Shown: positions 1 to 64,000 of the stretch, piece by piece
Numbering within the stretch: position 1 is the first letter of the stretch
Layout: every line of letters begins with the position of its first letter
NCBI GenBank assembly: GCA_025267735.1
Contig: CM046294.1
Location: 19,960,162 to 20,024,161 of the forward strand
From: Mactra quadrangularis
Taxonomy: Eukaryota; Mollusca; Bivalvia; Venerida; Mactridae
Reading direction: 5' to 3'
Length of the DNA: 64,000 nucleotides
Position numbers and translations under genes: made by a program
Notes under the pieces: model-generated
What the model saw: the letters and a program-made list of their open reading frames with translations, nothing else
Databases searched by the model: none
Told to the model about the DNA's origin: nothing

Positions 1-650
1 TAATCTTGCCTTAGTTAGAAATGTTTAAAACTTTGTTCAATGCATAAATCATCAATGAAGCCATTTCCTAGGATTTTATCATTTCATGTACTGTCTGCTT
101 TTTTGTTCAAAGGGAGGTAATTTACTATTGTAATTAAATGTGTATAATCTCCCTTTGCCAAGGATGGTGATTAATTTGGTGGTTTGCTTTTTGGTGCAAA
201 AGAAGGTGATTAAATATAGTAATTGAGACTGTGTTATCTCCTTTTGTCGATGATCATGGCTAATTTGGTCGTGCGCTTTCTTTGGGCAAAGGGATTTAAT
301 TCACTACTTCACTAATATATTCTAAACAGCATTATCTCCCTTCTTTAATGCTGAAAAGGGTTGTTCACAAACTCCTCACAGTGCTTAAGTCACGCTGCTT
401 TGTTATTGATTTAATGAAGGGAAATAACCGCTTCGGAGAGTTTGGGTTGTTCAGTGCAAAAATTGTTTTTAAGCCATCATAGCTTGCGCAAACTGACCAG
501 AGTGGGATATGAAAATGTCATTAATAAACTAACACCCTGAGTCCAACTAATGTAATAAATATATATAATAAATAAATTGTATTGCTTACAAGTCAAAGGT
601 CAAAGTGCACAAACTGTATTATGATTACATTCCACAGTATGGAAAATGAT
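1..650. repeat. Tandem-like 'aaaggga/ggtaat' repeat, then unique AT-rich DNA
   Basis: Three diverged ~90-bp units share 'gttcaaagggaggtaatt...atctccctttg' and 'ggtggtttgctttttggtgc'. After about 330 no structure is visible and no gene is seen. Confidence 0.4.
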
Positions 651-947
651 ACAGGTCGTATTCTAGGTCATGCGTGTTTTTGTACTTTAAACATTGGACT
701 TGTCCACTAAATAGGTGAATAAGCTAATGCATAAACAGCATTTTACTGATTTAAACATACCACTTTGTTATTTAACTTTTATTGAAATAGTTAACGAGTG
801 CTCATTTTTAATTTATATGATAATATGTTTATAAAATAAGTGCAAACTAACTTAACTATAAAATTGTAAGCATAATTCACCCCTAAATATTGGTGTGTAA
901 TGGACATGGCTATATTTATATACGCAATGTTTATGTGAACGACCTGT
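651..947. mobile_element. MITE-like element, copy 1 (TIR acaggtcgt)
   Basis: Starts acaggtcgt and ends acgacctgt, with AT-rich non-coding sequence between. A second copy follows 398 bp downstream. Confidence 0.5.
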
Positions 948-1048
948 TTTATGTCCAAAGATGTTTCATAGGTCATCTTTGTAAATTAAAAAAAAGCAAG
1001 AAACTAATTGTGTATAAACAAATCAGTATATTTAAACCATATACTGGT

Positions 1049-1352
1049 ACAGGTCGTATTCTAGGTAATGCTTGTTTTTTGTACTTTAAATAATGGACTT
1101 GTCCACTAAATAGGAGAATAAGCTAACGCATGAACAGCATTTTACTGATTTAAACAGGCCATTTTTATGTTTATCATTTATTTTAAATAGTGTGTATGCA
1201 CATTGTAAAATTTATATAATGTTATGTTTATAAAATATTTGTGAACTAATTAAACTAAAAAATAAACATGTAAAAACAAATCTCCCCTAAATATCAGTGT
1301 GTAATGAAACTGCTATGTTTATATATACGCAATGTTTACGTGGACGACCTGT
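1049..1352. mobile_element. MITE-like element, copy 2 (TIR gtacaggtcgt)
   Basis: The same termini, extended to 11 bp here (gtacaggtcgt / acgacctgtac), and collinear similarity to copy 1 along its whole length ('ggacttgtccactaaatagg', 'aacagcattttactgattta'). Confidence 0.5.
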
Positions 1353-2365
1353 ACATGTATATCCCTTTGTCCATACCTAAGGCACAAGACAATTCTTGAA
1401 GGAACGCTAATAATTATTAAAATCAATGCAAACATGGTTTTACATGTATTATACATTCAGCTTGAATCTTAAATATGAAGTTTTCTGTTTTCATGATTAA
1501 CATTTTGTTTGTGTTATTTATAATGTGTTTTTTGTACATGCAACTTTTTCTATCATTTCCGTCCATTTGCAAAATTTCTATGCAATAGCACACATGTATA
1601 CGAGTATACATTTCAGCATAGGTGGCTGGCACTGTCCCAAATCAGAAACTCTATACATAGCTTGTAGTGTTTCTGGATCAGGATTGTGCTGGGTACCAAT
1701 GCATTTTAGCATCGTAAATTATTCACATTGCCTTATACATTATCCTTCATGTTTTTAACATTTGATTAATGGAATGTGATACCGGAACAGGACATTTTAG
1801 TATTTACACACCATTTAAGAACTGTGATAAATTTTACATGTTTTTTTTTACATCATGTTGGAGCATATGTACTGTTGCAAGCGTAGCATTACTGTGATAG
1901 TTCATTGTGTGGACTCAATTGAAAACTGTCAAAAACATTATTTTCAAGTATGAAAGCTTGAACTCTAAGGTTTGTTACAAAAAGGTCGGGCTAACAGGTT
2001 GCTTGACCCTAACAAACTTGTCATTTTTTCGTCCATTTTAATGTGTGATATACTATTTCATTTATATCTTTGATAACTTGAGAATGGCATCTACCGGGGT
2101 AATTTCATTTAACATTGAGGTATTGTAGAGTATTTTGAAACTTGTTTTCAAATTTGATTACCTAATTACAATTCATTGCCTAAGAATTTTTTCCAGAATG
2201 AGTTTTGAATTTTCCTTTAAATATCAAAACCTCCAAACCATTAATTTACAGTTTTCATTGCTTATTTCAATCAAGTTACAAACGCCAAGCAGAAAAAGCT
2301 AGCAGCATCTTATTCTAAATGAATACTAAGTCCACCATAGTTTGTGACAATCCCCAAAAAATGGA
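1353..2365. other. No gene or repeat recognised
   Basis: AT-rich DNA; short ORFs on both strands have no protein-like composition or splice context. Confidence 0.4.
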
Positions 2366-2525
2366 GAATTTCAATGAAAATCCTATATTTAATATATGAT
2401 ACAGTAAAAATTTAATGAATTCAACAAGGACCCTATATTAAATATAGATTCCCATAGAAATTGAATGATTTTTACAAAGACCCTATATTCAATGTAGGAT
2501 CCCACGGAAATTGGATAATTTCCAT
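2366..2525 (+). repeat. Three ~65-bp tandem units
   Basis: Units share 'ccctatatt.aatatag.ttcccatagaaattgaatga' with moderate divergence. Confidence 0.5.
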
Positions 2526-2689
2526 AACAGCCTTATTTGAAATAAAGGTTCAATCATTTTAGAACTACTTGTATGTACATGTAATTATAATTTATGTTCA
2601 AACTAATCAAAATGAGGATCTAATAAATTAATTCATAGAAATTACTTTCTTTGTTTTTTTCTGCTGCTACAGCAGTAAATGTTTAGAGA

Positions 2690-3450
2690 CTGCAACGTGA
2701 GGTCAGTCGTCATTATTCTGATAGAAAAAGTATTGACGTTGCAAGAATATAGCGACACTCACATGGCATAACAGCTGGTCAATACGATGTGTACATAAAA
2801 TTACCTCAGCAAACAACGAGTTGTGACTGAAACTCGTTTTAAGTCTGAGGGAGTTACATAAGTCGAAACACGACTCATCACTGAACTCCCAACACCATTG
2901 TTGTGATGATACGAGGGTAAAGAGACGTCGGTGACGATGGCAAAACTGTAGAATTAGTCCGCGGTACGGACGGTTCACGCCAAACAAGAAGTTTTCCTCA
3001 TTGAATGTCGACTTATTTGGCGTACACGGTTACCCTTTCACTACACGTGACGTAGATATTGCCGTGAAAATCTATTACGCGAATGACGTTAGTGTTTACA
3101 TAAATTTTGTAGTTGTTTTGTCTTACCCACGTTACACACGTTCTATCTGAACGTGGCATATCAGCAAACGTTTCTGTGTACTTAAAGACTTAATTGATTC
3201 GTTTCTTTTTCTCGTCAGTAAATGTTTATGTATGATTTTATAAAACTATTTACATGAGTTTTGTGAGTTTTAATTAGTTTTCGCACGAAATTCACTGTAC
3301 AAAACGTGTATTTATCAATGCAGGAAATTTGTTTACTTCCGAATTGAAGTTGTGGTTATTTTTAGCCACGACGGGATATCCCGACCTTGTTCGTCGAGTT
3401 CCGGGATTTTCCGTAGAGTCTTTACTTTCGTTTTTAATCGCGAATTTCAA
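2690..3450. other. CpG-rich segment, possible promoter or exon
   Basis: CpG is frequent (for example 'gtccgcggtacggacgg', 'cacgtgacgtag', 'attacgcgaatgacg'), unlike most of the window. A 94-codon minus ORF (2703-2987) starting MFGVNRPYRG lies here, without a recognisable domain. A regulatory region or unmethylated repeat boundary is possible. Confidence 0.3.
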
Positions 3451-3904
3451 AATAGAATTAGTATAAAATCTGGAGAAAATACTTGAGAATTTTGTGCCTG
3501 TGATGCGTTTTATATATTAGTTTAATGTTTGCATAAGTTTTAAGTAAAACCATGATACTTGAAAATTATCAGCGTTCAGTTTAGTAAAGGGGCTTTAAGT
3601 GCGGAAAAATAGGAATTTAAGGTATGGCGACATTGCGATACGTCATTTAAATTCCGTATCCAATTGTTCGGAATTGGAAAATTTCCACATGTTCATTTAA
3701 GTTCGCATCAAGTAATTGGGGTGCAAAAACTAAGGACAATTGGCGTATTTCGATTCGCTCATGAAAATTTCGTACCCAAAAATTAGAGTGCAAAAAACAG
3801 GATGAATGGTGATATGCTAATCTGAGAAATTTCGTACGCAATTGATAGAGTTAAAACACTCGGGATAATTTTTTTAAACGTCGCATTCAACACATAAAAA
3901 TAGG

Positions 3905-4080
3905 TCACATACACGACGGCCAGCTCTTCCAACTATAGGTTTCCTGGACACTTTTTCTATCACCAGTACTAACTTACCCTACCACGAGACGGACAACTCA
4001 TGTATGCCGCGACCGGGTTTCGAACCCGCGATCTCCGGATTCGAAGTCACATGCTAACCACTACGCCACGGCCGCGGCTA
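3905..4080 (-). mobile_element. tRNA-derived SINE, diverged member
   Basis: On the minus strand a tRNA-like head (GTGGCGTAGTGG box A, GGTTCGAAACC box B) is followed by the core shared with the SINEs below ('tttcctggac...ccagtact' on plus). The acceptor and anticodon arms do not pair properly, so this is not a functional tRNA gene. Confidence 0.6.
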
Positions 4081-5904
4081 CAAAACCTCGTACACATGCA
4101 CTTCATTGGAGTGCAAAAAATAAGAACGAAAGGCGATATGGCGATTTTTCTATTAAAATATTGTACACAATAGGTGTTCGATAGTTTTGAGAAAGATTGG
4201 CAAAATTTCCAATCGTCCATAAAACTTTCGGACCCAACTTATTGAAGTGCGAAATATTAGAGAAGAAATTGTGATATTTTGAATAACCTATATAAATTTC
4301 GTAACCAATTCGTAAGGGTTCAAATTTTTGAAGGACAGAACATATTTTGATTAGTCTTGATTAGACTATTTAATGTTCGTACCCAATTAGTATTCGGGCG
4401 AAATTTTTGAGGACGAAATTACATTCACCCATAAAAATTTCGTCCCCAAATAATAAGGGGTTCGCAAATTTTTAGGATGAAAGATATTTTCATTCTCCCA
4501 TGAAAATTTCGTACCCTATTTGTTAGGTGCCAAGTAAGGACGCTGGGGGTTCGAGAACGGACATTTCACAGACCGTAAATTTTGATGACAAAATACGATT
4601 TCGATTCGTCCAAAGAAATTTTGTTTCAAATTCATAAGGGTTCGAAAATTTCAAGCACGAAAGATAATTTCATTCGTCCATTAAAACATCATACCCGATT
4701 ATTTAAAGGGTATAAAAAGGACTTAAATAAAATTTCGGTTTGCCCGCAGAAATTTCGTACCTAATTTATAAGAGTTTAAAACTTTTGTGAACAAAGATAT
4801 AACAATTCGTACACAAAAATTCGTAGTAAATAAGTGATTTTCGTATCCAATTTACTGGGGGTGGAAACTTCTGTGGACGAAATATTTAGTTTCTATCGAA
4901 GAAATTTCGTAACCAATATAAAAGGGGTTCGAAATTTTTGAGGATACTTAACGAAACTGCTAAGTACCTCGATTTCAATGATGTTGGAATTTTTAATTTT
5001 TCAACATTTATGTCAGATTGTTAATGATAAGTTGTATACAGTTTCCTGCCATCTGCTTTCATGCTTTTTAATGCAAAATTGGTTTTGTCGAGCATGTGCT
5101 GAAAAACAGAAATGGGCGCGTACTTCTCGTGCAAAAATCCCACGTGGTCAGTTTTTGTGTAAGCGTGTTTGCATAGCGGTGCAGGATACGACTTATAAAT
5201 GCCAATTTTCTGTTAAATCAAAGCTTTAGAAATCTTCCCATATCAACTCATGCACAAAAACCGATTTTGCATAGATTAGATAGCATACAACCTTATAAGC
5301 AGACGGCAGTATGGTCCTATACAGATTTCCTTTTCCTACAAATATCGAAATCGGGGTACTTAAGTTTCGTCAACTATGTTTCGATTCATCCACAAAAATG
5401 TCGTACCCAATTAGTTGGGATTCTCAACTTTCCTAGAAAAATCACTTTCTTGTTAAAAAGGTTCGAAATTTAAAGGCTAATATTCGTCCACAAAATTTTC
5501 GTACTCAATAGAGGTTCGGATATTACTTAGACAAACGATATTTCGATTCGTTCATAAACTTTTCGTACCCAGAGTGGTTGGAAACTCGAGGACGTAGCAC
5601 GGCTTTAGAGGACGAAAGAAGATATTTTGATTCGTCCATAAAATTTTTATACATATTGATTAGGGAGCGAACATTCTGAGAACGGATGAGGATTTCGTTA
5701 AAATATGTACCTAATTAAAGTTCGAAAATTTTGAGGCCCGAATATAATTCCGATTCGTTCATAAAATTTTCGTACCTTAAATGAAGTTCGAACATTGAGA
5801 GGACAAACAAGATATTTTGGTTGGTCAATCAAGTTTTCTATCCAAACATTCTGAGAACGGAACAAGATATCAATTCGCCTAAAGAAATTTAAGATTCAAA
5901 ATTG

Positions 5905-6235
5905 TGAAGATGAATGATATTTCGATTCCTTCATAAAATTTTCGCACCAAACTAATTGGGAGGCATCGATTCGTCCGTCATCTTGTTCCTTCCTCAACCG
6001 CCACCTCCAATGAATTGGGTACTAAAAGTTTATGGACGAATCAAAATATCTTCTTTCGCCTAAAGAAATTTAAGATTCGAAATTGTGTAGAATAATATTT
6101 CCGATTCCTTCGTAAAATTTTCGCACCCAACTAATTGGGGGGCATTGATTCGTCCGTAATCTTGTTCCTTCCTCAATCCCCCCATGAATTGGGTACTAAA
6201 AGTTTATGGACGAATCAAAATATCTTCTTTCGTCC
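5905..6235 (+). repeat. Segmental duplication of ~170 bp within the array
   Basis: Two adjacent copies share 'gattcgtccgt.atcttgttc', 'cttcctcaa' and 'ggtactaaaagtttatggac'. Higher similarity than between other units indicates a recent local duplication. Confidence 0.55.
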
Positions 6236-7104
6236 TTTATATTTTCGAACCACAATTAATTGAGTGCGATAATTGAATGAACGAATCTTAATTCGTCCCG
6301 AAAATTATTGAACGTTAATTGGGTACGAAATTACTTGGGCAAATCGAATCTACTTCAGTTTTCAGAATGTTCGCTGCTTATTTCATAGACTACCATTTCA
6401 TTTGGAGGACGAAAAGGGTTTCGAACCCAGTTAAATTGGGGGCGAACATTTTAAAGGACGGAATAACATTTTGATTCGCCCACAGAGATTTCGTACCCAA
6501 TTAAGTTAATTTCAAGGGCGAAACTAGATTCGTCCAGTTTTCGCACCAAATTGATAAGGGTCGAACATTCTGAGAAAAGAACAAGATTTCGATTCGCTCA
6601 AATTTAAGGTGCGAATCGGCCCTCAAAATTTTCGAACCTTACTTGGTACGAAATTTCTTTTAGCAAATTGAATACTTAAAACTTTCACATGATGTTCGTA
6701 CCAAACCAATATAGTACGATACTTTTATGGACGAATCCAAACATCCCGTTTTCGTCCCCTGAATTTTCGAATTACAATTGGGTGCGAAAATTCAATGAAC
6801 GAATCGAATTATAGTTCAAAATTTTCGTACTTTAATTGGGTACGAAATTTCTTTGGGCAAATCGAAATTGTTTTCAGAATGTTCACCCCTAATCGATTGG
6901 TGGCGACCACCTCGGGGACGAAACTTGCATTTTGATTAGTTCATAAAAATTTCGAACCCAATTAACGGGGGCGAACATTTTAAGGACGGAACAATGTTTA
7001 TATTCACCCACAAACGAGATACTTTGATTTGTCAATAAAATTTTCGCAACCAATAGTGGGTTCGAAATTTTCATGCCAAATTGATTTGGTTGCAAAAAAC
7101 AGGT

Positions 7105-7310
7105 AGACTAGTCAGGACTACAAAGAGACCTAATCCGGAATACAAATTTATGGATTTTTCCGTCCATACACAGGCGGTACATAGTTTTCTACAAATTATT
7201 GCTAAACAGATTAAATCATATCCTTTTTACATGTGTTTTCATTGTAACAATGTGTTTGTACCGGAGGGGAAAACCCAAATATTTGAATTCCGGATTTAGT
7301 CCATTGCAAA
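7105..7310. mobile_element. Palindromic MITE, family with 'aatatttg(a)attccgga' ends
   Basis: Ends are 'taatccggaatacaaattta' and 'caaatatttgaattccgga', inverted. Other copies: 23297-23485, 28738-28946, 34914-35105 and partial 52536-52665. Confidence 0.5.
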
Positions 7311-7714
7311 CCAAATTGATAGAGATGGGAAAACAAGAGGGCGAATCATGACATTTGGGTTCATGTACAAAATTTTCGTACCAAGTATGAATCCTGCAAA
7401 CGTTACGATTAGCCTCTTGTCTTACCCATTTGAATAAAAGTCAACAATATTTGAAACATGTAATTGGGCAACAAACATCTCAAGGACAAAATGTCCGAGA
7501 TGACTTGTTAAAAAGGAGCAGGTCAGAACTATTTCATGTACAAAACATTGACAATCTGTTGATTCTTCCAGCTTCTGTAATAACCATAATGTAACACCGA
7601 CTAGCTTGACAAATAAGATGAATCTGTAAGTAAAGGAAAATTTGAAATTTTAATTTGATAATAAATAACCATGACAAGATATAAAATTAAAAATTAAATT
7701 AAAAATGTTAAAAA

Positions 7715-8125
7715 TGGGTCAGGACAACTCACCCAGTGGACAACTCAACCTGTATCATATACAATTGGTGTTTTCAACAATTAAAATTGATTTTCAAATT
7801 TTAAGTTTTTTGTGAATGGAAGATTTTTGAATAAAATACAATTATTGTTAGATATTTAGGGTTTTTTAATGATAGTAACATTAAAAATGAAAAATAGTGT
7901 CAATTATATTGCATGAATTGTAGATTAAAAACGTATCATTTATATTGTTTTATGCCAATCATTGATAATTATTTTATCATAAGTTTTCCTAATTAACAAA
8001 AAATCTAATATTTAAAATAAATGTATTATATGTAATAATGGTCGATTTGTCAATAGGTTGACACTGGTTGAGTTGTCTCTACCTGCAGGTTGAGTTGTCC
8101 CAACTGAGTTTAGTTGTCAATGCGT
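7715..8125. repeat. Inverted-repeat-bounded segment ('gacaactcaacctg')
   Basis: Left 'ggacaactcacccagtggac' with 'aactcaacctg'; right 'caggttgagttgtccc' and 'aagttgtcc'. The AT-rich interior has no ORF. Probably a MITE-like or foldback remnant. Confidence 0.35.
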
Positions 8126-8317
8126 TAAGTTGTCCATGTACCAAACACCCTAAAATAGAAAGCATTTAAGACTTGGCAAGGTTGTTTTAGAATATTATTG
8201 ATACATACATGTGTTTAAAATTACTCTATTTTTACATAACGTTATTACATACTTCAGATGATAGTTTTGTCTAATTATTGGGCAATAGCTAACTAATAAA
8301 ATCCATGTTTTTTACAG

Positions 8318-8575
8318 CAGCCAATGACCTGACCTTGCTTTCCTGGACCCTTGTGTATAATCAACACTCATCTAACCTTCCACAAAGCTGACAGAGACAG
8401 CTTCTCAATATTCCTTATTAAAAATGGAAGAAAATTTTGTTGTCAAATTTTCATGATGGGTTTAACAACCTCAATCGAGATTCGAACCAGTATGCCCATA
8501 CAGAAATTAAATTCGAATTCTGGCGAGCTACTTTATACCAACTGCTCTGCAGATCTGAGTTGCACCAGAGACATA
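8318..8575 (-). mobile_element. SINE-1 copy
   Basis: Core 'tttcctggacccttgtgtat...caaattttcatg' and a degraded box B (plus 'gagattcgaacc') are present; the tail is missing. Confidence 0.5.
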
Positions 8576-8672
8576 GATAACCTATATATGTCTCTGAGAT
8601 AGCCAGTCTGTCTCAGGTTGCACATATCAATTTAAACAACATAAACAAATTGAAAATAATAATGGTTTATAC

Positions 8673-8825
8673 CTGATTATATGAAAAATCACAAATTCCA
8701 AGTTGTCCTTTATACTAATTAGAAGAACATCAATTTTCCATGACAACCAAACATACTATACAAGACAAGGCAGCAACAGTAGGTCATGGTGAAAACTTTA
8801 CCATCTAATCCTTTGACTGGAGAGC
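8673..8825 (-). other. Possible exon, non-coding or 3' part
   Basis: Minus strand: ATCTTTTATTTCAG|GCTCTCC...ATAATCAG|GTATAAAC, 153 nt. All three frames contain stops; the longest reading starts SPVKGLDGKVFTMTY. If real it is untranslated or terminal. Confidence 0.22.
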
Positions 8826-9079
8826 CTGAAATAAAAGATTATAACATGAGAACATAGCCCTGCAATAACAATATTAGAAAATAAAAACTCATCTCAAACA
8901 TTTATGATTAAAGTACAGGCTTGTTTTTATTTTGTACTAAGACAGATAGCTTATGCAAGGAATACTAGCAAACATTTTAAGTTAGAATTAAAATATTCTA
9001 GAAAAAATCATTAACACTTTTATAAACATACCAGTCCAAAGACTTTTCAAGTGTTATGTTTAAAGCAAGATATTTTTTT

Positions 9080-9690
9080 CAAACTAGAGTGATTTATAAA
9101 CAGAACTTAAGTTTTGTAGAATAAATGGGGCATAATTCCATATATAACTCGTCCACAGTTAAATCCCTTCATAGTGGTGTCAATGTAGTATGGAAAATAA
9201 GCATACCCACTTTTTTTACAAATATCTTGATAAGATAAAAAAATATCACTTTGAAATATTTAAACATTAAATGTAAGGACATAACTCCAAAAAGAATTCA
9301 TTAAAAACTATGTTCCTTTACAGTCGTGTAGATGTAGTACTGAACAGTAAGCATACTAACTTTCATTGCAATATCTTCATTAGTAATGAAGATATTCTAA
9401 TTTGAACAAATTTTAACATAAAATATTTATGCATAAAGGGACTTAACTCCAAAAAAACAATAAATTTAGAGTTACACCCCTATCTAGTCATGTAGATTTA
9501 GCAGACTTAAAAGAATCCCAATTTCAGACAATTATCTTGATTACATTTAATGACAATAAAAACTTATCCACATAATTCACAACTTTAAGTATACCAGGGC
9601 AATAACACAAACAATAAGTCACCCAGAGTTATGTCCCTACACAGTATGGTAAATATAGTCCCATAATAGTGATAAGATATGACTTTTAAA
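9080..9690. repeat. ~155-bp tandem units with 'ggcataactcc' motifs
   Basis: Four diverged units repeat 'ataactcc...agttatgtccct.acagtagtgtagatgtagta..gaa.agtaagcatac'. Resembles interiors of bivalve hairpin-ended elements. Confidence 0.45.
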
Positions 9691-9698
9691 AAACTAAC

Positions 9699-9772
9699 CT
9701 CACAAACAGAGCAGACACAGATGCTGAAGTGATAGCATAAGCTCTCATTTTCCTTGAAAAGCTAAGCTAAAA
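9699..9772 (-). other. Possible short exon
   Basis: Minus strand: ATTCTTACAG|TTTTAGC...TTTGTGAG|GTTAGT. One frame, after an early TAG, reads LFKENESLCYHF...CVCSVCE. Neighbouring candidates lie at 9834-9886 and 8673-8825. Reading frames do not join across the three. Confidence 0.22.
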
Positions 9773-9833
9773 CTGTAAGAATAACATCATTTAACTAATT
9801 TGTAAATCATGATATGAGAAATTGATAACTTAC

Positions 9834-9886
9834 TTTGATGTTGTGATGATCTTGTTGTACTGGTTGCCATGGTTACTATTGTTTAA
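9834..9886 (-). other. Possible short exon with ACCATGG start context
   Basis: Minus strand: TTTTTTTCAG|TTAAACAATAGTAACCATGG...CATCAAA|GTAAGT. The ATG would begin MATSTTRSSQHQ. Splicing to the next candidate (9699-9772) runs quickly into a stop, and that intron would be only 61 bp. A non-coding transcript or chance splice-like signals are both possible. Confidence 0.25.
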
Positions 9887-10089
9887 CTGAAAAAAAGAAG
9901 AAAAAATGGATGAAAATGAACAAGTAATGTAATATATTATCTTACAACAAAGAATAAACACAGTGACATCCATAATTACCTTTACACTGATGTGTGTAAT
10001 TTGTTTTTGAATTTTTACAAATATTTGAGAAGTTAAAAATCTTTAGATACATGTACATGTATTTTTTCTGGTTAAAGGCCATAACAACA

Positions 10090-10350
10090 CATTGAATAGG
10101 TCACATCACAGTCAAGCTACTCACTGTTCCTGGAAAGGCTAAATCTCTGGATTTAGCTGTTAACCAATTACTAGGCACATATTACTGTCATGTCAGAGAT
10201 TAACAACTGCCAACATGATTTTGAACCAGTGGTAGGAGGGAGAATGGCTGTACAAATCATTTAATGACCAAACTACCAAAGTATGCCCTGTTCGGGAATC
10301 AAACCCATGATGCCTTGATCAGAAGGCTCGTGTGCTTCCAACTTATATAG
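10090..10350 (-). mobile_element. SINE-2 copy
   Basis: Plus strand: 'ttcctggaaaggctaaatct', 'ggatttagctgttaacca', 'agtggtaggagggagaatgg' and a tRNA-like 'gggaatcaaacccatga' (minus box B). Other copies: 24545-26310 (interrupted), 33695-33945, 44205-44450. Confidence 0.5.
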
Positions 10351-10971
10351 CCAGATACCATACATGTACATGTATAACAATTACAATAGTATAAAGTATC
10401 ATTACCCCCCCCCCCTTCCTCAAATGTTAGAATCTATTATAGTTACACTAACCACAAAAATGTAAATATATCTGAAATAAGATTTAATTGTATTAAAGAA
10501 ACCCATTTTTTGACAAATGTAAAGGTAATTACAGATGGCGCTTCAATAGAATCATGATACATACAATAATACAATAAATAAAATACAAATAAAAAAATAA
10601 AAAAAATCATATAGCATCTTGCAGAGCAAGAGAAAATATATAAATGACTAAACTTCGAGATAGATTTCAAATAATGCCAAAGCCCTCCCCCCAGCTACGC
10701 CATATGACCAATACCCCATTTATAATGTTTCAGTGGTCTCGAATGTCAATGCAGTATGACCGGAAATATCCTGGCCAGTTATATATAAGTTTCCTTAAAC
10801 TTTTATGCTGGAATGATCAATGGGAAATCCCAATCTGTGTCAGTCTGAGAGATATTCAATTAAGTTTGGAGGATGCAGTTTGAAATGTTTGAAATGCAGA
10901 AAACAAGTCGATTAACATACAGTAAAGAAGTGAACTTACAGATGAACAAACAGACAAAACAAGATCACAAA

Positions 10972-11012
10972 TAAAGCTCACAATGAGCATAATGCTTATG
11001 TGAGCTAAACAG
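10972..11012. repeat. Hairpin 'agctcaca...tgtgagct'
   Basis: An 8-bp outer stem around a near-palindromic 'atgagcataatgctta'. Similar hairpins sit at the ends of elements at 26536 and 41977. Confidence 0.5.
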
Positions 11013-11397
11013 TAAGTGCAGTAAATTCACTCAGAGGAAAGTTTTAAAAGCTTATAAAGTTGTATGAATTGGAGATGTGTTAGTTTTCAGCTTTATGAAA
11101 ATGGAGCCTTTAGTTCTAAGTATAACAACTAATATAATGACATGCCATTAACCTAAACAAATAACATGAAACTAACAAAAATTGCAATTTGTAAATGTGT
11201 CATTTCAAGTTAAGAAATGTCTAAAGAAAATCAAGCTCTGAAGTTGTATTCTAAACTGAAATTGACTACATGTAAAATGAATACCAAGATGAACCGGTAC
11301 AACCTAAGTTAGAAAAAAACCCAAAGAATTTGTACTGAATTGTTATTTAGTACAGTATACTCATATGTACATGTACAGGCATATATGGTGGAAGGTC

Positions 11398-11580
11398 TTT
11401 ACTAATTTTATTATTTATTTATTTATCATTACTATTATTGTTATTACATTTTGTTTTGTTATTGTTAGTTATCATTATCATTATCATTAATATTATCAAT
11501 TTTGATAAATCATTACTATTACTATTATCATTATCCTTATTATCATAATCATCATCATCATTTTTATGATGGAATATTTT
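11398..11580. repeat. Imperfect (TTA/TCA)n microsatellite
   Basis: Long run of 'attatt', 'atcatt' and 'atcatc' triplets. Confidence 0.7.
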
Positions 11581-12229
11581 ATGATTGAATATATCATACA
11601 GAAAAAAAGTTGTTCAATCAAATTAAAAAGTTTAGGTTTCAATCTAGGTACAATTAAGTGAAAGCCATTGTAACATTTTTGTCATGGTTTTGTGCATCAG
11701 CACTGTAACAACCACTTAAAAGGGATTATTTGGCAAAATTTTCACTCCTCTTTTCCTGATTTTGCATGTTATTATTGTAATTATGGCTCCAACAAACACA
11801 CTGATAATCAAAATGTTACAATAATTTCTATTAATATTTCGAATGTTTTCTAATCACCCAGTCATGAACTGTTATACCAGTAAACAACCTTTATCTAAAG
11901 CATCAATATAGTAAACAAAGGCATGTGCATGTGTAAAAACCACTTTCATACAACAAATATAGCTATATTCACAATTATAACTACATATACTTCTCAATAG
12001 CCAATTAATAATATCACAAAATGAATAACACTCAATACCTCCACTTCCTGTAAAACTACAAAGTGATTGCACATCATTACTAATAGAAAAAGTAAGTATT
12101 CCTAAAAAGGAACATAATCAACAATTCCATGAAGTGTTTACTTTCATCAATTAGTACAAGTATGTACTGAGTATAATATATGTAAGAGCACCCTAACTAG
12201 ATTCCCATACTATACCCGACTACTGTCCA

Positions 12230-12725
12230 TTTGTTCAAGTATACATTTTACTTTTAATCCAGCAGTCTAAACAGTATAACCACCCTGGACCATGGTCAAA
12301 CATGGCTAGATTGCTTGGATCAAAGCACCTTCACATCTGATAATCTACATTTAGATCTTACATGTATACATTTTACTTTTAATCCAGCAGTCTAAACAGT
12401 ATAACCACCCTGAACCATGGTCAAACATGGCTAGATTGCTTGGATCAAAGCTTCTTCACATCTGATTATCTACATTTAGATCTTACATGTATACATTTTA
12501 CTTTCAATCCAGCAGTCTAAACAGTATAACCACCCTGAACCATGGTCAAACATGGCTAGATTGCTTGGATCAAAGCTCTTTCACATCTGATAATCTACAT
12601 TTAGATCTTACATGTATACATTTTACTTTCAATCCAGCAGTCTAAACAGTATAACCACCCTGAACCATGGTATAATACTGCTAGATAGCTTGGATCAAAG
12701 TTCCTTCACATCTGATTATCTACAT
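12230..12725 (+). repeat. 125-bp minisatellite, four units
   Basis: 'atacattttacttt' begins at 12241, 12366, 12491 and 12616, an exact 125-bp period. The first three units are nearly identical; the last is more diverged ('tataatactgctagatag'). Confidence 0.9.
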
Positions 12726-14284
12726 TTCTTAATCTTTCAATTCCTCTAATGATTTTTCTTATTCCTCTCACATTATTGAGTCTTTTCTATCAATGTGACA
12801 ATAGACATAGCAGATCACTACCTAGTATCATTAGTGACAACTACATATATTTTGAATAATATTGCAACTTAGTTTGATATAAGTGTATTTTCAAAATTTC
12901 CAGTAGTAAATGATGTATAACAACTTCTATTGTTAGATACATTAAGTGAAAGTATGATTTTCATTCATTTTACTATGTAGCATTTTATATGAACAATGAT
13001 TTTACACAGCCAGACTAAGCATACTAGAATTGTACTTTAAAATAAGGTTGAAATAATTAGATATTTATATGAATGCTCAGACTGAATGACATTGAAGTAA
13101 ATACTTTATCTTAATAGCAATATACGTATTAATTACTCCAAGTTAGATTTTAACACCTACTGAATATGAATACATATTATTACTATTAACCATTGATAAC
13201 AAATTTTGCAGCGATATTTCATATCATGAGGATAAGTAATTAAATTTGATAAGAATTAGAATTTTTTTGAGGATTGAATATATTTAGCACTTATATGTTA
13301 GAATGGCTTTCACAACTTTAGTCTAATTTAATTTAATGGCCAGATATCCTGCAGTAGTTTTTACTGTCTAAAAAGCAATTGTTTTAACTCAACATCATCT
13401 CTTTAAGTTCAGATAAATATGTTGTTTTGTTAAAATAGGCACAGTTATTTAATTCATTGTTCATCAACTACTCAAATGTTATTCTTTACAAATGAACTAT
13501 TATCCGAAGTGAAGTAAATCAGTTTTTATTACTGTATACTAATATTACTAAAAATATATATCAACTATAGAATCATAAGCCTATCTTAATATAATATGCC
13601 AGAGTAAGTAGATACAGGCAAATATACTTAATTAAAACTTGTAACAAATATCAAATTATAACAGTTAATACTTATTTTAGTTTGATTTTGAAACAATTTA
13701 TTAAGTAAAGTTACAACTTTCTAGCTCACTTCCTGGTCAACCCCCAGTACAAGTAGGAAGAAAATTCTTGTTCAAGGAAATAATCAGGTAGATTTTGAAT
13801 TAGATACAAAGTTACATGAAGCTGACTATCTAATGATAACCTGTCCCAATGTTGTAACCACTTGGCCATGCCATGCCTACTTCTTAAACCAAATTATAAT
13901 GTAATTACTACAACTTTCACTGATCCTGGACTTTAGGATAGTGGGTTGAAGCAATAACTGTTCTTATTTCACTACTGTCATTTTAAGATCATATATTTAA
14001 AATCATCTCTTAAAATATAGACAAGAGCATTCAGAATAGCTGACAATTTCCAATTAAAAAAACAGTTTATCTAAGGAAAATGATTAAGTTACCAGTACTT
14101 AATTATTCATTTGGAACACCTCAACATTCATTGAATGAATAATCTCGGAAGGATTCGTGGGGTCCACTGAGAATATTGGGTTAATACTACATAGCGAGGC
14201 GAAACACAGAGGAAGCAGGTAATGGTCATGCAAAAGTTCTTGTCTAAACACATAAGACTTGGTAATTACATTTCTTTGCCTATT
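12726..14284. other. AT-rich DNA with a degenerate SINE trace
   Basis: No gene. A SINE-like stretch at about 13715-13885 has 'cttcctggtcaacccccagtac', 'ttgttcaaggaaataa' and 'gtaaccacttggccatgcc'. Confidence 0.35.
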
Positions 14285-14435
14285 TAAGGAATGAATGTAT
14301 AGAAACTGACTTTCATCGAAAAATAAACGTCACTTTTGGTGATAGCTATTTCATGAAGGCCTTTATGCAAATTAGCTATCACCAAAATGACGTTTATTTT
14401 TCGATGAAAGTCAGTTTCTATACATTCATTCCTTA
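14285..14435. repeat. Near-perfect 151-bp palindrome
   Basis: Arms 14285-14348 and 14373-14435 are reverse complements over about 63 nt with a single one-base indel. The 24-nt centre ('catgaaggcctttatg') is itself nearly palindromic. Confidence 0.9.
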
Positions 14436-14539
14436 TAATTACAACCATTTTTTGCGAAATTTGCGTTAGAATAAAGACCTATTTTTTAATGCGTAGAGCC
14501 GAATTACGCAATAATGCGCATTTATTTCATTCAGTTAAC

Positions 14540-14620
14540 AGGTTTTTAATGCCAACTGTCGGCCATATTTTTCTTCGATTGGATGCAGTTTTTCATTGTT
14601 TTCGGACATAACGGAATGAA
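14540..14620 (-). promoter_or_regulatory. Promoter-like segment with YY1-like motif
   Basis: The minus strand has AATATGGCCGACAG at about 14556-14569 inside a CpG-containing patch (14445-14760). A 24-codon ORF begins MSENNEKLHPIEEKYG and stops directly after the motif. No clear donor follows. This may be an inactive or non-coding start region. Confidence 0.25.
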
Positions 14621-14796
14621 TAATACATGGAAATGAACATGCATTGATTTTATTTGTAACAAAAGAACACAGGAGAGGTGGTACGCTATTGTATAACTCT
14701 TTAAAACAGTTTAACAAGTTTCAAGTTTTTACGAAGAACACGTGAGTTTATGATGCAAGTTGTGACCTAGATTAATATGTCAACACGTTGAATTTT

Positions 14797-15040
14797 ATAT
14801 TTTTTTTTTTTTTTATTTATTGGAGTTAACGCCGTATCAACACAATTTAGGTCATTTCACGGCGTCCAGCGCACCTAACCTAGCTTTCCTGGACCATTGT
14901 CTATAACCAGTACTCACCTACCCTTCCACAAGGCCGGAAACTTCTCCATATTATCTAATCAATGGAGGAAAATCGACATTATTGTCAAATTTTCATGGAA
15001 GGGTATGACCTCCCGGGTGGGATTCGAACCCGCAAACCTT
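14797..15040 (-). mobile_element. SINE-1 copy, head truncated
   Basis: Tail 'tttatttattggagttaacg', core and box B ('ggattcgaacccgc' on plus) are intact; the tRNA-like head stops just after box B. Confidence 0.65.
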
Positions 15041-16370
15041 TAATATGTATCCCCAGTATGATAATTTATATTGTTATCAGTCCTTCCAAGTGTAGATGTA
15101 CCCTACAGTAGAAACATACCCATGGCTTACTTCTCACATTACTTAACAGACAATACACAGACAGACATATGTGTACAAAGGCCTATCTGTCTCATTTGTT
15201 TTATTCACAACATTTGCAGACAACATGCACATGGAATACCTGCCTTATGTGTCTATACACATCGTCGCCTCAATCTAACAATGTCCTAACTACCAAATTT
15301 TTATTTTTGGGAAATCGACTTCATAAGTTCGAAAGGTCATATCTTCGTTGTTTCAGTCTTTATAGGCATTATACTTGGAAGGCACATTAATAATGCATTT
15401 CAACACAAACATGAGAAATATGATTAAAATATTATGAATAATAATAACATTACAAAAAAGTGTTTGGAGATAGATCAAAATTTGCTTATTTTGGTTGATG
15501 CATCTCGTTCTAACATTGCACTATCTCCAAGAAGACAATATAATGGTATTTGGGCAAATTTTCTATCATTTTGAGTTTGTAACACTGCCTACATTGTAGC
15601 ATACTTAATAATTTAAGTTCACAAGTTCATCGATGTCATTTAGCAATAAAAATACGATAATCAAATTGTGAACCCTGACTGAACGAAAGGAGAGCAATGT
15701 TCGAACGAGCTTCTATGGACTTAGAGCTTTGTTAGGGTCAATTAGGACAGTTAACGAGTGACAAAGCTTTCATTTTGATCGGTTAACAGGTTTTTCAGCC
15801 CAAATATTGATCTATGTCCTGGACAAAGAGCAATGTTTATACTGTGAGCAGAGAAAAAGTGTGGAGGTAGGATAATGTATGATAGGCGAATTGGGCTGTT
15901 TAGAAGATAGAACAAGGTCATACAAGTCACTTGGGATGTTTATCTATTTTTTTTCAAAAATGGAGATAGGACATTGTTAGATTGAGACGACGACATGTAC
16001 AACAATACATAACTTTGATACATGTTATCAATAGAATCCTGCATTTCAAACATTTCAAACTGAAGGGTAAAGAATGTTTTCATGATTTCATCACCATTTT
16101 GTGTCAATAGACATTCTCCCTACAAAGAGATAGGACCATCCCGACATAAAACATCACCAGACATTGACATATTGTCTCCTAACAAGAACTTATACAAATC
16201 AAATACATCAGGGTCATATTTCCTTAAAACAATGACCATGTGCTAATTAACCTAAATAATGTTGAGCCCTACACTTGTTCTGTCAATTTGTGCATGGAAA
16301 CAAGAGATGGGATGAAAGCCTATATGTAGAATAATGAACAGCTATTAACAATACAACCAGCTATGATATT
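15041..16370. other. No gene recognised
   Basis: Includes 'gatagg/agatagatca' type purine runs and short ORFs (15071-15390) without domain or splice support. Confidence 0.35.
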
Positions 16371-19300
16371 TATCAACAAAAAAGAAATCCATTAAAAGGA
16401 TATTTATCAACAAAAAGGACACGCAATACAAGGTCATTTATCAACGAAAAGGCAACGCAATATAAGGTCATTTTTATCAACAAATGTTATTTAAATGTAT
16501 TTGTGAACAAAAAGAAATCTATTTTAAGGATATTTGCATACAAAAAGGAGACACATAAGGATATTTGTGTACAAATAAATATCTATTTTAAGGATATTTG
16601 TGTACAAAAAGGAGACACATTATAAGGATATCTGTGAACAAAAGAGTTCTATTTTAAGGATATTTGTGTACAAAAAGGAGACACATTATAAGGATATTTG
16701 TGAACAAAAAAAGAGATCTTTCTTAAGGATTTTTGTGAACAAAAAAAGAGATATATTTTAAGGATATTTGTGTACAAAAAGGAGACACATTATAAGGATA
16801 TTTGTGAGCAAAAAAGAGATCTATTTTAAAGATATTTGTGTACAAAATCGGAGACAACTTATCAGGATATTTGTGAACAAAAAAAGAGATCTATCTTAAG
16901 GATATTTGTGTACAAAAAGGAGATCTATTTTAAAGATATTAGTGTACAAAAAGGGGATCTATTTGATGGATATTTGTGTACAAAAAGGAGACACATTATA
17001 AGGATATTTGTGAACAAAAAAGAGATCTATTTTACAGATATTAGTGTACAAAAAGGGGATCTATTTGATGGATATTTGTGTAAAAAAAGGAGACAGATTA
17101 TAAGGATATATGTGAACAAAAAAGAGATCTATTTTAAAGATATTAGTGTACAAAAAGGGGATCTATTTGATGGATATTTGTGTACAAAAAAAATATCTAT
17201 TTTAAGGAGATTTGTGTACAAAAAGGAGACACATTATAAGGATATTTGTGAACAAAAAAGAGATCTATTTTAAAGATATTAGTGTACAAAAAGTGGATCT
17301 ATTTGAAGGATATTTGTGTACAAAAAGGAGACACAATATAAGGATATTTGTAAACAAAAAAGAGATCTATTTTAAGGAGATTTGTGTACAAAAAGGAGAC
17401 ACATTATAAAGATATTTGTGAACAAAAAAGAGATCTATTTTAAAGATATTAGTGTACAAAAAGGGGATCTATTTGAAGGATATTTGTGTACAAAAAGGAG
17501 ACACATTATAAGGATATTTGTGAACAAAAAAGAGATCTATTTTAAGGATATTTGTGTACAAAAAAAGAGATCTATTTTAAGGATTTTTGTATACAAAAAA
17601 AGAGATATATTTTAAAAAAGAGATATATTTTAAGGATATTTGTGTACAAAAAGGAGACACATTATAAGGATATTTGTGAACAAATGAGAGATCTATTTTA
17701 AGGATATTTGTGTACAAAAAGGAGACACAATATAAGGATATTTGTAAACAAAAAAGAGATCTATTTTAAGGAGATTTGTGAACAAAAAAGAGATTTATTT
17801 TAAGGATATTTGCGTACAAAAAGGAGACACATAAGGACATTTGTGTACAAAAAATATCTATTTTAAGGAGATTTGTGTACAAAAAGGAGACACATTATAA
17901 GGATATTTGTGAACAAAAAAGATCTATTTTAAGAATATTTGTGTACAAAAAAGAAGACACAATATAAGAATATTTGTGAACAAAAAAGAGATCTATTTTA
18001 AAGATATTAGTGTACAAAAAGGGGATCTATTTGAAGGATATTTGTGTACAAAAAGGAGACACATTATAAGGATATTTGTGAACAAAAAGGAGATCTATTT
18101 TAAGGATATTTGTGTACAAAAAGGAGACACATTATAAGGATATTTGTGAACAAAAAATATCTATTTTAAAGAGATTTGTGAACAAAAAAGAGATCTATTT
18201 TAAGGAGATTTGTGTACAAAAAGGAGACGCATTATAAGGATATTTGTGAACAAAAAAAGAGATCTTTCTTAAGGATATTTGTGAACAAAAAGAGATCTAT
18301 TTTAAGGATATTTGTGTACAAAAAAGAGACACATTATAAGGATATTTGTGAACAAAAAAAGAGATCTATTTTAAGGATATTTGTGTACAAAAAGGAGACA
18401 CATTATAAGGATATTTGTGAACAAAAAAAGAGATCTATTTTAAGGAAATTTGTGTACAAAAAGGAGACACATTATAAGGATATTTGTGAACAAAAAGGAT
18501 ATCTATTTTAAGGAGATTTGTGTACAAAAAAGAGACACATTATAAGGATATTTGTGAACAAAAAAGAGATCTATTTTAAGGATATTTGCGTACAAAAAGG
18601 AGACACATAAGGATATTTGTGTACAAAAAAAATATCTATTTTAAGGAGATTTGTGTACAAAAAGGAGACACATTATAAGGATATTTGTGAACAAAAGAGA
18701 TCTATTTTAAGGATATTGTAACACAATGGCACGCTGCCAGAACAATAGAGTTCTGTAGTCGTTATTTGACCAATGAGAGCGTGACTGATCACCACGTGAT
18801 CATTGATACGGTCTGGTGGCCCGCAGCGTGAGTTAGTTCGGGGAGTTGCTTTCTAGCTCCGAGAGAGAGCGGACGTAGTTTTGTAGATATGTTAAATCTC
18901 TATTAATAATAAGTTATAAACCTATGATGAGTGTTTGTCGTTATGTTCTGGTTGAGTTTAAGATACTGAGTTAGTTAAGTATGTGGACGGTGGACATGTA
19001 GTGCCACAATATTTGTTGCAAAAGGAGACACATTATAAGGATATTTGTGAAAAAAAGAGTTCTATTTTAAGGATATTTGTGTACAAAAAGGAGACACATT
19101 ATAAGGATATTTGTGAACAAAAAAGAGATCTTTCTTAAGGATATTTGTGAACAAAAAAAGAGATCTATTTTAAGGATATTTGTGTACAAAAAGGAGACAC
19201 ATTATCAGGATATTTGTGAACAAAAAGGAGATCTATTTTAAGGATATTTGTGTACAAAAATGAGACACATTATAAGGATATTTGTGAACAAAAAAGATCT

Positions 19301-21570
19301 ATTTTAAGGATATTTGTGTACAAAAAAAGAGATTTATTTTAAGGATATTTGCGTACAAAAAGGAGACACATAAGGACATTTGTGTACAAAAAATATCTAT
19401 TTTAAGGAGATTTGTGTACAAAATTGAGACACATTATAAGGATATTTGTGAACAAAAAAGAGATTTATTTTAAGGATATTTGTGAACAAAAAAGATCTTT
19501 TTTAAGGATATTTGTGTACAAAAAAGATATCTATTTTAAGAATATTTGTGTACAAAAAAGAGATCTATTTTAAGGATATTTGTGCACAAAAAGGAGACAC
19601 ATTATAAGGATATTTGTGAACAAAAAAGAGATCTATTTTAAGGAGATTTGTGTACAAAAAGGAGACCCATTATAAGGATATTTGTGAACAAAAAAGAGAT
19701 CTATTTTAAAGATATTAGTGTACAAAAAGTGGATCTATTTGAAGGATATTTGTGTACAAAAAGGAGACACATAAGGATATTTGTGAACAAAAAAGAGATC
19801 TATTTTAAGGATATTTGTGTACAAAAAGGAGACACATTATAAGGAGATTTGTGAACAAAAAAGAGATCTATTTGAAGGATATTTGCGTACAAAAAGGAGA
19901 CACATAAGGATATTTGTGTACAAAAAAAATATCTATTTTAAGGAGATTTGTGTACAAAAAGGAGACACATTATAAGGATATTTGTGAACAAAAAAGAGAT
20001 CTATTTTAAAGATATTAGTGTACAAAAAGTGGATCTATTTGAAGGATATTTGTGTACAAAAAGGAGACACAATATAAGGATATTTGTAAACAAAAAAGAG
20101 ATCTATTTTAAGGAGATTTGTGTACAAAAAGGAGACACATAAGGACATTTGTGTACAAAAAATATCTATTTTAAGGAGATTTGTGTACAAAAAGGAGACA
20201 CATTATAAGGATATTTGTGAACAAAAGAGATCTATTTTAAGGATATTTGTTGCAAAAAGGAGACACATTATAAGGATATTTGTGAAAAAAAAGAGATCTA
20301 TTATAAGGATATTTGTGTACAAAAAGGAGACACAATATAAGGATATTTGTGAAAAAAAGATATATTTTAAGGAGATTTGTGAACAAAAAGGAGACACATT
20401 ACAAGGATATTTGTGAACAAAAAAGAGATCTTTCTTAAGAAGATTTGTGAACAAAAAAGAGATCTATTTTAAAGATATTTAAGCACAAAAAGGAGACACA
20501 TTATAAGGATATTTGTGAACAAAAAAAGAGTTCTATTTTAAGGATATTTGTGTACAAAAAGGGGATCTATTTGAAGGATATTTGTGTACAAAAAGGAGAC
20601 ACATAAGGACATTTGTGTACAAAAAATATCTATTTTAAGGAGATTTGTGAACAAAAAGGAGACACATTATAAGGATATTTGTGAACAAAAGAGATCTATT
20701 TTAAGGATATTTGTTGCAAAAAGGAGACACATTATAAGGATATTTGTGAAAAAAAAGAGATCTATTATAAGGATATTTGTGTACAAAAAGGAGACACAAT
20801 ATAAGGATATTTGTGAACAAAAAAGATATATTTTAAGGAGATTTGTGAACAAAAAAGATATATTTTAAGGAGATTTGTGTACAAAAAGGAGACACATTAT
20901 AAGGATATTTGTGAACAAAAAAGAGATCTTTCTTAAGAAGATTTGTGAACAAAAAAGAGATCTATTTTAAGGATATTTAAGCACAAAAAGGAGACACATT
21001 ATAAGGATATTTGTGAACAAAAAAAGAGTTCTATTTTAAGGATATTTGTGTACAAAAAGGGGATATATTTGAAGGATATTTGTGTACAAAAAGGAGACAC
21101 ATAAGAATATTTGTGAACAAAAAAAGAGTTCTATTTTAAGGATATTTGTGTACAAAAAGGGGATCTATTTTAAGGATATTTGTGTACAAAAAAGAGATTT
21201 ATTTTAAGGATATTTGTGTACAAAAAAAGACACATTATAAGGATATTTGTGAACAAAAAAGAGATCTATTTTAAGGATATTTGTGTACAAAAAAGAGACA
21301 CATTATAAGGATATTTATGAACAAAAGAGATCTATTTTAAGGATATTTGTTGCAAAAAGGAGACACATTATAAGGATATTTGTGAACAAAAAAGAGATCT
21401 ATTTTAAGGATATTTGTGTACAAAAAGGAGACACATAATAAGGATATTTGGAACAAAAAAGAGATCTATTTTAAGGATATTTGAGAACAAAAAAGAGATA
21501 TATTTTAAGGATATTTGTGAACAAAAAATACCCATTTAGACGTTATTTATGAACATAAAAAACACATTAT
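16370..21570 (+). repeat. 34-bp tandem array, about 150 units, two alternating types
   Basis: Two 34-bp types alternate: 'aaggatatttgtgtacaaaa' + 'aggagacacattat', and 'aaggatatttgtgaacaaaa' + 'aagagatctatttt', giving a ~68-bp higher-order unit. The plus strand is purine-rich. Edges are more diverged ('ttatcaacaaaaaggac' on the left, 'cgttatttatgaacataa' on the right). 34 is not a multiple of three, so ORFs of up to 145 codons are read through all three frames of the unit; they are not evidence of a protein. Confidence 0.93.
18717..19008 (+). mobile_element. Solo LTR inserted in the 34-bp array
   Basis: 292 bp of unrelated sequence starting TGTAACACAATGG and ending GTAGTGCCACA, flanked by ATAT on both sides (18713-18716, 19009-19012). 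Termini TGT...ACA with short inverted CAC/GTG, and size, fit an LTR left by recombination between the two LTRs of a retrotransposon. Strand is by the TG...CA convention and is symmetric, so orientation is uncertain. Confidence 0.65.
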
Positions 21571-21754
21571 TATATTATGTATTATGAACAATATTTATGA
21601 CCTATGATCTTAACTGACCAATGCTCATATCAGAACAAGAAATCATAATTATGCACATGTTATTGAATGCTATACAAATGAATGATCAACATTTTGCTTT
21701 TTATTTTTCTTTAAACTGGTTTGATGCAGCAAGACAATATGGTTATTTTACTGT

Positions 21755-21950
21755 AGCTAGCACACCTAACCTAGCTTTCCTGGACCCTTATGTATAACCA
21801 ATACTCTCTTTATTTTCCACTAGGCTGGATCCATATACCTTAAGGACATAATTGTCAAATTTTCATGGAAGAGTATAACCACCCTAGGTGGTATTCTAAC
21901 CTGTACCCTTTTCGAGAAACTAGATTTTCAATCACAGCCCGCTACTAAAT
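21755..21950 (-). mobile_element. SINE-1 copy, degraded
   Basis: 'cacacctaacctagctttcc' core, 'caaattttcatgg' and remnant 'ggtggtattctaacctg'. Confidence 0.5.
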
Positions 21951-22309
21951 GGACAATAGACCCAATGTTTTATAAATTGATAATGTATAGGCAAAGATTA
22001 ACTGATCTATAAAATCTAAAATCAAGTTTTTCTAGGAAATAAAATCTTAATCTATTAACATGTTAATCATGACAACCCTAGAAACAAGGGAATCAACACA
22101 ATGTTCAAGCCAAACATTTAGATCACCAAACATGAGAACTATAATTCTTTACACAGGGAGCAACAAAAATAGATCTGGTGATGAAAACATGAAATCATTA
22201 CTAATCTAGCACACAATATCACAGCCTAACAGAACTAAGCCAATCTCATTATAGTCAGAATACTAATATCACACTGTCATGCAGACTTGTTCCAAGCTAA
22301 ATATTGTGT

Positions 22310-22600
22310 TGGCGTTTTTATACTGGGATTAACACCCTGTCAACACAATTATGGTTATTTTAAGTCAACCAGAGCACGTAACCTAGCTTTCCTAGACTCT
22401 ATATCTATAACCAGAACTCAACTACCCTTCCACATGGCTGGCAATTAACTTCTCCATTTACCTTATGAATGGAGGAAAATTGACATAATTGTCAATTTTT
22501 AATGGAAGAGTATAACTGCCCCAGGTGGGATTCAAACCTATACCCCCTTCAAGACATCAAATTCAAAATCACAGCACACTACCAACTGCATTACAGAGTC
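22310..22600 (-). mobile_element. SINE-1 copy, nearly full length
   Basis: Tail-side 'gggattaacaccctgtcaac', core and 'gtgggattcaaacctatacc' are present. Confidence 0.55.
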
Positions 22601-24540
22601 GCATTTCAAACAATATAAATCTGAGCTTGATCTTTTCACATGAAGATATAATACACTATTTCTTTGTCTATTTTTAGCTTTGTCAATTAGTCACATAAGT
22701 TCTGGGTTTTTCATTGAGTTATGACGAGCCTAATATCATGGAAACTTTGGAAACTTTTTCAGAACATAATTAAAAAGTTTTGACATTCCACCATGCAATC
22801 AGAGGTCTATTGATGGCTAGATACTGCCATACACTGAAGCATGAACATGATCTGACTTCAATGAGATTGGTCTTCAACTGGTAGGCTATAATTGTGAGCC
22901 AGATCCCCATACATCCCCCAAACAGAATTGAATTAAAGTTTTACCAACACAGATTGGAATAGTTAAACTATTTCACCAACATACAACTTGCAGGAACCTT
23001 ATATATAACTGACTAGTCAACTGATCCATCAACACTACTGCCACCGAAACTTCCCACTCCCCTTCCCCCCTATTGGTCATATATTGTAGCTACAAATTTT
23101 GAGTTTTGAAATCTATCCCAACTTTCTTCAACAAAACTAATAAAAATAAATAAGTATATTACAGAATCAACTTAATATACATGTACTAACAAAATGTCCA
23201 AGTCAAATACTGTCCACTACAAAATGATAAATGTGTATCCAAAAGGATGGTAGTTGGCCTTATAACTAAGGTTAGACATCATGAAAGATGATATGTAATA
23301 GAACTAATTTTTGGGGTTTTGCATAAGCAGGCAGTACAAACAAACTGTTTCACACATTATTGCTGAAAAGCACAAAACACAGGTAAAATCCTATTGTTCT
23401 GAGTACATATCTATTCATAGTTATGGTGAAAGTTTGTTTGCATTCAATGGAAAACCCCAAATATTTGAATTCTGGGAATAGTCTATTTACATGCATTACA
23501 AGTCCTCTTTCATGACTTCAACTACAGTACAGTTCAACTAATGTGACGACCTCAATGATACATTAAAAATTTGAACATGTAGAAGTAAAACAATTTAAGT
23601 AATAAGACAATAATGTAACCATAAACTTCATAAACAAGGCAAATCAAAGAAAAGTTCATTCTTCTGTCTTCATAAAAAAGCAATTTACTAGTAGCTTGTT
23701 TAGGATAACTTGAGACGAATCCAAATAATTTTTTATGAGAACTGTGTCTCAGGTTACCTTCAATGAGCTTAACTTAAGATAGTCACAATAGCAAAACTTT
23801 AAAGTGTATAAATCTCAATCATTCAGTATCTAAAATGTCTTGTAACACTCCGTTTAGGATAACTTAAGACAAATCTTAATGAGTATTCTTACAAGATAAT
23901 GCCTCATGTTTCCTAAACAAGGTATTTATAATTACTTCCTAGTATCATATTAAGCATTATTCCAAAGTGCAGTCAATTAAAATAAACCTATGAAAAATAC
24001 TACATATGCCAAAGATTCAGAAAACTAACAGACATTAAACTGAGTGCCAAAGATTCACGGACATTTTTAGAGCAGCAGACATTAAGAACAAAAATAAATT
24101 TATTACTCAATGAAAATGGTTTTTTCTAATTTTAAATCCTTATCTATCAGAAATTATAGATTTATACACTTAATATACTGTAGCCAGAAAATGTTAGTTT
24201 TATAGAACTCTCATACCTGAATACCAGTTCTCATCTTTCTAGAGGTCCAGCAGAAGATTCACAAGAGACATAATGTTATGTTTAGTGTATACTTATTTAT
24301 TCTAGCTGGATAGAGAAACAAGTTTTAACAACCTAGATTAATTACTTTCCAGTCGGCTTCCTGGTCCTCCAGTACTGAACTATTAGGATAAAGTTTCTTG
24401 CTCAAGGAAACAACAGGATATTTTTTTAATTGGGTTCAAACCAACACCACATGTCACAACAATTATTGACAAGCCCTGTTTGTGTTCGGCACCTGGGGAT
24501 AGAGGTTATTGTTTTTAAATCTAGAAGTTATCAATATACT
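22600..24540. other. Intergenic or intronic DNA with one MITE
   Basis: A palindromic MITE copy at about 23297-23485; a SINE-like 'tcctggtcctccagtact...ttgctcaaggaaac' at 24345-24475. No gene seen. Confidence 0.35.
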
Positions 24541-24544
24541 CCTT

Positions 24545-26310
24545 AATGCTGAAACCACGACGGTCAGTCAACTTACTCACTCTTCCTGGAAAGGCTAAAT
24601 CTCTGGATTTAGCCGTTAACCAACTACTAAGCGCATGCTTTCGTCAGTGACTGACAACTATTCTACATAATTAACAAGAAAGATAATGTGGGAGCCACAT
24701 TAAAGCCGGATTTTTCTGCATATGGGAACATTGAGAACAAGTTTACTTTGTTACAAAAGAAAGTCATTTGATATATTGCTTATTAGAAGGAATACAAAGG
24801 GCAATAATTAATCTTAAAGGAATAAAAAGTTTCATTAACTATATAATTTCTTATATGTCCTATTGTATCTTTTCTGAGTATTTTGTTGGTATTTGACTAA
24901 GATGGCATAAGACATGAAAACTATGGATGAAAATAATGCAAATCTAATGATATGAAATTGGCGAGAGAATTTTGTTAAAAAAGAACCTTGTATGGCAAAT
25001 GGTGAAATTGTTGAAACAAAATGGCAGGAAAATATGACTGGAAAATGCCAGAATACTAGCTATTGGAGAGATCCAACATACTGAAAACTTTAACATAAAA
25101 AATACAAAGGGAAATAATCCATATTTAAGCCAAGTAGAGTTGCCGTTACTGTCTAATTCTTTCCACAGATGGTAAGTAATCATTGTATGAAATTTCATAA
25201 TAATCTAACCATAAATGGCAGAGATACCCAACAATTTAAAAGCTTTAACACAAAAATACAAAGGGAAATAATCCATTTTTAAGCCAGGTAGAGTTGTTGT
25301 TACTGTCTAATTCTTTTCAACAGATCATATGTAATCATTGTATGAAATTTCATAAACATCTAACCATAAATGGCAGAGATATCCAACAATTTGAAAACTT
25401 TAACACAAAAATAACAAAGGGAAATAATCCAATATTAAGCCAGGTAGAGTTGCGGTTACTGTCTAATTCTTTTCAACAGATGATATGTAATCATTGTATG
25501 AAACTTCGTAAACATCAAACCATAAATAACAGAGATATCCAACAATTTGATTATTTAACGCTAAAATAACAAAGGGAAATAATCCATTATAAGGCCAGGA
25601 ATAAGTTGCAGTTACTGTCTAATTCTTTTCAACGGATGATATGTAATCATTGTATAGAACTTCGTAAACATCAAACCATAAATGGCAGAGATATCCAACA
25701 ATTTGAAAACTTTAACGCAAGAAAAAAAAGGGAAATAATCCATTTTTAAGCCAGGTAGAGTTGTGGTTACTGTCTTAATCTGTTCATCACAAGGTATGTT
25801 ATCATTGTATGAAGTTTCATAAAAATCTAACAATAAATGGCAGAAATATATGCAAAATTAAAAACTTTAACGCAATTGTAAACGACACCAGACACCCGAA
25901 ATTACAAAGGGCAATAATCCATAATTAAGCAAGGTAGAGTTGCGGTTACTGTCTAATTCTGTTCATCACATGGTATGTTATCATTGTATAAAGTTTCGTA
26001 GAGATCTGACTTTAAATGGCAGAAATACATGGTACATTAAAAACTTTAACGCAATTGTTAACGACACGGACGCCCGCCCGCCCGCCCGCCCGCCCACCCG
26101 CCCGCCCTCCCGCCCGCCCGTGTTCGCCAAACTATTAGCCGAATTTTTTCGTTGAAAAATCCGGCTAAAAATCATTGGTAGGAGGGAGAATGGCCGTAGA
26201 AATAATTTCACGACCAAGCTCCACGAAAGTATGCCACGCCCAGGAATCAAACCCACGACCCTTTTCACAGTAGACTTGCGTGCTACCAACTGAGCTCCAA
26301 GGCGGCTCCC
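24545..26310 (-). mobile_element. SINE-2 copy interrupted by another element
   Basis: Left part 24545-24680 ('ttcctggaaaggctaaatct ... gtgactgacaact') and right part 26171-26305 ('atcattggtaggagggagaa ... ctaccaactgagctcc') together match the uninterrupted copy at 44205-44450, where 'taatttacaatcattggtag' is continuous. Confidence 0.6.
24703..26166. mobile_element. TIR element with ~155-bp internal tandem units
   Basis: Inverted ends 'agccggatttttc' (from 24704) and 'gaaaaatccggct' (to 26166). Inside are six units of 'aaagggaaataatcc ... gagttgcggttactgtctaa ... atcattgtatgaaa', then (CGCC)n at 26070-26120. No transposase ORF; non-autonomous. Confidence 0.7.
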
Positions 26311-26526
26311 TGGGATCAATAATATGAATGCACTGATATAGACAGGTTAAGATAATACAAGGGTTTAACAGATAACTGTCATAAACTTTCAAAAAGTTTT
26401 AGAAGAATAAAAAATTGTTCAAATGTTCTTTGTTACTCTTCAAATTTGACCTGGGTTACTAATAAAAATTTATACTTGGTATTTCTAAAGCAAAGTATGA
26501 AAAAGTCAATTTTGAAAAAACAAGTA

Positions 26527-26801
26527 AATCTGTGAGCTAATGCTCACTAGTGATACCCCCGCCAAAATCTAAAAATATGCGACAAACAGGAAGTAGATGA
26601 GCAAGGAGCATGAAATCGCTTTACACCACATGGGACTATAGGATGAAGCAATATGCAAAGTTTCAGGCTGCTGCATGGTATAGTTGCTGAGAAAACTGTG
26701 ACGGAAATTTTGTAACGGACGGACGGACGGATGGACGCACGCACGCACGGACAAGGGTAAAACAGTATACCCCCCTCTTCTTCGAAGCGGGGGTATAATA
26801 A
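26527..26801. mobile_element. Hairpin-ended non-autonomous element, copy A
   Basis: Begins with hairpin 'gtgagctaatgctcac' and 'atacccccgc'; ends with hairpin 'ataccccc...gcgggggtat'. Contains (ACGG)n. Nearly identical to copy B at 41967-42216 apart from repeat length and a ~10-bp indel. Confidence 0.75.
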
Positions 26802-26967
26802 AGAGTTGTGAGTTTTCTGATAAACCCTAACATGCAATAATGGATTAGTATAAACTTAAGTCTAAGACTCCTAACCCAAGACATTCATTCAAGTAAATGT
26901 AACATGCTAAACAAATGATCCAAAAGGAGAAATTCAGAGTTAATTTTCATCCTTTTAGAAGAATCTT

Positions 26968-27258
26968 ACTTATTTATTTATTGGAGTTAACGCCGTATCA
27001 ACACAATTTTAGGTTATTTCACGGCGTCCAGCACACCTAACCTAGCTTTCCTGGACCATTGTCTATAACCAGTACTCACCTACCCTTCCACAAGGCCGGA
27101 AACTTCTCCATATTATCTAATCAATGGAGGAAAATTGACATTATTGTCAAATTTTCATGGAAGGGTATGACCTCCCCGGTGGGATTCGAACCTGCACCCC
27201 TTCGGGCACGAGTATCCAAATCCCGGCGCGCTACCAACTGCGCTATTGACCCGGGTTT
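26968..27258 (-). mobile_element. SINE-1, most intact copy
   Basis: The minus strand starts GGGTCAATAGCGCAGTTGG (box A), has GGTTCGAATCC (box B), then the core and a tail ending (AATA)n. About 290 bp. Other copies: 8318, 14797, 21755, 22310, 27318. Candidate for a SINE superfamily with a conserved central domain; not verified. Confidence 0.75.
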
Positions 27259-27317
27259 TTAGAAGGATCAAGATTCAAACCAGTAAACAAGCATGTATTG
27301 TCAGCTATAGATTAATG

Positions 27318-27530
27318 ATCATTTTTACGGGGTTTAGCACAGTGTCAACACTATTTATGTAATCTTACAGCAACCAAGACATAACCTAGCTTTCCTGGAT
27401 CCTTATAACCAGTACTCACCTTCCCTTCCACAAGGCCATTAACATCTACATATACCTTATTAATGAAGGAAAGTTGGCATGTCTGTCTAGCTTTGAAATC
27501 TCAGTGCACAAACAAATGGGCTACAGTGAC
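27318..27530 (-). mobile_element. SINE-1 copy, head lost
   Basis: 'cataacctagctttcctgg', 'ccagtactcaccttcccttc' and 'aatgaaggaaagttggcat' match the core; box B is missing. Confidence 0.5.
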
Positions 27531-28737
27531 CCATTTTCTTTCCACAAAAATTGTTAGGAAAAAATTACCATCAGTCAATTTCTTAATTTTTGCAGTTCTA
27601 AGTCAGAGGGATAATAAAAAAACTATGATATGATATTCAAAAGGTAAACAATATTCTGCATTCTGCATAATTCAATAATATTTGGAATTGATAGGCCAAA
27701 AATGACTATTGTTAATGTTTCTTGATTTTGACTTACAATGATATTTATCCTAACATTTTTAGTGAAAAGCACAACTTGTTACTATCATAAGTATTGTAAA
27801 GAATACATGACAAAAAGGGTACTAGTGCCTTACCAATGATAAAGCGGTATTAATTCCCTGGTACAAAATTTTCTATAAAGTAATTTTGTCATCAACAACT
27901 TGTGATCTGATGTAAGTCTTCACTTTAAATTTTTACTAGCACTAGCCCAATTTATAACAATTTTGTAGAAATGATCCAAATTATCAACTAGCCTGACTAT
28001 ATTAAAGTAGAAACTTTCTGTAGCCAAAATGAATTTTCACTAGTCACAGACTTCAAGCTAGAAGGTTAAGGTGAAGACTATAGACAAGAATACTGAATAC
28101 TTTATATACCTATACATATACACTGAGTTAGGAGTCATACACCTAAAGCAGGGGTGTGGAAATACCAATATATTCAACTAAGTCCATAAACAAGAGAATT
28201 GTGAAAAAAAATCTTTATGTCTGCAGTCTAGCAGAGCTTGTCCAGATTTCAATTTCTAATATAAACTTAAACATATATGTCAATAAGGTAAAATTCCTAT
28301 AAGGCCAATTTGTATCATTTATACATATTTTTTATTAATTTTAGCATGTTAATAGATTTATAAAACAATGTCTGGTTGCGAAGTTATTTATGAAAACTTT
28401 TAATAAAAAATAACTTATTATCTCCCTTGAAATAAAAAGCGTATTTTTTTTGCTCATTCAAAAATGGAGTTAATATGATTTGAAAATCCAAATGGTGAAA
28501 TTGTTATGAATGCAATATACAATTAGAAACCCGTTTTATGTGAACATTTCTGTGGTCATTAAAATAGGTTTGTATTAGGGGAATTCTACCTTAAATTAAG
28601 ACATGTGAATATACATTGTATGTTCAAGTAAATTTTATTCTTAATTCTTAAAATAACAGATGCAACATTATTTTACATGCAAACTATATCCAAGGTAGAA
28701 CATAGTGATTCCACACTCCTACCAAAAAAAACTTCCT

Positions 28738-28946
28738 AAATAGACTACATCAGGAATTCAAATATTTGGGTTTTCCCCTCTGGTACAAACAAACTTTCAC
28801 CATTACAATGAAAACATGCACAAAGAACAATAGGCTTTAATCCATAGTTTGTGCTATTTAGCAATAATGTGTAGAAAACTTTGTTTGTACCGGCTGTGCA
28901 TAGACAGAAAAACCCAAAAATATGAATTCCGGATATAGTCTATTAC
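28738..28946. mobile_element. Palindromic MITE copy
   Basis: 'tcaggaattcaaatatttgg' and 'aaaatatgaattccggata' are inverted; flanks 'tagactac'/'gtctatta' suggest a TA target. Confidence 0.55.
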
Positions 28947-28949
28947 ATC

Positions 28950-30560
28950 TAACTTTCCTCCAATTTTTTTTATAGCTTGTTCAGATTGACCAGAAACAAA
29001 GGAATACAATAAACATTTCAGAAACAAATCTTTAAACAACTTATCTCGCATATAAAAAATTATATAAGTGACATTGAAATAGTAAACCTAGTCTCAGGTC
29101 AATGTGAGTGAACTATACAAGATTATTAAAGTTCTGACAGAAATAAATAATTTTGGTGTAATCTATCATCTTCAATGTAAAATATGAGAGCTCATGGTCA
29201 ATTATTACAGCGCAACACACACAAAATTAGAGATAACGAAGGTTTCGTTTCTACAATGAAATGGAAACTTTTCAAAAAGCAATACTAATGATATGTAGAT
29301 AAATGTTAGTAAGTGTTTTTGATCACTTGAAAAAATGAAAATAAAATCAAAGCCAGCATTCGAATGGCTAGCATTAAAAAATTACCATAATGTAACTGCT
29401 GAGGAGGAAAGAAAGATGATCTAAACAGGGACTTTTTCTCTTTTTTCATTATTATTCTTGAAAATCAGCTCAGAATTTAGAAATCTATTTATAATTTATA
29501 AATGAATTTCTATTATAGAAGAGTGTTTATGTGACACGACATACAAAAGTAAAATGAAGAAACATTTTACTTTCTTTTAGTTTACATTTACGGATAAGTA
29601 TAGTTCTGTTAACCTACATTTATTCAACTGTCAATGGCACATGCATTAACCCTGTTGAGTTAGTTACATGAAATTTGGTTGATAATGTCCATATATAAAT
29701 GCAAGTATCCATTTCTATTGATCCTGAGTCAGTACAAAAATATTGTGCTAAGAATTAAAATCAGCCAGGTAAATGTATGTCATACTGACAGTTAAACAAT
29801 TATACCAAAAAAAACTACTTTTGTACCATTGGTCAGTAGAAAAAAAGTCCCTACTCTAATAGAACTATTGCTAACTTATCTAGCCAACTACCAGACTTCA
29901 AAAGAAATGAATGCTAGCCAGTTTTACACCAAACCATGAGAACTTGCACATTAAAGAGTACAACCGTGTCATTACCTTAAACCTACACATTCGCATGTAG
30001 ATTTACATGAGTAGACAACAATTCCAGTACCAATTAACCTGCAAATTCACCATATATTGGATTGGTAAAAAATGGCTAACAAATATTTTAATGAAGTCAG
30101 ATTTATGGAAAAATGATCACTTTAGATATCCAAACTATTCTTTGGATATAGTAAAGAAACCATTTAAAAATAAGGGGTCAACATTTATTACAATGTAAAG
30201 ACAGTATTGACTTGGTTAAAAAGAAAACTAGAAGTAAATGTAAAGTTCTTAGCTTGTTTTCTTCTGTCCGATCAAAGGCTTGTCTGATTCCTATCTTCAA
30301 GCTTGGCATGACATCAGTTTATATTATCATCCTTAAAACAAATAATTAAATATAAGATTAAACAAAAATATCTCTAAAACAGATATTCAGCACTATGCTG
30401 GGTTCATTTAGTGTGTAAATGTTGGTCATGTATGACATACATGTTGTAACGGGGTCAAAAGTAGATAGTACAAAATTGCAATTCAGTCACAACTGACAAA
30501 TTTTATCAGAATTTATTGCCATTTGACTTATTTGTCAAATAAGAAAATCTGACCGATTCC
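28950..30560. other. AT-rich DNA, no gene recognised
   Basis: Contains a MITE-terminus-like 'tttattcaactgtcaatggc' at about 29618. A plus ORF at 30007-30198 lacks support. Confidence 0.35.
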
Positions 30561-30564
30561 AAAA

Positions 30565-33020
30565 TAAAACAAGAGCTCCGCTGGGCGGGGCATTATACGC
30601 CCGTGTGCAGTCCATGCTGTGTTCTATCTCATATGAAGTCCCTGTGACCTTGACCAATGACCCCAGAATAGGTTCCATCCTTAACTGGAGGGCTATCCAA
30701 AGCAAAGATTTTGAGTACCTGGTTGAGTTATCACCAGCACAAAGTTTTCCCATACAAACTTCCAGTGACCTTGACCCTGGGGCCTCAGAACCAAAAGTTC
30801 TCACCCTTGACCCAAAGAGTATTGATACATAAAATTTGGTGATCTTAGATAAAGTCGGTTGTTGGACAAGGTTTTTCCTCATGATTTCCTTGTGACTTTG
30901 ACATTTGACCCAGGGGCCTAAAACCAAAAGGGCATATTATGCTAGACATTTAGGCTACCCCTAAATAAACTTCGGTGAACCTAGGTACAATCATTATTTA
31001 GTTATTGTCCGGTAAATGTTTCCATATGAATTAAGTCCCAGTGACTTTGACTTTTGACCCTGGGGTCTCCAAATCAAAAGGGAACATCCTCTACCAAAGA
31101 GCTATCAACACATTACTCCTTGACAAATGGGCTGATCCACATAAAATATGTTTACCTAGGTACAATCATTGCAAAGTTATTGTCTGGACAAGGTTTTCCA
31201 TATGATGCCCCGGTGACCTTGACCTTTGACCCAGGGGCCTCAAAACCAATAGGGAACAACCTTGACACATGGGCTACCCTCACATAAAATTTGGTGAACT
31301 AATTTCATGTTACTTATTAAATATACAAATGTAGCATAATTTCAATTGTTTGCCATTTTTACTTTATTAACATATTAATTGAACATTTGAAGTCACTGCT
31401 TGGTAATTTGATATCTTGGTTGAAGGTTTAAGCTTGACCCAGGGGCCCCAAAACCTATAGGGCACATCCTTGAAACAAGGGCTTCCTTCACATAAAATTT
31501 TGTGAACCTAGGTACAGTCTTTGTTGAGTTATTGTTGGGACAAGGTTTTTCAATATGATGCCCCTGTGACCTTGACCTTTGACCCAGGAGCCCCAAAACC
31601 AATAGGGCATATACTTGACACAAGGGCTACTCTCACATAAAATTTGGTGAACCTAGGTACATAGGTATTTCAGTTATTGTCCGGACAAGATTTTCATTGC
31701 TTGCCATTTTGACTTAATTAACATATTGATTGAACATTTGAAGTCACTGCTTGGTAATTTGATATCTTCTGGTTGAAGGTTTAAACTTAACCCTGTTTCC
31801 CAAAAACTTATAAGGCACATCCTTGACACATGGGCTACTCTCACATGAAATTTGGTGAACCTAGGTACAGTCATTGTTGAGTTATTACCCAAACAATGTT
31901 TTTCAATATGATGCCCCTGTGACCTTGACCTTTGACCCAGGGGCCCCAAAACCTTCAGGGCATATCCTTGACACATGGGCTACTCTCACATAAAATTTGG
32001 TGAACCTAGGTACATAAGTGGTTCAGTTATAGTCTGGACAAAATTATTCCATATGATGCCTCTGTGACATTGACCTTTGAACATGGGGCCCCAAAACCTA
32101 TAGGGCACATCCTTGAAACAAGGGCTACCTTCACATAAAATTTTGTGAACCTAGGTACAGTCGTTGTTGAGTTATTGTCGGGACAAGGTTTTTCAATATG
32201 ATGCCCCTGTGACCTTGACCTTTGACCCAGGGGCCCCAAAACCTACAGGGCATATCCTTGACACATGGGCTACTCTCACATAAAATTTGGTGAACTTGGG
32301 TACATAAGTGGTTCAGTTATTGTCCGGACAAAGTTTTTCCATATGATGCCTCTGTGACCTTGACCTTTGAACCTGGGGCCCTATAAACCTATAGGGCACA
32401 TCCTTTACACATGGGCTACCTTCACATAAAATTTTGTGAACCTAGGTACTGGCGTTGTTCGAGTTATCGTCCTGACAAGGTTTTTAAATATGATGACTTT
32501 GTGACCTTGACCTTTGACCCAGGGGCCCTAAAACCAACTGGGAACATCCTTGACACATGGGCTACTCTCACATAAAATTTAGTGAACCTAGGTAGATTGG
32601 TTGTTCAGTTATTGTCCGTAAAAGTTTTTTTCCCATATGATGCCCGTGTGACCTTGACCTTTGACCCAGGGGCCCAAAAAACCAATAGGGAACATCTTTG
32701 ACACATGGGCTACTCTTACATAAAATTTTGTGAACCTAGGTACAGTCGTTATAGAGTTATTGTCTGGACAAGTTTTACCTATTTAAAGTCCCAGTGACCT
32801 TGACCTTTGACCCTGGGGTCTCAAAATCAATAGGGAACCTCCTCCACCCAAGGGCTATCCACATATAAAATTTGAGGAAACTAGGTGCATCCTTTCTTAA
32901 GTTATCATCCGGACAAGCAATTGTCCACGGACAGACGGACAGACTGACAGACGGACGGACGAACAGACGGACAACATCATAACATAATACGACCGTTTTT
33001 TTAAAACGGGCGTATAAAAA
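30565..33020. mobile_element. Hairpin-ended element with ~145-bp tandem units
   Basis: Begins 'gggcggggcattatacgccc' and ends 'ccgtttttttaaaacgggcg' plus 'tataaa', each end able to fold; a run of 'gacggacagac' precedes the right end. Between them are about sixteen units of 'ataaaatttggtgaacctag', 'gttattgtccggacaaggtt', 'gtgaccttgacctttgaccc'. ORFs here are repeats read through. Confidence 0.8.
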
Positions 33021-33534
33021 CATCTTTATTCATTATAATGGCATGGTTTACTATTAAAAATCACTCCTTTTCAGAATGGCCAAACCATTTCATCCACAAA
33101 TTTGATAGAAATGTTCATTGGCTGCCCACATTATCAAAATGAAAACCCATTCTGAGAGTGTGCTCAATGAGTCATATTTGCCGTTTAATTATACTGCCAG
33201 GAGCATACCACGACGAATGTATAATCAATTGGCATGGTGAGTCACCCATAATACATAGAGTAAATAGTAAGCAACTACTGTCTGTGCTATGCACCTGTTT
33301 ACCTGTAAATAACCAATGGTATCATATCTTTTATACATTCCTTTATAACAGAAGAGAATTTCATTGGACAAATAGGAATGGTAGTGCAAAATTGTACTTC
33401 TTGCTCAAGGAAATAAGCAATGCTTCTAGTGAGATTCAAACCCTGGATCGACTCGATCGCTGAGCACATGTTCACTACTGGACCACTCTTTCAAGATGTA
33501 AGTACATGCTGAAAAAGATTTGTACAAACTCACC

Positions 33535-33632
33535 AACATGATGATCTAGTACTATCTGTAAACACCACAGTAACAGATTCAAATACTTGAATGTATTACA
33601 AAATGACATCTTGAGGATCCATAATTAGTCTA
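33535..33632 (-). pseudogene. Decayed duplicate of the 34017-34135 exon
   Basis: The minus strand has an acceptor (GGTTTTTAG|ACTAATTATGG) and shares DPQDVI...VFES with the intact exon, but has a one-base shift near the start and an in-frame TAA. Flanking intron sequence (for example 'aaaagatttgta', 'ttagatatgttttgtaatg') is also shared, so the duplication included introns. A SINE lies between the copies. Confidence 0.4.
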
Positions 33633-33694
33633 AAAACCAAAAAAAAAAATATTAGATATGTTTTGTAATGTAATGGTAATAAAATTTGCAAGTC

Positions 33695-33945
33695 ACACAG
33701 CTAGCATAGTCGATAGCGCACAAGTCTGGTGATTGAGGGGTTGTAGGTTTGATTCCTGGACCAGAAATACTTTTATGGAGCTTGGTCATGAGATCATTTC
33801 TTCGGTCTTGTTTCCTCCAACAACTGATTCTTAATCATGTAGAGCAGTTATCAGCCACTGACAGAAATATTTAAGTAATAAGTTAACAACTAAATTAAGA
33901 TTTAGCCTTTCTAGGAATGGGGAGTGGGTTGACTGACCCCTGTTA
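33695..33945 (+). mobile_element. SINE-2 copy on plus strand
   Basis: tRNA-like head ('gcatagtcgatagcgca', 'ggtttgattcct'), then 'tatcagccactgacaga' and 'agatttagcctttctaggaa'. It separates the two exon copies. Confidence 0.5.
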
Positions 33946-34016
33946 TATAACCTATACAAAGTGTAACGATTATGAAACCCCCCAAAAATATGCATTAAAG
34001 ATTTGTATACACTTAC

Positions 34017-34135
34017 CAGGATAATTATCTCTTTTTTGCATAAACACACTAAACACAGTATTGTATGGTTACTTGGATTGGATTCAAACACTTCAGGGTA
34101 TTGAGAAATGACATCCTGAGAATCCTGGATTAAGT
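34017..34135 (-). CDS. Putative internal coding exon, unknown protein
   Basis: Flanked by TTGATTTCAG|ACTTAATCC and ATTATCCTG|GTAAGTGT on the minus strand. It is 119 nt: two bases completing a codon, then 39 sense codons, ending in phase 0. The peptide opens LIQDSQDVISQYPEVFES and contains CLVCLCKKE. A decayed copy with the same acceptor phase lies at about 33560-33630. It may belong to the same gene as the exon at 34751-34840, but the phases do not join directly. Confidence 0.45.
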
Positions 34136-34750
34136 CTGAAATCAACAAAATTATTAGACATGTTTTTGAATGTGTAATAAAAATTATTGGCCATGGTCAA
34201 GTAGTGTGCACACTGAAATACAAATTAACTTCCAGTAAGATGACGTGAATCCAAGTCCTTGTAGCAATCTTCTGATGGCATAAAAAGTTCAAGGAGAACC
34301 AATCATAAACGTTCGACTACACGTAAAATAAAAAAAATTAGCACTATCCATAATTACCTTCACCTTTTAGTTAAAGTTTGATTTATTTTCAAAGGTTACC
34401 AATCCTAGAGAAATTAAAGCCATCATCTATTGATACATGTACACTTATAATAATTATATTTATTTATTGTATCATTACTTCCCCTTCAAATGTTACAATC
34501 AATTTATCTTTCCTAATGTGTAAATATCATTTGAAATTAAATAACTTGCATGAAGTAAAAAAGTTATTTTACAAAAGTAAAGGTTATTTGGATGGCATAG
34601 TAGATTCAATGTGCAACGAGTTTTATCATTATTCAATGTAAATAAAAAAAAATAAACAGATTTTTTTGAAAATTCATAAGGATCCAATATTTAAAATTAA
34701 GTATAATATGTCAACACAAAGTATACTTAGCTTTTAAACAATGTTTAATG

Positions 34751-34840
34751 TTAAACTACTGTAGTTCCAAAATTCCAATTAACAGCATCATTAGTAATTT
34801 GATCATAAGAAGTTTCACCATCACTGGCAGCAGAAAAATA
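34751..34840 (-). CDS. Putative terminal coding exon, unknown protein
   Basis: After a strong acceptor (TTTCTTTAATTTCAG|TATTTTTC) the minus strand has 29 codons in phase 0 ending in TAA (34751-34753). The peptide begins YFSAASDGETSYDQ and ends NWNFGTTVV, a composition unlike the AT-rich noise around it. A diverged tandem copy lies at about 35195-35300. No domain is recognisable at this length. Confidence 0.45.
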   Translation of the reverse strand, partial: YFSAASDGETSYDQITNDAVNWNFGTTVV

Positions 34841-34913
34841 CTGAAATTAAAGAAATTTTAAATAATTAACATTATGGAACCATGAAACAAAATATGTAAA
34901 GGTGGACATCTAA

Positions 34914-35105
34914 TAGACTATAACCAGAATTCAAATACTTGGGTTTTTTTCCTGTGGTTCACCATTACAACAAAAATATATGTATGAATATCAATAGTAC
35001 ATAATCTGTGTTTCATGCTTTTCAGCAATAATGTGTTAAAAACTTTGTTTGTTCAACTTGTGCACAGATAAAGAAACCAATTGGAGTTCCGAACTAGGTC
35101 TATTA
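34914..35105. mobile_element. Palindromic MITE copy
   Basis: 'ccagaattcaaatacttggg' and 'aaaccaattggagttccgaa' are degenerate inverted ends of the family at 28738. Confidence 0.4.
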
Positions 35106-35194
35106 AATGAAATAAGATTTTAAAACAATACTTTTTTTTTAATCAAAATGTCAACACAAAATATACTTAGCTTTACATGATGATGAATATTAAA

Positions 35195-35300
35195 GATCTT
35201 TATAACAATTCCAAATTCAAATTGAAAACATGATGATGTTAATCATTAGTTTAAGATTCACCATCACTGGCATATTATGTGAAGTTCTGAAATTAAAGAA
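35195..35300 (-). pseudogene. Decayed duplicate of the 34751-34840 exon
   Basis: The same acceptor context (TTTCTTTAATTTCAG) and the stretch GCCAGTGATGGTGAA are kept, but the frame is broken by indels. Similarity continues into the flank ('tcaacacaaa.tatacttagctttt'). A MITE copy at 34914-35105 separates the two. Confidence 0.4.
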
Positions 35301-35861
35301 AATTCATAACATTAACTGACAGTATAGAACCAGTGAAAAAAAATATGTAGTGGTGTGGAATTTTTAGTTTTTAGGTAATTATTCGTACTGAAAATAAAAA
35401 TGAAAACTAAATGAAATTTTTAATTTTTTAAAAGTACATACATGTACTATCTTTTCTACATGATGTATCATTAAACATAAAATTAAAGGCACAATTTAAT
35501 GTTAAAATGTTTGTATTAAAGATATGATATAAAATCAACTAAGTTGGTTTATCAAAATATATGTTCTGAAGAACATCCCCTCTGTAAAAGCTTCATGTTA
35601 TGCAGCAAATTTTCCATTGATTTCCAAGGAATTTGGAGCATGGAGTATTCAGACTAATTTTCCATGCTGTAGCGGAAGCCATTGAAAAACATGGAAAAAT
35701 AGAGGTACACAGGATAACACTGGAAAATAAACATACCATAGAAAATTGGCCATGCTAGGCTCATTTTGACTATATACCCTGAACTATTTTATTTCCGAAC
35801 TGGATAACATGATGACATGATAAAGAAAAAGAGTAGAGTATATGGGTTCTTACTTAGACCT

Positions 35862-36140
35862 TTTTGTTGTTGACCATGTACACAGCTCATCCAACAAGAC
35901 AGTGTAGCTACTGCACCATAATACATTAGTCAGTACTGACAACTTCCACCACAGTGATAATGTCCTTTCTGGTTGAAGCAGCTCGTAACCCTGAGAAGGG
36001 AGGCAATTTCAGGTGCTGACCCTTGCCTAAGGGGAGCCCGGAGGCAACTGTGGTAAAAGGCAGCCTCACGTTCCCACATCCACATAGGGATGCCACAGAT
36101 GGATGCAGTTTAAAGTCATGCCCAGGACTAATAGCACACT
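35862..36140 (-). other. GC-richer segment, possible exon of unknown type
   Basis: About 280 bp stand out from the AT-rich surroundings. On the minus strand there is an acceptor-like CCTCCCTTCTCAG|GG near 35998 and a donor-like GTCTAA|GTAAGA near 35855, with one open frame between them rich in Leu and Trp. Another frame is open for 86 codons through the GC-rich part. No family is recognised; it could equally be a fragment of an old repeat. Confidence 0.25.
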
Positions 36141-38290
36141 TAATAGCACTGCAAAACATAGAAAAAAATTTCAAATTAAAAAGCAATTACATAATTCAAT
36201 ACAATTTACTCCATTCAGTATATTTATTCAATTACTTCAATCTTACGAGCAAAGAAATGTAATTGAGACTACACCACGTACAATGTAAGCATTTTAAAAA
36301 GAGTACCGGTAGAATATTTTGTATCATTCTACACACAACTAAATTTGTATGGCCAATATTTTGATATATTGTCGTGAACAAGACACTGAGTCTATTAAAA
36401 CAGTTACCCTGATGCATAAATTTGTGCGTTTTTTGGTGCTTATTTTGACAAATGAACCTTAAAAAAACTTGCATTGCACCACAAAGGACACACAAAATGC
36501 TCATCAAAAAGAATGAATTCCAAATCATAAACCTAGCTAGGGGGACACTGTGACCCCCTAAAAAACTTTAAAAGGTAAAACCCTGTACTATTTTATCACA
36601 GAGAAATAGTTTTACAAAAAATGTTTACATTGCGACCATAAGAATGTGAGACAAACAAAGATTAGCACACCATACCCACCTTAGGTTTGGAGACAAAGGA
36701 AATTTCATTAAAAAAAATAATTAAATGATTGTTTTCCGTTGAATTATTACATTCAATACATTTAATATGGTGATAAAATGAAATAAAAAGTAAAAAGCAT
36801 TTCGAAAGAAATGGTAATCAAATTTTTTTATAAAACCTATGTAGTAGGCTTACAAAGTGAAAAGGTCTCCTAACTTTCATTGGGTACTATAATTTGAAGT
36901 TTAAGTGACATAGTCCATCAATTAGAGAGTTATACACCGAAATACAGGAGAAACATTTTCAAACAAAGCAAAGTAAAGAATAATTTAATAAACATTTGCT
37001 ATCGTGACTGGCTTCAGTTCATAGCATGGAAATATTTTTTCATAAAAATGACCAAAACAAAAAAATGGACTATAAAATGAGGCTATACACCTAATGCTCC
37101 TAATGTGCATATAATTATGTCTATCGTTGTCAACTTATCTAAAAAAAAATCAGAAAAAACTTGTACGAACAATGCCAAGTAAATATTTTGGGAAAAAAAA
37201 TGGAATATTCTGCAAATTAGAATGGCAAGTTCATTAATCTGAGAAAAACCTTCTGGATGCCAAAATAAAAATGGTGGAAGGATGAGTATTTGTCACTAGA
37301 GAAGATGTTAAGAGTCTTGCCTGGGTGTGACTATGAGAGATGTACAGGGTCAGATCCTGGCTTGGTATTGAGCATGTAAATCTTACAGTGACAGGAGTTC
37401 ATTGATAGATGCTGACTGACTAGTCTTAAGTGTGGGTCACTTTATGGTGTTATGTGAAAGTATGCAGATAAGCAAGCCAAAGCTATTTTAGCAGGTATTG
37501 AAATGTTTAGTCTGTTATGATGGAAGTTTTTGCAACAATGTATCAGGTATGAGATTTATATAATAACCAGTGTGTTGTTTGTTTATATAGTAATATACAT
37601 GTACATTGACTTTGTAAGTTCAAGACACAACAGAGTTAACGGGCGTTAACTGTACAACATTGTTATACAGTAGATAGAAAACTCTAAGCCATCGTATGAC
37701 CAGCAGAATACCTCCAAGCATTGCAAGGAAGTATAAGACCTATTGTACACCCATTGAAAATGTCCATTTGATGTGCTGAAGCCCACAATTTAACTGACGT
37801 GGGAAGGTTCTCCAATTGATACCCTATACCAGTATCTGAGAACCTTAAATGGCTACCATAACAAGTCAAAATACTTTATATTATAATATTTCATAATGTT
37901 TTAAAAGTATATATCTGAGTTTTGACATACATACAAAGCAGCAAATTTAGACATAGCACATCAGGCAAACAAAATCACTAAGTGTACAAAACAATGGATG
38001 GTGTCGATCAAAAACAAAATCTTAGTAATTACTACAGTAAAACAACAACATCTATAATGTACAGAAATGATCAGTATACATGTCATCTTTCTGGCAAATA
38101 GTTCAATTTTACCATCAATATATACTTGACCTGCTTGTGCACATACTAGTGAAGTGACATATATTAGCTCATGTATTTATGTACCACAAAGTAATGCAAT
38201 ATTGTATCATACTATCATAATATTATGATTACATCACGTGACATCAACATGGCATGGACAACATTTTTAAAACATGTATTTGTTATATTT
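36141..38290. other. AT-rich DNA, no gene recognised
   Basis: ORFs at 36232-36528 and 37684-37869 (minus) have no domain. A faint tRNA-like SINE trace lies at 37310-37440 ('gggtcagatcctggc'). Confidence 0.3.
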
Positions 38291-38397
38291 ATTTGAATGT
38301 GTGGTCTGTTTAGCTGGAAAATGGCATTGTAAATGGCCAAAGGCCTATGTTAATGCCGTTATTTGCCAATAAAGATGTATGTATGTATTATAATATT
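38290..38397 (+). mobile_element. LINE 3'-end-like fragment
   Basis: 'taatgccgttatttgccaat', 'aaaga' and then (TGTA)n-type tail. The shape fits the 3' end of a non-LTR retrotransposon. Confidence 0.35.
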
Positions 38398-38561
38398 ATA
38401 ACATATAATATGTTATGAAGTAGATGTGTAGTGTGTATAATGTTTTATTACAAAACCTGATACATGGGAGATAACCCAAACTTTGTTAACCTTGTCTTGA
38501 TCTGGTATATTGGTTTAGCAACTGCTGTAGCTGTTGTGTATGCAATACCTTACACTAAGTT

Positions 38562-38756
38562 TAACAGGCATTGTCTAAGTCAAAGGGGGAAAATTCAAAC
38601 AAGCATTGTCTATGTCAAAAGGGGCATAATTCAAACAGGCATTGTCTAAGTCAAAAGGGGCATAATTCAAACAGGCATTGTCTAAGTCAAAAGGGGCATA
38701 ATTCAAACAGGCATTGTCTAAGTCAAAAGGGGCATAATTCAAACAGGCATTGTTTG
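38562..38756 (+). repeat. 36-bp minisatellite, five units and a half
   Basis: 'caggcattgtctaagtcaaa' + 'aggggcataattcaaa'. The period is divisible by three, so it stays open as a 12-residue repeat (HNSNRHCLSQKG), but there is no splice or codon support for translation. Confidence 0.85.
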
Positions 38757-39144
38757 CAACCTATTATTTCTTAAATAATAACATTTGACAATATGACTTC
38801 AAATTGTGTTTTTAATGTTCAAATTAACACCCTTGTGTCCCTACTTTAATTATCAAATTAAAGACTATGACAACTAACTATCATTTTGAAATAAATAAAT
38901 GTTGATTTGAAAATCTGACTAACACAGATAAAAGCTCATTTCAGCTGCTGTTGCCAATTTTTCCAATTTCTTTTTTCAACCGCTAATGGAAAGGTTTTCC
39001 TACTTTCTAGTATGTCATTTTGCATTTGTCAAATAGGACGACATTTTATAAATAGACAATTTAAAGACGGTATAGATAGATAGCGAAAACAACTTGTTTT
39101 CACGAAAACAACTTTTTTTTACGAAAACAACCTGTTAAATTAAT

Positions 39145-41122
39145 ATTATATGTTATTTCAAACAAAACTTAATATTTTGTGAAAGTGTAAAACAAAATAC
39201 GTTAAATAAGCAAGTTTTAATTCAAAATTCCGAAAAATAATGATTTTATAGCCGAGTTTCTTTTTTTAGTGGATTACAATGGGAAGTCGATTGAAGTGCT
39301 ACCTTGAAGTTCTTTACGAAAACAACCTTAAAAATGTTTATTTATTCATGTTTAGCATGGTAAAAATCTTTTCCGTAATAAATATATTAATTGGATGCAT
39401 TTTTATAATTAACTTATTAGCAATAAATGAAAATAATGATGATATAAATGTTTTCCTTCACGAAAACAACTAGCTACATTTTGTAACTGTTTAGCATTCG
39501 TACGAAAACAACTTAACAAACTGTGAAATTAAAATCATCTGTGTTTTCAGTTATGTTCTTTTTAATCTTACAACACTTCTAAACAAATTTTATTGGAAAG
39601 TAAATAAAATGATAGGAAAATAATGATTTCATCCATCGTAACAAAACAACATTTTTTACGAAAACAACAATCAGTCAATCTCACGAAAGCAACTATTTCT
39701 ACGAAAACAACAATCAGTCAGTCTCACGAAAACAACTATTTCTACGAAAACAACTTTTCCTACTAAAACAACTATCAGTAAGCCTCACGAAAACAACTTT
39801 CCCTACGAAAACAACTTTTCCTACGAAAACAACTTTTTTACGAAAACAACAATCAGTCAGTCTCACGGAAACATCTTTTTCTACGAAAACAACTTTTCCT
39901 ACAAAAACAACTATCAGTCAATCTCACGAAATTAACTTTTTCTAAGAAAACAACTTTTATACGAAAGCATTTTTATACAAAAACAACATCAGTCAGTCTC
40001 ACGAAAACAACTTTTCCTACAAAAACAACAATCAGTAAATCTCACGAAATTAACTTTTTCTAAGAAAACAACTTTTATATGAAAGCATTTTTATACGAAA
40101 ACAACATCAGCCAGCCTCACGAAAACAACTTTTTCTACGAAAACAACAATCAGTCAATCTCACGAAAACAACATTTCCTACGAAAACAATTTTTCCTACG
40201 AAAACAACTTTTCCTACGAAAACAACTTTCATACGAAAGCAACAATCAGTCAATTTCACGAAAACAACATTTCTATGAAAACATCAATCAGTCAATCTTA
40301 CGAAAATAACTTTTCCTACGAAAACAATTTTTCCTACTAAAACAACTTTCATACGAAAGCAACAATCAGTCAATTTCACAAAAACAACTTTTTCTACGAA
40401 AACAACCATCAGTCAGTCTCACGAAAACAACTTTTTTACGATAAGATAAGCATCGTATTTTTAAACATATCTTAATTATATAATTACTTTACAGAATCAA
40501 ATCATAATGTTTATCAACAAAACAATTCATGTTTTGATTTAGCGTGAAAAATATTAATTTTCTAAGTTGTTTTCGTACTGAAAAGTTGTTTTCGTTAGTC
40601 AGACAAAATGTCGTTTTCGTGAAATTAACGTGTCGTAACATCATTATTTTTTCTATTATTTCAATTAATTACAAATCAAATGTCTAACGAGATGATGTTA
40701 ATGTAAAAAGAACTCAAATAAAAACACAGGAAATATTGATTTTACAGTTTGTTAAGTTGTTTTCGTACGAGAGCTCAACAGCTATAGGTAGAACTAGTTG
40801 TTTACGTGAGGAAAAACAGTAATATCATAATTATTTTCATTTATTGTTAATAAGGTAATCAGAAAAACGTATCCAGGATAAGTATTTATTTCATAAAATA
40901 TTTAAATAATGTTAAACATGAATGATAAACATTTTATAGGTTGTTTTCGTATGGAATTTCAATGTAGCATTTTCGATCGACTTCCCGTTGTGATCCGCTA
41001 AAACAAGAAAATCGGCTATAAAATCAATATTTTTCGGAATTTTGTACCAAATCTTGCTCATTTAATGTATCTTTTAATATGCATTCATACATTATTGAGT
41101 TTTGTTTGAAATATTAAAGCCA
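39145..41122. mobile_element. Foldback-type element with ~150-bp terminal inverted repeats
   Basis: Left 39145-39292 and right 40972-41122 are reverse complements with moderate divergence: 'atttcaaacaaaactta' / 'gagttttgtttgaaat', 'aattccgaaaaataatgatt' / 'tcaatatttttcggaatt', 'gggaagtcgat' / 'atcgacttccc'. The interior holds a dense 'acgaaaacaac' array. No transposase. Confidence 0.75.
39640..40440 (+). repeat. 'acgaaaacaac' array within the foldback element
   Basis: Short units 'acgaaaacaacttttt/cct' are mixed with 'aacaatcagtcagtctc'. The 11-mer also occurs singly at 39085-39300 (plus) and inverted ('gttgttttcgt') at 40565-40950. Confidence 0.85.
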
Positions 41123-41966
41123 ATAGATCTACTGATGGGAATATATCTTTTGGTCTCACGTTCTAATCACTTTAGCATAAAATAAAGAAATCTATTACAA
41201 ATATGTTTCCATATAATGATCTCTCCAAGGAATTATATCCAATCAACCTTTAAGACAAATTTCCAAGATAACTTGCCAGTAAATGTAGAACTGAGATTTG
41301 AACCTTCTTGAGCGGTGAGCAGACCATGTCGCCATAAAAGCTAGCTTACAATAACAATACAATACAAAACAATTTGAAACAAATACAGTTCAACAATAGC
41401 TATGAATAGCTATTCATACCCCCAGTGCTTGAAGGCAATGGAATACAAGCACAGTTTTTACCTCAGCTACAGTCGCCTCTAGAGTGCTATATATAAACAA
41501 GTTTCTTCCATATTTGGGCATAATGACCTACTTTTAGAGCTCAGATGACCAATTTTAAAATTTCATGCTAGAATTCAAATTTCAACAATATTCTGCTCGA
41601 AAAAGTAGCTAAGCTCTTAAGTGCCAAAAATATTTTTCCATATTTGGGCATTGTAAGTTAAGGTAACATGACAAAATCAAAATGGCTGCCGCCTGAAATT
41701 GAGTGCAAGTCATAAAACTGGCAGTGGAGTTTAAAGTAGCAAAAATTGGTAAATGTTTGTATTCCTACGTCATTATCTACATGCAAATCTATCACAAAAT
41801 ACAAAAAACACAATTCTAAAACATAACAAAAAAGAAAATCACTAACCTGAATATATCCAATTTTCTTGTACATTTATTCAAAAAGTATACATAAATATTC
41901 CACAAATAATACACTTTACACAATAAGCATAGTCTAATGCAGGTGCTGGAATTAAAATGAAGTCCA

Positions 41967-42216
41967 AACAAGTAAATCTGTGAGCTAATGCTCACTAGTG
42001 ATACCCCCACTAAAAATATGCGACAAACAGGAAGTAGATGAGCAAGGAGGATGAAATCGCTTTACACCACATGGGACTATGGGATGAAGCAATATGCAAA
42101 GTATTAGGCTGCTGCATGATATAGTTGCTGAGAAAACTGCGACGGAAATTTCGTAACGGACGGACGGACAAGGGTAAAACAGTATACCCCCCTCTTCTTC
42201 GAAGCGGGGGTATAAA
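41967..42216. mobile_element. Hairpin-ended non-autonomous element, copy B
   Basis: Nearly identical to 26527-26801, including both terminal hairpins. Fewer (ACGG) repeats. Confidence 0.75.
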
Positions 42217-43071
42217 GATATCCTGAATAGAGAAAAGATAAATTTCATTGAAGGTCATTTATCAAAAGTTAGACAATTTTATAGTGTACTATCTGTCAAA
42301 TTAAAGTAGTTCATTAAACAAGTATGGTGTCAATGAATTGCCATTATTTATTAAGATAACAGTTATCTCCCCTTCCAAGCATATCTTAATCAGTTGTTTT
42401 GATAGAATTTGGTGAATTTTCTTACACAAATATGCTAAAGTTGCCTTTAAAAATTGAAAATATGATAGACATAGTATAAATGTAATGAACACAGTGTTAA
42501 TTGAAGTAAATACTAATTTATTTCAGCTTGATTGTGGCAAAAATTGTCACAAATTGTGTCTATCTCTCCAATATCCACTTTCTGGTACCTCAGGACTATG
42601 TACTGGTGTGTTTTGTATTGCTCAAGGAATAATTTCATTGAATATGGTACAAACTGAAAAAGTACAGTAAAATTTACAGATGTTATACATCTCAATAACA
42701 CCCCCTCCCATAAAATCAATTTTTGAATTAGGTTTGCACAATTCATAAGTTAAGAGTCCCTGATTAATCAAACTTACCTAAAATAATATGTGCTGTTTAA
42801 CACCAAAATATCTATACAATATAATCTGAAATTGAAAATAACATATATAAAAAGAGATTATAATTTAGTAATATGTGAGTAGTTTCCCACTTATAACTCT
42901 GTTCTTTGCACATTGATTAAAGTACAATATATATATATATACGTAAAATATGCTTTCACATGCAAGTATTACATATAGTAGCAATTAAGTAATCATCAAT
43001 GAAAATTTGGCATCCTTTGTCATGTATTTCATGTGGGAGTATAATAAACAATTTATAGCCATCTTTGAAAA
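42217..43071. other. AT-rich DNA, no gene recognised
   Basis: A SINE-like trace 'ttctggtacctcaggactat ... tgctcaaggaataa' at 42575-42635. Confidence 0.3.
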
Positions 43072-43079
43072 GTTGATAC

Positions 43080-43612
43080 TAGGGCTGCAACGATTCGATT
43101 CGATACATCGAAACTCGATTGCAAGGGTGCCGATTCGATTTCGATTCGGGACCCGCGAGTTTCGATTCGATACTGACTATTAAAAGTGTCCACATAAGTT
43201 AAACGATAAAAGCAAAGGCGCGCCTAAAAGTCGAAGTATACGTTGACAGTGACTGGGTTTCACTTTGTTACTTTCTGTTAAATTTCTATTACAATTTTAT
43301 GTAGCATGAATTGAAACTCTGTTCGATATTACATTAATAATACATTTTCGCGACCTTTACATTCGTACCCAATCCATTTCGTACTTGAATAAAGCAAATA
43401 TAAAAAAATATCAGATTTTCGAGTTTCGTGTTATCCAATTTTAGTAACACTTAATTTAAATAATATTATTTAGTTTTAAGCTCAAATATGTGTATAAATG
43501 CATATTTGTAGTAAATTGTATTTATAAAAGAATCGAATCGAAAAAAATCGAATGGAAAAAAAAAGTATCGAATCGCATCGAATCGACTTGCCGGTGAATC
43601 GTTGCAGCACTA
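43080..43612. mobile_element. hAT-type non-autonomous transposon with 8-bp TSD
   Basis: Termini TAGGGCTGCAACGATTC and its inverse GAATCGTTGCAGCACTA differ at one position. Flanked by GTTGATAC on both sides (43072-43079, 43613-43620). Subterminal 'gattcgattcgat'/'atcgaatcg' repeats. No transposase ORF. Confidence 0.92.
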
Positions 43613-43830
43613 GTTGATACACATTTTGGAGTTCAAAGATATTGTTAATATTAGGATTCATTGATCATTGTTGTTGGTATCATCAAGACAATCTGAGTTA
43701 TAATAGAAAGCAATGAATTTGTTTTGCAAATAGATTCTATAGAAAGATAAACAAGACATGTTGTTAATACAACATGTTAATACAACATGACGCAGCCTGA
43801 AAATGATAAATGTAATCAAAATTACTAACC

Positions 43831-44068
43831 TTACAAATCAATAAAACGAATATTTCCTTCCTGGAAATCCTTATACAAATCATCTACATCATAAATTTCA
43901 TCATCATTGTCATATTGAACCTGATACACAGCAGTTAATTGACCATCTTTTCCTTTTGTTACACCTAACACAATCCCATCATACCATTCTTCCGAACCGT
44001 CATCGTTTTCCCATTTATGAGATATTCTTCTTCCAATAAATTTGTAAGTTCTTTTTCGACCTTTTTTC
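43831..44068 (-). CDS. Putative exon, Tudor/SH3-like beta-barrel segment, ends in a stop
   Basis: In the minus frame ending at TAA 43831-43833 there is an open reading of about 79 codons without its own ATG. It starts after an acceptor (CAGTAACAG|GAAAAAAGG, or CTATTATTCAG six bases earlier). The peptide is strongly protein-like: basic RKKGRKRTYKFIGRRISHKW, then DGSEEWYDGIVLGV, AVYQVQYDNDDEIYDVDDL and a GNIRFIDL end. Alternating aromatic and acidic residues of this kind resemble Tudor/SH3-like barrels in uncharacterised invertebrate proteins; that comparison is from memory. It is either a terminal exon or, using the GTAAGG that overlaps the stop, an internal exon. I did not find its upstream partner, so an isolated pseudogene fragment is also possible. 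Confidence 0.55.
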
Positions 44069-44204
44069 CTGTTACTGAATAATAGTTATACAATATAATG
44101 ATAGTAATTACTAGGATTTCAACTGAAGGTAAGTAACTATAAAGTGTGCAAAGCATATATATTTGATCCTTGGTTAAGTTTAATGGTGTTGCAATGCATG
44201 GTAC

Positions 44205-44450
44205 TGGTCATACCATGACAGTCTGTCAACTGATTCAGGAATGGCTAAATGTCTGGACTTAGCTGTTAACCAGTTAATAGGCACATACTTCTGTCAGTGA
44301 CTGACAACTGACCTACATAATTTACAATCATTGGTAGGAGTGAGGATGGCAGTGGAAATAATTTCATGACCAAGTTCCACTGAAACGGAAACAAAATCTA
44401 CAATCCCTCAATCAGTAGTGTGCTACCAACTGAGCTAGCAAGGCAGGATA
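44205..44450 (-). mobile_element. SINE-2, uninterrupted copy
   Basis: 'ggaatggctaaatgtctgga ... ttagctgttaaccagttaat ... taccaactgagctagc', ending in a tRNA-like head on the minus strand. Confidence 0.55.
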
Positions 44451-44902
44451 AAAGTTCTTTATTGAACAATAACAACTAATAAACACTTTATAAATAAAAG
44501 TATTCAGTTTGTCTTGACAGTTACAACATGGGTATGTCTCCTATTGTAACCATACTTTCATTCTTAAACAATTGAAATAATTTGTAATACAAGTAATACT
44601 CACTACATATAAGCTCCAATAACAAAGTGTTAAATTTTTCACAAATTGTCAGTTATATATGAAATTGGCCTACTTTCACTTTGGTCTGGTTTTTAGTCAA
44701 GGGAGCTAATATTTCTGTAATATTACCTTAACCTAGTTTTTGACAACAGAAGATGCTTATTCTGAACACCTTGACTATTCATTGAACCAATAATACTAGC
44801 ACCGGTAAAAGCTTTTCTCAGGGCATGAGACGCAAAGGTAGCTTCAAAATGGCGTCTAAATATGTACCAAGTTATTTGTAGTGAATGGCAGAGGTGTAAA
44901 GT

Positions 44903-45310
44903 AAATTGGGAGAATAAAAACCATATGCCCTGACTGGGAATCGAACCTTGTTCTCCCGGGTGGTAGGCGAGACACTCAACCGCGTCGCTAAAGGGTTAAC
45001 CCAACAGCAAGGCTTTTGGAAGTGACTATATCACCTACGATCACCACACTCTTCCCCTCTTCACATTTTTGGAGCTGGCATCAACTGCACATACTAGCAA
45101 TTTCTAGCCATTTCCGCTCCCCGGTGGCCACATACCCGCACACCGAATTATCCTCGTCGCCATTAAATTGGGAGAATAAAAACCATATGCCCTGACTGGG
45201 AATCGAACCTTGTTCTCCCGGGTGGTAGGCGAGACACTCAACTGCCTCGCTAATGGGTTAACCCAACAGCAAGGCTGTTGGAAGTGACTATATCACCTAC
45301 GATCACCACA
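44903..45310 (-). repeat. 146-bp direct repeat with tRNA-like sequence, two copies
   Basis: Copies 44903-45048 and 45164-45310 are nearly identical ('aaattgggagaataaaaacc ... ctacgatcaccaca'), separated by 115 bp. Minus strand GGTTCGATTCCCAG is box-B-like, so this is probably a SINE fragment duplicated with its spacer. Confidence 0.75.
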
Positions 45311-45313
45311 GGT

Positions 45314-45536
45314 GTCAGGGGCGGATCCAGGATTTTTTTCTAGAGGGGGTCCCAACTTTTTCTTGAGGGAGTCCAAATTTTTAAACCACAACCACATTAA
45401 CCACTGAAAAAAATTGCTTCATGCTACTTAAAAATGACCTACAGTCAATAAATACACTAATGGACAGGTACATTTTGGAAATTCTGGAGGGGGTCCGGAC
45501 CGCTCCCCCCCCCCCGCTAGATCCGCCCATGCACGT
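45314..45536. mobile_element. MITE-like element with 'ggggcggatcca' ends
   Basis: Left 'caggggcggatccagga', right 'ctagatccgcccatg', imperfect inverted repeats; G-rich and C-rich subterminal runs. Confidence 0.5.
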
Positions 45537-46039
45537 CCATAAGTAATATAATTCTTAAGAGAAGGTACGTTTAGACGAGATTTCAAATAAAACCTTAAAC
45601 CAAAGACCAACTCCATGGTTAATTGTTCACAGTATCCAGTGGCAGTGAGTGCTCTTCAGTTTCACAACGTGGACATTCATCGAGTGGTGGGTGGGGTATC
45701 AAATAACAAGGATATTTATTTTTAAATTGATTTCTCACTTACCACAATCCTCTAGAAATAAATTAATAACACTTTTCATAAATATGCTACACAGTCCAAG
45801 TTCTAGTTGATTATGTTCATTCTTGAGATCTACACGTGAGTTTCTCCCATTCCCAAGTCCAAGCACTGCGCTTATTCAGCACGAAATTCCTCGGTTCACG
45901 GTGGATGGGACGAAAAATACATCGGATGGCCACTTACTTCGAATTTACAGAAACATATGCATCGTTTGGTACTTTTTCCAAGCCCTTAAATATGGTGTTA
46001 AATTAAAATTCCAATTTTAATGTTCATGTTAGCAGCGAG

Positions 46040-46110
46040 TCCTTGTCGTGGCGGGGAAAATGGCCGACAATTCACGTGAAGATTTCGCGCCAATTTTTGG
46101 GCGTGGTATG
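46040..46110 (+). promoter_or_regulatory. Promoter-like cluster with possible first coding exon
   Basis: A CpG-rich patch in AT-rich DNA. It contains AAAATGGCCGAC (YY1-like, ATG at 46060), TTTCGCGCCAAT (E2F-like core overlapping an inverted-free CCAAT, 46083-46094) and then GGCGTG|GTATGC, a usable donor at 46106. The ATG would start MADNSREDFAPIFGR. No downstream plus-strand exon was found, so the transcribed direction and product are uncertain. Confidence 0.35.
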
Positions 46111-46238
46111 CATGGGTGTGTCCATGGGGATTCAGCGGACCCGGCGTATGCCCTCTTAAATTATCTAAGCAAAGTTTATTTTTCTATCATGAAATATTAT
46201 ATTTATCGGAAAATAAATTTAAAAAATGTAAAATAATC

Positions 46239-46830
46239 GTTCAACGGTCATTTCTCCACTACGCCATTTCTCCTCTGGTCATTTCGCCACTTTTTACCCT
46301 GGTCATTTCTCCGCCTTTTTACATGTGAGATTGTACGATGTATGTACATGTATTTACGTATACTTTTTTTGGGGGGGGGGAATATTAAAATTTAAAAAAA
46401 AGAAATGAAATGCAAAATATTATTATGTAAATTATATTTTTTAATCAATAACATTTGATAATCAAGTCAATAGTATATAATTGTCACTAAAATTCATGTA
46501 ATTAAAAATAAATACTGACGCTGAACAATACATCATAAAACGATAAAGAAATGATACTTGTATACTTCTACATAACATTATAAATATATAAATTATGTAC
46601 TTTTAATTGATTTAATGGCTCAATATAACAATCCAATAATATGGGTAATTATCACCTTATACAATACACATATATAGAGAGGAGGAGAAATGTCCAGGGT
46701 AGAGTGGGGAACATTCTGGTTCCCCGAGTTTATCAAGGTATTGAGAATCATACTAGACTCGGTACGAGAATGAGTGGAGAAATGACGAGGGGAGAAATGA
46801 CTTAGTGGAGAACTGACTTGTTCCCTATTG
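46239..46830. mobile_element. TIR element 'ggtcatttctcc', short copy
   Basis: Left 'ggtcatttctccactacg', right 'gtggagaaatgac...ggggagaaatgac', inverted. The interior ('gtaaattatattttttaatc', 'agtcaatagtatata') matches the larger copy at 47548-49170. Confidence 0.65.
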
Positions 46831-47547
46831 AGAGTAGTTTCCCCTTAGTATGCCAGATCGCCTCGGAACAATTTCTTTATTATTTGACAAGTTATCTCCC
46901 TTGTTATAATTAAATGTTTGGGGTTTTTTGCTAATTTTCTACATTTTTTATCATGCTGGGTTTATAATTTAGCTGAACTGCTTTATTAGTATTTTAATGT
47001 TTTACTTTGAGTTCATTTCATTTATCTATGTACATAAACCAGTGCGATGATGGTCCAGATGGGATTTTGGACAATACTGGAAGAAGAAGAAGAATATATA
47101 GTGTTGCCTTTTTCAATTTTTTTACCGTTGGGTAGAGTTAATTCGATATTCTGTACAAATATTTTATTTATAAAAAACAACATATTTTTATTTTACACTA
47201 AATTTTCAAAATGCTACAAAAAGCAATATATTTTTGTCCATAGCCTATAAACTTACAAACAAGTGAATGTTTTTTGTTAACATTTTTTCAAGGACCCTAT
47301 ACAATGTATTATATTTTCCCAAATAAATGTTTTATTGGTATTGAAAGCAAAAAAGCCCCCCCCCCCATATATTTAGTACACTATTTTTATCAGTTTATCG
47401 AATCTATCGAATGGTTATACAACTTATACTTTAGAGGAGGTGTGGCGATTTGGTAGTTTAGGGAATGATCGACAGACATCCGTCCCACTCGGCCAGCCTG
47501 TATACAAAGGGAGACAATCATTTGTTGGTTTAAATTGGCTAACGGTC

Positions 47548-49170
47548 ATTTTTTCCACTAAGTCATTTCTCCCCTAGTCATTTCTCCACTTTCTACCCTA
47601 GCACTTCTCTACCTTTTTATATGGAGGTACATGTATATAATCACGTATGTATTGTACGATTATATTGAACTGTCCGATTGCATAATTACACGGTTATCGC
47701 ACACTGTATATATTAAGTCCCGCGCCATATATACAGAAATGTGCAGTAAAACTTACTATGTGTAGGTTAATTTTATGTCAATATCTCATCTGGTTGAATG
47801 GTCGTACGGTTAAAGTGCAATGCTACTAAACATCTTTTCTTAAAGCTGTGCGAGTCTGAACCTGAATATGTTGATTTTCTTGATTTTTTGTTCTTAATTT
47901 TTGTTTTGTTTTTGATTTAGATCTATCTTATTCAGAATTTTTGGAAATAGAAATAAAACACTTCAAAACAATTAAACAATGTAAAAAGCATTCAATTTAT
48001 TGACAGTGTCGGTTGTGCTACTGCCATCATCACATAAAAGAAATGCCACCAAATTTATAACAAAGGCTTCTCTACAAGTTCATGATGCACGGGGGCAATG
48101 TGTTTTATGCAATCCGTCCATGATTTAAATGAGAGAAAAAAATAGATAAAAATGAGTTTCTATCGGGATTCGAACCCACGATAAAAAGATTTGTAGTCTG
48201 ACCGTCTCCCCACTGGGCCTCACAAACTATGATACATATTGAAAATACGATTATAATACATAAGTGTTATGGACTGACATTACACTCTACGTGAACTACC
48301 GAAATTAACCGAGTATTATATATTCCGTGTAATGTGACGTTTTAATTTATGCAATTGGACAGTTCAATATAATCGTACAATAGATGTGTTTTTTTTGTTA
48401 AGTACATAAACATTATTATAATTATGAAATGTTCAATTAGGATAATATGATGAATAAAGTTCTATAGTATTATTTTGATAAAATCAACTTATATGCAATA
48501 TTTATCCAGTGAAAAGGATAGAAAATAAATACACATGTTATTTAGTCTATATTATATAAAGATATACTTATGAACATTACCAGGGAATTAGGTATACTGT
48601 TATCTATGTCTCTGACATTACTTATTTTTGGGAAGATTTTAAATTTAAGAAAGAAATGAAATTTTATGTAAATTATATTTTCTAATAAATAACATTAGTA
48701 CTAAAACAATTGCAAATAAAGTCAATAGTATATATTGTTGCTAAAATTTATGTAATTGCACTGAATACTGGCAGACCTTTTTCCAACGGTAGCCGTTTAC
48801 AGGCGCCTTTCCCTCCTGAAATTTCTTTCAAACATGCAGTTTTCCCAAATTTAGAGTTTACCTTGGATATTTTGTTCCCCTACCGATGAAATTGCGATAA
48901 AGTTTCCCCAAATGTTCTACATAAAAAAGGCCCAGGCCCCTTCCTCAAATACTGAAAAAAACTTGAATGGCACTGAATTTGATAATAGTACATTATAAAA
49001 CAATTTATAGATAAAGAAGAAACATCGGTAACATCAGTTTGTATTCCAATTGATATATTGTCTAAATATGACAATTCAATTGTCACCTTGTACAATACAC
49101 CAATTATACTATATATAAGAGGAGAAATGACCAGGGTTGAGTGGAGAAATGAGAAGGAAAAGTAGAGAAA
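47548..49170. mobile_element. TIR element 'ggtcatttctcc', long copy with an insertion
   Basis: Left 'aagtcatttctcccctagtc', right 'gaggagaaatgaccaggg'. Same interior as 46239-46830 in its right half; the left half is occupied by the element at 47651-48385. Confidence 0.6.
47651..48385. mobile_element. Inserted inverted-repeat element carrying tRNA-like arms
   Basis: Ends TTGTACGATTATATTGAACT and inverse AGTTCAATATAATCGTACAA, each flanked by TA. Facing inward are two tRNA-like sequences: plus 47795-47872 (degraded) and minus 48163-48232 (GGTTCGAATCC box B). Confidence 0.7.
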
Positions 49171-49203
49171 TCCCGTATCAACAGGTGAGACTTTATCAAG
49201 ATG

Positions 49204-49330
49204 AATCAGTGGTCTTGCGGTAGGACTCACGCTTAGGGATAGAGGTCCCAGGTTTAAATCCCCCTAGGGGCAATGTAGATTTCATTTGGCAAAAAATTAC
49301 CAGCAATTGCTTAATTTCACCAAAGCATAA
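49204..49330 (+). mobile_element. tRNA-derived SINE head
   Basis: 'cagtggtcttgcggtaggac' and 'ggtttaaatcccccta' resemble A and B boxes; no cloverleaf forms. Confidence 0.4.
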
Positions 49331-49645
49331 ATGTGTTCCCCAGATGATTGTAATTCCATTGCACCAATTTTTAGTTACCAGTTTGCTCTACACAATTCCT
49401 AGTAAAATTTCAGGAGTGTATTTTGTAACATATACCATTCCACATTTAATGACTGCTATTTTGTACTTTCTTCCACTGGTGAACAGACACAACGACTGGG
49501 GGCATGATTCTTTTCTACTAAAGACACTGTGTCATTCTACATAGGAGCAGTTGTTCAAAGGAAGGACACATACATGTACATAGAAATTATGATATACAGT
49601 GTATGTAGTTGAAATGAACTGTACTGGTCCCTTGTGCAGAGTTCT

Positions 49646-50400
49646 AGACTAATAGTGTCCCGGGATTCGGATGATTACAAAAACTTGGGAGGAACACCTT
49701 TAGCTGGGGATTCCTTAAGGTTCCCTGAAAAACTGCCATGAGCTTTTAAAAGTGTATTTGAGTTTCCATGAATTGTTACTCTCAATAAGGGACTTTAGCC
49801 AGTTATTTCCCCTTGTATTCTCTTCAAATAGGTAGGTCCTATTAGTTGGATTACTCGGATTTTACCCTTACTTTTTAATGTCAATTTGCTAAAATTAATC
49901 TTAAATAACTTATTTGTTAATCATTAAATTTGTTCGAAATTCAAGGTAAGTATTTTTAGGGTAAATAACTATTTAAATTTTATCACTTCTGTTAATATCT
50001 TAATTAACAAGAAAGATATTCTAACTGAAATATTTTGTTATCCTTACATAGAAATTCAATAATAAAATCCGTGGATTCCAACTGTTTGGACATACTTACT
50101 AATTGGACTGCTTCAGATTTTATCAGGGAAAGATAACTGACTAAAGTCCCAAATTTGCAACTGCAAACCCCTATCTATTATTTTCCATTTACTTGAGAAA
50201 TTCTAATAGCTAAGAAAAAAAATTTACTATTCATTTACCTTGAAAAAGTCACAGAGCCGAAACCTGGGATAATAAATATAATATGTTTGTACGTGTTACT
50301 GTTGAGACTATTATTCTATATAGCTAAGAAGGAATCTCTGTACAAACGACCAGGAATTCTTAGGGGATCCCTGGTTAAAACATGAAGTGTCGAACCCTGC
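49646..50400. mobile_element. Possible hAT-like element, weak ends
   Basis: Left 'cagagttctagac', right 'gtgtcgaaccctg' are inverted with three mismatches. No matching target duplication found. Confidence 0.3.
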
Positions 50401-50512
50401 AGTGTGATCCACAGGATCTAACGCAATAGGGGATCTTAATTCCACAATGCTCAAACACAAACATTTAGATGCAAGTGAATGCATCTAGTAGGCAAACAAA
50501 TACAGTAATATT

Positions 50513-50805
50513 GTTACATTTTATTCAACTGTCTATGGCCGAACATATTGTTCATTTTTTCTCAACTGTCAAAACATGAATAATTTCACAGTGACTTCTT
50601 GCTCTTTGTATAACACTCGTAATAATGAGATAGTGCGTAATCATTCACCATGAAATTATTCAAACATTGACAGTTTAGAAAAATGGACTATAATTCCCAT
50701 TTATTTGAATATTCACTACATTATTTCTGTACTCATGATCAATAAAATTAGATTTAATCAAAGGACTTAATGTATGTACCATTGACAGTTGAATAAAATT
50801 GAACA
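50513..50805. mobile_element. MITE with 'tttattcaactgtc' inverted ends
   Basis: Outer ends 'acattttattcaactgtc' / 'gacagttgaataaaattg'; an inner inverted pair 'caactgtcaaaacatgaata' / 'ttattcaaacattgacagtt'. Related termini at 29618, 54243 and 55105. Confidence 0.55.
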
Positions 50806-51354
50806 ATACAAAGTAAGAACTAACGATCCATGTAACACAATAAAATGTTTTATTCTTTCTACCTATTGATAACAATGCCATAAATTACACAATAAAACTA
50901 TCAAGACAAGTAACACCATAAAATACCTTTATAAACAATGTATGTGTATGACTATTACATACAATATTAAATAAATTAACAACAAATAAATTAAAATAAG
51001 AATTTTCAGAGAAATAAGTACAGCTAATAAATCACTGTCATGCACGATTTCAGGGGCGGAAAAATACCTAAACTGTTTCTAATTGATATAAAATAACCAA
51101 GATCCTTCACAATTTTTCATCCAAATTTCACAATACAGAAGGTTTAGAAGACAGAGTGAGACTAACATTAATAGTCTACATATGACAATGTTTTACATAA
51201 GAATAATCTTATTATTTTCATTACCACACTAACCATTGCTTTATTTATTAGAGTCAAAATAACAAGGGGCATCTAAAATGCCTTACTTGGATTATTGATT
51301 TTAAAGTACACTTTACATTCAAATATAACACAGTAAAGTTCATCTCAATCTAAT

Positions 51355-51740
51355 TAAAACCCGATCTAAAATTTTGCGCTCGCATACTCGCTAATTTAGA
51401 TCTGGCCTTTTTCAAACGAAGGTCACGTTCAGACGACCTTTTCTCGTCATAATATCCATGACGAAATTGTTATGATATGTAACTTGTTTACATCGTCTAC
51501 ATCACGCAATTTGAAATGAGCCGCCCAATCGCAGACTGTGAATAATACCGCTGTTAAATTAGCATGCAAAACTTGGTATAAATATAGAAATTACGAAATC
51601 AAAATGTGATTAATAGTGTTTTCGTCTAGATGAAAGCTACGCATTGATTGGTCAAAACAAAGTTCATCTCGACCTGACCTTCCACGGAGAAAGTAGAGGT
51701 CCTGTACGACAACGCTCTACAGGATATCTGTTTACGGAGA
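51355..51740. mobile_element. MITE-like element, long copy
   Basis: Runs 'aaaacccgatctaaaatttt' to 'ctctacaggatatctgttta'. A deletion derivative lies at 57082-57300. Confidence 0.5.
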
Positions 51741-51879
51741 GTGAGTTCAACTATTAAGATCATCAAAATCAATGGTCTTAATACAGTGGAAAAAATTCTT
51801 CTCAAATCATTGACTTAAAAAACATCAAACTTAGCTTGATTTTGCAATAACAGAGGTGATATTTACAGCAGATTTTTAT

Positions 51880-52323
51880 TAGGGGTGTAACAATATGGTA
51901 AAAACCGTATTGCAATATATTGCAATACACAAAACCTGTATTGCAATATATTGCAATACATATTGTTCTTTGGGTATACATGCATAGCATAAATTAATGC
52001 ACGTGCATCGTCTTAATTTTATCAACATTGTACATAGATATTTGAATTTTTATATGATCAACACATATTATGTTTGAATAAGTTAGAAAAAAGGTTTTGA
52101 ATGGACTTTCAAAGATAATTATTCTCTCACTTTAGGAAAAATATTTCAAGTTTCCAAACACATATTAGCATTAATTCAAACATTTAAATTTCAGACTCTG
52201 ATAAAAACAGTCAGTATGGAACATAACTAGAAAAACCGGTTCAGTGAAAAATGAACTGGTTAAAAACCCTCAAAAGTCGTATTGCAATATTAACTGGTAT
52301 ATCTGTTAACTGTAACACCCCTA
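51880..52323. mobile_element. hAT-type element with 8-bp TSD (7/8)
   Basis: Ends TAGGGGTGTAACA and inverse TGTAACACCCCTA; flanks ATTTTTAT (51872-51879) and ATTTTTAC (52324-52331). Interior carries 'attgcaatatattgcaatac' repeats. No transposase. Confidence 0.8.
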
Positions 52324-52871
52324 ATTTTTACTGTATTCAAATAAAAAGTTAATGTCAATTATTTTCAATACATTTTACAAGATTATTTCAATACAATGAG
52401 ACAAAGTCAGTGACAACAATTGGATGAATGAACAAACAAACAAACAAATACTTTAAAATATCAACAACAATAAACAAAGTTTACTCTGAGCAAAATACAA
52501 GAATATAAACATACCATACACCAATACACTATATCCAGAATTCAGATTTTTGGGTTAACCCTGGGGTACAAACAAACTTTAATCCTCACAATAAAAATAT
52601 GTGTACAAAGAACAATAGGACTTAACCCATATAGTCTGCTTTTCAGAGGTTTCACAGAAGTGATGAATACCCCCACCTGGCACCATGATGAAGGGAAACA
52701 CATTTGACCAAATTAATTGGCCAAGCGCCTTAAAGGATTGACAGATTATGCACACAACACACAATCTCAAGATATTTGACTAAATTAATTGGCCATGCCC
52801 TTCAAAGTATCAACACAGTTCATGCACACAACACGCCATCTCATCACAGTTAGGATTTGTGCCATGTAATA

Positions 52872-53415
52872 TATAACAAGAGCTGTAAGAGGAGACAGCA
52901 TGCTCGACTAAATAAGTATTTGTCACAGAAGATGTGATTGATGATAAGGAACATACACATTTCAAAATTTGAAAACATAACCATAACAAATTTAAAGTAA
53001 AAAAAATAATTCTAAGTTCAAGGGGAGATAATTCTGAAAAAATGTATTTGAAGTTATGAACCTTGTCACATGAGATGTGGTTGATAATAAGGAACATATA
53101 TTTAAAGTTTGAAGTTGAAACCTAAAGAAATAAAATAGTTGCAGAAAAACAAACATTTTTTTAAAGAAAACTCTAGTTCAAGGGGAGATAATTCTAAAAA
53201 AAATGCATTGGAGCTATGAACCTTGTCACATGAGATGTGGTTGATAATAAGGAACATATATTTAAAGTTTGAAGTTGATACTTTAAGAAATAAAAAAGTA
53301 ATAGTAAAAAATATTTTTCTGCACAAAAACTTTAATAAAAAATGTGGACGTGGACGCCAACGCTAGGGCCAGTAGGAGAGCTCTCCATTTACTTCGTAAA
53401 GTCGAGCTAAAAATC
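52872..53415. mobile_element. Hairpin-ended element with three ~140-bp units
   Basis: Begins 'aacaagagctgtaagaggag ... gctcgacta', ends 'agtcgagctaaaa' after hairpin 'tttacttcgtaaa'. Units: 'ccttgtcacatgagatgtgg ... ttcaaggggagataattct'. Confidence 0.6.
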
Positions 53416-56170
53416 CATGAGTTGATGGTGGAGATATCATCCCGACAAACCAATTTTTGATAATATTTGACCTGACCTCATTTATTGGCCACATCCTTTG
53501 AGGTTTAAGACACCGTTTTTGCATGTGAAACACCTTCATGTCACAGTTAACATTTATTGTGGCAGTTATTTTCAAATCCACCAATTTATGTTGGAGTTAT
53601 TGCCAGGACAAGATTCAGGTCGAAGTGATTCCTAAATAGCCTCTATTACTAGTAGGGGGTACAATAAAGGGAGATACGATAGTGTTTCTTTGACCACTTA
53701 AATTTACTCAGCATCAATTTACACACTATATAAATAAAACACATACCGGTATATCCCACATACAAATAACAAAATATAACAGGCCCCAGTTTCACGAAAA
53801 AACTCAACTTAGTACTCAAACTCAATCTTATGTTATGATCATTAATTTTACTAATGTAATCAATGTTACAACAAATGTAGAATCCAAACAGTGATTTAAA
53901 AATGTATTATATGATTATCGAAACAAAACTGACTTACATATTTGATTTTGAATAAGGGTTAATTTACCTGTTTTGATTTGAGTCTGTCAATGAACTCTTG
54001 AGTTTAGTCTCAAGTGAAAATTGATTTTGTGGCTTTAGGTTTATAATGAAACCCATAATATTTTATGTTATTATATTCTACATATTTCCATAATCATGAT
54101 CATCTAATAACAGCAATACCAACTACATTTACATGCTATTTAGAGACCAAACACACTCAAGTCTGTTATTGAGTTTGTACTTAAGTTTGTTTGTGAAGCT
54201 GAGGCCAGTACTTTGAATAAAGCTAGAAATGACCAGGTATTATTAATTTATTCAACTGTAGGTGATGCATACATTAACCATGCTGCCATACATGCACTGA
54301 GGACCATAGTTTCTATACACTTGTATTTTGTTTCGTAATTGTCTTTTACCTTTTTATAGCAAATATTAATGCAGACACATTTGGTTTAACATTTTACTGT
54401 ATATTTATAATAAAAAAATATATGACATAGTTGACAGTTAATGATAAACTGTATATTAGTCGCACAACTAATAACGACAAGTAAAGTTTGTTTAAATATA
54501 TTCCAAAACGTAAGTTTAACACTTTATAAAGAAACTTTTGGACCCCAGTGTGAAAATGGCTATCTACTTTATAGTGAGTAAGAAAGTACTGTAATTACAA
54601 TATAATCCCTACAGAGAGGCCCTTAACTGAAAAACCAAATCAGAACTACCTCGGCGATCTTCTACGCAGTTAAACCTCAAATATCATACGGTGAAAAAGT
54701 AGATCTAGCTGAATTTGTTTACTGTCGTAATATAGTCTGAACTACGCAGAAGTATGACGTGGGAGACATTGTACTGATGAATGATGTGATAAAGCATGTA
54801 ACAATGTTATTATAAAATGTTGGCAAGAAAATTACAGTCACCGGATTTCATAACCTGGTTGTATTCCTGCTACGTCTGATTTCCGAGGTATATCTTCGTA
54901 GATGATCACCGAGGCAGTTCCGAATGAGAAAAACTCCTTTGCACAACAACAGCTTTTCACATTTCCCTTCAGGGAAATTTTAATTGAATTTAACCTCTGT
55001 AGAGCAACAAGCTCTGAACAATAACAAACTTTAGTCACTTCCAGTGGGTGTTGCTCACAACAGGTTGTACTGTAGTATTTAAATCATGGAGGTTAATTAT
55101 ATACATCAGCTGACAGTTGAATAAAATTCCATAATACACAATAAATACATTAATATAATGTAATGACTAGATTCTAACACATAATTGAATTATTTTTATA
55201 TATTAAAAATAAGAACATTTAAAACAAGAGCAGTCCACAGACAGATTGCTCGACTATTCAAGGTGCTCATGTAAACAAAATTAATTATTTGATTTAAATC
55301 TCAAGTTGATGGGTTTTTCCAGCTAAAAAACTTTGATTGTACCGGACGTATAGTCCAGAATTTACCTGAGCTTGAACTACCTTATTATAATAATTACACA
55401 CATTACTTACATTAATTTGTGAGTTTCCGTACCCATCTATACGGTTATACACGTGTTTATAACAACCGATGTGAGTATAAATCAATTTATTAAAAGTGGC
55501 ATGTTATTGTACTTTATATTTGGACACATTAGTTTTTGGGGAAACAAGTAAGTCAGCAGTATTATGGCACAGTTTCAAAGTATTTATTTTTATGAAAACA
55601 ACATTAATTGTTCAGTATGTGTATTTAGCTGAAAGCTTCCGATATAGCGCGACTTACAAAAATAGACTGTAAATACTGAGTTTAATATATTATTGCATAA
55701 AGGTCAAGCTCAGGTTAATTCTGTTGGACTATACCTGTGTAGAAAAAAGTTGAAATAAAATATGTGACAGTGTACACAGAAAAATAGAATTTAATCTGTA
55801 TTGTATACTTTATAGCAACAATATGTTAGAAAATCTTATTCTGCAAAGATGCTTCCAGTACAATCAAACCATATTTGGATGTAAAAACCCATAAATTTGA
55901 GTTCCATATATCAACTTTTACTCGTTTATTTATATAAAAACCAAATCCTGGAACAATTTGATAATTACCTCACACATACATTATAACTTCTAAGATAGAA
56001 TTAAATACACTTAGAAGAATGCTGCAACAATTTACCAGAAAGTCGACTTAATGCGATTTGATATTTTTTCAATTTGATTCATTGACTAGTACTGTTAATA
56101 CCAAGTATACATCAATACTTAAAACTAACTAATACCCATAAATAAAATTGTTACTAAAATTTTTAACATT
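53416..56170. other. Downstream of the BTB-ZF gene: AT-rich DNA with repeat fragments
   Basis: A truncated 'aacaagagcagtccacagac ... tgctcgacta' start lies at 55222-55262. MITE traces at 54240 and 55105. No gene seen. Confidence 0.35.
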
Positions 56171-56432
56171 TATTTTAGAACAAGATCACTGGAGCGAATG
56201 AATTTTCATACTGATTTATTTATCACTAATTTATAATAATGGTTAATAAACTAAAAGTTTTGAAAGAGACAATGCTTTGGCTTTTATCCACTTAACTTTT
56301 ATAGACATGTTTAAAGCCCGTATTGACTCGGAAATCATGGGTCCTGAATTGAAATTGAATAGTTGCAGCCCTACTTAAAAGTTCTTGCAAAATGTCAACT
56401 AATGCAGTAAATTATCATTCAATACCAGGAGT

Positions 56433-56951
56433 TTACAATTGATCAAAGGCTGTTGTGTGAATTCGTTCAAAATTTTGTGGAAATGTAGACCCGGCTTGAA
56501 TGTCTTCGATACATGTCACACCGTTAGGGTTCAATTGTTCCATGGTCAAACGGGTCGTATTGTAACTGTCCATTATCATAGACGACGAAGCTGCGAAACT
56601 TATCACATCCATTGGTTTTATATCAGAAATGGAAATATATGGAATAGAGCCCAACTGATTGGATGAGTTTATATTAACTTGTGTAGGTAACCCGGTGTCC
56701 TCCCCAGGTTGGATTTTCTCATATAACTGATGATAGTCAATTTCTGGTTCACTGTCATAATCATAGCTAGTTCCCATGTTGTTCTTAACTTTCTTTTTCA
56801 ACTTGATACCGTGGCTCTCTATATGTAACTTCATTCTATCAGTCCTTGAGGTCTGATATTCACACTGCTTACATTTAAATAGTTTTTCTTTTAAGTGTAT
56901 TCTTTCATGACGTAAAAGTTTACTTCTAACGACAAATGACTTCCCACATAC
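56433..56951 (-). CDS. BTB-ZF gene, last coding exon (rest of finger 8, finger 9, C-terminus)
   Basis: Begins VCGKSF in phase 0 after the acceptor TGTTTACAG, completing the C-x2-C of finger 8. Finger 9 runs C814-H834. The remainder is a ~125-residue tail rich in Ser, Ile and acidic residues with no domain I recognise. The TAA stop is at 56433-56435. Candidate AATAAA polyadenylation signals on the minus strand lie near 56215 and 56170, about 215-265 nt downstream. Confidence 0.88.
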
Positions 56952-59900
56952 CTGTAAACAAACATACATAAAGACATAGAGGATATTTGTCAACTTCAGC
57001 GTAAGATTTCTTTTATTTCACCAAGTGAACTCATAAAACATATTTTTACTAGTGGCATAGTCACGAGTGAAACAATCTGATTAAAACCTGATCTAAAATT
57101 TTCCGCTTGCATACTTAAATTAGCATGCAAAACTTGGTCTAAAAATAGAAATTACGAAATCAAAATGTGATTAATAGTGTTTTTGTCTACATGAAAGTTA
57201 CGCATTGATTGGCCGAAACAAAGTTCATCTCTACGTGACCTTCCACGGAGAAAGTAGAGATCCTGTACGCCAACACTCTACAGGATATCTGTTAACGGAG
57301 ATTGCGAGTGAAAGTGTCATTTTTTGGGTTCACATGTTGAAATAAAAAATATTTTACACCAAAGTTGATGAATATTCTGTTTCTTTTATGAATAGATTTG
57401 TGTTTTTATATGTTTACAAATTCTAATGTGACATCATTAATTTTCTTACATGCTTAATGGTGAAACATTATTCAACAAATTCTATATTTTCTTTGAATTT
57501 AAAATATAAAGTTATATTTTAATGACGTCATCTTAGAAGATAAATGACATTATCTTGAAAATTAAATGATGTCATGTTATAATTCAGCACAGCTATCTTA
57601 GCCAACATTTGACCAATATCTTTAACCAATACAATTTGACCTAGTATACTTATTTGTCAAATGGAAATCTTTTGCTGAAGAGCGAAATGGATACAAGATA
57701 TGGTACCATTGGTTTTTTGTGATAAACAGGTGAGTAGCACCGACAGCCACAGTAGTTCTAGAATATTTTCTCTGTAATTTGAGTGACTTACTATGCCAAT
57801 TGATAAAATCTTTTAGTCATGAAAAGCACCTGGCGGTATAACTGAACAGTGAAAATGACTATTTATACGTCAAACAAAATGAACCCTGCATAGTGCCGAA
57901 TATCTGTTTAAAGGTATTTTTCATTTATGTTAAGGTTGACGAAAGCATCAAACAGATAATAACAAACTTACCTGACAGACATGATCTCTGATATTTAGAT
58001 GAGCATTCATATGTTGTGTCATATGACCAGCTTTAGGTGTAGTATAGTTACAATTAGGAAATGTACATTTCTTTACTTCTCCTGAAATAGTCAAGACAAT
58101 TTTAATAGACAATTTCATACATCTAGTTTGCTACGTACTGTATATTGTTGGATGAATATTCAATGAATATTCAGGGGCGTGGAATTCCTATGCCCTATTT
58201 GTCTGACTCATACATTTATGTCTGCGGTCAGGTAAACATTTCCAGCCTACTTGTCAATACTTTTTAGCTTTAGATACACCAACATAGTAATACTTTATAA
58301 TGTAAATGTTTCAACCATATTCAGCATTGAACTATTGCATTCAATAATTTATAACTAAGTACTTAAAATATGTAATTTGAGAAGACAAGAAAAAGGTACA
58401 GATTGACCAACAACTGACCCACCGACAAGCTGACTCGTATATACCCCTCTAATTTTCTTGGGGGTGGGGGTTAATCATTCCAAAAGAGTATTCATCCTTG
58501 GAATCAAATCCACTAACCCACTAACCCAGACTCAGTAAACTTGCATGCTACCAACTGAACTAACTAAAGTAAAGCTATAACTAACCTGTATGAACTTTTC
58601 TATGTGATATTAAATGTGATTGATGTTTCGTAGAGAATCCACATAGATCACATAGATAAGGTTTATTATCAAAATGTATGGCTCTATGTTGAGTCATTAC
58701 ACCTTTAGTTGTAAACTTCTTATAACATACATCACATTCAAACTGACGACCTGCAAATAGAACATCATACAACATGTGATAGTGTCAGGGCTTGAATTTA
58801 AGCAAAATGCGAGTAGAATTTGAAAATTGCGAGTAACTTTTATTTTAACTTGCAAATTTTCACGAGTTGAGACCACTGCAAAAATTTTACTTTCTAAACT
58901 AATGAGGCTCAAATTAGCATTTGAACGACCAGATAAATCGATGATATTCACAATAAACCATGTTTGATATCTTTGTCTATCCCACAATAACGCAATTGTA
59001 TATACGAATAGTTACTATGTATGCTATCAAAATTTGAAGAAAAAATGCCAGTCCTTTTTTTCATTTTGCGAGTAAATAAAAAAACCCAGCTAGATCCTCC
59101 TATGCAAGTATATTAAGTAACTCACTTTTGCTAGCCCAAATCAATTTTCACTTTTGACTTGCAGACTAAGATGAAGTAAAAGTAATAAATACAAAAATCT
59201 CAGTACCTTACCTAAATGTAATTTTTTATGTGTGGTCATCTGGTTGTAGGTACTATATGATTTCATACATACATCACATTGATATGGTCTCTCTTTTAAG
59301 TGTGACATGTGATGGCGTACAAATAAACTTAGTCGGAATAATTTCACTTCACAACCTTCTACGTCACATGTGTACGGCGTTTTAGGAAAGTGTTCTTTCA
59401 GATGAAAACATAGATCTCTCATTTCTGTTGCTTTGTATTCACATACCCAACAAGACAGATTAACGTTAATTAAGTGCACACGTTCTATATGCTTGTCAAG
59501 CACATGATTTAATTTCGCCGAAAAATCACAATTTTCGTAAGTACAATGCACTCTTGGGCGACTAGGTTTCTGAACATCTGCAGATGGGCGAGACTGTTTG
59601 TGAGTTACACTTACTTTGCTTTTAAGCTTAGTTTTCTTCAAACATGTTCGTTTTCCTTTTCTAAACGTCAATTTAATTTTTGACTTAGGAGCATTTTCAC
59701 TAGAATTGATATCATTTTTGTTCTCAGAAACATTGTCCTTGCTAATGTAGTTGTTTTCAGTGCCGTCAGCTTTGGTCGGTTCCATTGTTTCCTCAACATT
59801 TGTCAATAGAATAAATTCCTCACTTTCACCATTAACGTTAATGTTAGTATCTAATTTTTGATCATTATGCTTATTCTGTAGTTCACCAACATTTTCTTGG

Positions 59901-61297
59901 GTTTGAACAATGGCTGACTTCTTATCTTTAACAGCCTGTTTCCTTTGTTTCCGTGGTTTTCTTTCTTTAGGTTCTTTAGAACTTTTCCGCGGTAATTTTC
60001 GAGGCAAACTTTTCCGCCTATGTTTAGAATTCAATTGAGCAACTTCTGGGTCAGTTTCTTTACCAACACTGTCATCGTTTTTAACTTCATTTGATGGTTC
60101 TATAAAAACAGTTATTTCATCTTTGGGATTTCCATTACTTTCAAGTTCTTTGACAACATTTTCAACAGTTTCACAACCAGTTACAGTAGCTTCCGAGTTT
60201 GGAGTTGGAATGATCATGGCTTGGAATGCAGAAAGGTCATATTCAAAGTCAGTATTTACAGCAATTTCTTTAAATTCCTTCAATGGTTGAATTGCAATCT
60301 TACTATACTGCAAACTAACAGGGACTTGTTCAAGCTCTTTATGATACTGACCAGGGAGATTGAAAGCTTCTGGGTGAGAGAGATCTTCGATCATATGTGA
60401 ATATATAGCAAATAAACGTGGATATGCTGTGATAAATGGACCAAGGTGGTGACCAACGGCTGTAACAAGACTATGTAGAAGTTGAAACAAGCAGAATTCA
60501 TTTGTAGTGAAAATATTTTGAGTGCAACTAATCTTAATAAGGAGGTCATTAACAGTGTGAGTCCACTTTACTCTGTCAAATAAATACATCAAGAATTTAT
60601 CACGTTCTGATACACTGTTTCCAACCCAGCTGATAATCAGAGAAAACTTTGCCTCGTAGTTTAAATCCTCCATTTTTCCAGTAGACAAAAATGCCTTAAA
60701 ATCTGCTGGTTGTAGGTCTAGTAACACAGGTTGCTCCATTATACTGGCTATATTTGTTGCTATAAAGTCAAATATACATTGTTCAAGTTTCTTCAAGTTA
60801 AACTTTACGCTTAAAAAATACTTAGCGACAAAGTTCTGCAATGTAACATTTTTCTGAATGTAGGATTCACAAACATCCACCAATGAGTCGATCATCAAAG
60901 CTCGGCCAAGCTCGAGCAGAGATGATAAGTTTGATTGATCACAGAGGACTAGGCCGGTGTACATGTAGTCTATACAATGTTCAACAGCTTTAGTATTGTT
61001 GAATTGTAGCACAACCCCCGAGGCTTGTTCATCTCTAGTCAGTAAACTAGCTAACCGTGGACTCCAGGCAGCCACAACAGCTTTGTGAGCATGAAATTCT
61101 GCTCCATTAGCACTTATTGTAAAGTCGCAGAATTTCTCCTCATCCTTGAATTCTTTCAGCTTGTACAAAACATTGAAGATATCAAAATCTGGAGATGATT
61201 TCATGCCATGTTTTTGTCCACTAACTGCAGTGTTAGTTGAAGTACGCAAATATGTATCATCTGTCAAATTCCAAGCCATTTTTTTCTTATTATTCAT
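56433..61297 (-). CDS. BTB-BACK-C2H2 zinc finger protein, four coding exons
   Basis: A nuclear, probably DNA-binding transcription factor of the ZBTB type. My spliced model is 61297-59212, 58750-58586, 58081-57972, 56951-56433: 2880 nt, 959 residues plus TAA. The BTB domain spans about residues 40-150 (CDF...[14 protein letters not shown]), BACK-like helices follow to about 250, then an acidic and polar linker, a Lys/Arg-rich stretch at about 424-458 (possible nuclear signal, AT-hook-like RKPRK), and nine C2H2 fingers at about 585-834. BTB domains in this family mediate dimerisation and co-repressor binding. Each intron has GT-AG ends and matching phase. The start is either the first AUG after the acceptor at 61304 or Met7, whose context (AAAATGG) is better. 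I cannot name the ortholog. The gene sits among introns filled with repeats; the C-terminal ~120 residues after the last finger have no recognised domain. Confidence 0.92.
57082..57300. mobile_element. Deletion derivative of the 51355-51740 element
   Basis: Lies in the third intron of the BTB-ZF gene. Same ends, but the ~160 bp present at about 51397-51555 are missing; the junction is 'gcatactt|aaattagcatg'. Confidence 0.55.
57972..58081 (-). CDS. BTB-ZF gene, exon with finger 7 and the first Cys of finger 8
   Basis: 110 nt, too short for a simple ORF scan. The acceptor is CTATTTCAG|GAGAAG and the donor CTGTCAG|GTAAGT. It starts by completing the Gly of the HTG-E linker, encodes a C-x4-C finger (C756, C761, H774, H778), and ends after ...DHVCQ, one residue before the second Cys of finger 8. 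Confidence 0.9.
58586..58750 (-). CDS. BTB-ZF gene, exon with fingers 5 and 6
   Basis: 165 nt in phase 1-1. The acceptor is TTTGCAG|GTCGTC and the donor CATACAG|GTTAGT. It encodes two complete C2H2 fingers (C701/C704...H717/H721 and C729/C732...H745/H749) followed by an HTG linker start. An ATG-initiated reading of this segment would add intron-derived residues; the acceptor argues against that. Confidence 0.9.
59212..61297 (-). CDS. BTB-ZF gene, first coding exon (BTB, BACK, linker, fingers 1-4)
   Basis: Residues 1-695 and the first base of the Gly696 codon. Fingers 1-4 begin at about C585, C616, C644 and C674; fingers 1 and 3 have a C-x4-C spacing, 2 and 4 the usual C-x2-C. The open frame continues 24 codons past the donor, but those residues are hydrophobic and unlike the rest. 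The donor reads TTTAG|GTAAGG, and the next exon restores the finger pattern exactly. An acceptor (TTGTTGTTGCAG|GTATGAATG) lies just upstream of the first ATG, so at least one upstream non-coding exon exists. Confidence 0.92.
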
Positions 61298-61811
61298 TCA
61301 TACCTGCAACAACAAACAGATACATACAGATGACTGAAGTTATTTTATTTGCATCCGATTAATAAACACATGTTTTGAAAGCCAGAGGCTAGAGTTACTT
61401 CCCCATAACTTTAGCTTTGGAGACTAGAGTTACAGGAGTGCTGTTACTCTAGAAGACCCAACCAGACAAGGACAGGATTTTCCCTGATGCATCGTGTCTG
61501 GTATTGTCACATTTTTAAAGTGTTCAATTTTCTGTCAGATTTTAATCAAAATGGTGAGTCAAAAATGATTATGTTCATTCCTGCATAAAAATGACATTTT
61601 TAAACAACTTTCAATTCTGACAAATGTCAAGAACGAAAGTAAACAGAATGTAGCAAACAAAGCCATCTGTAAACTGTGTATGCATCTATAATTGAGATAT
61701 CATAGTAATCACTGTGGCTTGGCATTCACCTTTAATTCAATAACAGTGGTACACCATACAGGACTAATTCCATGGCACAGGTGTAAACTAGACAGTCAAA
61801 CCTAGAATAAG

Positions 61812-63504
61812 CAGGGCTTGAACTAGACTTTCTAACTCAAAGGTCAATGACCATTCAGTCAAAATTTTCAGGGGTCAAAATCAAATTTTCAGGGGTCAAA
61901 CTATACTTCATGTTTTTGTCCATAGATTTTAATGTCATTGTTGTAGCTTTATGCAATAACTTCAATTACTAAGATTTCGGGTATCTCACTAGGATTTTAT
62001 AAGTAGAAGTCAAAGACTCTTACTGAGAAAAGTAGTCCCACAGCCAAAAGTTAGAGTCCCATATTTTCTGCCCGAGATTTTATATAACAACAATTATGTT
62101 AAAGTTTCTGTCATATTGGCAAACAGACCCATGTATAAAATCACATGCAGTATGACAATGCCTTAGTTGTAACTTAAATTTTGTTTTACATTTCGTCAAG
62201 CTGACAAACTGTCAAAACTCACACTCACAGAATGACTCAGATTTCCAACCCAAAAACTCAAAATAGTAGAAATTTTGAATGTAAACAAGCTCATTTATTT
62301 AATTAACATTTGCAGTCAAAACTAGTTCATACTCCCAAAATGTTTGGATAATATCATTAATCAGAGCAATATCACAATTTTTCTCTTGTGTGTTAATTGC
62401 AACCGTTTGATTACGTATAAACAATGTTATCGGGCCGACATGTAGCATTATTGATTTTTTATAGCTTTTTTTATCGGCTAAAGTTTGAAGCATGTATACT
62501 AACTGCAACTCCGGCGTAGCACGCATCGCCGATTGGTCGATAACAACACATAGGCGGACGTAACATGACTCTTGAAGGAAAAATATTCGCGGGTCAAATT
62601 GACACATGGGTGATTTTGAATGAGGGTCAAAAAAGGGTATTTTGCCATTTTTGGAATTTTCGTGCGTCAAAACCCGAGGTCTCGGGTCTAATTCAAGCCT
62701 AGTCCTAAATATAAGACCCTACGTAACTTTTTTATCATTTTGACATTTCTCTGTTACGTAGGGTCTTAAAGGATAGCTTCAAAAACGCATAGCAAAAATT
62801 TTAGTGTACAGACATCGAATCAGGTCTGAACGTTCTACTCGTTTTAATTCGAAAAATTTGCAATAAAACAATACACCAATAGAAAGATAAACGAAAAATA
62901 CACATGATGAAAGTAAAATAATTTCAAATGCTAACCTTAGACAGTCGAAAAATCCATTTAAAATCCTTTATTAACGAGTACTTTCAGTTTGTCACAATAA
63001 TCGTGCAATAATAGCCAAAGCAATCCGAATTTAAATTTGGTCACGCCATTTGTAAGAAATGATTTTGAACGAATATATTAGGTACAGTATAAAAGCCAGT
63101 ATCCAGACCGTTCCGTGCATACTTGTGACTGTTGACAGTAAGAACGACTACTCTTGAGAGATTAAAATTCGTTTAAGTAAACAGTAAGCGATTCGAAACT
63201 TTATTTACCGACACGAATTCAGTTCAAAATGGAGGCAAGCGGCGACAATCCTGGATAGCAGGAAAAGTAATTGGTGTTTTCATATGGGAAAAAACTGATT
63301 TTTATCTTTTGCTTTATGGAAAGAATAAAAGTAAACTTTTATCTATCGATTGGTGCTAATTTGACCCACATTCATTTACTTTTTGAAAAAAATATTTTGC
63401 TATGCGTTTTTGAAGCAATCCGTTAAGACCCTGCATAACAGAAGAACGTCCGTATGATAAAATAGTTATGAAGGGTCTTATATTTAGGACTAATTCAAGC
63501 CCTG
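61812..63504. mobile_element. TIR element 'cagggcttgaactagac', interrupted
   Basis: Left CAGGGCTTGAACTAGAC (61812-61828); right GTCTAATTCAAGCC at 62686-62699, completed by CTG at 63502-63504 after the inserted element. Flanked by ATAAG on both sides (61807-61811, 63505-63509). The minus ORF at 62299-62670 inside it has no recognisable domain. Confidence 0.65.
62701..63491. mobile_element. Mutator-like (MULE-type) non-autonomous element
   Basis: Ends AGTCCTAAATATAAGACCCT / AGGGTCTTATATTTAGGACT with a 10-bp target duplication AATTCAAGCC. Each end also folds on itself (TAAGACCCTACGTAAC / GTTACGTAGGGTCTTA at the left). Long inverted arms include 'ttcaaaaacgcatagcaaaa' and its inverse. A 10-bp duplication and long TIRs fit MULEs. 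Confidence 0.75.
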
Positions 63505-63753
63505 ATAAGAACTAATGAATAAATGACAACCACAGTCATTTGTCTTTTTTCTAACAAATTAGTAATCTATGGTAAAATGCATTGAATTGGCACTTAAAAA
63601 TGATAACAATGCAAAGGATCAACCAACGACTTCGCCCTGAGTTATCTTGTTAAGCTTAAGGTGTCGCCGTCTTCTGAAATGACAGAAAACAGTCAAATAT
63701 TAGCGTCTCACAACAAAAATTTTCTTCATATCAACGAAATGCATCAATAGTAC

Positions 63754-63885
63754 CTTGCAAAAACTACAAATTTCGCATTGTGTCTAATTAATTTTCTTTA
63801 GAACAGTGGTAAAATGAAGATATTTAATCTTTATCGTTCCGCATTCAACAAAAATTGATGTACGCCGCCATGTTGGATTTTATGA
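63754..63885 (-). promoter_or_regulatory. Possible promoter and 5' UTR exon of the BTB-ZF gene
   Basis: The minus strand reads CCAACATGGCGGCG, a YY1-like motif often found just downstream of animal start sites in the sense orientation. A good donor (GCAAG|GTACT) follows about 110 nt later, at 63753. A short upstream ORF (MAAYINFC, stop) starts in the motif. The coding exon at 61297 has its own acceptor, so a 5' exon must exist upstream. That this is it is inference. Confidence 0.35.
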
Positions 63886-64000
63886 AGTGACTAAACTTCT
63901 AACGAATAGTGAACTGTCGCTGTCGTCATACTCTGGTCGTCGAAACTCTTTAGAAGTCCAAGACCACTTGCACACATTTTGCTCGTTAAAATGCATGCAA

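Follow-up and report, generated by a model that had tools for sequence, protein, structure and literature searches.

Within the 64-kb window (the whole stretch of bivalve DNA that we analyzed), the region at 39060-41125 combines many copies of one 11-mer with inverted repeats, which raises the question of whether it is a mobile element built around this motif or a local repeat that never moved. Allowing up to one mismatch, we found 46 matches to the 11-mer, ACGAAAACAAC, in the window, 45 of which lie within 39083-40950; 28 of these 45 are exact. Whole-window shuffles gave an expected number of 2.21 ± 1.41 matches, and none of 100 shuffles reached 46. There is also a difference between the strands, with 39 of the 45 matches on the plus strand and the 6 minus-strand copies being the last six of the locus (40566-40950). 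The original prediction had described one 11-mer present dozens of times, clustered centrally on the plus strand and inverted toward the right end, and both the count and the strand map agree with this description. We also found that another 11-mer, AAGGATATTTG, is denser, with up to 40 exact copies per 2 kb compared to 24 for ACGAAAACAAC; it sits in a 5-kb satellite-like array at 16498-21527, which has a 34-bp unit and a 102-bp higher-order period. Thus, a high 11-mer count by itself is ordinary in this window, and what is unusual is such a count combined with long inverted arms.

These arms, each about 550 bp long, are the top-scoring minus-strand pair in a BLAST comparison of the window with itself, aligning over 564 columns, gaps included, with an E value of about 1e-109 (Table 1). 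The outer part, an ungapped block of 142 nt (39154-39295 and 40972-41113), is better kept, with 83% identity. It is this block alone that corresponds to the predicted inverted ends of about 150 bp; the ends are present, but the full arms are nearly four times longer, and the DNA between them amounts to about 0.85 kb (39712-40565) rather than the predicted 1.7 kb, with further motif copies lying inside the arms. Similarity between the arms ends sharply at 39154 and 41113, and from this stop we take the arms to be putatively terminal. To our knowledge, the arm ends fit no known transposon terminus. A reading of the arms as tandem 190-bp units, taken from motif spacings of 195 and 186 and a repeated 17-mer, was mostly lost when the motifs were cut out: for two of eight pairs of ~190-bp units, no more than 20 of 500 shuffles then did as well, and for each of the other six at least 38 did.

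The six left-arm motif copies with at most one mismatch face the six of the right arm in register, all of them reading inward. With the caveat that picking columns with a surviving motif biases the comparison toward a positive result, motif columns agree between the arms in 63 of 66 cases and the remaining ungapped columns in 375 of 471 (Fisher P = 5e-4). Under a simple neutral model with equal change in both arms, which carries the same bias, the probability of three or fewer changes across the twelve arm motifs is about 3e-4 and that of no more than one change in each arm motif copy is 0.009, while the outer three motif pairs alone give a P value of 0.005. The left-arm copy at 39640, which has two mismatches and lacks a right-arm counterpart, was left out of these tests.

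Most of the plus-strand motif array lies between the arms, its first four positions falling inside the left arm. At most one mismatch is seen in 33 of its 40 positions, two in five positions, three in one, and four in one. The 39 steps between positions are mainly of 18 bp (18 steps) and 25 bp (11 steps), the others being of 17 bp (six), 16 bp (two), and 24 bp (two); the main spacers are TTTTYCT for the 18-bp steps and AATCAGTCAATCTC for the 25-bp steps. No minus-strand motif was found at up to two mismatches in 39640-40440. The larger units listed by the tandem-repeat search, among them ones of 43, 61, 118, and 120 bp, argue for amplification on a range of scales. Within the array, conservation of the motif barely exceeds that of the spacers (0.93 versus 0.89 and 0.94 versus 0.92); the array thus shows no trace of selection on the motif, which is what neutral amplification would produce. 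The array is a continuation of the left arm at its inner end, and the inner arm ends pair motif for motif (39658, 39683, and 39701 with 40620, 40595, and 40576). In the right arm, just the start of the array is present, with 25- and 19-bp steps, and the long array is confined to the left side; thus, expansion was one-sided. The best match elsewhere in the window to the segment separating the array from the right arm is 27 nt at 81% (E = 0.07).

As had been predicted, the 11-mer also occurs outside the left arm, in an outer trio of copies found on the left side only. When we looked for a partner of the trio beyond 41113, the local score was 35 compared to a shuffled mean of 33.1, and 108 of 300 shuffles did as well. 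Together with the bases that follow it, the trio is similar to the right arm's inner end, at 85% over 46 nt, most of them motif. It may be the true left end of the element, its right counterpart having been lost; it may represent asymmetric ends, such as are outlined on a smaller scale for Tm1 (PMC3169594); or it may be the mark of a rearrangement. The proposal that the element grew by expanding its own terminal motif therefore stands in part: growth from its own motif agrees with an array that continues the left arm inward and is long on that side only, but an origin in the terminal motif had been argued from the trio, which may instead mark a true left end or a rearrangement.

Comparison of the flanks (38991-39170 and 41100-41320) revealed no identical word of 8 bp or longer. 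A weak candidate target-site duplication is the pair TTAAAGAC and TTAAAGCC, with the consensus TTAAAG(A/C)C, the latter adjoining the right arm end exactly; five other 8-mer pairs in the flank comparison also match at up to one mismatch, and a match as good within 95 bp arose in 7.3% of 5,000 random placements, which is not significant. A second, AT-rich pair, AATATTATA and AATATTAAA at 39142 and 41110, matches at eight of nine bases. Both candidate duplications are leads, not evidence, and no clean target duplication was found at the locus. We gave little weight to the TA-flanked ends TATTTCAAAC and GTTTGAAATA, since TA is its own reverse complement. The element would run from somewhere in 39069-39154 to about 41113.

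Table 1. Coordinates of features at the probable foldback locus and of the neighboring GTCATTTCTCCACT runs
Feature	Coordinates	Strand	Description
Weak candidate target-site duplicate, left	39061-39068		TTAAAGAC; right TTAAAGCC at 41114-41121, 7/8 bases match
Outer 11-mer trio	39083-39131	+	Copies at 39083, 39102, and 39121, 19 bp apart, outside left arm
Left inverted arm	39154-39711	+	Six motif copies (≤1 mismatch) reading inward; 76% identity to reverse complement of 40566-41113
Motif array	39640-40431	+	40 positions set by hand from motif matches
Segment between array and right arm	40436-40565		130 bp, no motif at ≤2 mismatches
Right inverted arm	40566-41113	-	Six motif copies on - strand, reading inward
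GTCATTTCTCCACT run 1	46247-46315	+	4 copies
GTCATTTCTCCACT run 2	46773-46817	-	3 copies
GTCATTTCTCCACT run 3	47562-47590	+	2 copies
GTCATTTCTCCACT run 4	49118-49153	-	2 copies

The locus is AT-rich, with a GC content of 0.25 to 0.32 across it, and we found no long ORF in 39060-41125. The longest stop-free frame, of 109 codons, is a low-complexity repeat translation, and a reading of the array as coding sequence was rejected on this ground and because the 25- and 43-bp steps break the frame. Neither Rfam at gathering thresholds nor ARAGORN gave a match in the window. The nearest recognized exon is about 15 kb from the locus; a BTB/BACK zinc-finger gene lies on the minus strand at 56436-61279, with at least four aligned blocks that are 81 to 97% identical to a Mactra antiquata protein, the closest among 18 proteins found, which points to a bivalve host related closely to Mactra. 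We found no second copy of the element in the 64-kb window, where the best arm matches outside the locus are 25 nt at 88% (E = 0.007).

Outside the window, phage records gave no match to the locus, and two words from the arms had no hits (0 and 0) in viral contigs. Two exact 11-mers 5 to 15 bp apart were found in 5 viral and 65 prokaryote stretches, most of which, judged by eye, are AAC/GAA-rich simple repeats with other spacers; we regard these pattern matches as coincidence. The best BLAST match, 57 nt at 82% to the end of a Francisellaceae contig (L006), was likewise set aside as a short motif run with a different spacer at a contig edge.

Tandem arrays are common in the window, with 49 rows in the tandem-repeat search, 14 of them on the foldback locus. 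They include a 36-bp array at 38563-38753, which has 5.3 copies with 95% matches and lies some 330 bp to the left of the outer trio, and overlapping arrays with periods of 353, 290, and 145 bp at 31138-32916. A palindrome of about 150 bp at 14285-14435, 93.5% identical to its own reverse complement, is possibly a MITE-like element.

Structures with short-motif inverted repeats are also present 5 to 10 kb from the foldback locus. A 14-mer, GTCATTTCTCCACT, has 11 matches at up to two mismatches compared to 0.57 expected in the window, and these lie in 46247-49153 in runs with 15- to 24-bp steps (Table 1). Runs 1 and 2 form an inverted pair of 45 nt at 87%, runs 2 and 3 a better one of 40 nt at 95%, runs 1 and 4 one of 34 columns at 85%, and runs 3 and 4 a weak one of 20 nt at 90% (E = 0.008); an inverted pair without the motif lies inside the same interval (47647-47685 and 48347-48385, 39 nt, 95%). 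No target duplication was found for the pairings of the first run with the second and the third with the fourth. The interval has the appearance of at least one additional element bearing inverted repeats of a short motif, and the foldback locus is therefore not the only place with inverted runs of this sort. A literature word search with the first 11 bases of GTCATTTCTCCACT gave no relevant paper by title among the matches listed.

We conclude that the locus is probably a TIR DNA transposon of the foldback type, old and non-autonomous, in the genome of a bivalve, with the motif as a candidate transposase-binding site and an array that expanded on one side. The anatomy fits the predicted foldback element in its long arms with repeated motifs, its array, its AT-richness, and its lack of a long ORF. 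We count in favor of this reading the motifs that are in register and better kept across the arms, the one-strand array with its quantized spacing, and the inverted runs of GTCATTTCTCCACT nearby and, against it, the single copy in the window, the lack of an identical flank word of 8 bp or longer, arm ends that match no terminus known to us, the asymmetric trio, and array motifs barely better kept than their spacers. The assignment is drawn wholly from anatomy, and a sizeable minority of the probability goes to other readings. By analogy, ACGAAAACAAC would be the site recognized by a transposase supplied from elsewhere, and several inward-reading sites per arm would let transposase multimers pair the ends. 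Starting at the left arm's inner end, the array may have lengthened through replication slippage or unequal exchange, adding units of, for example, 18, 25, 43, and 118 to 120 bp; the copy, whose arms are now only 76% alike, appears decayed and is probably immobile.

The strongest alternative, which we consider unlikely, is that non-coding DNA already holding a minisatellite of the motif underwent a local inverted duplication and later one-sided expansion and was never mobile. The single copy within the window, the want of a clean target duplication, the abrupt break in similarity at 39154 and 41113, and the wealth of tandem arrays in the window all agree with such a history, but it does not account well for in-register motifs that are better kept than the rest of both arms or for inverted runs of a different short motif nearby. 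We regard as very improbable a non-autonomous element of the Helentron type (HINE), in which two modules flank a tandem array, even though the host is a bivalve and the array is central between flanks. Helentrons need no target duplication, which we also counted for this alternative. However, a HINE should have no long TIRs, and, judged on the arms alone, the locus has them; the oyster HINEs, as far as the account in PMC7492417 describes them, carry 11- to 12-bp subterminal repeats, a microsatellite, and a short palindrome at the 3' end rather than 550-bp inverted arms. Least probable of all is an element put to use by the host, as a regulatory array, an array bound by chromatin proteins, or a locus producing hairpin RNA from its inverted arms, since the dense one-strand motif array and arms able to pair are outweighed by 18- and 25-bp spacing out of helical phase, by a fold of the first 471 nt of the array that does not surpass shuffled sequence, 74 of 100 shuffles doing as well (z = 0.61), and by the distance to the nearest recognized exon.

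A more far-reaching version of the transposon reading, which we regard as quite improbable, would have mactrid-like bivalves carry a foldback family not yet described, whose transposase-binding sites follow a spacer code of two lengths (18 and 25 bp). One end would be expanded about sixfold over the other (40 array positions compared to six right-arm motifs), and the array would serve as a sink for binding, biasing or silencing transposition and giving rise to new satellite DNA. A literature word search with ACGAAAACAAC in either orientation gave no paper on a transposon or mollusc repeat by title, such short words being seldom printed, and one combining Mactra with terms for repeats and transposons found no paper. 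These results hint that the sequence family may be undescribed. The main features of the locus are already published for the foldback elements Tetris, Tm1, and Galileo.

Foldback elements are described as a structural class with different transposases (PMC3169594, PMC4079207). In the accounts of Galileo, a P-superfamily element, the TIRs are about 0.3 to 1.2 kb long and carry several transposase-binding sites (PMC3688188, PMC3573991), and the two TIRs of F copies differ in tandem-repeat number (PMC3573991), a likeness to the locus by description; unlike the locus, Galileo has a known THAP-domain transposase. Tm1, a Mutator/Foldback element of root-knot nematodes, is outlined as having TIRs that, like those here, consist of a short tandem motif (13 to 15 bp) unequal in number between the two ends, with asymmetric end motifs outside the inverted repeat (PMC3169594). 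Its motif differs in sequence from that of the locus, and its 8- to 10-bp duplications and known Phantom-type transposase have no counterpart seen here. The oyster Cg_HINE Helentrons share with the locus a bivalve host and a central tandem array in a mobile element, but the description in PMC7492417, so far as it goes, includes no long inverted arms. Tetris, a foldback element of Drosophila virilis, is, like the locus, non-autonomous, with long TIRs containing AT-rich internal repeats that grow into satellite arrays, and the account of it likewise reports no transposase found (PMC4079207). In contrast, its repeats are about 220 bp long rather than an 11-mer in 18- and 25-bp steps, and it has 8- to 10-bp target duplications and dispersed copies, neither of which we saw at the locus or within the window. 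Should further copies of the element exist, the family would extend foldback-type elements with arms of short motifs to a bivalve, and the array on one side would show a satellite in the course of forming within a transposon, the process proposed for Tetris.
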